NCBI GenBank assembly: GCA_002271215.1
Contig: CP018628.1
Span: 496,001 to 560,000, forward strand
Length of the DNA stretch: 64,000 nt
Direction of reading: 5' to 3'
Source of the DNA: Lelliottia jeotgali
Lineage (GTDB): Bacteria > Pseudomonadota > Gammaproteobacteria > Enterobacterales > Enterobacteriaceae
Position numbers and translations under genes: made by a program
Notes under the pieces: model-generated
Database searches by the model: none
Seen by the model: the letters and a program-made list of their open reading frames with translations, nothing else
Told to the model about the DNA's origin: nothing
Shown here: in pieces, positions 1 to 64,000 of the stretch
Position numbering within the stretch: position 1 is the first letter of the stretch
How the letters are laid out: each line of letters starts with the position of its first letter

Positions 1-50
1 CGCTGACATGTGAGTAAAATGTGCGCCACACAGAAGAGGGATAGTGACGT

Positions 51-1424
51 ATGCGCATTCATATATTGGGGATTTGTGGCACTTTCATGGGCGGACTGGC
101 GATGCTGGCGCGCTCTTTAGGCCATGAGGTGACGGGTTCGGACGCCAATGTGTATCCGCCAATGAGCACATTGCTCGAGAAACAGGGCATCGATCTGATT
201 TCGGGATATGACGCCAGCCAACTGGACGATGAGCCTGATTTAGTGATTATCGGCAACGCCATGACCCGTGGTAATCCGTGTGTGGAAGCGGTGCTGGAAC
301 GCAACATTCCGTTCATGTCTGGCCCACAGTGGCTGCATGATTTCGTGCTGCGCGATCGCTGGGTGCTGGCCGTGGCCGGTACGCACGGCAAAACCACCAC
401 CGCCGGAATGGCGACCTGGATTTTAGAGGCTTGCGGCTACAAGCCGGGCTTTGTGATCGGCGGCGTACCGGGGAATTTTGACGTTTCCGCGCGTTTGGGC
501 GACAGCCCGTTCTTCGTGATTGAAGCGGATGAATATGACTGCGCGTTCTTCGACAAGCGTTCCAAATTCGTGCATTACTGCCCGCGCACGCTGATCCTCA
601 ATAACCTTGAGTTTGATCACGCAGACATTTTTGACGATCTGAAAGCGATTCAGAAACAGTTCCACCACCTGGTGCGCATCGTGCCGGGCCAGGGGCGCAT
701 TATCTACCCGGAAAACGACATCAATCTGAAACAGACGATGGCGATGGGCTGCTGGAGCGAACAGGAGCTGGTAGGCGAGCAGGGCCACTGGCAGGCGAAG
801 AAACTGACCACCGACGCCTCCGAATGGGAAGTGTGGCTGGACGGTGAGAAAGTCGGCGAAGTGAAGTGGGCGCTGGTCGGCGAACACAACATGCATAACG
901 GTCTGATGGCGATTGCTGCCGCGCGTCACGTGGGCGTCCTGCCTGCCGATGCGGCGAATGCGCTTAACACGTTCATCAACGCCCGTCGTCGTCTCGAACT
1001 GCGCGGTGAAGCCAACGGCGTGACCGTGTACGACGATTTCGCCCATCACCCAACGGCGATCCTCGCGACGCTGGCTGCCCTGCGTGGCAAAGTGGGCGGC
1101 ACGGCGCGGATTCTGGCAGTGCTGGAACCGCGCTCGAATACCATGAAAATGGGGCTCAGTAAGGACGATCTCGCACCGTCGTTAGGCCGTGCGGATGAAG
1201 TCTTCCTCCTGCAACCGCAGCATATCCCGTGGCAGGTAGCGGAAGTGGCGGAAGCGTGCATTCAGCCTGCGCACTGGCATGCGGACGTAGACACATTAGC
1301 GGATATGATCGTCAAAACGGCGCAGCCGGGCGATCACATTCTGGTGATGAGTAACGGTGGTTTTGGTGGGATTCATCAGAAACTGCTGGACGGTCTGGCG
1401 AAGAAAGCACAAGCGGTAGAGTAG
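51..1424 (+). CDS. mpl: UDP-N-acetylmuramate:L-alanyl-gamma-D-glutamyl-meso-diaminopimelate ligase
   Basis: Murein-peptide ligase of the Mur ligase superfamily. It reattaches the recycled tripeptide L-Ala-gamma-D-Glu-meso-DAP to UDP-MurNAc in the cytoplasm, using ATP. The 457-residue product starts MRIHILGICGTFMGG (nucleotide-binding N-terminal fold). It has the Mur P-loop GTHGKTTT near residue 109 and the central EADEYD motif near residue 160, and its length matches the E. coli protein. The ATG at 51 follows a purine-rich stretch (agaagaggga). Its position upstream of darP and pmbA matches the E. coli chromosome. Identification is by whole-sequence recognition and is secure. Confidence 0.97.
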   Translation: MRIHILGICGTFMGGLAMLARSLGHEVTGSDANVYPPMSTLLEKQGIDLISGYDASQLDDEPDLVIIGNAMTRGNPCVEAVLERNIPFMSGPQWLHDFVLRDRWVLAVAGTHGKTTTAGMATWILEACGYKPGFVIGGVPGNFDVSARLGDSPFFVIEADEYDCAFFDKRSKFVHYCPRTLILNNLEFDHADIFDDLKAIQKQFHHLVRIVPGQGRIIYPENDINLKQTMAMGCWSEQELVGEQGHWQAKKLTTDASEWEVWLDGEKVGEVKWALVGEHNMHNGLMAIAAARHVGVLPADAANALNTFINARRRLELRGEANGVTVYDDFAHHPTAILATLAALRGKVGGTARILAVLEPRSNTMKMGLSKDDLAPSLGRADEVFLLQPQHIPWQVAEVAEACIQPAHWHADVDTLADMIVKTAQPGDHILVMSNGGFGGIHQKLLDGLAKKAQAVE

Positions 1425-1429
1425 CTGTT

Positions 1430-1533
1430 GTGCCCGGTGGCGCTTTGCTTACCGGGCCTACAGAATCGTTGGGCGGATAACCATCCGGGCCGACAACATC
1501 GTAGGCCGGATAAGCGCAGCGCCATCCGGCAAA
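1430..1533. repeat. BIME: two opposed REP elements
   Basis: A pair of REP sequences lies between the convergent ends of mpl and darP. The first reads gcccggtggcgct...accgggc and the second gtaggccggataagcgcagcgccatccggca, facing each other as in a bacterial interspersed mosaic element. Such palindromes at the 3' ends of convergent genes usually stabilise or end transcripts. Close relatives recur at 16697 and 31869. Confidence 0.85.
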
Positions 1534-1537
1534 AAAC

Positions 1538-2089
1538 TTAACCTTCGTTCTCAGCCAGCTCGCGCAGATACTGGAAAATCAGGCGCGCAGATTTCGGCGG
1601 CTTATTCCCTTCTTTCTCTTTCTTCGCGTTACGGATAAGCGAACGTAACTGCTGGCGGTCAGCGTCCGGCCACAGGTTCAATACTTCTGCGACGGCATCG
1701 TCACCGTTATCGACCAGACGGTCGCGGATCTGCTCAAGCTTATGGAACAGCGCAACCTGCTGGTTGTGACGGTTCTTCAGCTTATCCAGCGCCTGGCGGA
1801 TCGGTTCTACGTCACGCTGGCGCAGCATTTTACCAATCAGCTGAAGCTGACGGCGACGGCCTTCTTTTTTGATTCGTTGGGCCAGTTCAATGGCACCGCG
1901 CAGATCCGGGTCGAGCGGGAGTTTATCCAGCGCGTTTTTACCCAGTTCTACCATTTCCGCACCAAGTTGTTTTAACTCTTCGGCGTCGCGTTTAATTTCA
2001 CTTTTACTGACCCAGATGATTTCATCATCTTCGTCTTCGATGTCATCACCGGGAACGTCGTCGAGCCAGTCTTCGGGCTGCTTAGTCAT
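1538..2089 (-). CDS. darP: Ribosome-associated protein DarP (YjgA), 50S assembly factor
   Basis: The 183-residue protein associates with late 50S precursors and promotes maturation of the peptidyl-transferase centre. It begins [16 protein letters not shown], has the acidic N-terminus (EDEDDE), and ends in the basic helical region [19 protein letters not shown] typical of DUF615 proteins. The longer frame reaches 2137, but the family N-terminus MTKQPEDW fixes the start at 2089, preceded by an aggagcctgac ribosome-binding sequence on the minus strand. It is divergent from pmbA, so the roughly 95 bp between them carry both promoters. Confidence 0.95.
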
Positions 2090-2183
2090 GTCAGGCTCCT
2101 TAAAAAAGAGGCTAATGTTACCAGTTAAGACGCGCACTGAAAAACGGTTCTCTGTTAGACTTCAGATAACTCCCTCTTACAGT

Positions 2184-3536
2184 ATGGCATTTGCGATGAA
2201 AGTAACCTCACAAGTTGAAGCGCAGCGTAAGATTCTTGAAGAAGCGGTATCCACAGCACTGATGCTGGCCTCAGGCCAATCCGACGGCGCAGAAGTGGCG
2301 GTCAGTAAGACCACGGGCATTAGCGTCAGCACCCGCTTTGGCGAAGTGGAAAACGTTGAATTTAACAGTGACGGCGCGCTGGGGATTACGGTTTATCACC
2401 AGAATCGCAAAGGCAGCGCCTCTTCGACCGATCTCAGCCCGGATGCCATTGCCCGTACCGTGCAGGCCGCGCTGGATATTGCGCGCTACACCTCGCCAGA
2501 CCCGTACGCGGGCGTGGCAGACAAAGAGCTGCTGGCGTTTGACGCCCCGGATCTGGACCTGTTCCACCCGGCTGAAGTCACCCCGGACGAAGCCATCGAG
2601 CTGGCGGCGCGCGCAGAACAGGCGTCGCTTAAAGCCGATAAACGCATCACCAATACCGAGGGCGGCAGCTTCAACAGCCACTACGGAATCAAGGTATTCG
2701 GCAACAGCCACGGCATGTTGCAGGGCTACTGCTCAACACGTCACTCTCTCTCCAGCTGCGTTATCGCCGAAGAAAACGGCGATATGGAACGTGATTACGC
2801 CTACACCATTGGCCGTGCGATGGGCGATTTGCAGTCTCCTGAGTGGGTCGGTGAAGATTGTGCAAGACGCACTCTTTCGCGTCTGTCTCCGCGCAAACTG
2901 TCGACCATGAAAGCGCCAGTTATTTTTGCCAATGAAGTGGCAACCGGTCTGTTTGGCCATCTGGTCGGCGCGATTGCGGGTGGGGCGGTGTATCGTAAAT
3001 CCACCTTCCTGCTCGACGCGCTGGGCACCCAAATTCTGCCAGAATGGCTGACCATCGAAGAACATCCGCACCTGCTGAAAGGGCTGGCGTCCACGCCGTT
3101 CGACAGCGAAGGCGTGCGCACCGAACGTCGTGACATTATCAAAGACGGCGTGCTGACCCAGTGGCTGCTGACCAACTATTCTGCGCGCAAACTGGGGCTG
3201 AAAAGTACCGGTCACGCGGGCGGCATCCACAACTGGCGCATCGAAGGCCAGGGCCTGAACTTTGAACAGATGCTCAAGCAGATGGGTACCGGCCTGGTGG
3301 TCACCGAGCTGATGGGCCAGGGCGTGAGCGGCATCACCGGCGATTACTCGCGCGGTGCGGCGGGCTTCTGGGTCGAAAATGGTGAAATTCAGTACCCGGT
3401 GAGCGAAATTACCATCGCCGGTAACTTAAAAGATATGTGGCGCAATATTGTTACGGTCGGTAACGATATTGAAACGCGCAGCAATATACAGTGTGGTTCA
3501 GTGCTGTTACCGGAGATGAAAATCGCCGGCCAGTAA
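2184..3536 (+). CDS. pmbA: Metalloprotease PmbA (TldE), subunit of the TldD/TldE complex
   Basis: PmbA/TldE forms a heterodimeric zinc protease with TldD. The complex matures microcin B17 and degrades unfolded peptides such as the CcdA antitoxin. The 450-residue product starts [20 protein letters not shown] and matches the E. coli sequence almost throughout, including [17 protein letters not shown], the [21 protein letters not shown] block and the C-terminus LPEMKIAGQ. The reading frame is open back to 1869, but homology sets the start at ATG 2184. tldD is not in this window, as expected, since it lies elsewhere in the enterobacterial chromosome. Confidence 0.97.
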
Positions 3537-3539
3537 TAC

Positions 3540-3725
3540 CCGTCATACTTCGAGCTGCAGGTGCGTTGGCTGCGCGTGCTCACCCAATCACTTACTTTAG
3601 TAAGCTCCTGGGGACTCGCGCACTTGCCGCGTGACTCGGCCAGTGGCCTCGCCCCTTCGGGGCCAGCGCATGCGCTGTTCAAAACGCTGTGCGTTTTGTC
3701 CTGCAACTCGAATTATTTGGGTATT
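3540..3725. repeat. Long palindromic intergenic repeat (enterobacterial family, about 185 bp)
   Basis: The two ends are inverted copies (cgtcatacttcgagctgcagg at the left; cctgcaactcgaattatttggg at the right), so the whole element can fold. Inside lie smaller hairpins: cccaatcacttactttagtaag...cctgggg, ccccttcgggg, cagcgcatgcgctg and aaaacgc..gcgtttt. It sits between pmbA and cybC. A diverged relative of the left half occurs at 29566-29680, and the right-hand hairpin block recurs at 26907-26963. I know this type of element from Enterobacteriaceae intergenic regions but assign no formal name. Confidence 0.75.
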
Positions 3726-3753
3726 CTTTTCATAATAAAAAAGGAAGTGAGCA

Positions 3754-4140
3754 ATGTATAAAAGCCTGTTAGCCGTCGTCGTCGCTTCAACCCTGGTCAT
3801 GAGTTCGGCTGCGTTTTCCGCCGATCTTGAAGACAATATGGATACCCTCAGCGCCAATCTGAAAGTGGTGCAAAAAACCGATAATGCGACGGAAATGAAA
3901 GACGCATTAACCAAAATGCGTGCCGCCGCGCTCGATGCGCAAAAAGCGACGCCGCCGAAGCTGGAAAACGCGGCGCCAGACAGCGCGGAGATGAAAGATT
4001 TCCGTCACGGTTTTGACGTGCTGGTCGGGCAGATCGACGGTGCGCTGAAGCTCGCCAACGAAGGCAAGGTCAAAGAAGCGCAGGCCGCTGCTGACGGCTT
4101 CGTCACCACGCGCAACGAGTACCACAAAAAGTATCGTTAA
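3754..4140 (+). CDS. cybC: Cytochrome b562, periplasmic
   Basis: Small four-helix-bundle b-type cytochrome of the periplasm. The 128-residue precursor has a 22-residue signal peptide ending SSAAFS, and the mature chain starts ADLEDNM. The axial haem ligands are visible as Met29 (mature Met7) and His124 (mature His102, in RNEYHKKYR). The start ATG follows aaaggaagtgagca, a good ribosome-binding site. The gene is full length here; as I recall, the K-12 copy is truncated. Its electron partners are unknown. It ends convergently with the hok-like gene, sharing a terminator-like hairpin at 4175. Confidence 0.95.
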
Positions 4141-4174
4141 ATGGGTGCCTGAGCTGTACGCCTGGTCTCGTGAT

Positions 4175-4199
4175 GCGGAGGCATACTCCCTGCCTCCGC
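4175..4199. terminator. Hairpin between convergent cybC and hok-like gene
   Basis: The perfect 9-bp stem gcggaggca / tgcctccgc with a 7-nt loop lies between the stop of cybC (4140) and the minus-strand stop of the hok-like toxin (4211). It could end both transcripts. In hok mRNAs the folded 3' end also controls processing, so it may serve that role. No long T run follows on either strand. Confidence 0.55.
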
Positions 4200-4210
4200 G
4201 TGTTAGCTCC

Positions 4211-4366
4211 TTACTTCCCGGAGCGGCAGTCCATCCGCGCAACTAACTCCAGCGAACCCTGACGAAAACGGAGCTCGCAAAGCGTTTTGCGGTTTACCAG
4301 AGATAAGATGATTAGTGTCAAAGCAATAATCATCAGAGCCCTGATAATCGGTTTCTGCTGCTTCAT
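4211..4366 (-). CDS. Hok/Gef-family type I toxin (small membrane protein)
   Basis: The minus-strand ATG at 4366, preceded by aaggaggcatcc, opens a 51-residue frame that starts MKQQKPIIRALMI and ends ARMDCRSGK. The family layout is clear: a short basic N-terminus (KQQK), one hydrophobic membrane helix (residues 7-24), the NRKTLCELRFRQG segment that matches the (T/V)RK-LCE-R-R-G signature of HokA-E and HokC/Gef, and a second cysteine near the C-terminus. Hok proteins insert in the inner membrane and collapse the proton-motive force. The upstream RNA folds at 4424-4494 fit a hok/sok leader. Whether the toxin is active cannot be told from sequence. Confidence 0.82.
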   Translation of the reverse strand: MKQQKPIIRALMIIALTLIILSLVNRKTLCELRFRQGSLELVARMDCRSGK

Positions 4367-4394
4367 GGATGCCTCCTTGGCAGCGGGTAAGGCA

Positions 4395-4500
4395 TTACTT
4401 CACGTGTCTAGACGTGTTGTTTCAGCCCCGACCCTGATTTAAATTCAGGTAGGGGCTTTCCACTTTCCGTCCCATGCATGAGACAGTTAGTCTCAAGCAC
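4395..4500. ncRNA. hok mRNA leader with candidate sok antisense RNA
   Basis: Read on the minus strand, this is the 5' leader of the hok-like mRNA. It contains the stem gagac/gtctc (4480-4494) inside ggtgcttgagac...gtctca, the position and sequence expected of the tac stem, then a stem agcccc/ggggct enclosing cctga/tcagg (4424-4457). Read on the plus strand, the second stem is followed by tttcc and could terminate a sok-like antisense RNA running from about 4395 to about 4460; a smaller hairpin cacgt/acgtg lies at 4401-4416. The RNA ends are inferred, and no promoter was assigned. Confidence 0.45.
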
Positions 4501-4796
4501 CCACGCGCACTCTATCGAATCCCCATAAGAAAACCTTATCCACGTCACATTTCTACGAGCCCACTCGTAAACTTTTTCGTTCTCGTTCCCGCCGTTTGAC
4601 CCTCGAATAGCGTGATATTCATCACGTGAATCCAGCTGATAATTCATATTTGCCGCAATTATGTGGCACAGATCACTGGTGCCGCTTTCCTTTCCACTTC
4701 GAAGTGGAAAACAACTCGCTACAAACATTTCACAGCCAGCGTTAGTTTGAACCCAGAGCCATTAACGGGGTAAGACGAGTGATTAACGGAGCGGTA

Positions 4797-5117
4797 ATGA
4801 ACGACGTTGGGGAACAGGCAGCGCAAACGCAAAAGCTCGCCGACACCATGCTGGAGCAGGTTTTCACCCTGCTTGCCCATAACAACATCATTCCCAATGA
4901 CGTCCAGGTGCAAATGCTGACTTCACACGTTCGTGCGATGGCGCACCGGTCTGTGACCGGCGAGCCGCTGCCGGAGGTGGAAGCCGACCTGTTTGACGAA
5001 ATTTCTGCAGATTCAATGCGACTTGCCCGCGAAGTGGTGGCGCAGTTCGGCAATCTTCCTGATGAAGAAGCCTGGCTGCTCTCCGTTCACTTCGAAGTCG
5101 CGAAAGACAACCTTTAA
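4797..5117 (+). CDS. Small single-PRD-domain protein, first gene of the DUF4310-4312 locus
   Basis: The 106-residue soluble protein consists of one PTS regulation domain (PRD): conserved His in LTSHVRAMAHR, an acidic middle, and a second His in the closing EEAWLLSVHFEVAK. PRDs are normally phosphorylated by the PTS to control antiterminators. Here the domain stands alone without DNA- or RNA-binding parts. This resembles the small PRD family that travels with the next four genes in Firmicutes and Gammaproteobacteria (recalled as the EF_0829 type). ATG 4797 has ggag 6 nt upstream; an in-frame GTG at 4779 is an alternative start. The next gene starts 11 bp downstream. Confidence 0.75.
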   Translation: MNDVGEQAAQTQKLADTMLEQVFTLLAHNNIIPNDVQVQMLTSHVRAMAHRSVTGEPLPEVEADLFDEISADSMRLAREVVAQFGNLPDEEAWLLSVHFEVAKDNL

Positions 5118-5128
5118 GGAGCAATACC

Positions 5129-5491
5129 ATGGAACAAATTACTGTAGTCATCGGCGATCGTCTGGGCAAAGGCCAGAAAGTGGCCCTCGGCGTTGAAAAA
5201 GCGGGCGGTCGTGCGGTTGTCGTGCCGGGTGTCGCGGCGGATATGAAACTGGGCGATGTGATGAAAGCGGAAAACGCTACTTTCGGCATCTCTTTCTGCG
5301 GCAGTGGCGGCGCTGGCGCTATCACCGCGCAGACCAAATATGGCTACAAAGCCAAATACGGCATGCGTTCAGTGGAAGAGGGTGTTACCGCCATCAACGA
5401 AGGCTGCAACGTGCTGGGCTTTGGCTTTATGGATAAAGAAGAGCTGGGCGAACGTCTGGTGCAGGCGTGGCAGAAGAAGCACGGCGCATAA
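5129..5491 (+). CDS. Glycine-rich SFCGS-family small protein (putative transporter-associated)
   Basis: The 120-residue soluble protein starts MEQITVVIGDRLGKGQKV. It is rich in glycine and has the hallmark loop ISFCGSGGAGAITAQT near residues 53-68. Loops with a cysteine flanked by small residues resemble the phosphocysteine loop of PTS EIIB domains, but that is my inference. The family is known only as a conserved partner of the following DUF4312/4311/4310 proteins. The ribosome-binding site is strong (aaggagcaatacc), with 2 bp to the next gene, so the two are translated together. Confidence 0.78.
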   Translation: MEQITVVIGDRLGKGQKVALGVEKAGGRAVVVPGVAADMKLGDVMKAENATFGISFCGSGGAGAITAQTKYGYKAKYGMRSVEEGVTAINEGCNVLGFGFMDKEELGERLVQAWQKKHGA

Positions 5492-5493
5492 GC

Positions 5494-5793
5494 ATGAAAG
5501 AACAATTCACCACCACGGTGAGAGTGAAAGGCAAAGGCGAGATGAAATCCCGCGCCTTTGCCGACGCACTAAACCATGTACAGGCGACGGTGATGAAAGC
5601 CTCGCCGCATATCTTACTGCGTATTGAGCCACAGGATGTGCAGGTTGTTCAGGCGCAAGAAGCGGTGCGTAAGGAAGCTTTTCTGTACTTCTTTTTGCGC
5701 CGGGAAAGACGCACTTACAGCGTGGAGCTGGATGTGACCGTCAACGTGACTGCCATCAATCTCGACAAGGTGGACTTTGTCACGCAACGCTGA
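5494..5793 (+). CDS. DUF4312-type small protein
   Basis: The 99-residue soluble protein starts MKEQFTTTVRVKGKGEMKSR. The frame is open back to 5467, but the start at 5494, two bases after the stop of the preceding gene, is the natural one. It has beta-strand-rich ends (FTTTVRVKG; TYSVELDVTVNVTAINL) around a basic amphipathic middle (KEAFLYFFLRRERR). I recognise it as the third member of the conserved SFCGS/DUF4312/DUF4311/DUF4310 cassette. No catalytic motif is evident. Its function is unknown, and a structural or regulatory subunit of a transporter is possible. Confidence 0.72.
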   Translation: MKEQFTTTVRVKGKGEMKSRAFADALNHVQATVMKASPHILLRIEPQDVQVVQAQEAVRKEAFLYFFLRRERRTYSVELDVTVNVTAINLDKVDFVTQR

Positions 5794-5815
5794 TTCTTAC
5801 TAATAGGGCAGACTA

Positions 5816-6592
5816 ATGTTCCTGATAATTTTAATAAAATCGCTCATCATCGGCGGCCTGGTTGGCGTCGGCGTGGGCGCCGGAGCGGCACGCATGTTTC
5901 ATGCGCCTACCACACAAGGTATGGGCGCGTTTCGTACGTTGGGGGAACTGAACTCCTGTGAAGGGGACCCGGCGTCTCACTTCTCCTTTGGTCTGGGGTT
6001 CTTCTTTAACGCCTGGGCATCGTCAGTGGCTGCGGGGGCATTCACTCAGGACGTTGACCATCGCATCATCCCTAACTGGGGGGCGGCGGCGCTGATGCTG
6101 AAAAACCGCAACGTCGGTGAAACCCTGCACGACCCGCGCAAAATGGCGATTGCCTGCGGCATCATCGGCATGTTCGTGGTCACCTTCCTTAACCTCACCG
6201 CCTCGTCCGTTCCGGCAGCCCTTCAGGTTACTGCTGTGAAGGTGCTGGTTCCGGCAGCCAACCTGCTGGTCAATACCGTAATGCCGGTAATTTTCTGGCT
6301 GGCGGCCATTGATGCGGGCAAAAAATCGGGCTTCTGGGCAACCGTGTTTGGCGGCGCAGCGCAGCTGATCATGGGTAACGCCGTACCGGGTCTGGTGCTG
6401 GGTATTCTGATCGGTAAAGGCGTCGAAGAGAGCGGCTGGAACCACGTCACCAAAGTGATGATGGTGGCTATCGTTCTGCTGTTCGTCCTGAGCGGATTCT
6501 TCCGTGGCTTCGACATGAAGATGATCGAATCCTTCCATCTGACCGTGCCGAACTGGCTCGATCTGATCCACAGCTCGCTCAGCGGCAAATAA
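5816..6592 (+). CDS. DUF4311-type integral membrane protein
   Basis: The 258-residue protein has about five to six hydrophobic segments: residues ~2-28 (glycine-rich GGLVGVGVGAGA), ~105-125, ~140-163, ~170-200 and ~213-235. A long, well-ordered loop after the first helix carries LNSCEGDPASHFSFG and AFTQDVDHRIIPNWG, which look like conserved functional elements. With DUF4310 it forms the membrane part of the cassette. The N-terminal helix is leader-like but lacks a cleavage site. The cassette is conserved but, as far as I recall, functionally uncharacterised; a permease role is inferred from topology and from the downstream catabolic enzymes. Confidence 0.72.
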   Translation: MFLIILIKSLIIGGLVGVGVGAGAARMFHAPTTQGMGAFRTLGELNSCEGDPASHFSFGLGFFFNAWASSVAAGAFTQDVDHRIIPNWGAAALMLKNRNVGETLHDPRKMAIACGIIGMFVVTFLNLTASSVPAALQVTAVKVLVPAANLLVNTVMPVIFWLAAIDAGKKSGFWATVFGGAAQLIMGNAVPGLVLGILIGKGVEESGWNHVTKVMMVAIVLLFVLSGFFRGFDMKMIESFHLTVPNWLDLIHSSLSGK

Positions 6593-6605
6593 CAGGAGCC
6601 TCTAA

Positions 6606-7247
6606 ATGGAACAGAATAAAGGTTTTTGGTATGCCGACTGGTCGTTCCCGATCTTCGTTGGCCTGCTCTCCTCCGGCGTCTTCGCCGGGACGCACATGTA
6701 CTACCTGTACGGCATCGGCGCGTTTAACGAAGTGGCCTTCGTGGCGATGTTGAAAGCAGGCATCGACACCGGCGTGTACGGCGCGGTGGCGGCGTTCGGC
6801 GCAAGCTTCCTGTTCGCCCGTATCATCGAAGGTTCCCTGGTGGGGATTCTGGATATCGGCGGCGCGATTCAGACCGGCGTCGGCCTCGGCGTTCCGGCGC
6901 TGCTGCTGGGCGCGGGGATCATGTTCCCGGTGACCAACTTCATCGCCTCGCTGGCGACCGGCCTGGTGATTGGTCTGGCGATTGGTTACGTCATCATTCT
7001 GGCGCGTAAATTCACCATCAATCAGAGCAACTCCACCTACGGGGCTGACGTGATGATGGGCGCGGGTAACGCCTCGGGCCGCTTCCTCGGGCCGTTGATT
7101 ATCCTCAGCGCCATGACCGCCTCCATTCCGATTGGTATCGGCTCCCTGGTCGGCGCGCTGCTGTTCTACCTCTGGCAGAAGCCGATTACCGGCGGCGCGA
7201 TCCTCGGCGCCATGATTTTAGGCTCGCTGTTCCCGGTAGCCCTTTAA
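6606..7247 (+). CDS. DUF4310-type integral membrane protein
   Basis: The 213-residue very hydrophobic protein has about six glycine/alanine-rich membrane segments (for example FPIFVGLLSSGVFAGTHMY, VPALLLGAGIMF, FIASLATGLVIGLAIGYVII, PLIILSAMTASIPIGIGSLVG and the C-terminal GGAILGAMILGSLFPVAL). It starts 13 bp after the DUF4311 gene behind aggagcc, and the two presumably form one membrane complex. The compact helices and Gly-rich pattern recall the membrane subunits of unusual PTS or ECF-type importers, without close similarity to either. A hairpin at 7253 separates it from the enzymes that follow. Confidence 0.72.
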   Translation: MEQNKGFWYADWSFPIFVGLLSSGVFAGTHMYYLYGIGAFNEVAFVAMLKAGIDTGVYGAVAAFGASFLFARIIEGSLVGILDIGGAIQTGVGLGVPALLLGAGIMFPVTNFIASLATGLVIGLAIGYVIILARKFTINQSNSTYGADVMMGAGNASGRFLGPLIILSAMTASIPIGIGSLVGALLFYLWQKPITGGAILGAMILGSLFPVAL

Positions 7248-7252
7248 CACCC

Positions 7253-7273
7253 ACGGGCGCTTCAGGCGCCCGT
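7253..7273 (+). terminator. Intra-operon hairpin between transporter-like and enzyme genes
   Basis: The perfect 8-bp stem acgggcgc / gcgcccgt with loop ttcag lies directly after the DUF4310 stop, followed by the short pyrimidine run cctttc. It could act as a partial terminator or an mRNA-stability element that sets different expression levels for the upstream and downstream parts of the operon. It contains no evident overlapping anti-terminator (RAT) sequence. Confidence 0.5.
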
Positions 7274-7290
7274 CCTTTCAGGAGATACGC

Positions 7291-8424
7291 ATGTTTGATT
7301 TACTCCTGCGCCGTGCGCGCCTCACCGACGATACCCTGACCGATATCGCCATCCAGGACGGTAAAATCGCAGCGCTGGGCGAGATTTCCACTCCCGCACA
7401 CAAAACCATCGAGCTGAACGGCGAAGTGTTTGTCAGCGCCGGCTGGATTGATTCCCACGTTCATTGCTACCCGAATTCCCCGATCTACCACGATGAGCCC
7501 GACAGCGTCGGCATCGCCACGGGCGTGACCTCGGTGGTGGATGCAGGCAGCACCGGTGCGGATGACGTGGACGACTTCTACGACATCACCCGCAAAGCGT
7601 CTACGGACGTTTTTGCCCTGCTGAACATCTCCCGCGTCGGGCTGATCGCCCAGAACGAACTGGCGAACATGGCTAATATCGACGCTGATGCGGTGAAACA
7701 GGCCGTTGCACGCCACCCGGATTTCATCGTTGGCCTGAAAGCGCGCATGAGCAGCAGCGTGGTCGGCGAAAACGGCATCACGCCGCTGGAACGTGCGAAA
7801 GCGATTCAGAAAGAGAACGGCGATCTGCCGCTGATGGTCCACATCGGCAATAACCCGCCGAATCTCGATGAGATCGCTGATTTGCTCAGCTCCGGCGACA
7901 TCATCACCCACTGCTACAACGGCAAACCGAACCGTATTCTGACGCCAGAAGGCGAGCTGCGCGCTTCCGTCACCCGTGCGCTGAAGCGCGGCGTGCGTCT
8001 GGACGTCGGCCACGGTACCGCGAGCTTTAGCTTTGAAGTGGCGAAACGCGCCATCGCGATGGGCATTCTGCCGCACACCATCAGCTCGGACATCTACTGC
8101 CGCAACCGCATCAACGGTCCGGTGGGCAGTCTGGCCAACGTGATGTCGAAATTCCTCGCCATTGGCATGTCGCTCCCGCAGGTGATCGAGTGTGTCACCG
8201 CCAACGCCGCCGATGGCCTGCGTCTGGCCCATAAAGGCCGCCTTCAGCCGGGTCTGGACGCCGACCTGACGCTGTTCACCGTCAAACGCCAGCCAACGCT
8301 GCTGGTGGATGCGGAAAACGACAGCCTGCAGGCTGAACATATTCTGGTGCCGCTTGCCGCGATCCGCGCGGGCAAGGGCTATATGACCGAACAAGGGAGT
8401 ACGGAAAATGCCTTCGATTTATGA
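7291..8424 (+). CDS. Amidohydrolase/deacetylase family metallohydrolase
   Basis: The 377-residue enzyme belongs to the amidohydrolase superfamily (dihydroorotase/N-acetyl-sugar deacetylase-like). It has the metal-binding pair His56 and His58 in DSHVHCYPN, a probable carbamylated lysine in GLKARMS, further ligands in LPLMVHIGN and ITHCYNG, and the terminal aspartate in ISSDIYC. The start has aggagatacgc upstream. Its 3' end overlaps the DgaE-like gene by 17 bp. In such loci the enzyme probably hydrolyses an amide on the imported compound before deamination; the substrate is unknown. Confidence 0.85.
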   Translation: MFDLLLRRARLTDDTLTDIAIQDGKIAALGEISTPAHKTIELNGEVFVSAGWIDSHVHCYPNSPIYHDEPDSVGIATGVTSVVDAGSTGADDVDDFYDITRKASTDVFALLNISRVGLIAQNELANMANIDADAVKQAVARHPDFIVGLKARMSSSVVGENGITPLERAKAIQKENGDLPLMVHIGNNPPNLDEIADLLSSGDIITHCYNGKPNRILTPEGELRASVTRALKRGVRLDVGHGTASFSFEVAKRAIAMGILPHTISSDIYCRNRINGPVGSLANVMSKFLAIGMSLPQVIECVTANAADGLRLAHKGRLQPGLDADLTLFTVKRQPTLLVDAENDSLQAEHILVPLAAIRAGKGYMTEQGSTENAFDL

Positions 8425-9526
8425 GAAATACGGTTTAAAACAGGTGATCAACACGTCTGGCCGCATGACCGCGCTGGGCGTATCCACGCCGCGCCCGGAA
8501 GTGGTACAGGCGGCGATGGACGGCATGAACCAGTATTTCGAGATGAAAGATCTGGTGAATAAAACCGGGGAATACATCGCGAAGCTGCTGGACGTGGAAG
8601 GGGCGACGGTCGTCTCCTGCGCGTCGGCGGGGATTGCCCAGTCCGTCGCAGCGGTGCTGGTGAAAGACAGCGGCTGGCTGCTGGAAAACCTGCACGTCAC
8701 GCCGATCGAGAACAACGAAATTGTGCTGCCGAAAGGCCACAACGTTAACTTTGGTGCACCGGTGGGTACGATGGTGGCGCTCGGCGGCGGTAAACTGGTG
8801 GAAGCCGGGTACGCCAACGAATGCTCTGCCGATCAGCTGGCAGCGGCGATCACCCCACGCACGGCGGCGATCCTCTACATCAAATCGCACCACTGCGTGC
8901 AGAAAAGTATGCTCAGCGTCGAGCAGGCGGCAGTGGTGGCGCGTAAACACGATCTGCCGCTGATTGTCGATGCGGCCGCCGAAGAAGATCTTCATACCTA
9001 TTATCGCTCCGGCGCGGATCTGGTGATCTACAGCGGCGCGAAGGCGATTGAAGGGCCAACCAGCGGGCTGGTGATCGGCAAAACGCAGTACGTCGAGTGG
9101 GTGAAACGCCAGACGGCGGGCATTGGTCGCGCAATGAAAGTGGGCAAAGAGGGGATTCTCGGCCTGACCTGCGCCATCGAACATTATCTGACGGCAACCA
9201 AAGAGAGCGGGGCGGAAATGGTCGCGAAAATGACGCCATTTATCGATTCCCTGAATACCCTCAACGGCGTCACGGCCCGTGTGGTGTGGGACAGCGCCGG
9301 TCGCGATATTGCGCGCACTGAAATCAAATTCGACGAAGCCACCACCGGCGTCGGCACCGGCGATCTGGTATCGCAGCTTAAACAGGGTGAATACGCGATC
9401 TATTTCCGTGGCTACAAGGCCAACGAAGGGATTATCGAAGCGGACGTGCGCAGCGTCAGCGCCGATCAGCTGAACATTGTTTATCGCCGCATCCGCGAAG
9501 TCTTAAGCCAGGAGAAACAAGCATGA
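8408..9526 (+). CDS. dgaE: DgaE-like PLP-dependent D-glucosaminate-6-phosphate ammonia lyase
   Basis: The 372-residue SelA-like fold-type I PLP enzyme carries its likely Schiff-base lysine, Lys212, in IYSGAKAIEGPTSG, and the cofactor-binding aspartate in PLIVDAAAEEDL. The family member DgaE of Salmonella converts D-glucosaminate 6-phosphate to 2-keto-3-deoxygluconate 6-phosphate and ammonia. The neighbouring aldolase of matching type supports the same chemistry here. The start overlaps the amidohydrolase gene, and its stop shares ATGA with the next gene, so all three are translationally coupled. The exact substrate may differ from that of Salmonella, because the transporter is different. Confidence 0.85.
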   Translation: MPSIYEKYGLKQVINTSGRMTALGVSTPRPEVVQAAMDGMNQYFEMKDLVNKTGEYIAKLLDVEGATVVSCASAGIAQSVAAVLVKDSGWLLENLHVTPIENNEIVLPKGHNVNFGAPVGTMVALGGGKLVEAGYANECSADQLAAAITPRTAAILYIKSHHCVQKSMLSVEQAAVVARKHDLPLIVDAAAEEDLHTYYRSGADLVIYSGAKAIEGPTSGLVIGKTQYVEWVKRQTAGIGRAMKVGKEGILGLTCAIEHYLTATKESGAEMVAKMTPFIDSLNTLNGVTARVVWDSAGRDIARTEIKFDEATTGVGTGDLVSQLKQGEYAIYFRGYKANEGIIEADVRSVSADQLNIVYRRIREVLSQEKQA

Positions 9527-10263
9527 AACTGACCCCCAATTTTTACCGTGACCGCGTGTGCCTGAACGTGCTGGCCGGTTCCAAAGCCAACGCCAGTGCG
9601 ATCTATGAAGCCGCAGAAGGTCATGTCCTGGTGGGCGTGCTCTCCAAAAACTATCCAGATGTGGCTAGCGCCGTTGCGGATATGCGTGAATACGCTGCGC
9701 TTATCGACAACGCACTTTCCGTTGGGCTGGGCGCGGGCGACCCGAACCAGTCGGCGATGGTGAGCGAGATTTCTCGCCAGGTGCAGCCGCAGCACATCAA
9801 CCAGGTGTTTACTGGCGTGGCGACCAGCCGCGCGCTGCTCGGGCAGAACGAGTCCGTGGTCAACGGTCTGGTGTCACCAACGGGTACCGTTGGGATGGTC
9901 AAAATCTCCACCGGCCCGCTGAGCAGCAAAGCGCCGGACGGTATCGTCCCGGTGGAAACGGCGATTGCCCTGCTGAAAGATTTCGGCGGCAGCTCGATCA
10001 AATACTTCCCGATGGGCGGCCTTGAATGCCGTGAAGAATACAAAGCCGTCGCCGAAGCCTGCGCCCGTCACGATTTCTGGCTGGAGCCGACCGGCGGTAT
10101 TGATCTGGATAACTTCGAGGAGATCCTGCAGATCGCTCTGGATGCAGGCGTGAGCAAAATCATTCCGCATATCTACAGTTCAGTCATCGACAAAGCCAGC
10201 GGTGACACCCGTCCTGAGGACGTGCGCACGCTGCTGGAGATGACGAAGAAGTTGGTTAAGTAG
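9523..10263 (+). CDS. dgaF: DgaF-like 2-dehydro-3-deoxy-phosphogluconate aldolase
   Basis: The 246-residue TIM-barrel class I aldolase of the DgaF/EF_0839 type would split 2-keto-3-deoxygluconate 6-phosphate into pyruvate and glyceraldehyde 3-phosphate. Candidate active-site lysines sit in GMVKISTGPL and in SIKYFPMGG, the latter comparable to the Lys-Phe-Phe-Pro motif of Eda. The closing phosphate-binding segment is EPTGGIDLDNF. Its ATG overlaps the stop of dgaE (ATGA). It is the last gene before a long repeat element at 10275. Confidence 0.85.
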   Translation: MKLTPNFYRDRVCLNVLAGSKANASAIYEAAEGHVLVGVLSKNYPDVASAVADMREYAALIDNALSVGLGAGDPNQSAMVSEISRQVQPQHINQVFTGVATSRALLGQNESVVNGLVSPTGTVGMVKISTGPLSSKAPDGIVPVETAIALLKDFGGSSIKYFPMGGLECREEYKAVAEACARHDFWLEPTGGIDLDNFEEILQIALDAGVSKIIPHIYSSVIDKASGDTRPEDVRTLLEMTKKLVK

Positions 10264-10274
10264 TTTCAGCCTGA

Positions 10275-10386
10275 CCCCTCACCCTAACCCTCTCCCAAAG
10301 GGAGAGGGGACTAAACCTCCTTCTTCCTGTGGGAAAGGGAACGCTTATCCCCCTCTCCCTGTGGGAGAGGGCCGGGGTGAGGGCAT
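10275..10386. repeat. CCCTCTCCC-type intergenic palindrome pair, copy 1
   Basis: Two hairpin units, ccctctcccaaagggagaggg and ccctctccctgtgggagaggg, are flanked by cctcaccctaa and ggggtgagggcatc. The same arrangement recurs at 14011, 24051, 34431 and, in triplicate, at 45073. It separates dgaF from the lactonase gene and might end or stabilise the operon mRNA. Confidence 0.85.
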
Positions 10387-10412
10387 CAAACCGCACAAAG
10401 CCAGGAGCCACC

Positions 10413-11558
10413 ATGCACACCCATCACCTGCTCGTTGCTTCACTCTCTATGCTCGCCACCGCCGCCATCGCCCAGCCCCAGTACGCCTGGGTCGGCACCT
10501 ACAACCCGAACGGCGAGGGGCTGTACCGTTTTACCCTCGATCCGCAAACCGGCGCGCTCGGTAATAAAAAATTGGTCAGCCAACTGCCCAACGCCGCGCA
10601 GCTCACCGTCTCGCACGATGGCAAAACCCTCTATCTGGCGAGCGAAGCCGAGAAAGGGATGATTCAGGCGCTGCGCATCGGTGCAGAGGGTGAACTGACC
10701 GAGCTCAATCAGGTGGCGTCCGGTGGAGCGGGGCCAGTGTATGTTTCGCTTACGCCGGAAGGGCGACATCTGCTGGTGGCGAACTACGTCAGCGGCTCGA
10801 TTGCGGTGCTGCCGGTGAAAGCGGACGGCAGTCTGGCTGAGGCAACGGACACACATCAGGATCAGGGCGAACCCGGCGCAGCGAAACCGGAAGCAGCAGT
10901 GGAAGGGAGTTTCGCCGCCAGCGATCATAACGGCCCACACGCTCATATGATCGCCGCCGATCCGAGCGGGAAATTTGTCTTTTCGACGGATCTCGGCCTG
11001 GATCGCATTTATCAGTACCGCATTGACGGTCAAAGCGGAAAACTCACCCCGAACGATCCGCCATTTATCAGCGCCTCGTCGAAAGGCGCGGGGCCCCGGC
11101 ATTTCGTCTTTACCCCGAACGGTGACGGCCTGTGGCTGATCAACGAAGAGTCCTCAACCCTGACCTGGTATGCACTGGATAAGACTTCCGGCACTCTGAA
11201 AGCAGGCAAAACGATTTCGTCACTGCCGAAGGAGTACAAAGGCACCAGTTTTGCCGCCGGGCTGGCGTTGAGCGCCGACGGCCAGCAGCTTTACGTCGCG
11301 AACCGTTTGCATAACAGCATCGCGCACTTTAGGGTAACGGCGGACGGCACGCTGGTGCATCAGGATGATGTCTGGACGCGCGGGGATTATCCGCGCTCGC
11401 TGACCCTGGATCAGCAGGGTCGCTGGCTGTACGTTATGAATCAACGCAGCGATAACATCACCCGTTTTCGCGTTGCGCCCGATGGCACACTAAGCTTTGA
11501 ACCGGACTACACGCCGGTCGGCAGTCCATCACAGATGGTCATTTCAACCGGGCCATGA
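10413..11558 (+). CDS. Secreted beta-propeller lactonase (6-phosphogluconolactonase-like)
   Basis: The 381-residue protein of the lactonase/YbhE beta-propeller family shows repeated blade motifs such as GPRHFVFTPNGDGLWLINE and YPRSLTLDQQGRWLYVMNQ. Unlike cytoplasmic Pgl it has a signal peptide (LLVASLSMLATAAIAQP; cleavage after AIA), so it should act in the periplasm. ATG 10413 follows aggagcc; the frame upstream to 10329 runs through repeat DNA and is not used. By position it may open an aldonolactone before uptake by the locus. It could equally belong to the secreted carboxymuconate-cyclase-like group of unknown substrate. Confidence 0.8.
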   Translation: MHTHHLLVASLSMLATAAIAQPQYAWVGTYNPNGEGLYRFTLDPQTGALGNKKLVSQLPNAAQLTVSHDGKTLYLASEAEKGMIQALRIGAEGELTELNQVASGGAGPVYVSLTPEGRHLLVANYVSGSIAVLPVKADGSLAEATDTHQDQGEPGAAKPEAAVEGSFAASDHNGPHAHMIAADPSGKFVFSTDLGLDRIYQYRIDGQSGKLTPNDPPFISASSKGAGPRHFVFTPNGDGLWLINEESSTLTWYALDKTSGTLKAGKTISSLPKEYKGTSFAAGLALSADGQQLYVANRLHNSIAHFRVTADGTLVHQDDVWTRGDYPRSLTLDQQGRWLYVMNQRSDNITRFRVAPDGTLSFEPDYTPVGSPSQMVISTGP

Positions 11559-11577
11559 GCCGTAAGAGGACAAAGAC

Positions 11578-13488
11578 GTGCGATTTCCGAACCAACGTTT
11601 AGCGCAACTGTTTGATCTGTTGCAAAACGAGACGCTGCCGCAGGATGAACTGGCGCAGCGGTTGTCGGTATCCACGCGTACCGTACGGGCGGATATCACC
11701 GCCCTCAACGCGCTGCTGGCTGGCCACGGCGCGCAGTTTATTCTCAGCCGCGGCAACGGCTATCAGCTTAAAATTGACGATGCCTCGCGCTATCAGTCGT
11801 TGCAGGATTCCCGTCCGCGTGCGCTGCGTATTCCGCGCACCGGTCAGGAGCGTGTGCATTATCTGGTGGTGCGTTTTCTCACCTCCGCCTTTTCCTTAAA
11901 GCTGGAAGATTTGGCTGATGAATGGTTTGTCAGCCGCGCCACGTTACAAAGTGACATGGCAGAAGTGCGAGAGTGGTTCCAGCGTTATTCTTTGACCCTG
12001 GAAACGCGCCCGCGCCACGGCATGAAACTGTTCGGCAGTGAGATGTCGATTCGCGCCTGCCTGACGGATTTGCTGTGGGAACTGGCGCAGCAGGACAGCC
12101 TCAATCCGTTGGTGACGGAAATCGCCCTCAATGCGGGCGTGCCGGAGCAACTGGTGGTGGTGCTGCACGACACCCTTACGCGCCATCACATTCGTCTCAC
12201 GGATGAAGGCGAGCTGTTTGTCCGTCTGTATTGCGCCGTGTCGGTGCGGCGTATCAGCGAAGGCTATCCGCTGCCGGAATTCCACGCCGAAGATGTGGAA
12301 GAGAATGTACGCAATGCCGCGCGGGATATCGCCGTCGCCATTGCGCACCTTGCCGACAAAGTACTCGCCCCGTCGGAGGAAAACTGGCTCTGCGTCCACA
12401 TCGCCGCGCGTCAAATTCAGGAGATCGCCCCGAGTGCGATTAACGCCGACGACGACGAAGCGTTGGTGAATTACATTCTGCACTACATCAACAGCCACTA
12501 TAACTACAACCTGCTGAACGACGCCCAGCTGCATGCGGATTTGCTGACGCATATCAAAACCATGATCACCCGCGTGCGCTACCAAATCATGATCCCCAAC
12601 CCGCTGCTGGATAACATCAAGCAGCACTACCCGATGGCGTGGGACATGACCCTGGCGGCGGTCTCCGGCTGGGGGAAATACACCCCGTATGTGATCAGCG
12701 AAAACGAAATTGGTTTTCTGGTGCTGCACATCGGCGTCGGGCTGGAGCGACACTACAACGTCGGGTATCAGCGCCAGCCGCGCGTCCTGCTGGTGTGCGA
12801 CGCCGGAAACGCGATGGCGCGCATGATTGAGGCGGTGCTGCAACGTAAATACCCACAGGTAGAAGTGACGCGCACCGTCACGCTGCGTGAGTACGAACTG
12901 GCGGAAAGTATTAGCGAGGATTTCGTTATCTCCACTGCGCGTATCAGCGAAAAAGCCAAACCGGTGGTACAAATCGCCCCGTTCCCGACCGACTATCAGC
13001 TGGAGCAGATCGGCAAGCTGGTGCTGGTGGACCGCACCCGTCCGTGGATGCTGGAAAAATACTTCGACGCCGAGCATTTCCGGGTGATTGATTCAAGTAT
13101 CGATCAGCAAACTCTGTTCCAGGAACTGTGCGGGCAATTGCGTCAGGAAGGGTTTGTCGACGCGGAGTTTCTTGATTCGGTGGTGGAACGTGAAGCCATC
13201 GTCAGCACCATGCTCGGTGACGGCATCGCGCTCCCGCACTCCCTAGGTCTGCTGGCGCAAAAAACCGTGGTCTACACTGTGCTGGCACCCCAGGGCATCA
13301 AATGGGGCGACGAAACGGCGCACGTGATTTTCCTGCTGGCGATCAGCAAAAGCGAGTACGAAGAGGCGATGGCGATCTACGATATTTTCGTCACCTTCCT
13401 GCGTGAACGGGCCATGACGCGCCTGTGCGGCTGCCGCGATTTTGCGGAGTTCAAAACAGTGGCGATGGAGAGTTTGAGTCGATTTTAA
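11578..13488 (+). CDS. PRD-containing transcriptional regulator/antiterminator with EIIB and EIIA domains
   Basis: The 636-residue regulator has, in order, an N-terminal winged helix (LPQDELAQRLSVSTRTVRAD, residues ~20-40), a second HTH-like region, two PRDs (~180-395), an EIIB-like domain with phosphocysteine Cys407 in LLVCDAGNAMA, and an EIIA domain with His554 in GIALPHSLG. Such proteins read PTS phosphorylation and activate or antiterminate their sugar operon. It starts with GTG at 11578 behind aagaggac, 19 bp after the lactonase gene. The likely target is the preceding locus. A PTS-sensing regulator beside a locus with no canonical EII supports a PTS-linked function for the unknown cassette. 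Confidence 0.85.
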   Translation: MRFPNQRLAQLFDLLQNETLPQDELAQRLSVSTRTVRADITALNALLAGHGAQFILSRGNGYQLKIDDASRYQSLQDSRPRALRIPRTGQERVHYLVVRFLTSAFSLKLEDLADEWFVSRATLQSDMAEVREWFQRYSLTLETRPRHGMKLFGSEMSIRACLTDLLWELAQQDSLNPLVTEIALNAGVPEQLVVVLHDTLTRHHIRLTDEGELFVRLYCAVSVRRISEGYPLPEFHAEDVEENVRNAARDIAVAIAHLADKVLAPSEENWLCVHIAARQIQEIAPSAINADDDEALVNYILHYINSHYNYNLLNDAQLHADLLTHIKTMITRVRYQIMIPNPLLDNIKQHYPMAWDMTLAAVSGWGKYTPYVISENEIGFLVLHIGVGLERHYNVGYQRQPRVLLVCDAGNAMARMIEAVLQRKYPQVEVTRTVTLREYELAESISEDFVISTARISEKAKPVVQIAPFPTDYQLEQIGKLVLVDRTRPWMLEKYFDAEHFRVIDSSIDQQTLFQELCGQLRQEGFVDAEFLDSVVEREAIVSTMLGDGIALPHSLGLLAQKTVVYTVLAPQGIKWGDETAHVIFLLAISKSEYEEAMAIYDIFVTFLRERAMTRLCGCRDFAEFKTVAMESLSRF

Positions 13489-13490
13489 GA

Positions 13491-13519
13491 CGATGGGCGG
13501 AGAAGGTATCCGCCCATCG
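13491..13519. terminator. Bidirectional hairpin between the PRD regulator and nrdG
   Basis: The stem cgatgggcgga / tccgcccatcg (11 bp, loop gaaggta) exactly fills the gap between two convergent genes. A T run is lacking, so efficiency is uncertain. Confidence 0.6.
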
Positions 13520-13520
13520 A

Positions 13521-13985
13521 TTAACGTAAATGATGCACAACCTGGTTGCTGCTACCGCGCCAGATAAGCGCCGGGTCTTTCAAATCCTGCACAAACTTGC
13601 CGTCGACCAGGACGTTAATCAGGTCGACGATTTCCATTTGCGCATCGTTCAGCTCATCCAGCTTGTAGCCGGTCCACACCCAGATATCTTTCCCCGCGCA
13701 CTCTTTGTGAATGCGCTTCACCAGTTTCAGAATGTGCGGCACGTTCTGCGGGTGAAGCGGGTCGCCACCGGAGAGGGAAATCCCCTGGCGTGGAATGCGC
13801 GTGTCGTTCAGATCGCTGATGATCCGGTTTTCCATTTCGTCGTCAAACGGCAGGCCCGAGTTCAGCCGCCAGGTGCTTTTGTTGTAGCAGCCGGGGCATT
13901 CATGAACGCACCCTGAAACAAACAGGGTGCAGCGGGTGCCGGGGCCGTTGACGATGTCGACGGGGTAATACTGATGGTATCTCAT
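13521..13985 (-). CDS. nrdG: Anaerobic ribonucleotide reductase activating protein
   Basis: The 154-residue radical-SAM activase generates the glycyl radical on NrdD under anaerobiosis. The [4Fe-4S] motif CVHECPGC (CX3CX2C) lies near residues 26-33, followed by SLSGGDPLHP, the SAM-binding GGEP-equivalent. It lies downstream of nrdD on the same strand, with a repeat element in the 154-bp gap. Length and sequence match the E. coli protein. Confidence 0.97.
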   Translation of the reverse strand: MRYHQYYPVDIVNGPGTRCTLFVSGCVHECPGCYNKSTWRLNSGLPFDDEMENRIISDLNDTRIPRQGISLSGGDPLHPQNVPHILKLVKRIHKECAGKDIWVWTGYKLDELNDAQMEIVDLINVLVDGKFVQDLKDPALIWRGSSNQVVHHLR

Positions 13986-14010
13986 TTCTGTTTCCCAATG
14001 AGCACGCTGA

Positions 14011-14123
14011 TGCCCTCACCCCGGCCCTCTCCCACAGGGAGAGGGAGAAAATCGCGCTGGTCGGGGAGAAAACTGCGCCGGGCGGTCCCCTCTCCCTTGA
14101 GGGAGAGGGCTAGGGTGAGGGGG
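14011..14123. repeat. CCCTCTCCC-type intergenic palindrome pair, copy 2
   Basis: It lies in the nrdD-nrdG gap and has the same two-hairpin arrangement as copy 1 (ccctcaccccggccctctcccacagggagaggg ... ctctcccttgagggagaggg). Being inside an operon, it may tune the NrdD:NrdG ratio by stabilising the nrdD mRNA end. Confidence 0.85.
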
Positions 14124-14139
14124 AAAATTCCGCGACGGA

Positions 14140-16278
14140 TTACCCGATCTGCCCATTCCCCAAATGCTTCACGCGGCGTTTCACTTCTTCCTGCTTACCG
14201 GCGTTGAACGGACGCGCGTCCGGGCTGCCGAGATATCCGCACACGCGGCGGGTCACGGAGACACGGGCCGCATCGTGGTTACCGCATTTCGGGCAGGTAA
14301 AGCCCTTGCTGGTACATTCAAACTCACCGGTAAAGCCACACTCGTAGCACTCGTCGATCGGCGTGTTGGTCCCGTAATACGGCACGTGCTGATAGCTGTA
14401 ATCCCACACGTCTTCCAGCGCTTTCAGGTTGTGCTGAATGTTCGGGTACTCGCCGTAACAGATGAAACCGCCGTTGGCGACCGGCGGATAGGCCGCTTCA
14501 AAGTCGATCTTGTCGTACGGATTGACCTTTTTCTCGACGTCGAGGTGGAAGCTGTTGGTGTAGTAGCCTTTGTCGGTCACGCCGTTCACTACGCCAAACT
14601 CTGCGGTATCCAGACGGCAGAAGCGGTCGCAGAGGTTCTCACTCGGCGTGCTGTAGAGGCTAAAGCCGTAGCCAGTTTCGTCTTTCCACAGATCCACCGC
14701 ATCGCGCAGACGCTGGACGATAGCCACGCCTTTCTCACGCAGGGCCTCGCTGTCATACATATGCTGATTGCCAAACAGGGCGTTGATGGTTTCGTGAATG
14801 CCGATATAGCCGAGGGATATCGACGCGCGGCCGTTCTTGAAGATTTCAGACACGTCGTCGTCCGCTTTCAGGCGCACGCCGCAGGCCCCTTCCATATACA
14901 GAATCGGTGCTACGCGGGCTTTGACCCCTTCCAGACGGGCGATGCGGGTCATCAGGGCTTTACGCGCCAACTGCAGACGTTCGTCGAGCAGCGTCCAGAA
15001 TGCGGCTTCATCACCTTTCGCTTCCAGCGCGATGCGCGGCAGGTTAAGGCTGATTACGCCGATATTGTTACGGCCTTCATGGATTTGCTCGCCGTGTTCA
15101 TTTTCATACACGCCGAGGAAGCTGCGGCAGCCCATCGGGGTTTTGAACGAACCGGTGACTTTCACCACCTGGTCGTAGTTCAGAATATCCGGATACATGC
15201 GTTTGCTCGCGCATTCCAGCGCCAGCTGTTTGATGTCGTAGTTCGCATCGCCAAACTTATGGTTCAGGCCATCGCGAATGGCGAAGACCAGTTTCGGGAA
15301 CACCGCGGTTTTGCGGTTTTTGCCGAGGCCCGAAATGCGGTTGCGCAGAATCGACTGCTGAATCAGACGCGATTCCCAGCTGGTGCCCAGGCCAAAACCG
15401 AAGGTCACAAACGGCGTCTGGCCATTGGCGGTGTGCAGCGTGTTCACTTCATATTCGAGGGACTGGAACGCGTCGTAGCACTCTTTTTCGGTGCGGGAGT
15501 GTGCATAGCCGTCGGCATCAGGAATATTCCACTCCTGCGCTACTTTACGATGCTTGTTGAAGCTCTCGGTGACAAATGGGGCCAGTACTTCGTCGATACG
15601 GTTAATAGTGGTGCCGCCATAAATATGGCTGGCAACCTGGGCGATGATCTGCGCCGTCACCGCCGTGGCGGTGGAGATGGATTTTGGCGGTTCAATCTCG
15701 GCGTTACCCATTTTAAAGCCGTGGGTCAGCATGCCTTTCAGGTCGATCAACATACAGTTGAACATCGGGAAAAACGGCGAGTAGTCGAGATCGTGGTAGT
15801 GGATCTCACCGCGCTCATGCGCCTGCACCACGTCGCGCGGCAGCAGGTGCTGACGGGCATAGTGCTTGGCGACGATACCGGCCAGCAGGTCGCGCTGGGT
15901 CGGGATCACCTTGCTGTCTTTATTGGCGTTTTCATTGAGCAGCGCCGAGTTGGTCTGCTCGACCAGGCCGCGAATCTCCTGATTCAGGCGACCGCGCTTT
16001 TCACGCTGGATGTCACGGTCGTGACGATACTCAATGTAGGCGCGCGCCAGCTGCTTGTACGGGCCGGACATCAGCTGGTTTTCTACCGCAGTCTGGATCT
16101 CATTGATATCCACCTGACTGCGTTCATTCATCTGGCTACAGACAATTTCTGCGACGGTGGCGCAGTAATCTGCGTCATCGACTCCCGCTGCTTTAGCTGC
16201 ACGCAGAATGGCTTCTTTGATGCGCTCTGACTTAAACGGCACTTTACAGCCATCACGTTTCATCACATGCGGTGTCAT
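14140..16278 (-). CDS. nrdD: Anaerobic ribonucleoside-triphosphate reductase
   Basis: The 712-residue class III ribonucleotide reductase makes dNTPs from NTPs with formate as reductant. Visible are the N-terminal ATP-cone (MTPHVMKRDGCKVPFKSERI), the C-terminal zinc site with two CXXC pairs (CYEC, CPKC) and the glycyl-radical motif RRVCGYLG. Start: ATG 16278 with ggag 7 nt upstream; an in-frame GTG two codons earlier is not the family start. FNR and NrdR sites lie upstream. It forms an operon with nrdG. Confidence 0.98.
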   Translation of the reverse strand: MTPHVMKRDGCKVPFKSERIKEAILRAAKAAGVDDADYCATVAEIVCSQMNERSQVDINEIQTAVENQLMSGPYKQLARAYIEYRHDRDIQREKRGRLNQEIRGLVEQTNSALLNENANKDSKVIPTQRDLLAGIVAKHYARQHLLPRDVVQAHERGEIHYHDLDYSPFFPMFNCMLIDLKGMLTHGFKMGNAEIEPPKSISTATAVTAQIIAQVASHIYGGTTINRIDEVLAPFVTESFNKHRKVAQEWNIPDADGYAHSRTEKECYDAFQSLEYEVNTLHTANGQTPFVTFGFGLGTSWESRLIQQSILRNRISGLGKNRKTAVFPKLVFAIRDGLNHKFGDANYDIKQLALECASKRMYPDILNYDQVVKVTGSFKTPMGCRSFLGVYENEHGEQIHEGRNNIGVISLNLPRIALEAKGDEAAFWTLLDERLQLARKALMTRIARLEGVKARVAPILYMEGACGVRLKADDDVSEIFKNGRASISLGYIGIHETINALFGNQHMYDSEALREKGVAIVQRLRDAVDLWKDETGYGFSLYSTPSENLCDRFCRLDTAEFGVVNGVTDKGYYTNSFHLDVEKKVNPYDKIDFEAAYPPVANGGFICYGEYPNIQHNLKALEDVWDYSYQHVPYYGTNTPIDECYECGFTGEFECTSKGFTCPKCGNHDAARVSVTRRVCGYLGSPDARPFNAGKQEEVKRRVKHLGNGQIG

Positions 16279-16299
16279 GATCACTCCATTAAAAACAGG

Positions 16300-16491
16300 T
16301 TATCCACAGAGGTGGGGAAGTATGCTCTGGACGCAAGTCCCGATGTCTCAGTCACTTCCCTCGTTCCCGACGCTTGTTATCCACAATTCCGGCCAGCGTT
16401 GACGCCGTTGTCTTGTTGGAATAGTAGACGATAAATACAATATGTTGGGTCGGCGTGCATTTTAAGTTCTATATGTAGTGATTTGCATCAA
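16300..16491 (-). promoter_or_regulatory. nrdDG control region: DnaA boxes, NrdR box pair, FNR site
   Basis: Four elements can be read. Two perfect DnaA-box 9-mers ttatccaca lie at 16300-16308 and 16377-16385. Two NrdR-like boxes lie at 16434-16449 (core caatatgttg) and 16465-16480 (core ctatatgtag), offset by exactly 31 bp (three helical turns), as is usual for NrdR. An FNR-type site gtgatttgcatcaa lies at 16478-16491, matching TTGATnnnnATCAA at 9 of 10 positions. FNR activation and NrdR repression are known for nrdDG; the DnaA boxes are an additional observation. Confidence 0.65.
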
Positions 16492-16696
16492 ACATGTTTG
16501 CGATTTTTTTGATTCAGAACAAAGTAAAAAGACGAGAGTACAAATGGCGGGCACTGTAGCGTTTGTAAAGGCCAGGCAGGAAAATTCTGATTAATTATTC
16601 AACAAAAACAGTAAGGTATTGCCGTGAAAATGTAGCGCTGCCCAGACGCCTTTCTCCGGCGGCACTTTGTAGGCCGGGGTCGAATATTCTGGGTTT

Positions 16697-16726
16697 GTAG
16701 GCCGGGTAAGCGAAGCGCCACCCGGC
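16697..16726. repeat. REP element
   Basis: A single REP palindrome, gtaggccgggtaagcg...gccacccggc, directly follows the treC stop (16739, minus strand) on its 3' side. It is likely a 3'-end stabiliser. The preceding ~200 bp, beyond the nrdD promoter, contain nothing else I can assign. Confidence 0.8.
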
Positions 16727-16738
16727 AAACACGTTCAT

Positions 16739-18394
16739 CTACTCCTGCAACCACCACACGGATTCAAACGGGCGCAGCGTCATCGCCGTCGGTTTCGCGG
16801 CCACTTCGGCGTAGTTGCTGATGACCACGCGCCAGTCGCCACTCACAGCATCCGGCTGCCATTCCTGGCATTCGCGACTCAGGTTCGCGACCACCATCAG
16901 CGTCTGCCCTTGCCACTGGCGGCGATAGCACCACAGGGAAGGGTGCATCGGCAGCAGATCCTGATAGTCGCCCCAGGTCAGCAGCGGGAGTGATTTACGC
17001 AGGGCGATCAGCGACTGGTAGGTATAAAACACCGAATCGGGATCGTTGAGCGCCGCGTCCACATTGATGGTTTCGACGTTATCGCACAGATCGATCCACG
17101 GCTCACCGGTGGTAAATCCGCCGTTCGGCGTGGCATCCCACTGCATCGGTGTGCGGCCGTTGTCGCGGGATTTACTCGCCAGAATTGCCAGAAGTTCGTC
17201 CGCATCGCGGCCTGTTGCCAGCAGTTCAGCGAACATGTTGTGGCTTTCCACATCGCGGTAATCGGTGATGCGCGCGAAATGCGGGTTGGTCATGCCGATC
17301 TCTTCGCCCTGATAGATGTACGGCGTGCCCTGCATCCCGTGCAGCACCATCGCCAGCATTTTGGCGGAGGTGGCGCGGTACTCGCCCTCGTCGCCAAAAC
17401 GTGAAACGATGCGCGGCTGATCGTGGTTACACCAGAACAGAGCGTTCCAGGCAACACCATGCATCCCCTGCTGCCAGTGGCTGAACAGCGTTTTCAGCGC
17501 CACGTAATCGGGCTTCGCGAGCGTCCATTTTTCGCCGTTCGGATAATCGACTTTCAGGTGGTGGAAGTTAAAGGTCATCGACAGTTCGCGCCCGTCGAGA
17601 GCGGCGTATTGCTGGCAGTTTTCCAGCGACGTTGAGGACATCTCGCCCACGGTCATCAGGTTGCGCGGGGTGAAGACGTCCCGGCTCATCTCCTGGAGAT
17701 ATTCATGGGCGCGCGGGCCGTCGGTGTAGAAACGGCGGCCATCGCCCAGCGGATCGTTCGGGAAATCCTGGTCCTTGGAGATCAGGTTAATTACGTCGAG
17801 ACGCAGGCCGTCCACGCCGCGATCGGCCCAGAACTCGCACACTTTTTTCAGCTCGCTGCGCACGTCCGGGTTTTCCCAGTTCAGATCCGCCTGCTCCGGG
17901 GCGAACAGGTGCAGATAATACTGCTCGCTCTCAGCATGCCAGCGCCAGGCGTTGCCGCCAAATTTGGAGCGCCAGTTGTTCGGAAGCTGGTCCGGCGTGC
18001 CATCGCGCCAGATATAGAACTCACGGTACGGACTTTCTTTATTCAGCGATTCGCGGAACCACGCGTGCTGCGTGGAGGTGTGGTTGAGCACCATGTCGAG
18101 CACCAGACGGATGCCGCGCGCGTGGGCCTGCGCCACCAGCTCATCAAAATCATCCAGCGTGCCGTAGGCCGGATCGATGGCGGTATAGTTCGCCACATCG
18201 TAGCCGTTGTCCACCTGCGGGGAAATGTAGAAAGGGGTCAGCCAGATGGCGTCCACGCCAAGGGTTTTTAGGTAGTCCAGACGCTGCGTTACACCGCGTA
18301 AATCACCGGTGCCACGACCGGTCGTGTCCTGAAAACTCTTTGGGTAAATCTGATAGATGACGCCGTTTTGCCACCAGTGCGGAAGGGGATTCAT
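16739..18394 (-). CDS. treC: Trehalose-6-phosphate hydrolase
   Basis: The 551-residue GH13 enzyme hydrolyses cytoplasmic trehalose 6-phosphate to glucose and glucose 6-phosphate. Typical GH13 motifs are present: LVLDMVLNHTS, the nucleophile region DGLRLDVINLIS, the acid/base region LMTVGEMSST, and NHDQPR. The family N-terminus NPLPHWWQNGVIYQIYPK places the start at ATG 18394 rather than at the upstream in-frame codon at 18409. It lies 51 bp downstream of treB in the treBC operon. Confidence 0.97.
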   Translation of the reverse strand: MNPLPHWWQNGVIYQIYPKSFQDTTGRGTGDLRGVTQRLDYLKTLGVDAIWLTPFYISPQVDNGYDVANYTAIDPAYGTLDDFDELVAQAHARGIRLVLDMVLNHTSTQHAWFRESLNKESPYREFYIWRDGTPDQLPNNWRSKFGGNAWRWHAESEQYYLHLFAPEQADLNWENPDVRSELKKVCEFWADRGVDGLRLDVINLISKDQDFPNDPLGDGRRFYTDGPRAHEYLQEMSRDVFTPRNLMTVGEMSSTSLENCQQYAALDGRELSMTFNFHHLKVDYPNGEKWTLAKPDYVALKTLFSHWQQGMHGVAWNALFWCNHDQPRIVSRFGDEGEYRATSAKMLAMVLHGMQGTPYIYQGEEIGMTNPHFARITDYRDVESHNMFAELLATGRDADELLAILASKSRDNGRTPMQWDATPNGGFTTGEPWIDLCDNVETINVDAALNDPDSVFYTYQSLIALRKSLPLLTWGDYQDLLPMHPSLWCYRRQWQGQTLMVVANLSRECQEWQPDAVSGDWRVVISNYAEVAAKPTAMTLRPFESVWWLQE

Positions 18395-18445
18395 AATGCG
18401 TTCCTGCAAATGCGAAGGGGCGCAATTGCGCCCCGAAAGAAGAAG

Positions 18446-19867
18446 TTAAACAATCTGCAGCGTGCCCTGACGGAACTTGCGCTGATAGATAACGGTCGTC
18501 AGCGCCATCGGGACGATAATCGCCACCGCCATCGCCAGAGCAAACACCTGCCAGTAGGTCGGCTGAATCGAGAGGATGCCCGGCAGGCCACCCACGCCGA
18601 TGCCGTTCGCCATCACGCCGTTCAGACCACACAGCAGCCCTGCCAGCCCCGAACCGATCATCGCGCACAGCATCGGGAAGCGGTATTTCAGGTTGATGCC
18701 GTACATCGCCGGTTCGGTGACGCCGAGGTAGGCGGAGATCGCCGCCGGAACGGAAATTTCACGCTCGTTGTGTTTGCGGCTGACCAGGATAATGCCGGTG
18801 ACAGCAGAGGCCTGCGCAATGTTCGACAGGGCGATAATCGGCCAGACCGGCGTGCCGCCGAGGCTCTGAATCATCTGCATGTCGATGGCCAGCGTGGTCT
18901 GATGCACGCCGGTAATCACCAGCGGCGCATAGAGGAAGCCAAACAGCGCGGCGCCAATCGGAGCGAAGCTGCCGGTCATCAGGTGACGGACCGCGAAGGC
19001 CACGCCGTCGCCAATCATGCGGCCAAACGGGCCGATAAAGGCGTGGGCGAGGAACACAGCCAGAATCAACGAACAGACCGGAACCACCACCAGATAGAGG
19101 TAATCCGGCACGATACGTTTCAGGCGGGTCTCAATAAAGCCCAGCGCCAGACCGGCCAGCAGAGCGGGGATAACCTGCGCCTGATAACCCACTTTAGCGA
19201 TAGTAAACAGGCCGAAGTTCCACACTTCTGGCACCTGCTGCCCAAGTAAGTAAGCGTTCATTAACTGCGGAGAGACCAGCGTCACGCCGAGCACGATACC
19301 CAGAATCGGCGTCCCGCCCATTTTGCGCACCGCCGACCAGCAGATCCCGACCGGCAGATAGAAGAAGATCGCCTCGCCAATCAGCCACAGGAAGTCATAG
19401 ATGCTTTGCAGCGCCGGATACATCTGCGCCAGAGTCTTGCCATCGCTCATCGGCACGTCGCCGATCACGTTGCGGAAGCCGAGGATTAAGCCTCCGCTTA
19501 TCAGCGCCGGCAGCAGCGGGAAGAAGATCTCCGCGAAGTGGGAGATCAGCTGCTCGTGCCATTTCATATTCTGGCGCGCCGCTTTCTTGGCCTGCTCTTT
19601 GTCCGCCGTCGAATGCCCGGTTGTCGCCAGCAGGGCCTGATAGTAATCGCCCACTTCGGTACCAATCACCACCTGGAACTGCCCGGCGTTGGTGAAGCAA
19701 CCTTTGACCATCGACAGTTCCTCGATGGCCTTCGGATTGGCTTTGGCCGGATCGTTCAGCACAAAACGCAGACGGGTAATGCAGTGGCTGACGGTGGCGA
19801 TATTTTCGCGGCCCCCAACCAGAACGATCAGCTGGTCGATATCAGTTTGTTTAACTTTGCTCATCAT
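18446..19867 (-). CDS. treB: PTS trehalose-specific EIIBC component
   Basis: The 473-residue membrane permease imports trehalose as trehalose 6-phosphate. The N-terminal EIIB domain has the phosphocysteine-like NIATVSHCITRLRFVL (Cys ~27), followed by about ten membrane segments of the glucose/sucrose EIIC family, with GITEP-like GVTEPAMYGIN near residue 390. It has no EIIA domain and, like E. coli TreB, should use EIIA-Glc (Crr). A TreR operator lies about 70 bp upstream. Confidence 0.97.
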   Translation of the reverse strand: MMSKVKQTDIDQLIVLVGGRENIATVSHCITRLRFVLNDPAKANPKAIEELSMVKGCFTNAGQFQVVIGTEVGDYYQALLATTGHSTADKEQAKKAARQNMKWHEQLISHFAEIFFPLLPALISGGLILGFRNVIGDVPMSDGKTLAQMYPALQSIYDFLWLIGEAIFFYLPVGICWSAVRKMGGTPILGIVLGVTLVSPQLMNAYLLGQQVPEVWNFGLFTIAKVGYQAQVIPALLAGLALGFIETRLKRIVPDYLYLVVVPVCSLILAVFLAHAFIGPFGRMIGDGVAFAVRHLMTGSFAPIGAALFGFLYAPLVITGVHQTTLAIDMQMIQSLGGTPVWPIIALSNIAQASAVTGIILVSRKHNEREISVPAAISAYLGVTEPAMYGINLKYRFPMLCAMIGSGLAGLLCGLNGVMANGIGVGGLPGILSIQPTYWQVFALAMAVAIIVPMALTTVIYQRKFRQGTLQIV

Positions 19868-19938
19868 GAAGCCTCATGACAGATGTGGAGGGTAATGACC
19901 TGGACGCAAGCCTACTCTTTGAGCGACACGGTGAAAAT

Positions 19939-19950
19939 GGGAACGTTCCC
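19939..19950. promoter_or_regulatory. TreR operator upstream of treB
   Basis: The perfect palindrome gggaacgttccc lies between treR and treB, 72 bp before the treB start. Its form is as expected of a LacI-family operator with a central CG, and it matches what I recall of the E. coli treB operator. Confidence 0.75.
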
Positions 19951-19989
19951 GAAATCGGGCGAGGATCACAATAATCCGTTTTAAGAGGG

Positions 19990-20937
19990 TTAAGAGAGGT
20001 GGGCTGGAATGACGATCTGACGGGGTTCGCTGCGCCCGTTTATCTGCTCAATAAGCTGCACAGCCGCCTGGCGGCCCGCTTCAGCGTAGCCCGGATCGAC
20101 GGTGACAATCTCAGGATGGAGGAACTTCATCAGCGGTGTGCTGCCCACGCTGGCGAGCTGGACGGTGTCGATGCGCTGCTCCTGCAAATATTTGCTGGCT
20201 CCCAGCGCGAGGGTATCGGTCGCGCAAATCAGCGCGGTGGTTTGCGGGGTCAACACGCTTGCCACCTGATCGTAGCCCTGTTTCATTGCCAGACCGGGCA
20301 GCGAGGCAACCGCTGGAAGATTGTGCTGTTTGCAAAATGCGAGATAGGCTTCGTGGCGACGCTTACCGGTGGTGACGTCACTGTGCGGCACGCCGAGGAA
20401 GCTGATATGGCGATGGCCCTGCTCGTACAGACGCTGCATCAGGGTGAGGATCGCGCCTTCGTCGTCATAACAAACAGAGGCAAACCCGCTGGCGTCGCGC
20501 GCCAGCAGCACTAGCGAGGACTGCCAGGGTTTCAGCGTTTCATCCTTAATGCCGGTAAAACCAAACAGCACCACGCCGTCGATATTGCGTCGTTGCAGCA
20601 TCCCAAGATGCTCTTCCACCAGCAGAGGCGAGAACTGGCTCTCCATCATGATCGGATCGTAGCCCTGTTCGTAAAACGCAGGCAACATGGTTTGCACCGC
20701 CAGATTTTCCGACAGGGAATCGAGACGCGAGACAATGATAGCGACCACTTTGTCGCTCTGCCCGCGCATGGCACGCGCGGAGCGGGAAGGGGAAAAACCG
20801 TGCTGATTCATGACCGCCTCGACGCGTTCGCGCGTGCGTTCGCTGACGCCACTCTCGTTGTTCAGTACGCGCGACACGGTGGATTTCCCTACGCCGCTTA
20901 AACGGGCGATGTCTTTAATGGTCAGGCGGTTATGCAT
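19990..20937 (-). CDS. treR: Trehalose operon repressor, LacI family
   Basis: The 315-residue repressor has the N-terminal LacI helix-turn-helix and hinge (LTIKDIARLSGVGKSTVSRV; NNESGVSERTRERVEAVM) followed by a periplasmic-binding-protein-like sensor domain (SARAMRGQSDKVVAIIVSRL onwards). TreR senses trehalose 6-phosphate and represses treBC. It has its own transcription unit upstream of treB in the same direction. Confidence 0.97.
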   Translation of the reverse strand: MHNRLTIKDIARLSGVGKSTVSRVLNNESGVSERTRERVEAVMNQHGFSPSRSARAMRGQSDKVVAIIVSRLDSLSENLAVQTMLPAFYEQGYDPIMMESQFSPLLVEEHLGMLQRRNIDGVVLFGFTGIKDETLKPWQSSLVLLARDASGFASVCYDDEGAILTLMQRLYEQGHRHISFLGVPHSDVTTGKRRHEAYLAFCKQHNLPAVASLPGLAMKQGYDQVASVLTPQTTALICATDTLALGASKYLQEQRIDTVQLASVGSTPLMKFLHPEIVTVDPGYAEAGRQAAVQLIEQINGRSEPRQIVIPAHLS

Positions 20938-21013
20938 CCTTTATTCCCTGTAACGGCGGCAAGTCGTCAATTGAGACTAATGCTTACGATTTAATTAGCA
21001 ATGAGCAAAGTCT

Positions 21014-21048
21014 GGTATATGTACGGTTTAAATCTGCGGGCGTATCAT
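21014..21048 (+). promoter_or_regulatory. PhoP box and -10 of the mgtA promoter
   Basis: The direct repeat ggtata-tgtac-ggttta (21014-21030) fits the PhoP consensus of two (G/T)GTTTA half sites 5 bp apart. It is followed after 12 bp by the -10-like tatcat (21043-21048), the geometry usual for PhoP-activated promoters. Confidence 0.65.
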
Positions 21049-21054
21049 ACCGCC

Positions 21055-21333
21055 CGAATCGCTACTAAAGGTATGGTTAAAACACGATACTGCGCTGCGA
21101 TTAACCCTTTTTTTCACTTATCGGAGGCCGTATGGATCCCGATCCCACACCTCTCCAGCAATGGAGTTTAAGTACTTTCCGGTAAGCCAGTCGTCTTCTA
21201 ACTGTCTCGCCGGTGATGTGAGGCAGTGACATCTCAATGTTCCTGCTATAAAAATTTAAGTGCCATTCAGGTACCGCCTTGTTGCGCCTGAAGGTAACAC
21301 TGCGTCCGCCTTTGCGGATGTGGGGGACTTTTT
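21055..21333 (+). promoter_or_regulatory. mgtA 5' leader RNA with magnesium/proline sensing
   Basis: About 280 nt separate the predicted transcription start (~21055) from mgtA. In E. coli and Salmonella this leader switches between conformations in response to Mg2+ and to translation of the mgtL peptide, ending in Rho-dependent termination. Here it contains the mgtL frame (21132-21185) and, near its end, an inverted pair ctgcgtccgcc/tttgcggatgtggg close to the mgtA start. Boundaries are inferred from the promoter position. Confidence 0.65.
21132..21185 (+). CDS. mgtL: mgtA leader peptide MgtL
   Basis: The 17-codon frame MDPDPTPLQQWSLSTFR follows tatcggaggccgt, a strong ribosome-binding site. 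It keeps the diagnostic proline-rich start (Met-acidic-Pro-Asp-Pro-Thr-Pro) of the Salmonella/E. coli MgtL peptide. Slow translation of the Pro codons, or ribosome instability at Asp-Pro, controls leader folding and hence mgtA expression. Confidence 0.85.
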   Translation: MDPDPTPLQQWSLSTFR

Positions 21334-24042
21334 ATGCTGAAAAATATCACCCAGCAGCTGCTCGCTCAGCTGAACCGCCACCTGCCGCGCCGTCTTGTCC
21401 AGCGCGATCCGCTGCCGAACGCCAAAAATCTGGCTGGGGCCGCTATTCCGCCCACGCTGACGGAACATTGCCTCAAAGCCGCCGCGATGGACGAAAACGA
21501 AGTCTGGCGCGCCTTCGGCGGTCACCCGGAAGGGTTGAACGCGGCGGAAGTGGAAAAAACACGCGCCGAGCACGGCGATAACCAAATCCCGGCGCAAAAA
21601 CCGGCTCCGTGGTTTGTCCATCTCTGGCTCTGCTATCGCAACCCGTTCAACCTGCTGTTGACCGTTCTGGCGATTATTTCCTACGCCACCGAAGATCTGT
21701 TTGCCGCAGGCGTAATAGCCCTGATGGTAGCGATCTCCACCATGCTCAACTTCATTCAGGAAGCGCGTTCCACCCGTGCGGCGGACGCCCTGAAAGCGAT
21801 GGTCAGCAATACTGCCACCGTCCAGCGCGTGATCAATGAGAAGGGCGAAAGCGCCTGGCTGGAACTGCCGATCGATCAGCTGGTGGTGGGCGACATTATC
21901 AAGCTGGCGGCGGGGGACATGATCCCGGCGGACCTGCGTGTGGTGCAGGCCCGCGATCTGTTCGTCGCCCAGGCGTCCCTGACCGGTGAATCCCTGCCGG
22001 TCGAGAAAGTGGCGCGTAGCCGCAACCCGCAGCAAACCAACCCGCTCGAAAGCGATACTCTGTGCTTCATGGGCACTACCGTGGTGAGCGGCACCGCGCA
22101 GGCGATCGTCATTGCCACCGGCGGCAACACCTGGTTTGGACAGCTGGCCGGGCGCGTCAGCGAGCAGGAAAGCGAGCCGAATGCGTTCCAGAAAGGCATC
22201 GGTCGCGTCAGCATGTTGCTGATCCGCTTCATGATGGTGATGACGCCTATCGTGCTGCTCATCAACGGCTACACCAAAGGCGACTGGTGGGAAGCGGCGC
22301 TGTTTGCCCTCTCCGTGGCGGTCGGTTTAACGCCGGAAATGCTGCCGATGATTGTCACCTCCACGCTGGCTCGCGGGGCGGTGAAGCTTTCTAAACAGAA
22401 AGTGATTGTGAAACACCTCGACGCCATTCAGAACTTTGGCGCGATGGATATTCTTTGCACCGATAAAACCGGCACCCTGACGCAGGATAAAATTGTGCTG
22501 GAGAATCATACGGATGTCTCTGGCAAAGTCAGCGAACGCGTGCTGCAAACCGCGTGGCTGAACAGCCACTACCAGACCGGGCTGAAAAACCTGCTGGACG
22601 TCGCAGTGCTGGAAGGGGTAGACGAAGATTCTGCGCGCACGCTCTCAACGCGCTGGCAAAAAGTGGATGAGATCCCGTTCGACTTCGAGCGTCGCCGCAT
22701 GTCGGTGGTGGTCAGCGAGCAAGCGGATGTCCATCAGCTGATCTGCAAAGGGGCGCTGCAGGAGATCCTCAATGTCTCTACCCAGGTGCGTCATAACGGT
22801 GAAATCGTGCCGCTCGATGACACCATGCTGCGTCGCATTAAACGCGTGACCGACAGCCTGAACCGTCAGGGGCTGCGCGTGGTGGCGGTCGCCAGCAAAT
22901 TCTTGCCGGGCCGCGAAGGGGATTATCATCGTGTCGATGAGTCGGATCTGATCCTCGAAGGTTACATCGCCTTCCTCGATCCACCGAAAGAGACCACAGC
23001 ACCGGCGCTGAAGGCGCTGAAAGCCTCCGGTATCACCGTTAAAATCCTTACCGGCGACAGCGAGCTGGTAGCAGCGAAAGTGTGTCACGAAGTGGGGCTG
23101 GATGCGGGTGAGGTGGTAACGGGCAGCGATATCGAAACGCTTTCCGACGACGAACTGGCTGCGCTTGCCAAAACTACTACCCTGTTCGCACGCCTGACGC
23201 CAATGCATAAAGAACGCATCGTCACCCTGCTGCGCCGCGAAGGGCACGTGGTCGGCTTTATGGGCGATGGTATCAACGATGCACCTGCGCTGCGCGCGGC
23301 GGATATCGGGATTTCCGTTGACGGGGCGGTCGATATTGCCCGTGAAGCGGCCGATATCATCCTGCTGGAAAAGAGCCTGATGGTGCTGGAGCAGGGCGTG
23401 ATCGAAGGACGTCGCACCTTCGCCAACATGCTGAAATACATCAAAATGACCGCCAGCTCTAACTTCGGTAACGTCTTCAGCGTACTGGTGGCGAGCGCCT
23501 TCCTGCCGTTCCTGCCGATGCTGCCGCTGCACCTGCTGATTCAGAACCTGATGTACGATGTCTCTCAGGTGGCGATCCCGTTTGATAACGTTGATGACGA
23601 GCAGATCCAAAAACCGCAGCGCTGGAACCCGTCGGATCTCGGTCGCTTCATGCTGTTCTTTGGCCCAATCAGCTCTATCTTCGACATTCTTACCTTCTGC
23701 CTGATGTGGTTCGTGTTCCACGCTAACACGCCAGAACATCAAACCCTGTTCCAGTCCGGCTGGTTCGTGGTCGGGCTGCTGTCGCAAACGCTGATTGTGC
23801 ATATGATCCGTACGCGCCGCATTCCGTTCATCCAGAGCCGCGCCGCCTGGCCGCTGATTATTATGACCGGCGTCGTCATGGTACTGGGTATCGCGCTGCC
23901 GTTCTCACCGCTGGCGAGCTATCTCAGCCTGCAGGCGCTGCCGCTGAGCTACTTCCCTTGGCTGGTGGCGATTCTGGCGGGCTATATGGTTCTGACCCAA
24001 ATGGTGAAAGGGTTCTACAGCCGTCGGTACGGTTGGCAGTAA
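21334..24042 (+). CDS. mgtA: Magnesium-translocating P-type ATPase MgtA
   Basis: The 902-residue type IIIB P-ATPase of the inner membrane takes up Mg2+. The phosphorylated aspartate is Asp377 in CTDKTGTLT. Also visible are the TGE actuator motif (SLTGESLPVEK), the phosphate-contact ILTGDSELVA, and the hinge GFMGDGINDAPAL, with about ten membrane helices arranged as in MgtA/MgtB. Length matches the E. coli protein. Expression is predicted to depend on PhoP and on the mgtL leader. Confidence 0.98.
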   Translation: MLKNITQQLLAQLNRHLPRRLVQRDPLPNAKNLAGAAIPPTLTEHCLKAAAMDENEVWRAFGGHPEGLNAAEVEKTRAEHGDNQIPAQKPAPWFVHLWLCYRNPFNLLLTVLAIISYATEDLFAAGVIALMVAISTMLNFIQEARSTRAADALKAMVSNTATVQRVINEKGESAWLELPIDQLVVGDIIKLAAGDMIPADLRVVQARDLFVAQASLTGESLPVEKVARSRNPQQTNPLESDTLCFMGTTVVSGTAQAIVIATGGNTWFGQLAGRVSEQESEPNAFQKGIGRVSMLLIRFMMVMTPIVLLINGYTKGDWWEAALFALSVAVGLTPEMLPMIVTSTLARGAVKLSKQKVIVKHLDAIQNFGAMDILCTDKTGTLTQDKIVLENHTDVSGKVSERVLQTAWLNSHYQTGLKNLLDVAVLEGVDEDSARTLSTRWQKVDEIPFDFERRRMSVVVSEQADVHQLICKGALQEILNVSTQVRHNGEIVPLDDTMLRRIKRVTDSLNRQGLRVVAVASKFLPGREGDYHRVDESDLILEGYIAFLDPPKETTAPALKALKASGITVKILTGDSELVAAKVCHEVGLDAGEVVTGSDIETLSDDELAALAKTTTLFARLTPMHKERIVTLLRREGHVVGFMGDGINDAPALRAADIGISVDGAVDIAREAADIILLEKSLMVLEQGVIEGRRTFANMLKYIKMTASSNFGNVFSVLVASAFLPFLPMLPLHLLIQNLMYDVSQVAIPFDNVDDEQIQKPQRWNPSDLGRFMLFFGPISSIFDILTFCLMWFVFHANTPEHQTLFQSGWFVVGLLSQTLIVHMIRTRRIPFIQSRAAWPLIIMTGVVMVLGIALPFSPLASYLSLQALPLSYFPWLVAILAGYMVLTQMVKGFYSRRYGWQ

Positions 24043-24050
24043 GAGACTTT

Positions 24051-24141
24051 CCCCTCACCCTAACCCTCTCCCAAAGGGAGAGGGGATCGCTCGGAGCCGT
24101 TTTTCTCCCTCTCCCGTGGGAGAGGGTCGGGGTGAGGGCAT
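24051..24141. repeat. CCCTCTCCC-type intergenic palindrome pair, copy 3
   Basis: It lies between mgtA and the hexosaminidase gene: cccctcaccctaaccctctcccaaagggagagggg, then ctccctctcccgtgggagagggtcggggtgagggcatc. It is the same two-hairpin layout as copies 1, 2 and 4, directly after the mgtA stop. Confidence 0.85.
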
Positions 24142-24301
24142 CAGGCCGCACAACCCTAAACCGCCCACCAACAAAATAGCCTTCCTCCCAAATTCCCCAA
24201 CCTGTGATCCCCGTCATGCGCTGTGCTTGACGACAATTTGTACGCATGTTAACAAAATGTTTTGTCTGTTTTTGGCCCGTCAAATCCTGATAAGGAACAT
24301 T

Positions 24302-26686
24302 ATGTTACGTCTTAGCCTCATCACCGCCGGATTGTTGCTCGGTACTTCTGCACTGGCGGCTCCGGCAGGCGATCTGCCGTTAATGCCCTGGCCCGCTCAC
24401 GTTGAACGTCCTGCGAAGCAGGGCGCGCTGATCCTCAGCGATAACATCTCCGTCAGCGTTAGCGGTGACGATCTGGGTGATGCCGCAAACCGTTTGCGCC
24501 AGCGAATCGCGCTGCAAACCGGCTGGACGTTACAACCCCAGGCCGACAAACCCGAAAAGCCGACCATTACGATTTCTATCGCCAAAAAAGTGAAGCCGCA
24601 GCCGTTGCCGGACAGCGATGAAAGCTACACACTCACCGTGGATGCCAACGGCGTGAACATCACCGCCAACACGCGCTTCGGTGCGCTGCGCGGGATGGAA
24701 ACCCTGCTCCAGCTGATTCAAAACGGTGCCGAAAACACCTCAATTCCGTGGGTGTCGATTGACGACTCCCCGCGCTTCCCGTGGCGCGGGCTACTGCTCG
24801 ATTCGGCGCGCCATTTCGTCCCGCTGGAGGACATCAAACGCCAGATCGATGGCATGGCGGCGGCGAAGCTCAACGTCCTGCACTGGCATCTGACGGACGA
24901 TCAGGGCTGGCGGTTTACCTCGAAGCGCTACCCTAAACTGACGCAGCTCGCCAGCGACGGGCTGTTCTACACCCCAGAACAAATGCGCGACGTGGTGCGC
25001 TACGCCACCGCGCGTGGTATTCGCGTGGTGCCGGAAATCGACATGCCGGGTCACGCGTCGGCGATTGCCGTGGCCTATCCGGAACTGATGAGCGCGCCGG
25101 GGCCGTATGAGATGGAGCGCCACTGGGGCGTGCTAAAACCGGTTCTTGATCCGACCAAAGAGGCGACTTACACCTTCGCCGACGCGATGGTCAGCGAACT
25201 GGCGGCGATCTTCCCCGATCCGTACCTGCACATCGGCGGGGATGAAGTTGACGATACCCAGTGGAAAAGCAACTCCGCCATCCAGCAGTTTATGCGCGAC
25301 AACAAACTCGCCGACAGCCACGCGCTGCAGGCGTATTTCAACCGCAAACTGGAAACCATTCTTGAGAAACACCACCGGCAGATGGTCGGCTGGGACGAGA
25401 TCTATCATCCGGACCTGCCGAAAAGCATTCTGATTCAGTCCTGGCAGGGTCAGGACGCCCTCGGCGAGGTGGCAAAACACGGGTATAAAGGCATTCTCTC
25501 TACCGGTTTTTACCTCGATCAGCCGCAGTCCACGGCCTATCACTACCGCAACGAGATCGTGCCTCAGGGTTTAAACGGCATGGACATCATTGCCGATTCT
25601 GACAGCGCCCAGAGCTGGACTTTCACCATGCCGCGCCTGAAAGGCAAACCGGTGGAGGGCAGTTTCACCCTGGTGAAAGGGGTTTCCGGCTGGCGTGGAT
25701 TTATCGATTTCAGCGGCAAATCCCGTCGCGCGGTGGACAACATCGAATGGCGTGACGACAACCAGGTGAGCTTCACCGTCGACACCTGGATGGGCGAAAC
25801 GCGCCCGGTGGTGAATGTGTCGGACGACAAACTCACCGGCTATTTCCTGGTGGGCAACGCCCGCTACCCGATTACTGGCGCGCGTCTCAATGAGGTGCCG
25901 GAAGGTATACAGCCGACGGTGCCGGATGCCGATCAGCAGGCTAATCTGCTCGGCGGCGAAGCGGCGCTGTGGGCGGAAAACGTGATTGCCCCGGTTCTGG
26001 ATATCAAACTCTGGCCGCGTGCGTTTGCGGTGGCGGAGCGTCTGTGGTCGGCGCAGGATGTGAACGATATCGACACCATGTACACCCGTTTGCAGGCGAT
26101 GGACAGCTGGACGACGGTGTCGGTCGGGCTTCAACAGCACAGCCAGCAGCAGGCGCAGTTCACCCGTCTGGCGAATAACGCCGATACGGTGCCGCTGCAG
26201 ATCCTCGCTCAGGCCGTGGAGCCCGCGCAGTATTACACCCGTCAGCACCTGAAATTCCAGGCCGGGAATTATCATCAGTTTGAGCCGCTAAACCGCTACG
26301 CCGACGCACTGACCGCCGAGAGCGCCACGGTCCGTCAGATGGATAAGTGGGTCGAGCGGCTGGTAAGCGACGCAGAAGATACGGAAAGCGCGGAAGCCCT
26401 GCGCCACGTCTTCACCCGCTGGCAGAATAACACCAGCGACGCGCTGGCGCTGAGTGAAAGCAACTATCAGTTGAAAGCCATCAAACCGGTGATTCAGGAG
26501 GTGGACAAACTGGCGTCGATTGGCTTGCGTCTGACGGATCTGGTGGCGCGTCAGGGGACGCTGGATGATAAGGAGATCGCCTCGATTCAGAACGAGCTGG
26601 ATAACGCAGCGAAGATTCAGGATGAGGTGGTGATTGCGGCGGTTTATCCACTGGAGAAGTTGCTTAGGGCGACGCGGAATCAATAA
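24302..26686 (+). CDS. Beta-N-acetylhexosaminidase, GH20, secreted
   Basis: The 794-residue exported glycosidase removes terminal GlcNAc/GalNAc, for example from chitobiose. The signal peptide ends GTSALA before APAGD. A GH20b N-terminal domain precedes the catalytic barrel with WHLTDDQGWRF and the catalytic pair Asp314-Glu315 in HIGGDEVDDTQW. ATG 24302 follows ataaggaacat; the frame open back to 24116 runs through repeat DNA and is not used. It resembles the nahA/chitobiase genes of Klebsiella and Enterobacter, absent here in E. coli. The substrate-bound WxxE loop and a helical C-terminus are present. Confidence 0.9.
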   Translation: MLRLSLITAGLLLGTSALAAPAGDLPLMPWPAHVERPAKQGALILSDNISVSVSGDDLGDAANRLRQRIALQTGWTLQPQADKPEKPTITISIAKKVKPQPLPDSDESYTLTVDANGVNITANTRFGALRGMETLLQLIQNGAENTSIPWVSIDDSPRFPWRGLLLDSARHFVPLEDIKRQIDGMAAAKLNVLHWHLTDDQGWRFTSKRYPKLTQLASDGLFYTPEQMRDVVRYATARGIRVVPEIDMPGHASAIAVAYPELMSAPGPYEMERHWGVLKPVLDPTKEATYTFADAMVSELAAIFPDPYLHIGGDEVDDTQWKSNSAIQQFMRDNKLADSHALQAYFNRKLETILEKHHRQMVGWDEIYHPDLPKSILIQSWQGQDALGEVAKHGYKGILSTGFYLDQPQSTAYHYRNEIVPQGLNGMDIIADSDSAQSWTFTMPRLKGKPVEGSFTLVKGVSGWRGFIDFSGKSRRAVDNIEWRDDNQVSFTVDTWMGETRPVVNVSDDKLTGYFLVGNARYPITGARLNEVPEGIQPTVPDADQQANLLGGEAALWAENVIAPVLDIKLWPRAFAVAERLWSAQDVNDIDTMYTRLQAMDSWTTVSVGLQQHSQQQAQFTRLANNADTVPLQILAQAVEPAQYYTRQHLKFQAGNYHQFEPLNRYADALTAESATVRQMDKWVERLVSDAEDTESAEALRHVFTRWQNNTSDALALSESNYQLKAIKPVIQEVDKLASIGLRLTDLVARQGTLDDKEIASIQNELDNAAKIQDEVVIAAVYPLEKLLRATRNQ

Positions 26687-26739
26687 GGTTTGCTGGGGAT
26701 TCGATGGGCATGGGAGGTGGTTTCGTTCACCTTATGTTC

Positions 26740-27080
26740 AGCAGAATATAAAACCTGTATCACCTGTGAACGTGACAAGGGGGCTGCGCGGCCCCCTTGC
26801 CAATCCCCGCGCCCCGCCATGAAATCGGTGCTTCGCACTGCGCTCACCTCCCGGCCTGCTGCCTGAGGCCGGCTCGATTCCTGATTACTCGTCCCATACA
26901 TGGGACTCGCCCCTTCGGGACCAGCGCAAGCGCTGTTCAAAATTGCTCCCGGCAATTTTGTCCTGTCTCATTTCGCCTCTGGTCGCCATCTCTGGCGCCC
27001 AGACCTTGTCATCCGGCCTCCGGTTCGCCGATTTCTGCAGGGACCAACACCGGTGCCATATTCAGGCAACGGGCAGGAGA
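26740..27080. repeat. Hairpin-rich non-coding block without a credible gene
   Basis: Nothing coding is convincing here. The stretch contains a G/C hairpin gggggctgcgcggccccc (26779-26796) and a run of three hairpins at 26907-26963 (ccccttcggg, cagcgcaagcgctg, aaaattgc..gcaatttt) that is clearly related to 3649-3701 inside the pmbA-cybC repeat. It also contains the inverted pair gtcccatacatgggac. It looks like a mosaic of repeat modules or the footprint of a lost element at the edge of the hcp cargo. Confidence 0.5.
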
Positions 27081-27290
27081 TTAAGCGGGACGAACCCAAT
27101 CCTTCGACTGCCTCCAGGTCGTTGGAATATTCCCCGTATCATTCAACGCCCCTGGAAACGTCTTCAACCACTCCGCCACGCGCTGTTGATTGATTCCCGC
27201 CACGCTCATGCCTTCCAGGCAGCCCCACAGCTCGCGGGTGTTTTGCGGGGTGATGATGATGCAATCTGGCATAAACTCGTTGGCAGCCAC
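27081..27290 (-). CDS. Small protein of unknown function (69 aa)
   Basis: A GTG start at 27290 is preceded by aaggagttaatt, an ideal ribosome-binding site, which makes this short frame credible. The product begins with an MAANEFMPDC stretch and has TPQNTRELWGCLEGM, INQQRVAEWLKTFPGAL and the C-terminus WRQSKDWVRPA; it is soluble and rich in Trp. I do not recognise it. It lies at the edge of the AT-rich hcp region, with a 370-bp gap on its 5' side that presumably holds its promoter, and repeat DNA on its 3' side. Confidence 0.5.
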   Translation of the reverse strand: MAANEFMPDCIIITPQNTRELWGCLEGMSVAGINQQRVAEWLKTFPGALNDTGNIPTTWRQSKDWVRPA

Positions 27291-27661
27291 AATTAACTCC
27301 TTGATAGTTTTTTGTGGTTAGCGGTGTGAAGGTGTCCTACCACCTTTGCATCGCGCTTCTGACTTTCCCGCTCTGAAGAAAACCCCTCATTGCGTACGGC
27401 AAATCATACTCTTGTGGATAAAAAACAGTGCTTAGAAAACCGAGCAAATTTGCGAAATGCGAAGCCGCTTCAGACAAAAAGAGAAAGAAATGAAACGTTG
27501 CAACATTGCCGGGAAATATTGGCCGTTATGCCATCTGCGCGCCGTTAATTTTTTCCGAAATTGTGAACAAATTTCAAAATACGCAACCCATCGCTCATTT
27601 CACGATTGTATATAAGGTTTACACTTCTCCAGGACTTAACGCAAATTAGCAAGGAGTTGCT

Positions 27662-27913
27662 ATGTACAGGAACAATGAAGTCATTAGTTATTTGCAGACC
27701 AATAAAATTCTCGCATTGAAGTTAGATCATGCTGTATCTGGTGTTGGAAAGGTTGTATCAAATCAGATTGAAGTGACAGTGCTGGTGCGAAACGAGCGTT
27801 GTATTACACCTCCTGCTTTACGGATGAATATCAGGATGTCTGTCAGAAACAAAAGATGGAAGATATACGATTCAAGAATGGCGTCATCCATCTTATTCAG
27901 CATGGTGATGTAG
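27662..27913 (+). CDS. N-terminal part of an interrupted gene upstream of hcp
   Basis: The start is excellent (caaggagttgct then ATG), but the frame stops after 83 codons. It overlaps the 27799-28350 frame in the -1 register. The first ~45 residues (MYRNNEVISYLQTNKI..., VVSNQIEVTVLVRNER) read like authentic protein. After that the sense appears to pass to the other frame, where YYTSCFTDEYQDVCQ follows. This suggests a single-base deletion (or, less likely, programmed frameshifting) that splits one protein of about 229 residues. The family is unknown. Confidence 0.5.
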   Translation: MYRNNEVISYLQTNKILALKLDHAVSGVGKVVSNQIEVTVLVRNERCITPPALRMNIRMSVRNKRWKIYDSRMASSILFSMVM

Positions 27914-28350
27914 TGTATGACATGCTGCATATTTATTTCGAAGAAATCTTCAAATACAAAACATCTGATCAAATAGAGCACATCAAACAAATGTTAATGG
28001 CAGTTAATGTGCATATTGCCGCAAGCTCACTGACAAGTGCAGGATTTGCGTTAGCGGTTGCCTCTGCCGTCGGCATGGGTTTGAATCTAAGCATCGATAT
28101 GAGTGCTTTAGTAGGAGGTAGATCTGGGGCAGCTTTAGCAGGGATCGGCGTTTATGGCGTTGTTCAGAATGCTGCGGAAAGCGCGCGTCGTCTGCATTAT
28201 GTCTATCCGGTCTATTACTCTGCGCTGTACGCCAAAGAGCTGGAGATGATGTATTTTCTGGTGGAACCCTTATTTGAGCGAGCTGATGCGTTTAAAAAAT
28301 CAATATCAGACGAAAGTATCGCTGAGATTATAACCAGAATGATTCGATAA
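27799..28350 (+). CDS. Glycine-rich putative membrane protein next to hcp (frame-disrupted C-terminal part)
   Basis: It has up to 183 residues, with no good start of its own (TTG at 27799, no ribosome-binding site). It is best read as the continuation of the 27662 frame after a -1 shift. The middle holds an alanine/glycine-rich stretch (AASSLTSAGFALAVASAVGMG ... GGRSGAALAGIGVYGVV, residues ~75-123) like a glycine-zipper hairpin that could insert in a membrane. The C-terminal part is helical and charged. Placed directly before a small membrane protein and Hcp, it may be an Hcp-delivered membrane-active effector; this is inference. Confidence 0.55.
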   Translation: MYYTSCFTDEYQDVCQKQKMEDIRFKNGVIHLIQHGDVVYDMLHIYFEEIFKYKTSDQIEHIKQMLMAVNVHIAASSLTSAGFALAVASAVGMGLNLSIDMSALVGGRSGAALAGIGVYGVVQNAAESARRLHYVYPVYYSALYAKELEMMYFLVEPLFERADAFKKSISDESIAEIITRMIR

Positions 28351-28352
28351 CC

Positions 28353-28541
28353 ATGATGAACATGTTTAAAAGAGTGTTGAGACGAATATTCAGATCGTTA
28401 GTTTCTTACTACGGTCCCACTGTGTTAACAATCATATTTGCATTAGCGCAGGGTTTATTGTTCCCTGATAGCCCAATTTTGCTCACACCCTTGTTCTTCA
28501 TTGTAATGTTATTTGTTTTTGGTCGTTACTTGAAATGGTGA
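28353..28541 (+). CDS. Small two-helix membrane protein, possible immunity protein
   Basis: The 62-residue product has a basic N-terminus (FKRVLRRIFRSL) and two hydrophobic segments (PTVLTIIFALAQGLLF and ILLTPLFFIVMLFVFGRYL). It starts two bases after the stop of the preceding frame, suggesting co-translation. In type VI cargo, such small membrane proteins often protect against a membrane-active effector encoded just upstream. I recognise no specific family. Confidence 0.55.
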   Translation: MMNMFKRVLRRIFRSLVSYYGPTVLTIIFALAQGLLFPDSPILLTPLFFIVMLFVFGRYLKW

Positions 28542-28587
28542 TATCAAAACACCACCGCCATTAATAATTCACTTATAAGGAAAAGAT

Positions 28588-29067
28588 ATGTCTACTCCAG
28601 CTTATTTATGGCTTGATGATGAAAATGGCTCTCCGGTTGTTGGCAGTTGCTTAATGCCGACACGTTTAGGCTCAATCGAATTAAAGTCCTTTTCCCATGG
28701 TGTCAATATTCCGGTCGATCCGAGTTGGGGTAAACTCACTGGCACGCGTGTACACCGTCCGATCACGCTGGTAAAGGAATTCGACCAGACTACACCTCTT
28801 TTGTATCGGGCTTTGTGCGAAGGACGAACAATGAAGAAAGCTACGATCAGGATGTATCGCATCCTGGAATCAGGTATTGAGTCCGAGTATTTCAATATCA
28901 TTCTGGATAACGTCAAAATCATCACTTTATCGCCGTACCTGGCGCCTAACGGCATGAGTAGTACGCATCTGGAAACGCTGGAATTACGCTATGAAGCGAT
29001 CACCTGGAAGTACACTGAAGGGAATATTATCTATCGCGATTCATGGAATAATCGCTGCTGTGCCTGA
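28588..29067 (+). CDS. hcp: Type VI secretion tube protein Hcp (TssD), orphan
   Basis: The 159-residue Hcp-family protein starts MSTPAYLWLDDENGSPV and contains HGVNIPVDPSWGKLTGTRVHRPITLVKEFDQ, LCEGRTMKKATIRMYR, and the terminal ETLELRYEAITWKYTEG. These features are typical of the Hcp1/DUF796 ring that stacks into the T6SS inner tube and carries effectors in its lumen. No other tss gene is in the window, so this is an orphan hcp with its own cargo, dependent on a T6SS encoded elsewhere. The ribosome-binding site is aaggaaaagat. Base composition is more AT-rich than the flanking backbone, pointing to transfer. Confidence 0.9.
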   Translation: MSTPAYLWLDDENGSPVVGSCLMPTRLGSIELKSFSHGVNIPVDPSWGKLTGTRVHRPITLVKEFDQTTPLLYRALCEGRTMKKATIRMYRILESGIESEYFNIILDNVKIITLSPYLAPNGMSSTHLETLELRYEAITWKYTEGNIIYRDSWNNRCCA

Positions 29068-29097
29068 CCTATTTACTGGCGGGAAACACCAGAAACA

Positions 29098-29120
29098 GCC
29101 CCCTCCGCAGCGGAGAGGGC
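29098..29120 (-). terminator. Hairpin after ridA
   Basis: The stem gccccctccgc / gcggagagggc (slightly imperfect) lies 8 bp beyond the ridA stop, between the convergent hcp and ridA. It is a likely shared terminator. Confidence 0.5.
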
Positions 29121-29127
29121 AAACAGA

Positions 29128-29514
29128 TTAGCGACGAACCGCAATCGCCTCAATCTCAATCTTCACGTCTTTCGGCAGACGCGCTACTTCCACACAAGAA
29201 CGCGCCGGGAAGGTCGCTTCGTGCTCGTTGAAGAACGCTTCGTAAGTGGCGTTAACGGTCGCGAAATCATTCAGATCTTTCACGAACACGGTCGTTTTCA
29301 CGATATCGCCCACTTTCAGGCCCGCAGATTCAACGATCGCTTTCACGTTTTCCAGTGACTGACGCGCCTGCGCCGCCACATCGTTTGGCACTTCGCCGGT
29401 TTTCGGGTTCACCGGGATCTGGCCGGAAGTGATAATCATGCTGCCCAGGTCAACGCCCTGAACGTAAGGACCGATAGCCGCTGGTGCATTTTCCGTCGCA
29501 AGTACTTTGCTCAT
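29128..29514 (-). CDS. ridA: 2-iminobutanoate/2-iminopropanoate deaminase RidA
   Basis: The 128-residue YjgF/YER057c/UK114 family trimer hydrolyses reactive enamine/imine intermediates released by PLP enzymes. Family motifs visible include GPYVQGVDLGSMIITSGQIP and the catalytic arginine region ARSCVEVARLPKDVKIEIEAIA. It lies downstream of pyrBI, as in E. coli. Confidence 0.97.
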   Translation of the reverse strand: MSKVLATENAPAAIGPYVQGVDLGSMIITSGQIPVNPKTGEVPNDVAAQARQSLENVKAIVESAGLKVGDIVKTTVFVKDLNDFATVNATYEAFFNEHEATFPARSCVEVARLPKDVKIEIEAIAVRR

Positions 29515-29565
29515 GTTTTCTCCAGGATAACAGCGTTAAAAAGTTCCCGGCCATTATACACATCA

Positions 29566-29680
29566 TCCTTCACGCCGCCTCTTCGTTGGCTGCGTCCTCA
29601 TACCCCGGTCACATAGTTTCCTATGCTCCCGGGGATATTCGGACTTGCCGCCTCGATGCGACGCGAATGATTTCGTGTAA
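29566..29680. repeat. Diverged copy of the long palindromic intergenic repeat
   Basis: The segment cgttggctgcgtcctcat ... ggtcacatagtttcctatgctcccggggatattcg ... cttgccgcct matches, position by position with gaps, the left half of the 3540-3725 element (cgttggctgcgcgtgctcac ... cacttactttagtaagctcctggggactcg ... cttgccgcg). It lies between ridA and pyrI. Confidence 0.6.
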
Positions 29681-29711
29681 CCGGAGCCCGGGATCCCATT
29701 ACCAACCTCAA

Positions 29712-30173
29712 TTAGTTGGCCAGCACCACATAATGAGAAAACTCTTTTTCGCAGTATTTGCATTTGAGTGCGATGTCATTCGCCCGTTTTTTCACTGCAA
29801 AACTGGACGAAACCGGCTCAGCATGACTGATGCAGTTGCTGTTCGGGCAGACCAGTACGTGCTCAATGCGTTCCGGTAAGTTCGGGCGCGATTTGCCCAC
29901 CACTTCGTAATCGTCGATGCGATTCACCGTCGCGTCCGGCGCGTACAGGGACAGCTGGTTCACCTGCTCGTCGGTCAGGAAGGTGTTCTCGATTTTGATC
30001 AGGTCTTTGCGGCCCATCTCGCCGGACGGCAGGTTCAGGCCGATAGTGATGCGCTGGTCGGTTTCGGTCAGCTTGAACAGCGTCAGCAGCTTAAAGCCCA
30101 CCATCGCCGGGATATGGTCAATCACGGTGCCACGTTTGATGGCTTCAACCTGGAGTTTATTATCATGTGTCAT
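29712..30173 (-). CDS. pyrI: Aspartate carbamoyltransferase regulatory chain
   Basis: The 153-residue regulatory subunit of ATCase binds CTP/ATP and gives allosteric control of pyrimidine synthesis. The C-terminal zinc site has four cysteines in CPNSNC and CKYC. The family N-terminus [21 protein letters not shown] sets the start at 30173, not at the ATG two codons upstream. The gene is 12 bp downstream of pyrB. Confidence 0.97.
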
Positions 30174-30185
30174 TGTCATTTCCCC

Positions 30186-31118
30186 TTACAGAGCGAATTC
30201 GCGATTCAGAACCAGTGCCAGTAACGCCTGGCGAGCGAAGATGCCGTTCCCGGCCTGCTGGAAGTACCAGGCGTGCGGCGTTTTGTCGACGTCGGTGGCG
30301 ATTTCGTCGATGCGCGGCAGCGGGTGCAGCACTTTCATGTTCGTACGCGCACCTTCAAGGTCACTGGCGCGCAGGATGAACTGGGCTTTGACGTTGGCGT
30401 ACTCGGACGGGTCCAGACGCTCTTTCTGCACGCGGGTCATGTACAGAATATCCACTTCACCCATCACCTCTTCGATGCTGGCGTGCTGGCTCCACTGGAT
30501 GCCTTTTTCGTCGAGCATATCGAGAATGTACTGCGGCATCGCCAGCGCGGCCGGGGCGATAAAGTAGAATCGGTTGCCGTTAAATTTCGCCAGCGCCTGG
30601 GCCAGAGAGTGGACGGTGCGGCCATATTTCAGGTCCCCGACCATCGCGATGTGCAGGTTTTCCAGGCGACCCTGAGTCTCCTGGATGGTGAACAGATCCA
30701 GCAGGGTCTGTGTCGGATGCTGGTTCGCACCGTCACCGGCGTTCAGCACTGGAATGCCGCCGGAGAACTCGGTCGCCAGACGCGCGGCGCCTTCCTGTGG
30801 GTGGCGCATCACAATCGCGTCCACGTAGGTGCTGATGACGGAGATAGTGTCCGCCAGCGTCTCGCCTTTTTTGCCGAGCGATGTGTTGCTGCCGTCGGAG
30901 AAACCGACCACGCTCGCGCCGAGGCGGTGCATCGAGGTCTCGAACGACAGACGGGTGCGGGTGGAGGCTTCAAAGAAGCAGCTCGCAATCACTTTGTGCT
31001 TGAGCAGCTCGGGCTGTGGGTTGGCCTTCAGTTTTGCCGCGGTATCGAGAACCAGTTCCAGCTCTTCGCGGCTGAGGTCATTGATGGAAATGATGTGTTT
31101 TTGATAAAGCGGATTCAT
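30186..31118 (-). CDS. pyrB: Aspartate carbamoyltransferase catalytic chain
   Basis: The 310-residue catalytic subunit condenses aspartate and carbamoyl phosphate, the first committed step of pyrimidine synthesis. It has the carbamoyl-phosphate site [13 protein letters not shown], the mobile SLGKKGET loop, the HPTQTLLDL motif and the aspartate-binding loop [10 protein letters not shown]. Transcribed behind the pyrL leader and attenuator. Confidence 0.98.
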
Positions 31119-31139
31119 GTTTATCTCCTGACGCCGGGC

Positions 31140-31166
31140 AAAAAAAAGCCCCTCAAATGAGGGGCT
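31140..31166 (-). terminator. pyrBI attenuator
   Basis: On the minus strand, agcccctc-attt-gaggggct is followed by eight T residues, an intrinsic terminator overlapping the end of pyrL and 22 bp before pyrB. In the known mechanism, low UTP couples transcription and translation of pyrL, and the ribosome prevents this hairpin from forming. Confidence 0.9.
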
Positions 31167-31257
31167 CTGGGAATAGGGTTATCAACGGGAAGAAAAACGG
31201 CAGGCCAGCGTCTGTTTTCAGACGCGGTATGACTGTATGTCGTACACGCTTGACCAT
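31153..31257 (-). CDS. pyrL: pyrBI operon leader peptide
   Basis: The 34-codon frame from ATG 31257 (ribosome-binding site gggaggaagtc) contains the conserved middle [16 protein letters not shown] seen in E. coli PyrL. It ends inside the attenuator hairpin. The C-terminus is shorter than the 44-residue E. coli peptide. The U-rich codons (TTTTTCTTC) are where UTP-sensitive pausing acts. Confidence 0.88.
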
Positions 31258-31357
31258 GACTTCCTCCCGGCAAATTGTCGGGCATTATACTCAGCTCGAT
31301 GTTCTGATCAAGCGATTAATGCACACTTTACTCAGTGCAAACGGTTCTATTTGAATA

Positions 31358-31837
31358 TTAATGCGTTCTGAGTAAATAATTAATTTGCTTGTGAACCAGC
31401 GCCGTGCGCTTCACCACACGGGGCGCGACCCAGACAATACTGCTTCCGGCCACCACACCTAAAATTTCCGGTAACTGGTGATAATCCAGAATTCGCGCCA
31501 CGGCGCGGCCATATCCGGCGACGGTATGGATAAGGATAAATTCGCTGTTGTGCTCCACGCTGACCACCATTTCGGAGATCGAACGGGCCGCGTCGGGGGC
31601 GGGGCGTAACTGCGGATTCATCGAATAAATCTTTTGTCCTTTGGCATTTCGAATTTTTATGACACCCAGCAATTTCAGCAGCCGGGAGACGCTTGACTGG
31701 CTGATGCTGTCAAACCCGCGTTCCTGCAGGTCTCGGCGGATTTCTTCCTGGGAAAGGTAGCTATTTTCGCTAATCAGGCTCTGGCATACCGCGAGCTGAA
31801 GTTGTTCTTTTGGGGAGTATTCTCCATATTCCATCAT
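31358..31837 (-). CDS. ArgR-family repressor, paralogue linked to the arginine deiminase operon
   Basis: The 159-residue ArgR homologue has an N-terminal winged helix (SQEEIRRDLQERGFDSISQSSVSRLLKLLGV) and a C-terminal arginine-binding hexamerisation domain (HTVAGYGRAVARILDY, ILGVVAGSSIVWVAP). The chromosomal argR lies beside mdh in these bacteria, so this copy next to arc genes is a second regulator, probably dedicated to arcABC. The sequence departs from housekeeping ArgR (for example the N-terminus MMEYGEYSPKEQLQ). It lies downstream of the antiporter on the same strand, separated by a BIME. Confidence 0.85.
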   Translation of the reverse strand: MMEYGEYSPKEQLQLAVCQSLISENSYLSQEEIRRDLQERGFDSISQSSVSRLLKLLGVIKIRNAKGQKIYSMNPQLRPAPDAARSISEMVVSVEHNSEFILIHTVAGYGRAVARILDYHQLPEILGVVAGSSIVWVAPRVVKRTALVHKQINYLLRTH

Positions 31838-31868
31838 CTGGTTCCCATCTCTGTTGCCAACAAAAAAT

Positions 31869-31940
31869 GCCCGGTGGCGCTGCGCTTACCGGGCCTACAA
31901 AAAGATTACCGTAGGCCGGATAAGCGCAGCGCCATCCGGC
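31869..31940. repeat. BIME: two opposed REP elements
   Basis: tgcccggtggcgctgcgcttaccgggcctaca and gtaggccggataagcgcagcgccatccggca face each other, the same layout as at 1430. It lies between the arc antiporter and the ArgR paralogue and likely insulates their expression levels. Confidence 0.85.
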
Positions 31941-31943
31941 AAA

Positions 31944-33347
31944 TCAGATAAGCGCACCTAGGCTTAACGTCGCCATAATCAGCACCGTCAAAATCCCCAG
32001 CAGCGGGGCGACCCACTTGAGATAACGCACGTACGGCACGCGCGCGATCGCCAGTCCCCCCATCACCACGGCGGACGTCGGTGTGACTAGATTGACAATC
32101 CCGGAAGCTGACTGGTACGCCGTCACGACCAGGTCGCGATTGACGTTAGCGAAATCGGCGAGCGGTGCCATGATCGGCATCGTCAGAACGGCAAGCCCGG
32201 AGGAAGAAGGCACCAGAAATGACAGCACCACTTCGAGCCAGTACATCACGTTAATGAACGCCACCGTCGACAATCCTGTGACCATGTCTTCCGCACTGTG
32301 CAAAATCGTGTGCGTAATCATGCCCTTATCCATGATGACTACGATACCGCGCGCAATCCCAATAATCAGCGCGACGCCCAGCAAATCCCGCGCCCCGTTG
32401 ATAAATGTTGAGGTCAGCTCTTCTTCGCTCATGCGGGCAATCAGCCCGACGATTATCGCGCTGGCGAGAAACACCGCAGAAATCTCCGCCATCCACCAGC
32501 CGAGCACTGCCACGCCGTAGATCATCACCGCGAAGGCGAGGGCGAAAATCACCAGAATCACTTTGCGCACCGGGGTAAATTCCAGCGACTGTTCGCCCTT
32601 ATCACCGAGGAAATGCGCGCGGTTCTCTGCCTCTTTGTCGGCGACGATCGACAGAGACGGATCCTGGCGCACCTTGCGGGCGTAGCGCATGACCCACCAC
32701 ACGCAGATCACCCAGCCGATCGCCAGCAGCGCCACGCGGAGCATGATTCCGTTGGTGAACGGGATCCCGGCGGCGTTGGCGGCGATCACCGTGGCGAACG
32801 GGTTAATGGTGGAGCCGAGCGTGCCGATCCCCGCGCCGAGTAAAACGGTCGATGCTGCCACCACCGGATCAAAACGAGCGGCCAGCATCACCGGGACGAG
32901 TAGCGTGTAGAACGGCAGCGACTCTTCGGCCATACCGTAGATGGTCCCGCCTGCGGCGAACAGCGCCATCAGGATCGGGATCATCCACTCTTCGCGGCCC
33001 CGCAGGCGGGTGGTGACGCGTTCGATCCCGGCGTCAATCGCCCCGGTTTTGGTGACGATCCCCAGAAAGCCACCGATGATCAGAATAAACAGCGCCACGT
33101 CGATCGCGCCCGCCTGGCCCGATTCCGGATCGTACAGCCCGGCAATAGGGGCCATCAGCACCGAGACGATCCCCTGCGGATGCGCGGCGACGTGTGCGTA
33201 AGTTCCGGCAATGGGCACTTCTTTGCCGAGCGTGGCGTTCATCGCCATCTGGTATTGCCCGGCTGGAACAATCCAGCTCAGGGCGGCGACCACGGCGATC
33301 AGGAAAAAGAGAATGGTGTAAGCGGAAGGAAATTTGAACTTGCCCAT
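31944..33347 (-). CDS. YfcC-family basic amino acid antiporter, arc operon
   Basis: The 467-residue membrane protein has about 12 hydrophobic segments and belongs to the YfcC/C4-dicarboxylate anaerobic carrier (DUF) family. It starts MGKFKFPSAYTILFFLIAVV. Motifs include IYGMAEESLPFY, GAGIGTLGSTINPFAT and FLVPSSSGLAVLTMPIMAPLAD. The ATG at 33347 has ggag a few bases upstream, inside an alternative longer frame (33359). As the fourth gene of arcA-arcC-arcB it most likely serves as the arginine/ornithine exchanger, replacing classical ArcD. The transport role is inferred from context. Confidence 0.85.
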   Translation of the reverse strand: MGKFKFPSAYTILFFLIAVVAALSWIVPAGQYQMAMNATLGKEVPIAGTYAHVAAHPQGIVSVLMAPIAGLYDPESGQAGAIDVALFILIIGGFLGIVTKTGAIDAGIERVTTRLRGREEWMIPILMALFAAGGTIYGMAEESLPFYTLLVPVMLAARFDPVVAASTVLLGAGIGTLGSTINPFATVIAANAAGIPFTNGIMLRVALLAIGWVICVWWVMRYARKVRQDPSLSIVADKEAENRAHFLGDKGEQSLEFTPVRKVILVIFALAFAVMIYGVAVLGWWMAEISAVFLASAIIVGLIARMSEEELTSTFINGARDLLGVALIIGIARGIVVIMDKGMITHTILHSAEDMVTGLSTVAFINVMYWLEVVLSFLVPSSSGLAVLTMPIMAPLADFANVNRDLVVTAYQSASGIVNLVTPTSAVVMGGLAIARVPYVRYLKWVAPLLGILTVLIMATLSLGALI

Positions 33348-33394
33348 GATGTTCTCCATGCCCCGGCGCAGCCTGTGGCCGCGCCGGGCGGTGA

Positions 33395-34399
33395 TTAGTC
33401 GCCGAGTGTCGCCACCATGACCGCTTTAATGGTGTGCATGCGGTTTTCTGCTTCGTCGAAGACGATAGAGTTCGGGGATTCGAAGACCTCTTCCGTCACT
33501 TCCAGCCCTTTCAGGCCGTATGCCATTTCGATTTCGCGGCCCACTTTGGTGTGTTCGTTGTGGAACGCCGGCAGGCAGTGCATGAATTTCACGTTCGGAT
33601 TGCCGGTGGCTTTCATGACGTCGCAGTTGATTTGGTACGGTTTCATCAGGCTGACGCGCTCGGCCCAGGCTTCTTTCGGTTCGCCCATCGACACCCATAC
33701 GTCGGTGTAGAGGAAATCAGTGCCGTGGACGCCTTCATTCACGTCGTCAGTTAGAGTGATGCGCGCCCCGGTCTCTTTGGCGATGGCTCGGCACTGCTCG
33801 ACCAGTCCGGCTTCTGGCCAGAAGGATTTCGGGGCCACTAGGCGGATATCCATGCCCATTTTCGCCGCGCCGACCATCAGCGAGTTGCCCATGTTGTTTC
33901 GCGCATCGCCCAGATAGGCGAAGCTCAGCTCCGGCAGGGTTTTGCCCGGCGCGTGTTCGAGCATGGTCATCAGGTCGGCGAGGATTTGCGTTGGATGGAA
34001 TTCGTTGGTCAGGCCGTTCCAGACCGGCACGCCCGCATACTCACCCAGCTCTTCGACGATCTCCTGGCCGTAACCGCGATACTCGATGCCGTCGTACATG
34101 CGGCCCAGCACGCGGGCGGTGTCTTTCATTGACTCTTTATGGCCAATCTGCGATCCGCTTGGGCCGAGGTACGTCACCTGCGCGCCCTGGTCGAACGCGC
34201 CTACTTCAAAAGCGCAGCGCGTGCGGGTGGAGGTTTTTTCGAAGATCAGGGCGATATTTTTGCCGACTAAAGTTTGTTTTTCGCGCCCGGCTTTTTTGGC
34301 TGCTTTCAGGTCGATGGCGAGATCGATCAGGTACTGGATCTCTGCCGGGGTGTAGTCCAGCAGTTTGAGGAAGTTGCGGTTTTTCAGGTTGATGGTCAT
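33395..34399 (-). CDS. arcB: Ornithine carbamoyltransferase, catabolic (arginine deiminase pathway)
   Basis: The 334-residue OTCase has the carbamoyl-phosphate motif [22 protein letters not shown], and the ornithine/catalytic HCLPAFH. Family N-terminus [20 protein letters not shown] 34399 behind aaggatcacc. The frame open back to 34525 is repeat DNA. Lying between arcC and the antiporter, it should work in the phosphorolytic direction (citrulline to ornithine plus carbamoyl phosphate). A second, biosynthetic OTCase (argI) is at 45333, diverged throughout its length. Confidence 0.93.
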
Positions 34400-34430
34400 G
34401 TGGTGATCCTTTTTAAATTTGAGCTGTCTG

Positions 34431-34510
34431 GTGCCCTCACCCCGTCCCTCTCCCACAGGGAGAGGGGGTATGAGTTCCCTCTCCCCTTGGGAGAGGGTTA
34501 GGGTGTGGGG
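34431..34510. repeat. CCCTCTCCC-type intergenic palindrome pair, copy 4
   Basis: It lies between arcC and arcB: gtgccctcaccccgtccctctcccacagggagaggggg, then ctctccccttgggagagggttagggtg. It sits inside the arc operon, so it probably shapes relative mRNA stability. Confidence 0.85.
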
Positions 34511-34521
34511 AAAAATACGAA

Positions 34522-35433
34522 TCAATTGCGAATCAACGTCCCTTTATCCCCGGCCAGAATCGCGGCACCGTCGGCCAGTGCGCCAATCCCGGCGATGCCG
34601 TTGCACGCCTCGACAAATTCACGGCAGGCGCTCACTTTCGGGCCCATCGAACCGGCGTCAAAGTGCATGGTTTTGAGCACATCCGGCGAAACTTGCGCCA
34701 GCGGGCGTTGGGTCGGCGTGCCCCAGTCGAGATACACTGCGTCAGCGTCCGTGAGGATCAGCAGCGCATCGGCTTCAATTTGGCGGGCCAGCAGGGCGGC
34801 GGAGAGATCTTTGTCGATCACCGCTTCAATGCCGTGGTAGCCACTGGCGTTTTCCACCACCGGGACACCGCCGCCGCCGTTGCAAATCACCAGATGATCG
34901 CGGGCGATAAGGGCGGTGATGGCGTCGCTCTCGACGATGCGTTTCGGCTGTGGCGAAGGCACCACGCGGCGGAAGTAGCTGCCGTCGGCTTTAAACACCC
35001 AGCCTTTTTCCGTCTGCAGGGTTTTGGCTTGTTCCTCGCTATAAACCGGGCCGATGTATTTGGTCGGGTTGCGAAACGCGGGGTCAGCGGCGTCCACTTC
35101 GACCTGGGTCAACAGGACGCTCACCTCGCGCTGCGGCAAGTTGTTTTTCAGCGCTTGCTGGAGCATGTAGCCGATCATCCCCTGGCTTTCCGCGCCGAGG
35201 ATGTCCAGCGGGTAGGGCGTGACTTTGTCGTAGGCACTGTTTTGCAACGCCAGTAGCCCGACCTGCGGGCCGTTGCCGTGGACCAGCACCACGCGCCACT
35301 GGGCGGTGAGTCCGGCGATCGTGCGGGCGGCCAGCTCAATGTTCTGCCGCTGAATATCCGCTTCCAGCGGCTCGCCACGTTTGAGCAGCGCATTGCCGCC
35401 CAGCGCCACGACCAGAGTGGGTTTTCTTTCCAT
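34522..35433 (-). CDS. arcC: Carbamate kinase
   Basis: The 303-residue amino-acid-kinase-family enzyme transfers phosphate from carbamoyl phosphate to ADP, the ATP-forming step of arginine fermentation. Motifs: [15 protein letters not shown] at the N-terminus, [10 protein letters not shown], the substrate loop [14 protein letters not shown] and the ATP site [12 protein letters not shown]. It starts 10 bp after arcA behind aggagccatc. Confidence 0.95.
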
Positions 35434-35443
35434 GATGGCTCCT

Positions 35444-36664
35444 TTAAATTCCGTCTCGTTCCAGCGGGCAGCTCATGCAGCGTGCGCCGCCGCGACCGCG
35501 TCCCAGCTCATCGCCCGGAATCGGCAGCACGGTGATCCCGGCCTTGTCGTATTTCTCGTTGGTCCAGATGTTGCGCTCGTAGCCGATGACCACGCCGGGG
35601 CGGATAGTCAGCACGTTGTTGGCGTCATTCCACTGTTCGCGCTCGGCTTCGAAGGCGTCACCGCCGGTGGTGATCAGCCGTACCTGATTAATGCCCAACG
35701 CTTTTTCAATCGCATGGAGCAGATCGGTTTCCTGGGTGCGCAGCAGACCGCCGCGTCCGTCCGGGGTGAGCGTCCAGCACTGGGCGTCTTTACGCACCAC
35801 TTCCGGGTAGACGGAGAAGGTGTCGACGTCGATGTGGGTCATGACGGTATCGAGGTGCATACAGGAGCGGTGTTTCGGCAGTTCAACGGCGATCACGCGT
35901 TCAGCCTGGCGATGCTGGAACAGGCTTTGCGCGAGGAATTCAACGCCCTGCGGCGTGGTGCGTTCGGACATGCCAATTAATACCGCGCCGCGACCAATGA
36001 CTAATACATCACCGCCTTCTAAGGTGGCGTGGTCGTAATTAATATTCTCGTCGCCGAAGTATTTAATAAAATCGCCGTCGGCAAAGGCGGGATGCCAGCG
36101 ATATATTGCCCGCAGATTATTGGTTTCGCGCTGACGCGCTGGTTTCGCCATCGGGTTAATGGATACGCCGTTATAGATCCAGCATGACGTGTCGCGGGTA
36201 AATAAATGGTTTGGCAGCGGCTTCATAATAAAATCATTCGCCGTATGGGTATCGACCACCATATTTTTAATAAATGCGGGAATTTCCCCGTAGGTCAAAC
36301 CGCCGCTCAGACGGCGTGCCAGTTCGCGGTGCGGCATATCCGCCAGCCAGCCGCGTACGTCGTTGGCAAAGGTTGGGCCGAGGCGATAATCAGAGATTTG
36401 TGTTTCCAGAAGCCAGGCTTTAGCGTCTGCAATATCAAGCGTTTGGGTAATCAAATCGGTTAACAGCAGGACTTCCACACCCTGCTCACGCAGCGTGTTT
36501 GCGAAGATGTCATGCTCTTCACCTGCCCGCTCAACCGATAACACGTCATCGAATAACAGCTCCTGGCAGTTAGACGGCGTTAAACGTTTCAGACTTAAAT
36601 TCGGGCGATGCAGCATAACGCTACGCAATTGACCAATTTCAGAACCGACGTAATGCTTTTCCAT
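35444..36664 (-). CDS. arcA: Arginine deiminase
   Basis: The 406-residue guanidino-group hydrolase converts arginine to citrulline and ammonia. Signature elements: [16 protein letters not shown], the catalytic histidine loop [22 protein letters not shown], and the C-terminal catalytic cysteine in [13 protein letters not shown]. First gene of the arcA-arcC-arcB-antiporter operon, preceded by a 650-bp AT-rich control region. Confidence 0.97.
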
Positions 36665-37792
<1,128 letters not shown>

Positions 37793-37799
37793 TGTCTCT

Positions 37800-37829
37800 C
37801 GCCCGGTAACGCCTCGCGTACCGGGCTAC
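37800..37829. repeat. REP-like palindrome after tabA
   Basis: cgcccggtaacgcctcgcgtaccgggctac, a single shortened REP unit, lies 8 bp after the tabA stop. It probably acts as a 3'-end stabiliser. Confidence 0.6.
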
Positions 37830-37950
37830 AACTTTTCTGCTTCGTTTCATCATTTCGTGATCCAGTCTAAAAAATCACCCCTTACTGATTTTTCCCGGTT
37901 TACCTCCCCGCGCGTCGCGGCATAGTATGAGAGTTAAATTAATGAACGCT

Positions 37951-37967
37951 GTTCTATAATGTAGAAC
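37951..37967 (+). promoter_or_regulatory. Candidate XynR (YagI) operator upstream of yagE
   Basis: The inverted repeat gttcta-taatg-tagaac lies 25 bp before the yagE start and overlaps the core promoter region (tataatg). IclR-family repressors bind such short A/T-rich palindromes. XynR is known in E. coli to control yagEF from the region upstream, but this exact site is my inference. Confidence 0.5.
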
Positions 37968-37991
37968 AAAGTGTATCAGTAAGGAGATCTC

Positions 37992-38900
37992 ATGCAGCAG
38001 ACCGTGCAGTTCTCGGGGATTATTCCGCCTGTCTCAACTATTTTCACCGCCGACGGACAACTTGATAAACAGGGTACCGCTGCGCTTATCGACGACATGA
38101 TTAACGCGGGCGTCGACGGACTTTTCTTTTTAGGCAGCGGAGGCGAGTTCTCCCAGCTCAGCGCCGAAGAGCGCAAAGCGATCGCCGAATTTGCTATTGA
38201 TCATGTGGATCGTCGGGTGCCGGTTTTGATTGGCACCGGCGGTACTAACGCCAGGGAAACCATTGATCTAAGCCAGCACGCACAGCACGCCGGTGCCGAT
38301 GGCATCGTCGTCATTAACCCTTATTACTGGAAAGTGTCTGAGCAAAACCTGATCCGCTATTTCCAGCAGGTGGCGGACAGCGTCACGCTCCCGGTGATCC
38401 TCTATAACTTCCCGGCGCTGACCGGCCAGGATTTGACGCCCGCACTGGTCAAAACGCTGGCCGATTCTCGCGGCAATATCGTGGGTATCAAAGACACGAT
38501 CGACTCCGTTGCCCATCTGCGCAGCATGATCCTGACCGTGAAAGCGGCGCATCCGCACTTTACCGTGCTGTGTGGGTATGACGATCACCTGTTCAATACG
38601 CTGCTGCTGGGCGGGGACGGGGCGATCTCCGCCAGCGGCAACTTTGCGCCGCAAGTTTCGGTGAAGCTGTTGCAGGCTTTCCGCGATGGCGATCTGGCGC
38701 AGGCCGCCAACTATCACCAGACGATGTTGCAAATCCCGCAGATGTATCAGCTCGATACGCCGTTTGTGAACGTGATTAAAGAGGCGATTGTATTTTGTGG
38801 ACGGCCAGTTTCGACCCATGTGCTGCCGCCAGCAAGCCCACTGGATGATGCGCGAAAGGCGCAGCTAAAATCACTGCTACAACAGCTTAAGCTCTGCTGA
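37992..38900 (+). CDS. yagE: 2-dehydro-3-deoxy-D-pentonate/gluconate aldolase YagE
   Basis: The 302-residue DapA-family class I aldolase cleaves 2-keto-3-deoxy-D-xylonate to pyruvate and glycolaldehyde. Motifs: [18 protein letters not shown], the catalytic tyrosine in INPYYWKVS and YNFPALTG, and the Schiff-base lysine in IVGIKDTID. The sequence is almost identical to K-12 YagE by memory. First gene of yagEF, with an aaggagatct ribosome-binding site. Confidence 0.95.
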
Positions 38901-38914
38901 ACCGGACGGATAAG

Positions 38915-40882
38915 ATGGCGATAGAGACGATTTTTACCCCGCAAGATGACGCGTTTTATTCGGTCATTACCCACGCCGCCGGGCCGCAGGGCGCGCTGCC
39001 GCTGACACCGCAAATGCTGATGGAGTCGCCGAGCGGCAACCTGTTCGGCATGACGCAGAACGCCGGTATGGGCTGGGACGCCAATAAACTCACCGGCAAA
39101 GAGGTGCTGATTATTGGTACGCAGGGGGGAATCCGCGCGGGCGATGGTCGCCCGATTGCGCTGGGATATCACACCGGACACTGGGAAATCGGCCTGCAAA
39201 TGCAGGCGGCGGCAAAAGAGATCACCCGCAACGGCGGCATTCCGTTCGCGGCGTTTGTCAGCGATCCTTGTGACGGCCGCTCACAGGGCACGCACGGGAT
39301 GTTCGATTCTTTGCCGTATCGCAACGATGCCGCCATTGTCTTCCGTCGGCTTATCCGTTCGCTGCCCACGCGGCGCGCGGTAATTGGCGTCGCCACCTGT
39401 GACAAAGGGTTGCCTGCGACCATGATTGCGCTGGCTGCCATGCACCATCTGCCGACCATTCTGGTGCCTGGCGGCGCGACATTGCCGCCAACCTTTGGCG
39501 AAGATGCCGGCAAGGTACAAACCATTGGCGCGCGTTACGCCAACCATGAACTTTCACTGCAGGAAGCTGCTGAACTGGGGTGTCGCGCCTGTGCTTCGCC
39601 GGGCGGCGGCTGTCAATTTTTAGGCACCGCCGGAACCTCTCAGGTGGTGGCCGAAGCACTCGGAATGGCGCTGCCGCATTCGGCGCTGGCACCTTCCGGA
39701 CAAGATGTATGGCTGGAGATTTCCCGCCAGTCGGCGCGTGCGGTCGCACAGCTGGACGATCGCGGTATTACCACGCGCGATATTCTGACTGACAAAGCCA
39801 TTGAAAACGCAATGGTTATCCACGCAGCGTTTGGTGGCTCAACGAATTTGTTGCTGCACATTCCCGCTATCGCCCATGCGGCAGGTTGTACTATTCCGGA
39901 TGTCGATCACTGGACGCGTATCAACCGCAAAGTCCCGCGACTGGTGAGCGTATTGCCGAACGGGCCGGATTATCATCCGACGGTGCGCGCGTTCCTCGCG
40001 GGAGGCGTGCCGGAAGTGATGCTCCATTTACGCGATCTTGGCCTGTTGCATCTGGATGCCATGACGGTGACGGGCCAGACGGTGGGGGAAAACCTCGACT
40101 GGTGGCAGGCGTCCGAGCGGCGAGAACGGTTCCGCCAGTGTTTGCGCGAGCAGGATGGCGTCGATCCTGATGACGTGATCCTCCCGCCAGAACGTGCCAA
40201 AGCCCGTGGGCTGACCTCAACGGTGGCGTTCCCGGTGGGAAATATTGCGCCGGAAGGATCGGTTATCAAAGCGACGGCTATCGATCCGTCGGTGGTGGGC
40301 GAGGACGGTGTGTATCGGCACACGGGCCGGGCGCGCGCGTTTGTCTCCGAAGCGCGGGCGATCAAAGCCATCAAAAACGGCGAAATTGAACGCGGCGATA
40401 TTATGGTGGTCATCGGCGGTGGCCCGTCTGGCACTGGAATGGAAGAGACCTATCAGCTGACTTCGGCGTTAAAGCATGTCTCCTGGGGAAAGACGGTGTC
40501 ACTCATCACCGACGCGCGTTTTTCCGGCGTGTCGACCGGAGCCTGTTTTGGTCACGTGGCGCCGGAAGCACTGGCCGGTGGGCCGATTGGCAAACTGCGC
40601 GATAACGACATTATCGAGATCGAGGTGGACCGGCTTTCCTTAACGGGCAGGGTGAATTTCATCGGCACCGCGCATCAGCCGCTCACGCCGGAAGAAGGCG
40701 CTGTGGAACTGGCACGCCGTTCACCACACCCGGAACTGCATGCGCATGATTTCCTGCCGGACGATACACGGCTGTGGGCCGCTTTACAGTCTGTTAGCGG
40801 CGGTACCTGGAAAGGCTGTATTTATGATACCGATAAAATTATTGAGGTTATTAACGCCGGTAAAAAAGCGCTCGGTATTTAA
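38915..40882 (+). CDS. yagF: D-xylonate dehydratase YagF (IlvD/Edd family)
   Basis: The 655-residue dehydratase carries an iron-sulphur cluster; cysteines in [18 protein letters not shown] and [19 protein letters not shown] fit the IlvD/EDD pattern. It dehydrates D-xylonate to 2-keto-3-deoxy-D-xylonate, the substrate of YagE. Near-identical to the K-12 protein throughout, ending [16 protein letters not shown]. It lies 14 bp after yagE. A stem-loop (40893-40933) follows the stop. Confidence 0.95.
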
Positions 40883-40892
40883 ATAAATAATA

Positions 40893-40933
40893 AACAACAC
40901 TGTCTGCGATATTATTTCGTGGGCAGTGTTGTT
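40893..40933 (+). terminator. Stem-loop after yagEF
   Basis: The stem aacaacactg / cagtgttgtt (10 bp) has a 21-nt loop and sits 10 bp after the yagF stop. No T tract follows, so it may attenuate rather than stop. The next 290 bp before yagG are AT-rich and presumably hold the yagGH promoter; a small stem accagg/cctggt lies at 41156-41178. Confidence 0.45.
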
Positions 40934-41226
40934 GTGCTTGTTATATTAATAGTGATAATTTCGTAACTCATTAAAAATAAAAGCCAAAACTATTTTTCAA
41001 AATCCTAATATATAACGATGCTTATCACAAAAGCGAAATATCATAATTCACAAATAAGATATGACCATTGCCGGTTATTCGATCGTTTCCTTACACTCTA
41101 TTAACACGAAATAGTCAAATCAGCACACGAAAAAAGGGTGTATTCCTGACGATGCACCAGGTATTGCTTTTGCCTGGTACAGGACCCTGACGTTTGCACT
41201 TTTTCACTTCTGCGTTGGGGGTAATA

Positions 41227-42606
41227 ATGCAATTAACCATGAAAGATAAAATTGGCTACGGGCTGGGTGATACCGCCTGCGGCTTCGTCTGGCAGGCCAC
41301 CATGTTCCTGCTGGCCTATTTTTATACCGATGTGTTTGGCTTATCGGCGGGCATTATGGGGACGCTGTTTTTAGTGTCGCGCATCCTCGATGCCGTAACC
41401 GATCCGCTGATGGGGCTGCTGGTCGACCGCACCCGTACCCGCCACGGTCAGTTCCGCCCGTTCCTGCTGTGGGGCGCGATCCCGTTTGGTATCGTCTGCA
41501 TGCTGACGTTCTACACGCCAGATTTTTCCGCCAACGGTAAAATCATCTACGCCTGCGTGACTTACATTTTGCTGACGCTGGTCTACACCTTCGTCAATGT
41601 GCCTTATTGCGCGATGCCTGGCGTCATCACCGCCGATCCGAAAGAGCGTCATGCGCTCCAGTCGTGGCGCTTTTTCCTGGCTGCCGCGGGATCGCTGGCA
41701 ATCAGTGGGATTGCCCTGCCGCTGGTGGGGATCATCGGCAAAGGGAATGAGCAGCTGGGCTATTTTGGCGCGATGTGCGTGCTGGGGCTGAGCGGCGTGG
41801 TGCTGCTGTATGTTTGCTTCTTTACCACCAAAGAACGCTACACCTTTGAGGTGCAGCCGGGTTCATCAGTATCGAAAGATCTGAAGCTGCTGTGGGGTAA
41901 CAGCCAGTGGCGGATCATATGTGCATTCAAAATGATGGCGACCTGTTCCAACGTGGTGCGCGGCGGGGCAACGCTCTATTTTGTGAAATACGTTATGGAC
42001 CATCCGGAGATGGCGACGCAGTTCTTACTCTACGGCAGCATCGCCACTATGTTTGGTTCGCTCTGTTCGTCCAGACTGTTGGGCCGCTTTGACCGCGTGA
42101 AGTCGTTCAAGTGGATTATCGTGGCGTACTCCCTGATCAGCCTGCTGATTTTCATCACTCCGGTGGCGTATATCGGCCTGCTCTTCGCCCTGAATATCCT
42201 GTTCCTGTTTGTCTTTAACACCACCACGCCGCTGCAATGGCTGATGGCGTCTGACGTTGTCGATTACGAAGAAAGCCGCAGCGGCCGCCGTCTGGACGGG
42301 CTGGTGTTCTCAACCTATCTGTTCAGCCTGAAGATCGGTCTGGCCATTGGCGGCGCGGTGGTCGGCTGGATCCTTGCGTATGTGAATTACTCCGCCAGCA
42401 GCAGCGTGCAGCCGATCGAAGTGCTGACCACCATCAAAATCCTGTTCTGCGTGGTGCCGGTGGTGCTCTACATCGGCATGTTCACCATGCTCTCGCTTTA
42501 CAAACTCAGCGATGACCGCGTTCAGGCCATCAGCCAGCAACTGCTGAAACACCGTGCGGCGCAGGGCGAGGATCTTCCCGCGGCGGCGACGGCGGCATCC
42601 CAATAA
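41227..42606 (+). CDS. yagG: Glycoside-pentoside-hexuronide:cation symporter YagG
   Basis: The 459-residue 12-helix transporter of the GPH (MelB/XynP) family probably takes up xylosides or xylonate with a cation. It starts MQLTMKDKIGYGLGDTACG; motifs DPLMGLLVDRTRTRHGQFRP and PYCAMPGVITADPKERHAL are typical of the family. ATG 41227 is the family start, the longer frame from 41194 is not used. It lies 12 bp upstream of yagH. Confidence 0.93.
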   Translation: MQLTMKDKIGYGLGDTACGFVWQATMFLLAYFYTDVFGLSAGIMGTLFLVSRILDAVTDPLMGLLVDRTRTRHGQFRPFLLWGAIPFGIVCMLTFYTPDFSANGKIIYACVTYILLTLVYTFVNVPYCAMPGVITADPKERHALQSWRFFLAAAGSLAISGIALPLVGIIGKGNEQLGYFGAMCVLGLSGVVLLYVCFFTTKERYTFEVQPGSSVSKDLKLLWGNSQWRIICAFKMMATCSNVVRGGATLYFVKYVMDHPEMATQFLLYGSIATMFGSLCSSRLLGRFDRVKSFKWIIVAYSLISLLIFITPVAYIGLLFALNILFLFVFNTTTPLQWLMASDVVDYEESRSGRRLDGLVFSTYLFSLKIGLAIGGAVVGWILAYVNYSASSSVQPIEVLTTIKILFCVVPVVLYIGMFTMLSLYKLSDDRVQAISQQLLKHRAAQGEDLPAAATAASQ

Positions 42607-42618
42607 GAAGGAGGCATC

Positions 42619-44238
42619 ATGTACACCATCACTAACCCGATTCTGAGCGGATTCAACCCGGACCCGTCCCTGTGTCGTCAGGGCGAGGATTACTACATCG
42701 CAACGTCTACCTTTGAGTGGTTCCCCGGCGTGCGGATTTATCACTCCCGCGATTTGAAAAACTGGTCGCTGGTCAGCACGCCGCTGGATCGCGTGTCGAT
42801 GCTGGATATGAAAGGTAACCCTGATTCCGGCGGCATCTGGGCGCCGTGTCTGAGCTACGCCGACGGGCAGTTCTGGCTGCTGTACACGGACGTGAAAATC
42901 GTCGATTCGCCTTGGAAAAATGGTAAGAATTTCCTGGTGACTGCGCCCTCCATCGAAGGGCCGTGGAGCGAGCCGATCCCGATGGGCAACGGTGGGTTTG
43001 ATCCGTCGATGTTCCACGATGACGATGGCCGCAAATACTTCATTTATCGTCCGTGGGGCCCGCGCCACCACAGCAATCCGCACAATACCATCGTGATGCA
43101 GGAGTATTTCCCGCAGACGCAGCAATTATCGCCAGAGCGCAAAACCCTCTTTACCGGTACGCCGCTGTGTTACACGGAAGGCGCGCACATTTATCGCAAA
43201 GACGGCTGGTATTACCTGATGGTGGCGGAGGGGGGCACCAGCTATGAGCATGCGGTGGTGGTACTTCGGGCGAAAACGCTCGACGGCCCGTACGAGCTGC
43301 ACCCTGACGTGACGATGATGACCAGCTGGCATCTGCCGGAAAACCCGCTGCAAAAGAGCGGGCACGGCTCGCTGCTGGAGACACACACCGGCGAATGGTA
43401 TATGGCGTATCTTACCAGCCGACCGCAGCGTTTGCCGGGCGTGCCGCTGCTGGCGTCCGGCGGGCGCGGCTATTGCTCGCTGGGACGTGAAACGGGGATT
43501 GCGCGTATTACGTGGCGCGACGGGTGGCCGTATGTGGAAGGCGGCAAACACGCGCAGGTTAGCGTACCTGGACCACAGATGACTGAGAGCCAGACCGTGC
43601 AGGCTGCAAACTGGCGCGATGATTTTGATACTCCAACGCTTAACCCGGAACTGCAAACTCTGCGCATTCCGTTTGATGATTCTCTCGGATCGCTAACCGC
43701 ACGTACGGGCTTTTTACGTCTGTACGGCAATGATTCCTTAAACTCGACCTTTACCCAGTCCACTGTGGCACGGCGCTGGCAGCACTTTGCATTTCGCGCC
43801 GAGACGCGTATGGAGTTTGCCCCGCGACATTTCCAGCAGAGCGCGGGCCTGACCTGCTACTACAACAGCAAAAACTGGAGCTACGTTTTTGTTGATTACG
43901 AGGAAGGAAAGGGCAGAACGATCAAAGTGTTGCAGCTTGATCACAACGTCCCGTCGTGGCCGTTGCACGAGCAGCCGATCCCGGTGCCGGACGATGCGCA
44001 GAGCGTGTGGCTACGCGTTGACGTCGAGCATTTAGTGTATCGCTACAGCTATTCGTTTGACGGCGAGCAGTGGCACACCGTGCCTGTCACCTATGAGGCG
44101 TGGAAACTGTCGGATGATTATATCGGCGGTCGCGGGTTCTTTACGGGGGCATTTGTCGGGCTGCACTGCGAAGACATCAGTGGCGACGGCTGCTACGCCG
44201 ATTTTGACTACTTCAGCTATACGCCCGCCACGGCGTAA
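42619..44238 (+). CDS. yagH: Beta-xylosidase, GH43 (YagH/XynB)
   Basis: The 539-residue cytoplasmic glycosidase releases xylose from xylobiose or other beta-xylosides. GH43 five-bladed propeller: catalytic base Asp in GFNPDPSLCRQGEDYY, pKa modulator in GGFDPSMFHDDDGRKY, acid Glu in YTEGAHIYRKDGWYYL. A C-terminal beta-sandwich (GH43 C2) runs from about residue 325. Behind aaggaggcatc. Together with YagG it feeds xylose derivatives to the cell. Also called xynB in K-12. Confidence 0.93.
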   Translation: MYTITNPILSGFNPDPSLCRQGEDYYIATSTFEWFPGVRIYHSRDLKNWSLVSTPLDRVSMLDMKGNPDSGGIWAPCLSYADGQFWLLYTDVKIVDSPWKNGKNFLVTAPSIEGPWSEPIPMGNGGFDPSMFHDDDGRKYFIYRPWGPRHHSNPHNTIVMQEYFPQTQQLSPERKTLFTGTPLCYTEGAHIYRKDGWYYLMVAEGGTSYEHAVVVLRAKTLDGPYELHPDVTMMTSWHLPENPLQKSGHGSLLETHTGEWYMAYLTSRPQRLPGVPLLASGGRGYCSLGRETGIARITWRDGWPYVEGGKHAQVSVPGPQMTESQTVQAANWRDDFDTPTLNPELQTLRIPFDDSLGSLTARTGFLRLYGNDSLNSTFTQSTVARRWQHFAFRAETRMEFAPRHFQQSAGLTCYYNSKNWSYVFVDYEEGKGRTIKVLQLDHNVPSWPLHEQPIPVPDDAQSVWLRVDVEHLVYRYSYSFDGEQWHTVPVTYEAWKLSDDYIGGRGFFTGAFVGLHCEDISGDGCYADFDYFSYTPATA

Positions 44239-44242
44239 CCCC

Positions 44243-45001
44243 TCAGGCCGGGTAGCCCAGCGCTCTTGAGAGCTGCAGCCCGGCTTCTTCCAGCATCCCC
44301 CGGAAACGGGCGAACTCGTCGTCGTCCACGCGTGAGGTTAAGGTCGACAGGCTGAGGGCCGCAATCACACGGGATTCGTGATTCCACACCGGGACCGATA
44401 CGCAACGCACGCCCTGTTCGTTCTCTTCGCTGTCCAGGGCGTAACCCTGCGCACGCGTTTGCGCCAGCGCGGCCAGCAGCGCCTCGCGTGAGGTTATCGT
44501 TGCGGGCGTGAAAGAGGTGTACTGATAATCTTCAAGCAGAGCGTTGAGGTCAGCATCGCTAAGCCAGGCGATCAACACTTTGCCGATCGCGGTCGCATGG
44601 ACGGGCAACCGACGGCCAATCCGTGAATAGGCAATCGCTGCCAGCTTGCCTTCAATCTTCTCGATATACACGCCTTCGCTCCCATCGAGAATACCCAGAT
44701 GCGTGGTCTGCCCGGTGCGCTGCGACAGATCCGTCAGCCAGCCCTTCGCCTTCTGGCGAATATCCATCGAGCTCACCACAAAATGGCCGCGCTCGACGAG
44801 CTTCATGCCGAGGCGATATTTACCGTTTTCCGGGTTCTGATCGATATAACCGTGGAGCTGGAGCGTTTTGAGCAGCGAGTGGAGCGTGCTTTTGCTCAGA
44901 CCCATCTGTTTACTGATGTCAGTGATCTTCAGCTCCGTCGCCTGTTCGTTAAACAGATCGAGGATATGCAGGGCACGTTCAACAGACTGAATAATAGGCA
45001 T
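44243..45001 (-). CDS. xynR: IclR-family repressor XynR (YagI)
   Basis: The 252-residue regulator has an IclR winged helix (MPIIQSVERALHILDLFNEQ; LSKSTLHSLLKTLQLHGYI) and a C-terminal ligand domain (ATAIGKVLIAWLS; GYALDSEENEQGVRCVSVPV). In E. coli, XynR represses xylonate catabolism genes. Its start at 45001 follows the family N-terminus, and upstream frame extension is repeat DNA. It converges with yagH with only 4 bp between stops. Confidence 0.93.
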   Translation of the reverse strand: MPIIQSVERALHILDLFNEQATELKITDISKQMGLSKSTLHSLLKTLQLHGYIDQNPENGKYRLGMKLVERGHFVVSSMDIRQKAKGWLTDLSQRTGQTTHLGILDGSEGVYIEKIEGKLAAIAYSRIGRRLPVHATAIGKVLIAWLSDADLNALLEDYQYTSFTPATITSREALLAALAQTRAQGYALDSEENEQGVRCVSVPVWNHESRVIAALSLSTLTSRVDDDEFARFRGMLEEAGLQLSRALGYPA

Positions 45002-45072
45002 AATTAAGGACCGTCCACGCTGGGGTTCAGGTGAAAAAGTACCTTTTTTTCGCTGAAAAATCAATCGAATGG

Positions 45073-45317
45073 AGGTTAAAGCAAAACGACAACCAGAGTT
45101 GTCGTTTTTGATGTTTATTCCCTCTCCCGGTGGGAGAGGTTCAGGGTGAGGTCGAGGTAAAAGCAAAACGATAACCAGAGTTGTCGTTTTTGATATTTGT
45201 TCCCTCTCCCGTGGGAGAGGGTCAGGGTGAGGTCGAGGTAAAAGCAAAACGATAACCAGAGTTGTCGTTTTTGATGTTTGTTCCCTCTCCCCGTGGGAGA
45301 GGGTCAGGGTGAGGGCA
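45073..45317. repeat. Three tandem copies of an ~82-bp unit with two hairpins each (CCCTCTCCC type, copy 5)
   Basis: Units start at 45073, 45155 and 45236 (aggt-aaagcaaaacga). Each has a hairpin aacgacaac-caga-gttgtcgtt flanked by A and T runs, terminator-like on both strands, and a hairpin ccctctccc..gggagaggg followed by tcagggtgag. The copies differ at only a few positions, which points to recent tandem duplication. The block fills the gap between the argI stop and the xynR promoter, so it is likely to end argI transcription. Confidence 0.9.
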
Positions 45318-45332
45318 CCAGACCGCAGAGGA

Positions 45333-46340
45333 CTAAGGCTGCCCCAGCGTTGCCACCATCACCGCCTTAATCGTATGCATCCGGTTTTCCGCCTGGTCAA
45401 ACACGATGCTCGCGTCTGACTCGAACACTTTGTCAGTCACTTCCATCCCGCCGTGCAAATCAAATTCTTTCGCCATCTGCTTGCCGAGCGTGGTGTGATC
45501 GTCGTGGAACGCGGGCAGACAATGCAGGAACTTCACGTTCGGGTTGCCGGTCTGCGCCATCATTTCACAATTCACCTGATAGCTGCGCAGCAGCTCAATC
45601 CGCTCGGCCCACTTCTCTTTCGGCTCGCCCATCGACACCCAGACGTCGGTATAGATGAAGTCCGCGCCTTTCACACCGGCGATCACGTCTTCCGTCAGGG
45701 TAATCTTACCGCCATTCTGCAACGCCAGCGCGCTGCACTCTGCGACCAGGCTCTCTTCCGGCCAGCAGGCTTTTGGCGCGACCAGACGCAAATCCAGGCC
45801 GACCAGCGCCGCCGCTTCGAGCATCGAGTTACCCATGTTGTTGCGCGCATCGCCCGCATACACCAGCGTCATCTGGTTAAAGACTTTCCCCGGCAGATGC
45901 TCCTGCATGGTCAGAAGATCTGCCAGCAGCTGGGTCGGGTGGAATTCGTTGGTCAGCCCGTTCCACACCGGCACGCCCGCATATTCCGCCAGGGTTTCTA
46001 CCACTTCCTGACCGTGGCCGCGATACTGAATACCGTCGTACATCCGCCCGAGCACGCGGGCGGTATCCTTAATTGATTCTTTATGCCCAATCTGACTGCC
46101 GCTTGGCCCGAGATAAGTGACGCGTGCGCCCTGGTCAAATGCGGCAACTTCGAAAGAGCATCGTGTACGAGTTGAGTCTTTTTCGAAGATGAGCGCGATG
46201 TTTTTGCCAGTAAGCTTTTGTACTTCTTTGTTATTTTTTTTATCAGCTTTCAGCTGCGCGGCAAGCGACAGCAGAAAACGCAGTTGTGCAGGGGTAAAAT
46301 CGAGCAATTTCAGGAAGTGCTTTTTATACAGTTCAGACAT
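45333..46340 (-). CDS. argI: Ornithine carbamoyltransferase, biosynthetic
   Basis: The 335-residue OTCase makes citrulline in arginine biosynthesis. Motifs: [39 protein letters not shown]. The start [15 protein letters not shown] at 46340 is the family one. It is in the chromosomal argI position (next to rraB). By memory, however, its sequence ([25 protein letters not shown]) is closer to K-12 ArgF than to K-12 ArgI (YHKHF, AAKLKADKK, EVAAYDQGARV). Two ARG boxes overlap the promoter. Confidence 0.95.
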
Positions 46341-46367
46341 TTTATCCTCACATGGCAAAGGCCACTT

Positions 46368-46406
46368 ATTGAATTAAAATTCACTTTATATGTATGAATA
46401 TTCATT
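46368..46406 (-). promoter_or_regulatory. Tandem ARG boxes of argI
   Basis: Box 1, at 46368-46385, contains tgaattaaaattca, a perfect match to TGAATwwwwATTCA. Box 2, at 46389-46406, contains tgtatgaatattca. The 18-bp boxes are separated by exactly 3 bp, the standard arrangement bound by one ArgR hexamer. Confidence 0.9.
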
Positions 46407-46504
46407 TGCAACCCTGTTTCACAAATCTTTCTTACATTAGGTGGAGGCAAACACGTCCGTGTGTGAAAATAGAAGTATCTGCCGAACTTAAAGAGGAACG
46501 AGCC

Positions 46505-46930
46505 ATGGCAAACCCAGAACTGCTGGAAGAGCAACGCGAAGAGACGCGCCTGATCATTGAAGAGCTGCTGGAAGACGGCAGCGATCCGGACGCGCTGTAC
46601 ACCATCGAGCACCATTTCTCTGCAGATGACTTTGCGTCGCTGGAGAAACTGGCGGTAGAAGCGTTCAAAATGGGTTACGAAGTGACCGAGCCGGAAGAGC
46701 TGGAAGTGGAAGAGGGCGAAACCGTCATCTGCTGCGATATCCTGAGCGAAGGCGCGCTGAACGCGGAGCTTATCGACAAGCAGGTTGAGCAGCTGATGGA
46801 TCTGGCTGAGAAGTTTGAAGTGGAGTACGACGGCTGGGGAACCTACTACGAAGATCCAAACGGCGAAGACGGCGATGACGAAGACGATGAAGATTTCGTC
46901 GACGAAGATGACGACGGCGTGCGCCACTAA
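46505..46930 (+). CDS. rraB: Ribonuclease E inhibitor RraB
   Basis: The 141-residue acidic protein binds RNase E and modulates mRNA decay. It starts [20 protein letters not shown] and ends in a long Asp/Glu tract ([21 protein letters not shown]). ATG 46505 behind agaggaacgagcc; the frame to 46394 is not used. Divergent from argI. A hairpin at 46940 follows. Confidence 0.96.
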
Positions 46931-46939
46931 GTGTTATCT

Positions 46940-46959
46940 GCGGCAGCTTCGGCTGCCGC
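46940..46959 (+). terminator. Hairpin between rraB and miaE
   Basis: gcggcagc-ttcg-gctgccgc, an 8-bp stem with a stable TTCG tetraloop, lies 10 bp after the rraB stop and 17 bp before miaE. The T run is weak (ttt), so partial read-through into miaE is likely. Confidence 0.55.
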
Positions 46960-46975
46960 TTTGCAAGGTTTCATA

Positions 46976-47734
46976 ATGGACTATCCGCAGATTCTCAGCC
47001 CCGTTCTTAACTTCCTCCACTGCCCGACCCCGCAAGCCTGGATTGATAAAGCCCGCGACCCGGCGAACCTGCCGCTGCTGCTCACCGACCATATGGTGTG
47101 CGAACTCAAGGCCGCGCAGACCGCGCTGCTGCTAGTGCGTAAATATGTCGCCGACAAAAGCGGGGCCGACGCGCTGCTCGAGTGGCTCAAACCCTATGAA
47201 GCCTTCACCTTCCGCGACGGCCCGGAACCGGATTTTATCGCCCTGCACAAGCAGATCGGCAAAAGCGTGATGCCCAAAACCGACGACCCGTGGGGCCAGG
47301 CGTTGATCGACAGCATGGTACTGTTGATTAAAGAGGAACTGCACCACTTCTGGCAGGTGCGCGAGGCGATGCTGGCGCGCAACATTCCGTACGTCAAAAT
47401 CACCGCCAGCCGTTATGCCAAAGGGATGCTGAAGGAAGTGCGCACGCACGAACCGCTGACGCTTATCGATAAATTGATCTGCGGGGCGTACATCGAAGCG
47501 CGCTCCTGCGAGCGTTTCGCCGCGCTGGCCCCGTTCCTCGACGACGACCTGCAAAAGTTCTATCTCTCGCTGCTGCGCTCGGAAGCGCGCCACTATCAGG
47601 ACTATTTGGCGCTGGCTCAACAGGTCAGCGATAACGATATCTCTTCTCGCGTACAGCAATTTGGCGAAATTGAAGCCACACTTATCTCGACACCGGACAG
47701 TGAGTTCCGTTTTCACAGCGGCGTGCCGGTGTAA
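46976..47734 (+). CDS. miaE: tRNA 2-methylthio-N6-isopentenyladenosine-37 hydroxylase
   Basis: The 252-residue non-haem di-iron monooxygenase hydroxylates ms2i6A37 to ms2io6A37 in tRNA, an oxygen-dependent step. Iron-ligand motifs are visible in KEELHHFWQVREAM and RSEARHYQDY. The start is ATG 46976 behind caaggtttcata. Present in Salmonella and Enterobacter, missing from E. coli K-12, so it helps place the organism outside Escherichia. Confidence 0.93.
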   Translation: MDYPQILSPVLNFLHCPTPQAWIDKARDPANLPLLLTDHMVCELKAAQTALLLVRKYVADKSGADALLEWLKPYEAFTFRDGPEPDFIALHKQIGKSVMPKTDDPWGQALIDSMVLLIKEELHHFWQVREAMLARNIPYVKITASRYAKGMLKEVRTHEPLTLIDKLICGAYIEARSCERFAALAPFLDDDLQKFYLSLLRSEARHYQDYLALAQQVSDNDISSRVQQFGEIEATLISTPDSEFRFHSGVPV

Positions 47735-47761
47735 TCCGACAGATCAAAAGGATGCGAGACG

Positions 47762-48493
47762 ATGAAGAGAGCCTGGAAACCGATTGTGATTGTTGCCGTA
47801 CTAGCCGCCGCCGTGGCGTGCTGGGTGTACTACGATAAGCAACGCCTGCAACACACCCCCGAACAGCAACTCGACACCACGCTCAACAGCATGCCTGCCT
47901 GGCAGGTGCTGAAGGAGCAAGACCCCGCATTCCAGCAACGCATCCGCAGCCAGATCCTCGCGATGCAGAAAGAGGGCGATTCCGAGCAGCAAATAATCGA
48001 TGTGATTCAACCGCAGATCCTGCACCTGCAGATGTCGCGCCTGCAGACCGCGCCGGACGCGAGCGTGGTGGATTATATGAAGGCCAACATGGAACAAACC
48101 GCCGCTATCCAGAAGGTGAGCGACGACGCCTGTTTTCGTTTCCTCTACCCGGACGTGAAGGGCGGCATCAACCCGCTGCGGGTGCTGGATAAACCGATGA
48201 TGCAGCGCCGCATGCAGGCCGACGCTGACATGATGCGCGCCGCCTACGGCAAAGACCGCCACACCGTGACGGCGCAGGAACGCGACACCGCCGTCGCCGA
48301 CGTGCGCCCGATCATGAAGGAGCTGGCCGCGAAGTACGGCGAGGATATCCAGCTGTTACAGGCTCCGGACAAGGCGGTGGGCAAAGAGAAGCTGTCGTGC
48401 GATATGGTGCAGGAGATGTGGGCCAAAGTGCTGCAACTGCCTGAAAGCCATGCCGCCGGTGTGATCCGTCTGGCGGTTTCCGAGCTGGAGTAG
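47762..48493 (+). CDS. Membrane-anchored protein of unknown function
   Basis: The 243-residue product has a single N-terminal membrane helix (IVIVAVLAAAVACWVYY, residues 8-24) followed by a soluble, helix-rich, mostly charged domain facing the periplasm (by the positive-inside rule, MKRAWK is cytoplasmic). One Cys pair (CFRFLYPDV, LSCDMVQ) might form a disulphide. Family not recognised beyond its usual place after miaE in related enterobacteria. The ribosome-binding site is aaaggatgcgagacg. Confidence 0.75.
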   Translation: MKRAWKPIVIVAVLAAAVACWVYYDKQRLQHTPEQQLDTTLNSMPAWQVLKEQDPAFQQRIRSQILAMQKEGDSEQQIIDVIQPQILHLQMSRLQTAPDASVVDYMKANMEQTAAIQKVSDDACFRFLYPDVKGGINPLRVLDKPMMQRRMQADADMMRAAYGKDRHTVTAQERDTAVADVRPIMKELAAKYGEDIQLLQAPDKAVGKEKLSCDMVQEMWAKVLQLPESHAAGVIRLAVSELE

Positions 48494-48600
48494 GGCGTTA
48501 CGCTGTTTTTTTCAACACTTAGCGCAGGATCAACGCGCTGCCGCTTGCAAGGCAGCGCGTGACAGGTATAATCCACAACGTTTCCGCATACCCCTTCAGT

Positions 48601-48685
48601 GCCGAAGTGGCGAAATCGGTAGACGCAGTTGATTCAAAATCAACCGTAGAGATACGTGCCGGTTCGAGTCCGGCCTTCGGCACCA
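48601..48685 (+). tRNA. leuX: tRNA-Leu (anticodon CAA)
   Basis: The 85-nt class II tRNA has its acceptor stem gccgaag / cttcggc with encoded acca end. The anticodon arm ttgattcaaaatcaa gives CAA. There is a variable arm and the T-arm ggttcgagtcc. It is the leuX gene, a classical insertion site of enterobacterial islands with P4-type integrases, and one follows here. Confidence 0.97.
48663..48685 (+). other. Presumed attL core in the 3' end of leuX
   Basis: The P4-type integrase immediately downstream uses tRNA 3' ends as attachment sites, so the T-arm/acceptor end (ttcgagtccggccttcggcacca) should be duplicated at the far end of the island. The second copy is not in this window, so this remains inferred. 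Confidence 0.55.
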
Positions 48686-48698
48686 ACAGTATGTAAAT

Positions 48699-48722
48699 AG
48701 ACCTCAACTGAGGTCTTTTTTT
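48699..48722 (+). terminator. leuX terminator
   Basis: The stem agacctca / tgaggtct with a 2-nt loop followed by six or more T residues is a strong intrinsic terminator directly after the tRNA. It isolates the tRNA from the integrase gene. Confidence 0.88.
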
Positions 48723-48798
48723 ATGTCTAAAATCCAGCATTTACCTACCTTTCTCGCTATATTAGCTCTCTCAAGGTCAACCGACTTCGACGTATATC

Positions 48799-48857
48799 TA
48801 CCAACACATGTTGGTACAGATGATGGTATTTCCGGTTCGATAATGCTTGTACCAACA
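48799..48857. promoter_or_regulatory. Three taccaaca octamers upstream of the integrase
   Basis: taccaaca occurs at 48799-48806 and 48850-48857, and inverted (tgttggta) at 48809-48816. The first two form the palindrome accaaca-ca-tgttggt. They lie between attL and the int start and are candidates for integrase arm sites or for autoregulation. Confidence 0.45.
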
Positions 48858-48871
48858 GGGAGGGGATAAGC

Positions 48872-50125
48872 ATGGCTCTAACAGATATCAAGGTCAGAAC
48901 AGCCAAGCCAACGGATAAGCAATACAAGCTGACTGATGGCAGTGGTATGCATCTTCTTGTGCACCCTAATGGTTCTAAGTACTGGCGTTTGCAGTACCGA
49001 TTTGGCGGAAAGCAAAAGATGCTGGCTCTGGGTGTTTACCCTGATGTGTCACTCGCTGATGCCAGGGCTCGCCGTGATGAAGCTCGTAAACTTTTGGCAA
49101 ACAGCATCGATCCGGGAGATAAAAAGAAAAATGATAAGGTTGAGCAGGAAGAAACACGTACTTTCGAACAACTTGCTATTGAGTGGCATGCCACAAATAA
49201 AAAGTGGTCGGAAGAACATAGCAGACGCGTGCTTAAAAGCCTGGAGGACAACCTCTTTCCAGCCATAGGTAAGCGTAATATTGTCGAATTAAAAACGCGC
49301 GACCTTTTAGCGCCTATCAAAGCTGTTGAGTTGTCTGGGCGTCTTGAGGTGGCTTCCCGTCTACAGCAGCGCACCACCGCAATTATGCGCTATGCGGTAC
49401 AGAGTGGTTTGCTTGATTATAATCCGGCACAGGAGATGGCCGGGGCCGTTGCTTCAAGTAACCGGCAGCATAGGCCTGCGTTAGAGTTGCGACGTACTCC
49501 CGAACTGCTTCAGCGCATTGATAGCTATACCGGCAGGCCTTTGACCCGTCTTGCCGTTGAGCTAACTCTTCTTGTCTTCATCCGCTCCAGCGAATTGCGT
49601 TTTGCTCGTTGGTCTGAGATCGATTTTGAAACATCAATGTGGACTATCCCTGCAGAGCGCGAAGCTATTGAAGGGGTAAAGCACTCCCAGCGTGGCTCAA
49701 AAATGCGTACGCCTCATTTGGTGCCGTTATCTCATCAGGCGTTAGCAATCCTTAAACAAGTACACAAACTTAGTGGCGATCGCGATTTTGTTTTCATTGG
49801 CGATCACGATCATCGCAAACCGATGAGTGAAAACACGGTGAACAAATCTTTGCGAGTGATGGGATATGACACGCAGGTTGAAGTCTGCGGTCACGGTTTC
49901 AGGACAATGGCGTGTAGTTCGTTGATTGAGTCAGGGTTGTGGTCGAGAGATGCAGTGGAACGGCAGATGAGCCATATGGAGCGTAACTCTGTGCGAGCGG
50001 CTTACATTCACAAAGCTGAGCATCTTGATGAGCGCAAACTGATGCTGCAATGGTGGGCTGATTTTCTGGATGCGAATAGGGATAAGGCGGTGAGTCCGTT
50101 TGACTTTGCCAAGCTTGGGCTGTGA
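48872..50125 (+). CDS. intB: P4-type tyrosine integrase of the leuX island
   Basis: The 417-residue integrase has an N-terminal DUF4102 arm-binding domain (ALTDIKVRTAKPTDKQYKL), a SAM-like core-binding domain (~95-190) and a tyrosine recombinase catalytic domain. Catalytic residues: Arg238 (FIRSSELRF), His341 and Arg344 in GHGFRT, and nucleophile Tyr378 in RAAYIHK. It is intact, so the island could still be excisable. Close in sequence to IntB next to leuX in E. coli. Confidence 0.95.
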   Translation: MALTDIKVRTAKPTDKQYKLTDGSGMHLLVHPNGSKYWRLQYRFGGKQKMLALGVYPDVSLADARARRDEARKLLANSIDPGDKKKNDKVEQEETRTFEQLAIEWHATNKKWSEEHSRRVLKSLEDNLFPAIGKRNIVELKTRDLLAPIKAVELSGRLEVASRLQQRTTAIMRYAVQSGLLDYNPAQEMAGAVASSNRQHRPALELRRTPELLQRIDSYTGRPLTRLAVELTLLVFIRSSELRFARWSEIDFETSMWTIPAEREAIEGVKHSQRGSKMRTPHLVPLSHQALAILKQVHKLSGDRDFVFIGDHDHRKPMSENTVNKSLRVMGYDTQVEVCGHGFRTMACSSLIESGLWSRDAVERQMSHMERNSVRAAYIHKAEHLDERKLMLQWWADFLDANRDKAVSPFDFAKLGL

Positions 50126-50463
50126 TTAGCCGCGGTTTCTCCCACAAAATGCGGAGTGGGGATTTTGCATAAGTTAAAGCAGTCTATCCAAAGGAGACCA
50201 ACAGTGCCAGCAGTGATGCTGGTGCTGCTAGTTAATGACGCTGCTAATTTTTTGTCTATTTTGCAATATGCGTTATGTCTCTCGATAGTAACCCTGTGTT
50301 AAATATCGATAGGGCCAGTCTGCCGCAATGAAGAATCGAAAGAAGGTATTGATTTAAGTGGGGGAGTGTTTACTTACCTGTTCGGACCGGTTTTTTTCGA
50401 TACAATGCTACCAGTATTTAACTAATTCTAAGCACAGGCGCTTTATAATCGAGAGGCGATTGA
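50126..50463. promoter_or_regulatory. Intergenic region upstream of hsdR
   Basis: There is no convincing gene in these 338 bp. A 32-codon hydrophobic frame (GTG 50204-50302, behind aaggagacc) is possible but unsupported. A tataat hexamer at 50444-50449 lies only 15 bp before the hsdR start, and a second -10-like tacaat is at 50401-50406. Promoter activity for the hsd operon is likely here. Confidence 0.4.
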
Positions 50464-53400
50464 ATGGATGCTTTAAGGGCTACAACATCGACAAATTTCA
50501 GTTTTCTCGCTGAACATGACCCGCTGTTTCTACAAATCGCCGCTGCTGCAGAAAATGCCTTCTCAGGCGATCCCAACACCACCTTGATTAAATTGCGCCA
50601 ACTAGGTGAAGCCTTAGCACAACATATTGCTGCGCTGGTCGGGCTCACGTTTGATGAACCGCCCACTCAGGCTGATTTACTCTACCGCCTCAATCGCGAG
50701 CTAAAATTTGAACCCATGGTACGCGAGCTATTTCATCTATTGCGGATAGAGGGCAACAAGGCCACTCACCAGTTCAAAACCAAGCACAAAGAGGCGCTGG
50801 ATGGCTTAAAAGTGGCGCGAGCGCTAGCTATCTGGTTCCACCAATCTTTCGGAAAGCAGGGCGCGGCCTTTAAACCCGGCGCTTTTATTGCTCCCCCAGA
50901 CCCGAGCAATCAGCTCAGGCAACTCCAAACGGAAATCGATCGCCTCAAAAGTGAGCTCACTAACGCCAACATACAGCTAGATTCCAGCCAACAGCTGCAA
51001 AAGTTACTGGTGCAGGAAAAGAGTGAATATGAAACGCTGGCGCTAGCCATGGATGATGAAACCAAGGTGTTAGCATCGCAGGCGAAAGAACAGGAAATTG
51101 AACTCGAAAAGCTTCGACAGCAATACGAAGAAAAACTAAAAAACCTACAAGCACAGCTGACCGAAAAAGATGAAAAGCAGGCCCGAACAAGACGGCAAGA
51201 GTTTACCCAGAAGAGCCGCCGTGCCAGCCAACATATCGCGTTAAATGAAGAACTCACCCGTATACTAATTGACCAAAACTTAAATGATGCGGGCTGGCTT
51301 GCTGACAGTCAGGAACTGACCTGGGCTAACGGAACTCGCCCTGAAAAGGGGATCAACAAAGCCATTGCCGAATGGCCTACGGAGCATCAGGGTAAAAAAG
51401 GCCGCGCTGATTACGTTCTTTTTTGCGGTTTAACTCCGCTGGCCACGGTCGAAGCCAAAAAAGAAAACACCGATGTTGCGGGAAAAATTCCGCAGGCAGA
51501 GCGCTACAGTAAAGGCTTCAAAATCACTTTCCCCATGATCGGTGCATGGGAGCGGGAAGGCAGAACCATTGCATGGGCGGATGAAACTGACGGGCATTAC
51601 ATTATCCCGTTTGTATACTCCTGCAACGGTCGCCCCTACGTGCCACAGTTGGCCGAGTCATCAGGAACTTGGTTCAGGGATGTGCGAGAACCGTCCAACA
51701 TCCGCCGTGCGCTGCAAAAGTTTCATACCCCACAGGGTTTGCTGGATAAGCTCGAACGCAGCAAAGACAGCGCCGAACAGAAGCTAAAGCAAGAAGGCTT
51801 CGCTTACCTCCGGTTACGTGATTATCAGCAAAAGGCCATTCTCGCCGTTGAAAGCACATTGGCGCAAAACATCCGCAATGCCCTGCTGGCGATGGCGACC
51901 GGCACCGGGAAAACACGCACCATTGTTGGCTTGATGTACCGTTTTCTGAAAACTGAACGCTTCAAGCGCATCCTGTTTCTGGTTGACCGCACGGCTTTGG
52001 GCGACCAAGCCACGGACACCTTCAAAGAAGCGCCGCTGGAGCAAAACCAGACGCTGTCTCAGATTTACAATATCGCTGAGCTCGGCGATATGGCGACACA
52101 GGCAGAAACTCGAGTACAGGTCGCGACGGTACAGGCCATGGTTAGCCGCATTTTTGCCTCGGACACACCCCCGCCGGTGGATGAGTTCGACTGCATCATC
52201 GTTGATGAAGCCCACCGAGGCTACACCTTAGATCAAGAAATGACGGAAGGGGAGCTCTCGACCCGTGACGCCAGCCAATACCTCTCTAGCTACCGTCGGG
52301 TGCTCGATTATTTCGACGCGGTAAAAATCGGCCTTACCGCCACCCCGGCGAAACACACCAGCGATATCTTCGGCAAACCGATTTACATCTACTCCTACCG
52401 AGAAGCCGTGGCTGATGATTGGCTTATCGATCATGAACCTCCAATCCGTTATGAAACGCTGCTGACGCAAAATGGCATCCACTTTGACAAAGGGAGTCAG
52501 GTACATGCCATTAATATCCACACCGGAGAGGTTGAGATTGACCAGCTAGAAGACGAGCTGGATTTCAACGTCGATGCATTTAACCGTGGCGTCATCAGTG
52601 AAAACTTTAATCGGGTTATTTGCCAACAACTCGTGAAAGAGCTCGACCCCTTTGGCGAAGAGAAAACGTTGGTTTTCTGCGTTACAGACAAACATGCCGA
52701 CATGGTCAAACGCCTGCTGGATGAAGCGTTCTCTGCCGAATATGAAAACTATAATCAAGCGGCCGTAGAAAAAATCACTGGTGGAAGTGACAAAGTCAAT
52801 CAGCTGATCAAACGTTATAAAAATGAGCGCTATCCGAATATTGCAGTCACCGTTGATTTGCTTAGTACCGGCATTGATGTGCCGAAGATTTGTAATCTGG
52901 TTTTCTTGCGTCGGGTGAAGTCACGTATTTTATTTGAACAGATGATAGGCCGCGCAACGCGCCGCTGTGATGACATTGGCAAAACGGTCTTCCGTATTTA
53001 CGATCCAGTGGATATTTATGAGGCCCTCAGCGACGTCAACACTATGAAACCGTTGGTCAAAGACCCCAATATCACGCTTGAGCAATTGGTCAGCGAGTTA
53101 ACCGATACTGAACAGCTTGAAAAAGCGCTCAACAGCCCCGGCGAACAGACAGGTGAAACTCAGGCTGATGTGGTGCTCAGTCAGTTAAGCCAAAAGGTGA
53201 TGCGCATCCTGCGTAAAGCGGAAAAACGGTCAGAAAATCGCCCAGCGGTGAAACAAAAATTGGCTGACCTCCATCAACTGTGGGGCGTTGAGCCAAAACA
53301 GCTGCATCAACATCTGCATCACTTAGGGCCGCGTCAGGCGGCAGCTTTCATCCAACAACAGCAAGGGCTAATTAGCCAGCTCAACGAGATAACTACATTA

Positions 53401-53988
53401 CTCGGAAGTGAATACCGGCCGATTATTTCTGAGCATCATGACCAACTACAGGAACGTAATCAGAGCTACGGTAGCCATCAGCGGCCAGAAGATTACTTGG
53501 AAAGCTTTGCGGATTTTATTCAGCAGCAGCTTAACCAATCCACTGCGCTGGCCGTGGTTGTCAACAAACCCCGCGACCTCACTCGTGAACAGCTTAAAGA
53601 GATCCGCTTATTATTAGACGGTGCGGGTTATTCCGAAGCTAAACTACAAACTGCCGTGCGTAATCAAACCAATCAGGATATCGCTGCAAGCATTGTCGGC
53701 CATATTCGCCGTGCTGCACTAGGGGAGCCTCTTGTGCCTTTTGCACAGCGCGTATCACAGGCAATGATCAACATTTATAACAGCCGCGCATGGACAACCC
53801 AGCAACGAAAATGGCTGGATCGTCTGGCAAAACAGCTGGTTCATGAAGTGATCATTGATCACCAATTTATTAACAGTAGTTTTGCTGACGATGGCGGCGT
53901 AAAACAGCTCAATAAGATATTGGTAGACCAATTGGACAGCGTGCTGGATGAACTTAACGGTGCGATATGGCCACAACAAAGCGCCTGA
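50464..53988 (+). CDS. hsdR: Type I restriction endonuclease subunit R (HsdR)
   Basis: The 1174-residue motor-nuclease subunit has an N-terminal DUF4145-like domain (1-125), a long coiled coil rich in Gln/Glu/Lys (~150-255), and a PD-(D/E)xK nuclease with Asp316 and Glu330-x-Lys332 (ADYVLF ... TVEAKKEN). Next comes an SF2 helicase with Walker A GTGKT at 480-484, DEAH at 581-584 and motif VI EQMIGRATR. A helical C-terminus would bind HsdM/S. It translocates and cuts DNA lacking the HsdMS methyl mark. First gene of the defence operon. Confidence 0.95.
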   Translation: MDALRATTSTNFSFLAEHDPLFLQIAAAAENAFSGDPNTTLIKLRQLGEALAQHIAALVGLTFDEPPTQADLLYRLNRELKFEPMVRELFHLLRIEGNKATHQFKTKHKEALDGLKVARALAIWFHQSFGKQGAAFKPGAFIAPPDPSNQLRQLQTEIDRLKSELTNANIQLDSSQQLQKLLVQEKSEYETLALAMDDETKVLASQAKEQEIELEKLRQQYEEKLKNLQAQLTEKDEKQARTRRQEFTQKSRRASQHIALNEELTRILIDQNLNDAGWLADSQELTWANGTRPEKGINKAIAEWPTEHQGKKGRADYVLFCGLTPLATVEAKKENTDVAGKIPQAERYSKGFKITFPMIGAWEREGRTIAWADETDGHYIIPFVYSCNGRPYVPQLAESSGTWFRDVREPSNIRRALQKFHTPQGLLDKLERSKDSAEQKLKQEGFAYLRLRDYQQKAILAVESTLAQNIRNALLAMATGTGKTRTIVGLMYRFLKTERFKRILFLVDRTALGDQATDTFKEAPLEQNQTLSQIYNIAELGDMATQAETRVQVATVQAMVSRIFASDTPPPVDEFDCIIVDEAHRGYTLDQEMTEGELSTRDASQYLSSYRRVLDYFDAVKIGLTATPAKHTSDIFGKPIYIYSYREAVADDWLIDHEPPIRYETLLTQNGIHFDKGSQVHAINIHTGEVEIDQLEDELDFNVDAFNRGVISENFNRVICQQLVKELDPFGEEKTLVFCVTDKHADMVKRLLDEAFSAEYENYNQAAVEKITGGSDKVNQLIKRYKNERYPNIAVTVDLLSTGIDVPKICNLVFLRRVKSRILFEQMIGRATRRCDDIGKTVFRIYDPVDIYEALSDVNTMKPLVKDPNITLEQLVSELTDTEQLEKALNSPGEQTGETQADVVLSQLSQKVMRILRKAEKRSENRPAVKQKLADLHQLWGVEPKQLHQHLHHLGPRQAAAFIQQQQGLISQLNEITTLLGSEYRPIISEHHDQLQERNQSYGSHQRPEDYLESFADFIQQQLNQSTALAVVVNKPRDLTREQLKEIRLLLDGAGYSEAKLQTAVRNQTNQDIAASIVGHIRRAALGEPLVPFAQRVSQAMINIYNSRAWTTQQRKWLDRLAKQLVHEVIIDHQFINSSFADDGGVKQLNKILVDQLDSVLDELNGAIWPQQSA

Positions 53989-53999
53989 TTCTGGTAAAA

Positions 54000-54054
54000 T
54001 TCGCTAGCGAAACTCGCCTTTTTAATCGCGCTTGCGGCATATTTCGCGAGCGAA
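54000..54054. promoter_or_regulatory. Two similar palindromes between hsdR and hsdM
   Basis: ttcgctagcgaa (54000-54011) and ttcgcgagcgaa (54043-54054) have centres 43 bp apart (four helical turns) in the 79-bp gap before hsdM. Paired operators at this place could bind a regulator so that methylase is made before or independently of R. The binding protein is unknown. Confidence 0.45.
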
Positions 54055-54067
54055 TGCAGGAAAAATA

Positions 54068-55633
54068 ATGAGTAATAATAACGATATCGTACAAAAACTG
54101 TGGAACCTGTGTGATGTACTGCGTGATGACGGCATCAACTACAGCGATTACGTCACCGAACTAGTGCTACTACTGTTTATCAAAATGGTGCATGAAAATA
54201 CCGAAGCAGAAATATTAGATCAGCACACTTTACCGCAGGGCTGCCGCTGGGGCGATCTCAACAGTTTATCGGGCCTCAACCTGCTTAACCATTACAAACA
54301 AATGCTGTTGAAGCTCTCCAGCGGCAAAGACGCTGAAGGTAATTCGGTTCATGCCGACCCGCTGATTAGCGCCATTTATGACGATGCGCAGACTCGCCTG
54401 CGTGAGCCTCGTCATCTCGAACAGATGATCCGCACCCTCGACCAAATTGACTGGTTTAGTGCTAAAAAAGACGGTCTCGGTGATCTTTATGAAGGTCTGC
54501 TGGAGAAAAACGCCGGAGAGACAAAATCTGGCGCAGGACAATATTTTACGCCGCGAGCCTTAATTAACAGCATGGTACGCTGCATTAAGCCACAGGCTGG
54601 AGAAGTGATCCAAGATCCCGCTGCGGGGACCGCAGGATTTTTGATTGCCGCCGATCAATACATCAAGCAACAAACCGACAACCTCTACGACCTGACGGCC
54701 AAAGCGAGAACCTTTCAAAAAAATAAAGCCTTTGTTGGTGTGGAACTGGTTCCGTCTACGCGCCGCTTGGCACTGATGAACTGCCTGCTGCACGGCATGG
54801 AAGGGGATGACGAAGGCGTCGTGCATCAGGGGAACGCGCTGGGTATGGCGGGGGCTAGTTTGCCTAAAGCTGATATCATTCTTGCTAACCCGCCATTTGG
54901 TACGGCGAAGGGAGGCGAAGCCAGCATTACCCGAGATTTTACACACCCAACCGGTAACAAACAGCTGGCATTTTTGCAGCACATCTATAATAACTTAAAA
55001 CCGGGTGGACGTGCCGCAGTGGTGCTGCCCGATAACGTCCTATTTGAAACGGGGGTCGGCACCGAAATTCGTCGCGACCTGATGAACAAATGCAACCTAC
55101 ACACCATTTTGCGTTTACCCACCGGGATTTTTTATGCCCAAGGGGTGAAAACCAACGTTTTGTTCTTCACCAAAGGCAGCGCCAACAACAAACATCAGGA
55201 TGAAAACTGTACCGAAAACGTCTGGGTTTATGACCTGCGCAGCAACATGCCAAGCTTTGGCAAACGCACCCCGTTTGGTGAGCAACATTTAAAACCCTTT
55301 GAAGCGGTTTATGGTGATGATTCCAACGGCCAAAGCCCGCGTAGCGAAGGGGAATGGAGCTTTAGCTCCGACAAGCTCGACGCGCCCGATAACGCCGAAA
55401 ATCAGCACGTTGATGACCGCATGGCGACCAGCCGCTGGCGCACATTCAGCCGCGAATGGATCCGCGATGTTAAAGGTGATTCATTAGATATCTCATGGCT
55501 GAAAGATAACAGCAGCGTTGATGCTGCTAACCTGCCTGAACCTAGCGTATTAGCGATTGAAGCAAAGGAAGAATTAACCACTGCTTTAGCAGAGCTGGAT
55601 GCTTTATTGACTGTATTAGGAGCAACTCGCTGA
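54068..55633 (+). CDS. hsdM: Type I restriction-modification methyltransferase subunit M (HsdM)
   Basis: The 521-residue N6-adenine methyltransferase has an N-terminal HsdM domain (NNNDIVQKLWNLCDVLRDDG), the AdoMet site in VIQDPAAGTAGFLIAADQY and the catalytic motif IV NPPF at Asn274. Start: ATG 54068; the ORF extends to 54032 without family support. Its stop overlaps the hsdS start (tgatg), so M and S are made together. Confidence 0.96.
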   Translation: MSNNNDIVQKLWNLCDVLRDDGINYSDYVTELVLLLFIKMVHENTEAEILDQHTLPQGCRWGDLNSLSGLNLLNHYKQMLLKLSSGKDAEGNSVHADPLISAIYDDAQTRLREPRHLEQMIRTLDQIDWFSAKKDGLGDLYEGLLEKNAGETKSGAGQYFTPRALINSMVRCIKPQAGEVIQDPAAGTAGFLIAADQYIKQQTDNLYDLTAKARTFQKNKAFVGVELVPSTRRLALMNCLLHGMEGDDEGVVHQGNALGMAGASLPKADIILANPPFGTAKGGEASITRDFTHPTGNKQLAFLQHIYNNLKPGGRAAVVLPDNVLFETGVGTEIRRDLMNKCNLHTILRLPTGIFYAQGVKTNVLFFTKGSANNKHQDENCTENVWVYDLRSNMPSFGKRTPFGEQHLKPFEAVYGDDSNGQSPRSEGEWSFSSDKLDAPDNAENQHVDDRMATSRWRTFSREWIRDVKGDSLDISWLKDNSSVDAANLPEPSVLAIEAKEELTTALAELDALLTVLGATR

Positions 55634-57000
55634 TGAGTGAGATTATTCTACCTGAAGGGTGGTCCAATTGTACTCTTGCAGATATTGCTGAAGTTAACCC
55701 TAAAAAAATAGAGGCTGAACAAGACATAAATGCAGGCTTTGTTCCTATGTCCCATGCCCCAACAAACTATAATGGGAAATTAGAGTTTGAAGAAAAAACG
55801 TGGGGTGAGATTGGCAAGTCTTACACTAACTTTAAAAATGATGATGTGATTTTTGCAAAAGTAACGCCCTGTTTTGAAAATGGTAAAGCAGCAATTGTAA
55901 AAGACATGCCAAATAATATCGGAGCAGGCAGCTCTGAATTTTATGTTCTACGCGCTCGTAATCAAGAGATACCAGCCAGTTATTTACTTGGGATTATTAA
56001 GACCAGAAAATTTATGCAGGAAGGTGCAGAAAATATGACAGGTGCTGTTGGTCTGCGCCGTGTTCCAAGGGCTTTCGTTGAAAGTTTTCCTTTGATGCTT
56101 CCCCCTCTTGCAGAACAAAAAATCATCGCCGATAAACTCGACATTCTGCTGGCACAGGTCGATAGCACCAAAGTACGCCTTGAGAAAATACCACAAATCC
56201 TAAAGCATTTTCGTCAGGCGGTGTTGGCGGCAGCGGTGAGTGGGAAATTGACGGAGGAGTGGCGTGGTACAGCTATCCTAAATAACTGGAAAAGCGGGGT
56301 ACTTAAGAATTTCATAAAGAAACCGTCTTACGGTACTTCTGCAAAGTCTCAAAAAGAAGGGTTAATCCCTGTGCTAAGAATGGGGAACCTTCAAAATGGT
56401 GAATTGAATTGGTCTGATTTAGTTTATACATCAGATGAAAATGAAATTGAAAAATATAACCTAATAGCTGGCGATATATTATTTAATCGAACAAACAGCC
56501 CCGAGTTAGTAGGTAAGACCTCTATTTATAGAGGGGAAAAACAAGCAATTTATGCTGGGTATTTGATTAAAATCCAGTGTTTAGAGGAACTAAATCCTGA
56601 ATATCTCAATTATCATCTTAATAGCCATATAGCGAAGCAATACTGTTATGAAGTTAAATCTGATGGCGTTAGTCAATCAAATATTAATGCTCAAAAACTG
56701 GCGGCGTACCCTTTAGAAGTACCACCAATCAAAGAACAAAACGAAATTGTCCGCCGCATAGAACAACTCTTCGCCTGTGCTGACGGCATCGAAAAGCAGG
56801 TACAAAACGCCCTTGAGCGCGTCAACAACCTCACACATTCGATCTTGGCTAAAGCATTTCGTGGGGAACTCACGGCACAATGGCGGGCAGAAAATCCCGA
56901 ATTAATCAGCGGTGAAAATAGCGCACAATCATTGCTGGTAAGAATTCAACAGCAGCGTAAAAGTATAAAAAACATCAAGCAAAGAAAAGGTAAAAGTTAA
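55633..57000 (+). CDS. hsdS: Type I restriction-modification specificity subunit S (HsdS)
   Basis: The 455-residue DNA-recognition subunit has two target-recognition domains, each followed by a conserved helical spacer. TRD1 (~1-150) then LAEQKIIADKLDILLAQVD; TRD2 (~210-365) then IKEQNEIVRRIEQLFACAD and LTHSILAKAFRGELTAQWR. The specificity cannot be read from sequence. TRDs are AT-rich compared with hsdM, as usual for exchanged domains. It overlaps hsdM (tgatg) and the following ATPase gene (taatg), each by one base. Confidence 0.95.
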   Translation: MSEIILPEGWSNCTLADIAEVNPKKIEAEQDINAGFVPMSHAPTNYNGKLEFEEKTWGEIGKSYTNFKNDDVIFAKVTPCFENGKAAIVKDMPNNIGAGSSEFYVLRARNQEIPASYLLGIIKTRKFMQEGAENMTGAVGLRRVPRAFVESFPLMLPPLAEQKIIADKLDILLAQVDSTKVRLEKIPQILKHFRQAVLAAAVSGKLTEEWRGTAILNNWKSGVLKNFIKKPSYGTSAKSQKEGLIPVLRMGNLQNGELNWSDLVYTSDENEIEKYNLIAGDILFNRTNSPELVGKTSIYRGEKQAIYAGYLIKIQCLEELNPEYLNYHLNSHIAKQYCYEVKSDGVSQSNINAQKLAAYPLEVPPIKEQNEIVRRIEQLFACADGIEKQVQNALERVNNLTHSILAKAFRGELTAQWRAENPELISGENSAQSLLVRIQQQRKSIKNIKQRKGKS

Positions 57001-58703
57001 TGAGACTGATATCTTTAAACTTGAGTGGCGGCTACAAAGGCTTGAAAGATCAGTTCTTTGATTTTAGTTATGCCCAAGATAATATATTTGCATTGATTGG
57101 CCTTAATGGTTCTGGTAAATCTCAATTGCTTGAGTTAATCGGGGAAACTTTTGCTTATCTAGAGCGATGGCAACGTGCAGAGTTCAAAAATAAAACATCG
57201 TTAGGTTTTAGCGTTGCGGTACACTATCAATGGGATCTTAGAAATGATAGTGCTGTTATGTCTTACCCAGACGAGCTCATGAATCATGGTGAGAGTATTG
57301 AGCTAAAGGTAACTATTGAGCTTGACGGAGCTGTGGTTTTAAATGTTCGTGGTGCTGATGAGTGGCATGTAATACAGCTTGGTGAGCGCCATTTTCCCAT
57401 CCCTCTCGTGGTTGGTTATGCTTCGGGGCTAAACGAAAATTTACAGCGAAGTTTTATGAAAAATGCTGTGCAATATTTTGAAGTTCGTCGAATTAGTAGC
57501 CAGCGTCTAAAAATGCTATCACGAGAAATCAATGATGAACAGTTGGCTGAAATCAATAAAAAGTATCTTAAAAAATACCCACACATATTTGATCCTTTAT
57601 CAGAAGGTGATTTTGTTCCAAATTATCACCTGAATTTGAGAGAAGTAAACCCTGCCTCTAGCAATTTCAACTACCTTGATTACGATAATGTTGGGCTCTT
57701 AATTTTATCACTATCGATTCTTCCGACAGAGACAGTATTTCAACTGTTGGATGAAATAACATATAAGCATCCCGTCAAAGCCGTACTTCATTACGACTTT
57801 CGTTCCGGTATCATAGAAGATGATGCCATTCGTGATGTGAAAATGTTGATCCGTATAGCAGGCTCCGATCAAGTAAAGCCAACAGGAGGCCGAACGACAG
57901 ATAACCAGTATGAGCTTTATGAGTTAGAATATCTGTCTGGAGAAATCACTCTCGAATTAAGTGATGAGACTGTCTTAAACAGACTTCGTGAAGATAACTA
58001 CTATGATTCTTTCGCATTATTTAAAAGGCTTAACAATATTCAACAGCTTGGCATAAAGAACTGGGATCGTACATCTCGTTTGAAATTGATGAAAGATGAT
58101 TTTATAGGTACGGTAAAAAAACCACTCCAGTCAAGATTACCTTTATCTGTTGTTGAATTATTAATGGCTAATGAACAGGGTGATACCGTTAAGTTTGATG
58201 ATTTATCTGACGGTGAAGCTCAATTGATTCAGGTTATCGCGGCTACGCGGATATTCAGTCAGGCTCAGGCTATATTTCTTTTTGATGAGCCTGAAACACA
58301 CCTTAATCCTTCTTGGCGAACCTATTTTCACCAGCGTTTGACCGAAGCTTTTACACCGGAAAATGAAAGTAAAGGGCAATCACAGTTCTTTTTATCTACT
58401 CACTCACCATTCATGATTTCCTCGCTCAAACGCGAGAATGTATTTTTCTTCGAGCGTAATGAAATGGGTTATATCAGTATGGAACCGGTATCCAGCCAGA
58501 CTTACGGCACTTCATTTGATATCTTGGTTAAGAACCACTACGGTTTACGATCCCTTATTTCACAGACAGTGGTAGAGGATGTTAAAAATCGATTACCAGA
58601 AGATAATGATCCTGAAGCAGTTATAGTTGCGCGACGCTGGATTGAGGAAAATTTGGGAGATTCAATGGAAAAGGCTTATCTGCTAAGGAAATTAGAGAGC
58701 TAA
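57000..58703 (+). CDS. ABC/OLD-type AAA ATPase, Septu PtuA-like, in the hsd operon
   Basis: The 567-residue ATPase has Walker A GLNGSGKS at residues 34-41, a long insertion, the signature-like LSDGEAQLIQVIAATRIF, Walker B IFLFDEPETHLNP (~425-437) and the switch histidine in LSTHSPFMI. This is the layout of overcoming-lysogeny-defect and PtuA-type ATPases (AAA_21/AAA_15). With the HNH gene that follows it resembles the Septu defence pair PtuA-PtuB. It starts within the stop of hsdS (taATG), implying obligatory co-expression. No TOPRIM domain is seen, unlike OLD nucleases. The exact defence family needs a profile search. Confidence 0.78.
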   Translation: MRLISLNLSGGYKGLKDQFFDFSYAQDNIFALIGLNGSGKSQLLELIGETFAYLERWQRAEFKNKTSLGFSVAVHYQWDLRNDSAVMSYPDELMNHGESIELKVTIELDGAVVLNVRGADEWHVIQLGERHFPIPLVVGYASGLNENLQRSFMKNAVQYFEVRRISSQRLKMLSREINDEQLAEINKKYLKKYPHIFDPLSEGDFVPNYHLNLREVNPASSNFNYLDYDNVGLLILSLSILPTETVFQLLDEITYKHPVKAVLHYDFRSGIIEDDAIRDVKMLIRIAGSDQVKPTGGRTTDNQYELYELEYLSGEITLELSDETVLNRLREDNYYDSFALFKRLNNIQQLGIKNWDRTSRLKLMKDDFIGTVKKPLQSRLPLSVVELLMANEQGDTVKFDDLSDGEAQLIQVIAATRIFSQAQAIFLFDEPETHLNPSWRTYFHQRLTEAFTPENESKGQSQFFLSTHSPFMISSLKRENVFFFERNEMGYISMEPVSSQTYGTSFDILVKNHYGLRSLISQTVVEDVKNRLPEDNDPEAVIVARRWIEENLGDSMEKAYLLRKLES

Positions 58704-59863
58704 TGTTATTCTCACTCAACCTACAGACTCCACAATGCTCTGTATTTGCGTTGCTTAACGCTGAGTTTCTTCATTTTCTGGACTCCAGTGTTAATGCAAA
58801 TGTTTTCTCAGAGGCATTATTTAGAACATTTCCTGAGATGATAGAAGATAAAGTAGTAGAAGTTCCTAGCGTATGTTGGAATAATAAACCCACAAGAGAG
58901 AAATTTCATAGCTTATGGGAAGCACTACCTACAGCTATTGCTGAACGTCGGAGGTTGTCGGATCAAATAAGTCAGGCCCAGGATATTATTGTATTCTTTA
59001 ACAATACACAAACAGTGTTGCCAGAATTAGAGCCAGCTATTTTGTTCGAAGCATGTAAGGCATTAACAACTCATCTGTTTACGCGTACCAAAGACTTGGT
59101 TCAAGCAAAGTCACAATCCAATAACTCTATTGAAATACACTATCAGAATTTTGTTAGAGGAAATAATAATAGTCATCTTTGCATTATTTGTGGTACGGCA
59201 CTTCTTTCTCAAAATAGGGTAAGTGTAGCGGATGAAGATCAGTGGCGTTCAGATTATGACCATGTGCTTTGCAAAGATAAATATCCAGTTTACAGTGTCC
59301 ATCCAGGCAATTTTATTCCTACCTGCCACATTTGTAATAGCAAGGCAAAAGGGGCTAAGGATGTACTGAGAGCTCAAAGCGGCCAACGGAGAACAGCATT
59401 TTATCCACTTCCGCCAGCACAAGAATCATGTGAACCATATATATCAGTGACAACTCAGCTAAGTAGTCGTAGCGATTTAGTTACTGACTCTTGGGAAACG
59501 CCTTTAACATCAGTTTCAATTTCATATGTAAATGCTCCGGCAGAAGTATTGAACAAGATAGAAGTTTGGAAAGAGATTTATGAAGTACCTGAAAGAGTTG
59601 AGCAACATCTTAAGGCTAATTTTTTCACACGCATAGCATCTGATCTTCAGCCAACAAATTTTGATGACTTCTGTCAACAATTACAAAGACGTACAAGAAA
59701 TACTCCACCAGATTATAAACAGTCAGAATGGAGATTTTGGTGGCAGAAAGTTTATGAATTCTTAGGAAACCAAAATCAACTCTATTTGCGTGATGTATGG
59801 TTAATGGTTGAGTGGAAACAAAGACAATCAAATGATGCTGATATGGCACATGAATTTAGTTAA
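58703..59863 (+). CDS. HNH endonuclease, Septu PtuB-like
   Basis: The 386-residue nuclease candidate has a zinc-HNH core with Cys160-x-x-Cys163, His187 in the DHVLCKDKYPV strand, and Cys208-His-x-Cys211-Asn in TCHICNSKAKGAKD; the order C..C-DH-CxxCN is that of HNH ββα-metal enzymes. The rest (first 155 and last 150 residues) is unrecognised and probably serves binding to the ATPase. Its ATG overlaps the ATPase stop (taATG), and a strong terminator at 60102 ends the operon. In known Septu systems, PtuA controls the nuclease PtuB. Confidence 0.78.
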   Translation: MLFSLNLQTPQCSVFALLNAEFLHFLDSSVNANVFSEALFRTFPEMIEDKVVEVPSVCWNNKPTREKFHSLWEALPTAIAERRRLSDQISQAQDIIVFFNNTQTVLPELEPAILFEACKALTTHLFTRTKDLVQAKSQSNNSIEIHYQNFVRGNNNSHLCIICGTALLSQNRVSVADEDQWRSDYDHVLCKDKYPVYSVHPGNFIPTCHICNSKAKGAKDVLRAQSGQRRTAFYPLPPAQESCEPYISVTTQLSSRSDLVTDSWETPLTSVSISYVNAPAEVLNKIEVWKEIYEVPERVEQHLKANFFTRIASDLQPTNFDDFCQQLQRRTRNTPPDYKQSEWRFWWQKVYEFLGNQNQLYLRDVWLMVEWKQRQSNDADMAHEFS

Positions 59864-60101
59864 TAAATGCTATTGGACTTATGCGCATTATCCTTGAGTT
59901 AATTGGATGGTTATATTAATCTTCCGCTTGAAGAGATGCCAGAAAAATGTCCAAATGACATTGTTTTTAGCACGTACAGTAAATATTAATAACACTGCCG
60001 CCCAATTTTATTATTTGCAAGGAGTTGTACATTGATATAATGATTTTTTGGATAGAAATGAACATGATATCTAATTCTTTACAAGGTCGGCAGCTGTTAA
60101 G

Positions 60102-60128
60102 AACATGGTAAATAGTTACCATGTTTTT
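60102..60128. terminator. Bidirectional terminator after the HNH gene
   Basis: aacatggtaa-atag-ttaccatgtt with a following T run closes the hsd/Septu-like operon from the left and the ImmA-type gene (stop at 60133) from the right. The preceding 240 bp are AT-rich and hold no gene that I can see. Confidence 0.8.
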
Positions 60129-60132
60129 AGAT

Positions 60133-61245
60133 CTATTTAACCAAACTTAAATGTGGAGGACGTTTACCTGATTTTTGCTCAGTCAAGCCTTCCCCAGTGA
60201 TGGAGCCCATAAAGAAGCTATTACTAAACGTAAGGGCACTTACTTCATCCGCAGGGAACCGTAGTTGTTCGAGGATCGTACTACGTTTGATCCCATTTGA
60301 ACGCAGTGCTGAAAACACCTTTTCTAATACAAGTGATCTCTCACGCTCGTCCATACCTTGTGGTTCGCTGGTTCGATACCCCCGTCGAGCTAACTCAATT
60401 GATAACTGTCGATAATGCCATTCGGTAGATAAACCCACATCGAATGTGCGACGGACCAAAGCTGCAAGTGACACTTTCCAATTTTTTTTCAATGAGATAA
60501 GTAGATCCAGCGATGGCATTCTTGGGACCGTAGCCAAAACACTACGTTCAGGCATCAGAAAAGCTGATGCAAAGCGGTCGGCATCTAGTTCAGCTTGTCT
60601 GCCATTATTGCTTGAATGTTTGTGAAGAACTAAATGACCTAATTCATGAGCTGCATCGAAGCGGCTACGCTCCGGTGTTTTCATTGTGTTCAGAAGAACA
60701 AATGGTTTTTCGTCAATCCAAAACGAAAAAGCATCAACTTCAACGCAATTTTCAGCGAGCGAGAATACACGTACCCCATTAGCCTCCAGAAGGTGAATTA
60801 AGTTAGAAATCGATAGTTCACCGACTCCCCAGTGTTCTCTCACTGCTCGGGCGGCACGATCAGGTTCCGAATAACCATCGAAGCTACAATCAGGAACATT
60901 GGGTTTCGGTAGTTTGAATTGTTCTTCAATCCAGATTGATAACTCTTGGGCAAGTTTGCCTGCTCCAAGCGCGGAATCTCTCTTCTGTGCACTTAGCTTA
61001 GTCATTGCACGAAAACTAACCGATTCAGGAGCAAGAGAAGGGACGTCTCTGTCGAGGAAAAATTCAACAGGGTAACCAAGAACAGCAGAGATTTTATCCA
61101 TACTGTCACTGGCTACAGCATCAAAGATACCAGCCTTCTCATAGTTAGAAATCGTTCTGCTGGTCAATTCAGCTGCTTCGGCTAAAGCTCTTTGTGTCAG
61201 ACCTCTTCGTTCTCTTGCTATACGTAAACGCTCTGAATTAAACAT
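60133..61245 (-). CDS. XRE-family regulator with ImmA/IrrE metallopeptidase domain
   Basis: The 370-residue protein has an N-terminal Cro/C1 helix-turn-helix (RIARERRGLTQRALAEAAEL TSRTISNYE, residues ~6-35) joined to a DUF955 zinc peptidase with the HExxH motif in FDAAHELGHLVLH (~200-212) and a distal ADRFASAFLMPE. ImmA/IrrE-type proteases cleave a partner repressor or sense damage. Here both parts are in one chain. Second gene of a two-gene unit, 9 bp after an unrecognised partner. Likely a regulator of, or partner in, a toxin-antitoxin or defence function. Confidence 0.88.
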   Translation of the reverse strand: MFNSERLRIARERRGLTQRALAEAAELTSRTISNYEKAGIFDAVASDSMDKISAVLGYPVEFFLDRDVPSLAPESVSFRAMTKLSAQKRDSALGAGKLAQELSIWIEEQFKLPKPNVPDCSFDGYSEPDRAARAVREHWGVGELSISNLIHLLEANGVRVFSLAENCVEVDAFSFWIDEKPFVLLNTMKTPERSRFDAAHELGHLVLHKHSSNNGRQAELDADRFASAFLMPERSVLATVPRMPSLDLLISLKKNWKVSLAALVRRTFDVGLSTEWHYRQLSIELARRGYRTSEPQGMDERERSLVLEKVFSALRSNGIKRSTILEQLRFPADEVSALTFSNSFFMGSITGEGLTEQKSGKRPPHLSLVK

Positions 61246-61254
61246 GGTACATAC

Positions 61255-61974
61255 TTAGCCTACTTTTAAAATGTCGAGGTCGATATCTGGCGTAAATAGT
61301 GGTGCATCATTACTCTGGATAATCGGCTCAGGTCCGTGAATATCAAGTATCAAACGCGTAGAAAAGCTATTGACTACATTTTTATCGTTGTACGAGATCG
61401 GTCGAGAAAGCTCCGCACGGATACCTACACGGTGAAAGTCATCGATTTCATAAAAATCGTAGAGTAAAAACCATAAGTCCATTCCGATTTTATTCGGCAG
61501 GAGAGGTACAACATCACCTTCGGGTAGATCAAGGTCCAACTTAAGTTGGGTATCGTCGAACTTGAGGTCTCCTTGTCCTGGGGTATTGTTGTGAATCAAC
61601 CCCATCAGATCGCAAGTAAAGTCACCTTTCTTCAGGCGAGATTCGGGGTATCCATGAAGAAGCCCAGTTTGATCGCAGCCACGGCATAGGTAAATTGCAA
61701 CATTATCGCTAACGGTTAATTCAACATTTCGAATAGATAGCCGTTTATACCCTCTTGGCGCAAGAATCTCACGAGCGCCGCTAACTCCCTCACCATAAAA
61801 ATACTGCCCACGTGAAATTGCAGGGTGGTTCTGAGTCGTTGAGTAACGACCTGATAACCCTCGTTCGAGGATACGGCCAAGATCACTTTGGCTAAGATTC
61901 ATAGGCTGCAGATAGGACTCAACATCATCTGGGTCAGCCAGCACGACAGTTTTTGCGAGATTATGGGAGTACAT
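61255..61974 (-). CDS. Unrecognised 239-aa protein, partner of the XRE-ImmA gene
   Basis: I do not recognise this protein. It starts MYSHNLAKTVVLADPDDVES, is soluble and acidic, and has a short Cys motif (YLCRGCDQTG) and a beta-rich C-terminal half (DLPEGDVVPLLPNKIGMDLW ... RLILDIHGPEPII). It is the first gene of the pair with the XRE-ImmA gene, and its minus-strand start is divergent from mcrB. A perfect 14-bp palindrome lies at 62009, in the shared promoter region. A toxin or ImmA target role is possible but unsupported. Confidence 0.6.
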   Translation of the reverse strand: MYSHNLAKTVVLADPDDVESYLQPMNLSQSDLGRILERGLSGRYSTTQNHPAISRGQYFYGEGVSGAREILAPRGYKRLSIRNVELTVSDNVAIYLCRGCDQTGLLHGYPESRLKKGDFTCDLMGLIHNNTPGQGDLKFDDTQLKLDLDLPEGDVVPLLPNKIGMDLWFLLYDFYEIDDFHRVGIRAELSRPISYNDKNVVNSFSTRLILDIHGPEPIIQSNDAPLFTPDIDLDILKVG

Positions 61975-62008
61975 TGGCAGTGCCTCTTATGGTTTTTCTG
62001 TTTTTTAT

Positions 62009-62022
62009 ACCTCATATGAGGT
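62009..62022. promoter_or_regulatory. Perfect palindrome in the divergent promoter region, candidate operator
   Basis: acctcatatgaggt is a perfect 14-bp palindrome set in T and A runs (ttttttat ... taaaaaac), 35 bp upstream of the minus-strand gene pair and about 180 bp before mcrB. It is the best candidate for the operator of the XRE-ImmA regulator. Confidence 0.5.
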
Positions 62023-62201
62023 TAAAAAACAAGAAAATAACTGGATGCAATACCAGTGTGAGGGCAGCCAAGCCAGCTTATTTAAATCTCTGTAAAACCT
62101 GTGGCAATTCACTATCTCTCGAATTACACAATATCCTTGCCGACTCTACCGTCATCCACGATGATAGCTATCAGCTAGTTAGCGTTGAAGAGAGGACATA
62201 G
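62016..62201 (+). CDS. Possible small protein directly upstream of mcrB
   Basis: The 61-codon frame from ATG 62016, which lies inside the palindrome, ends 3 bp before the mcrB start. It contains a CKTCGNSLSLELHN segment. The frame could be open by chance back to 61953. No ribosome-binding site is evident, and the first codons overlap the presumed operator. The tight spacing to mcrB is the only argument for it. It may instead be untranslated leader. Confidence 0.25.
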   Translation: MRLKNKKITGCNTSVRAAKPAYLNLCKTCGNSLSLELHNILADSTVIHDDSYQLVSVEERT

Positions 62202-62204
62202 GGA

Positions 62205-64000
62205 ATGCTCGAAGTTGAATTTCAGGAATGGTTGAAAAGCAAAGGAGCCAAAACGCAAGCAGGCCTCAACTCCCGTATTTATGCTGTCAAAACTATAGAA
62301 AAAAATCTCGCAGCACTTGGTTCTCCTCATGCAGATCTGGATGCAGCCTACAATGCGGATGGATTTGCGCAATTGAGACAGCGGATCAAAGAGATTCGCC
62401 GTGATGCCAAAGACTACGGCAATGACTATCGGTTACTAATGCCTGAATCAGAGCAACCGCTTAACCGATTGTCCAACTGGAATAGCTGGCTCGGACAATA
62501 TGGACGCTTCCTGAGCTGTGATGACTCTCAGGCCGACGAAATTCGGGATTATGTCCTTGAAAACTACATCACCCCAGCCAGAGAGCGAGGTGACGCAAGT
62601 GTCACCCTAGTAGTTGGCCCTCTGAATACTGAAATGGGTCTCGACAAGGGATGGCCGAACATCTGTCAGGCTCTTGATGGTCAAAAATTTCAGGAACTAG
62701 CGGATGTTCCCCCTCCGGTGACGGAAGGGCCTAAAAAGAGCACAACCCGGAAATATACGTTCATCCTTACGGAAGGAAGCGAACTAGTGGCCCAGAATAA
62801 ACCAACTCCGACTAACCTTATTTTTTACGGTCCTCCAGGTACCGGAAAGACCTATAACACGGCGAGGGAAGCCGTAGCGCTCTGCGATGGCAAAGATGCC
62901 TATCCGAACTCAAAAGATGGGCGGGCGGCCCTGATGGTGCGCTATAACGAACTGATGGCAGAAAAGAGGATCTCTTTCGTCACATTCCACCAGAGCTATG
63001 ACTACGAAACCTTCGTTGAGGGCCTTCGTCCCGAAATCGGTGAAGATGAGTCTTCGTCTGCTGGATTTAGACTCATGCCTACGCCGGGTCTCTTCAGAGA
63101 AATTTGTGCCCTTGCCGATCAGGCCAGAACACAACCCCGTGCACAGACAGATGCCTCGGCACTGCAACTATCCCAAAAACGCTTCTGGAAAATGGGGCAA
63201 GGGACAATTGGCACCGAAGACGATGTGTATGAAGATGCCCGCGACAATGGGTATATCGCTCTGGGTTGGGGTGGGACGATAGACTGGAGCGCGGATAGAT
63301 TTTCATCGTTCAACGCGATTCATGATGAATGGATCAAGCAAAATCCAGGGAATCTGACGCCTAGTAACTGGACGCAAACCTACCCCTTCCGTTGCGAAAT
63401 GAAGCCTGGTGATATCGTGATTGTCCCTTACGGGAACACTGCGTTTCGCGCTATCGCTGAAATCACTGGTGATTACTATTTCGTTCCTGAAGCCGAAGGT
63501 TACTATGCCCACCGCCGCCCAGTTCGCTGGCTATTGACCCTTGATGAACCACTGCCACTCGATACCATTATCGATGGTAACTTCACCATGCGGACGCTTT
63601 ATTCCATTGCCACCAGTCGTGTGAATATCCCGGCGCTTGGCAGACTGCTCTCGAGTACAGAGAACTTGGATAATAGTTCCGATGTTAAAGGACAACCAGA
63701 ACAATTCGTCCTCATCATTGATGAGATCAACCGGGCAAATATCTCGAAAGTGTTCGGCGAACTGATTACGTTAATTGAGCCGGATAAACGTCTGGGAATG
63801 CCTGATGCACTCACCGTAACTTTGCCTTATTCGAAAAAGAAAGATTTTGGCATCCCCGCCAACCTTCATATCATAGGCACCATGAATACCGCCGATCGAT
63901 CCATCGCATTGCTCGACACAGCATTAAGGCGGCGATTCAACTTCCGGGAAATGGCTCCCGACGCGACCCTGCTAAGTGAAGTAGAGGGGATCGATCTCAA
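62205..64000 (+). CDS. mcrB: McrB-type GTPase of a modification-dependent restriction system (partial, runs off the window)
   Basis: The start is ATG 62205; the frame is open for 598 codons to the end of the window, so the gene is incomplete at its 3' end. Domains: an N-terminal helical region (~1-190), Walker A GPPGTGKT at 209-216, and FVTFHQSYDYETFVEG. An insertion at ~325-455 has an EVE/PUA-like look (FWKMGQGT, GYIALGWGG, MKPGDIVIVPYG, FRAIAEITG). Then come Walker B with Asp506-Glu507 (LIIDEINRANISKVFGEL) and the McrB signature MNTADRS, with arginines LRRRF. McrB-McrC cuts DNA with modified bases; mcrC should follow outside. Confidence 0.88.
   Translation, partial: MLEVEFQEWLKSKGAKTQAGLNSRIYAVKTIEKNLAALGSPHADLDAAYNADGFAQLRQRIKEIRRDAKDYGNDYRLLMPESEQPLNRLSNWNSWLGQYGRFLSCDDSQADEIRDYVLENYITPARERGDASVTLVVGPLNTEMGLDKGWPNICQALDGQKFQELADVPPPVTEGPKKSTTRKYTFILTEGSELVAQNKPTPTNLIFYGPPGTGKTYNTAREAVALCDGKDAYPNSKDGRAALMVRYNELMAEKRISFVTFHQSYDYETFVEGLRPEIGEDESSSAGFRLMPTPGLFREICALADQARTQPRAQTDASALQLSQKRFWKMGQGTIGTEDDVYEDARDNGYIALGWGGTIDWSADRFSSFNAIHDEWIKQNPGNLTPSNWTQTYPFRCEMKPGDIVIVPYGNTAFRAIAEITGDYYFVPEAEGYYAHRRPVRWLLTLDEPLPLDTIIDGNFTMRTLYSIATSRVNIPALGRLLSSTENLDNSSDVKGQPEQFVLIIDEINRANISKVFGELITLIEPDKRLGMPDALTVTLPYSKKKDFGIPANLHIIGTMNTADRSIALLDTALRRRFNFREMAPDATLLSEVEGIDL

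Follow-up and report, generated by a model that had tools for sequence, protein, structure and literature searches.

In the window, a stretch of 64,000 nucleotides from the 4.6-Mb single-contig genome of Lelliottia jeotgali, a type I restriction-modification operon carries two further genes directly behind hsdS, which code for a PtuA-like ABC ATPase and a putative PtuB-like HNH nuclease, a pair of the Septu kind. With close to even confidence, we read this operon as a type I system with a second effector, a Septu module that would be coupled to HsdS, gated by HsdMS and active beside HsdR or in its place. The proposal is built on the gene order, the overlaps between the genes, the predicted folds, the conserved residues, the link to hsdS and a set of related loci in which hsdR was not detected. 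Judging from these relatives in other bacteria, sequence comparison suggests that the pair may be able to replace the usual cutting subunit.

Organization of the operon and its genomic island

All genes of the operon lie on the forward strand. The first, hsdR (50464 to 53988), codes for a restriction subunit of 1174 residues, which matches NF008521 with 1618 bits (cut-off 729) and PADLOC REase_I at 8e-271 and contains the Pfam domains EcoEI_R_C and ResIII. It is followed by hsdM (54068 to 55633; N6-adenine methylase, 521 residues; PF02384, 1e-77; PADLOC MTase_I, 1e-221), for which a further in-frame TTG is present at 54032, and by hsdS (55633 to 57000; specificity subunit, 455 residues; PF01420 in two stretches, 4e-32; PADLOC Specificity_I, 1e-152), and a single operon thus holds the domains of HsdR, HsdM and HsdS. 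The genes for the ATPase (57000 to 58703; 567 residues) and the long HNH protein (58703 to 59863; 386 residues) come next.

The sequence-only reading had noted an overlap of one base between hsdM and hsdS, between hsdS and the ATPase gene, and between the ATPase and HNH genes, and all three overlaps are exact (tgatg, taatg and taatg). Such an overlap alone is not unusual, because hsdM and hsdS of EcoKI have the same one and are described as translationally coupled in the available part of PMC3510504. By analogy with this coupling, the ATPase and the HNH protein of the window operon may fairly be taken to be translationally coupled to HsdS, and the stop-start overlaps make it plausible that the dose of the pair is tied to HsdS. 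What exceeds chance is the recurrence of such tight gene packing in distant relatives. A strong terminator had also been proposed behind the HNH gene. A terminator-like stem-loop is indeed found between the operon and a convergent gene (60097 to 60130, forward strand), but it is weaker and farther away than claimed: it is a consensus match only, lies about 230 bases past the HNH stop codon and directly before the convergent gene, and has an A+T-rich stem of 15 pairs, 3 of them G-C. A scan of the region found 19 terminator-like sites against 12.9 expected.

The operon is preceded by a tRNA-Leu (caa) gene, the probable attachment gene of the island (48601 to 48685, forward strand), and by the tyrosine integrase gene of the island (48872 to 50125, forward strand; PF00589 with arm and central domains). 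tRNA-Leu, integrase and the same operon follow one another in the E. coli relative (L002) as well. Behind the operon, two genes on the reverse strand (60133 to 61974) match PADLOC RmrA (9e-150; with an HTH and an ImmA/IrrE-like domain) and RmrT (8e-50). Both also occur in L048, the version of the island in G460, and a literature search on the two names returned nothing useful. In E. coli VTB96935v (L002, 13275 to 16666), genes for PD-(D/E)XK and argonaute/piwi proteins replace them after the operon. McrB-like and McrC-like genes (62205 to 64000 of the window and 2406 to 5863 of L084; PF10117, 2e-73) add one more restriction system, of a type IV-like kind, to the same island.

Identity of the two proteins

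The Septu-like reading of the pair is supported by profile searches and by comparison of folds. The ATPase matches PADLOC PtuA1 at 3e-44, and the nearest folds to it are those of retron PtuA and Septu PtuA, although this likeness may in part be one to ABC/SMC heads in general. It is of the ABC type, with the previously proposed Walker A (G34-S41) and Walker B (D429-E430) motifs, both invariant in 68 aligned sequences, as are the signature S403-D404-G405-E406 and H468. The window pair does not reach the curated NCBIfam cut-offs for PtuA and PtuB, whose models take their names from effectors of retron Ec78: NF041760 PtuA gives 47 bits where 500 are required, no PtuB model matched the HNH protein, and the best model for the ATPase is TIGR04435 with 173.5 bits, under its cut-off of 300. 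Two other assignments were rejected, that of an OLD nuclease, as no Toprim model matched the ATPase in Pfam at E 0.1, and that of a retron, as hsdS lies directly upstream of the ATPase gene.

The HNH protein, encoded directly downstream of the ATPase, is predicted to have a PtuB fold. Its putative motif residues C160, C163, H187, C208 and C211 turned out to be invariant in 48 aligned HNH sequences, and H209 is conserved in at least 90% of them. D186, N203 and N212 are invariant as well, the two asparagines being absent from the earlier account. The PtuB match of the structural model came only from a second aligner run on Foldseek's own list, with no Foldseek match at E 0.001, and the sequence gave no meaningful match in the PDB. 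An hhalign comparison of the long HNH protein with the short hsdS-linked PtuB returned a probability of 0.9%, and we therefore do not claim homology of the two at the sequence level.

A sister group in which hsdR is mostly not found

In a sister group, the ATPase is paired with a short PtuB, which PADLOC PtuB1 matches at 3e-86 to 2e-97 (L050, L051 and L060); on two E. coli copies, NF041761 PtuB gave 4e-12 and 2e-11, below its cut-off. hsdR was not found in the stretch read in 15 of 17 short-PtuB loci, namely in L050, L051, L060, L072, L073, L075, L076 and, in E. coli, eight loci that include several near copies. The other two loci, L071 and L074, have hsdR. Eight of the ten E. coli matches were inspected, and here the absence covers 6–9 kb on each side. 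The short-PtuB locus L045 of the enlarged ATPase tree is outside the count of 17. Three whole genomes of this group (G1129, G578 and G315, each rated 100% complete) contain no HsdR recognized by NF008521 or TIGR00348 at 1e-10; in control genomes with hsdR, NF008521 matched at the operon in five out of five, below the cut-off in G561. On four plasmids of the short-PtuB group, no HsdR was found on the plasmid itself. Both models might miss an HsdR that has diverged strongly. HsdS is present in the loci without detected hsdR, and the NPP[FYW] motif of HsdM is found in every row of the HsdM tree.

The long-HNH group, which includes the window, has kept hsdR in 14 of 16 loci, with L049 counted here on the basis of its length and PDC-M01B matches, its A1 score being just 13 bits; in L047 and L008 hsdR was not found. 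As nearly all long-HNH loci have hsdR, the argument for a substitution of HsdR is indirect for the window subtype. The presence of hsdR switches only twice on the ATPase tree, and hence the loci without it represent few independent events.

These loci weaken the proposal of the sequence-only reading that the pair is a second-line weapon triggered by inactivation of HsdRMS, as related pairs occur where hsdR was not found. A rival explanation is a guard similar to PrrC or PARIS, in which intact HsdRMS would silence PtuAB, and a phage protein that blocks restriction would release PtuAB, which would then cut tRNA or DNA and stop growth. Such guards have precedents: the accessible text of PMC12707154 places PrrC in a type IC locus, where it is activated when Stp inhibits EcoPrrI, and has PARIS sensing Ocr, and PtuAB of retron-Eco7 depletes tRNA-Tyr according to the portion of PMC11555353 at hand. 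It also speaks for a guard that the same genus has hsdRMS without the pair (L057 and L058) and that pairs of this clade never turned up without hsdS, with one row, L045, starting at a contig edge. However, in the 15 short-PtuB loci and the three whole genomes there was no HsdR to be found that could be guarded, and this explanation seems doubtful to us. The pair may still guard just the methylase.

Linkage of the pair to hsdS

The pair was not found mostly away from hsd genes with a promoter of its own; it is bound to hsdS, as had been proposed. In all ten genomes retrieved with the HNH profile, the ATPase gene is directly upstream of the HNH gene. Eight of them have the direct order hsdS-ATPase-HNH (S-A-B), including G314 with an ATPase split in two frames, and one (G1203) has the pair in an hsd operon with one gene between. 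The tenth (G1329) has no hsd gene on its 6.6-kb contig, and its upstream ATPase match is weak at 35 bits.

One branch (99/98, one change) of a 38-ATPase tree separates 27 hsdS-linked from 10 free-standing proteins, and the separation holds with four E. coli rows added (98/96). The window pair belongs to the hsdS-linked group and not to the free-standing two-gene systems. The tree is unrooted, has several long branches and contains rows collected with queries from both sides; it shows a separation within the sample and not a census. L045 is unlabelled (it begins at a contig edge), L047 and L050 (ATPase in two frames) and the fragmented L077 were left out, and the second ATPases of L010 and L013 were excluded. 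L068, in which a 345-residue PDC-S05-like gene separates hsdS and the ATPase gene, was counted as hsdS-linked. None of the 27 labelled hsdS-linked rows is away from an hsd operon. The linkage is exclusive within the sample, and it appears to be old.

Methylase_S scored above the Pfam cut-off in the upstream hsdS of all 18 loci checked, and in L008, L009 and L011. The ATPase gene overlaps its upstream neighbor in 19 of the 27 loci and follows it after a gap of 2–24 nt in the other eight; the latter include L068, in which the immediate upstream gene is not hsdS. For free-standing PtuA, the upstream gap is 127–552 nt in five of ten cases, and in the other five no same-strand ORF of 150 residues ends within 600 nt upstream. 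On plasmids, hsdS is just upstream in six of six records matched by the short-type L060 ATPase, one of them fragmented, and in none of the six inspected out of 15 matched by a free-standing PtuA. In L044, L047, L075 and L076 the order is S-A-B-hsdM, and hence S-A-B is the unit that stays together. In four hsdS-ATPase loci (L009, L011, L012 and L013; three from Bacteroidota, one from UBP6), two profiles found no HNH gene, which speaks against the reading that we prefer. Here, the ATPase gene is followed by a small ORF and then GmrSD, by a GIY-YIG/DUF4357 protein, by a 170-residue ORF or by a second ATPase.

The same data bear on the explanation that the pair is an ordinary Septu system parked behind hsdS, which would be a favored landing site with co-transcription as the sole link. 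Consistent with this, tgvAB and darTG2 are also located in type I operons (available sections of PMC11411939 and PMC12255303, respectively), the hsdR-hsdM interval contains Fic genes in L006 (5745 to 6902), L043 (5597 to 6676) and L055 (5500 to 6621), and related hsdM genes can be followed at the same position by either the long or the short type of PtuAB. However, the hsdS-linked ATPases make up one side of the tree with no labelled row away from an hsd operon, S-A-B persists where hsdM is displaced, and the free PtuA genes have wide gaps or no same-strand ORF upstream. We consider mere parking unlikely.

Distribution

Surveys with the HNH profile, one across the class and two within single orders of it, gave matches in 5 of 369, 4 of 200 and 2 of 194 genomes, ten distinct genomes in all, as G314 matched twice. 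ATPase surveys at differing thresholds gave 4 of 274, 4 of 394 and 2 of 75 genomes; with TIGR04435, 10 of 398 genomes matched. Seven of these ten have an hsdS-linked ATPase, two (G634 and G465) do not, and one was left out; G316, on a 4.4-kb contig, is left out of the counts. A scan of genome contigs with the ATPase alignment found at least eight loci, one of which, the L007 fragment, was dropped. The window type is present in one of 5426 E. coli genomes. Three queries found no relative in viral contigs. Phages gave no relative of the HNH protein and one unannotated record with 23% identity to the short-type ATPase, and plasmids gave no window-type ATPase at 1e-30 and two weak HNH relatives with 25–30% identity.

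On the V. anguillarum plasmid p15 (L077), the hsd operon and the ATPase gene appear to be decaying, being annotated as many short pieces beside IS66 genes. A Pseudoalteromonas plasmid (L074) has an extra 'restriction endonuclease' gene (8443 to 9486) after the PtuB gene. Several hsdS-PtuAB loci have genes for SoFic or other Fic proteins, placed in the hsdR-hsdM interval, ahead of hsdM or right after the pair; besides L006, L043 and L055, these loci are L072 (1624 to 2703), L087, L088, L089, L091 and L092.

Module exchange and selection

The HsdM proteins of L070 and L071 are closely paired as sisters, but the long type of PtuAB is found in one operon and the short type in the other, and L006 similarly differs in PtuAB type from L074 and L072 despite related HsdM proteins. 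This argues against a tight co-adaptation with one HsdM, and modules have been exchanged. The ATPases of the window and of the E. coli copy share 94% identity and their HNH proteins only 75%, with dS values of 0.21 and 1.08, respectively. Hence, a diverged allele has probably replaced the HNH gene in one of the two copies.

Protein distances in 13 loci correlate for the ATPase and HNH (0.93), HsdS and ATPase (0.89), HsdR and ATPase (0.885), HsdM and ATPase (0.83) and HsdR and HsdM (0.965), with a Mantel p of 0.0005 for each. The L043 HNH gene has an internal TAG, and only its open 201-residue piece was used, here as elsewhere. The HsdS-ATPase correlation is no higher than that of HsdR and ATPase and, as the 13 loci fall into few deep groups, the correlations say no more than that the genes of the operon move together. 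With dN/dS of 0.11–0.13 for the ATPase and 0.15–0.24 for HNH, both genes are under purifying selection. A chance or decaying arrangement of no function is highly improbable, as its rarity (the window type in a single E. coli genome), the fragmented V. anguillarum copy and the two-frame ATPases of L047 and L050 are set against purifying selection, invariant motif residues and recurrence across phyla.

Proposed mechanism

In the reading that we prefer, a second effector coupled to HsdS, the PtuA-like ATPase and the PtuB-like HNH protein would form a complex, as in solved PtuAB entries, and this complex would be made in step with HsdS through the stop-start overlap. The HsdM-HsdS methylase would both mark self and recognize the target. 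The ATPase would bind HsdS, or HsdM-HsdS on DNA, and might sense its state, be it an unmethylated site or a stalled or inhibited enzyme. It would then open the HNH nuclease, and cleavage of DNA or RNA would follow; the available text of PMC11555353, which describes the depletion of tRNA-Tyr mentioned above, also cites Septu PtuAB as DNA-acting. In the window operon HNH would act alongside HsdR, and in the sister group in its place, presumably in defense against phages. More tentatively, and with distinctly less than even confidence, Septu may be regarded as an exchangeable restriction subunit that HsdS directs and type I methylation gates; it would serve the HsdM-HsdS methylase instead of HsdR in the sister group and together with HsdR in the window.

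To our knowledge, there is no settled view of what triggers Septu as a free-standing system. In our sample, one Septu group occurs only with hsdS, partly where hsdR was not found, and this makes the state of HsdMS on DNA a concrete candidate. If this is true, nucleases of unrelated kinds can be fitted to the methylase core of a type I system, some supposedly solitary type I methylase loci may be complete restriction systems, and the pair would be an alternative weapon that follows the same mark of self and non-self.

Comparison with known systems

The pair was not assigned to PrrC or RloC, as the window has a separate HNH gene and not a one-protein nuclease, and Pfam AAA_13, which we take to be the PrrC-type ATPase family, was not matched. 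Like the window pair, PrrC is a nuclease module encoded within a type I operon (PMC12707154, available part), and the excerpt of PMC11555353 attributes an ABC-ATPase domain to PrrC170. PARIS was rejected as well: the partner is HNH/PtuB-like, and there is no AriB among the best 25 of 39 PADLOC matches of the HNH protein. The methylation-associated defense system (MADS) consists of a methylase, an S subunit and an AAA ATPase; the window's matches to MAD2, MAD3 and MAD5 are weak and all far under the cut-offs.

A full member of TIGR04435 ('restriction system-associated AAA family ATPase'), that of G561 with 780 bits, has the same hsdR-hsdM-S-A-B order; the title of this model does not mention an HNH partner. 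The PADLOC candidates PDC-M62 and PDC-M01 also combine an ATPase with HNH, and their best scores on the two window proteins are 36–58 bits, the PADLOC cut-off not being given. In the accessible part of a Bacillus cereus group survey (PMC11811056), PDC-M62/PDC-M01 were called on the same proteins as Septu.

Among the matches listed in our literature search, there is no account of Septu behind hsdS or of hsdM-hsdS-PtuA-PtuB loci without hsdR. Payne et al. (2024) reportedly deal with embedded defenses and may list such loci. Defense modules inside type I operons are already known, as is the wording 'restriction system-associated' in the NCBI model name. TgvAB and DarTG2 resemble the window pair in being two-gene modules inside hsd operons and, as described in the available parts of the papers cited above, differ from it in kind: TgvAB is of the GmrSD family, and DarTG2 is a DarTG toxin-antitoxin between hsdS and hsdR. 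Septu inside Hma systems is mentioned in the same portion of PMC12255303. Septu, including PtuAB of retrons Ec78 and Ec83, has the nearest folds and, like the window, an ABC ATPase followed by an HNH protein, with the CxxC - DH - N - CxxCN layout common to Septu PtuB and the window HNH. The window pair differs from Septu in the length of its HNH protein, 386 residues compared to about 190–305 in the PtuB proteins used for comparison, and in its place behind hsdS, whereas Septu stands alone or in a retron.
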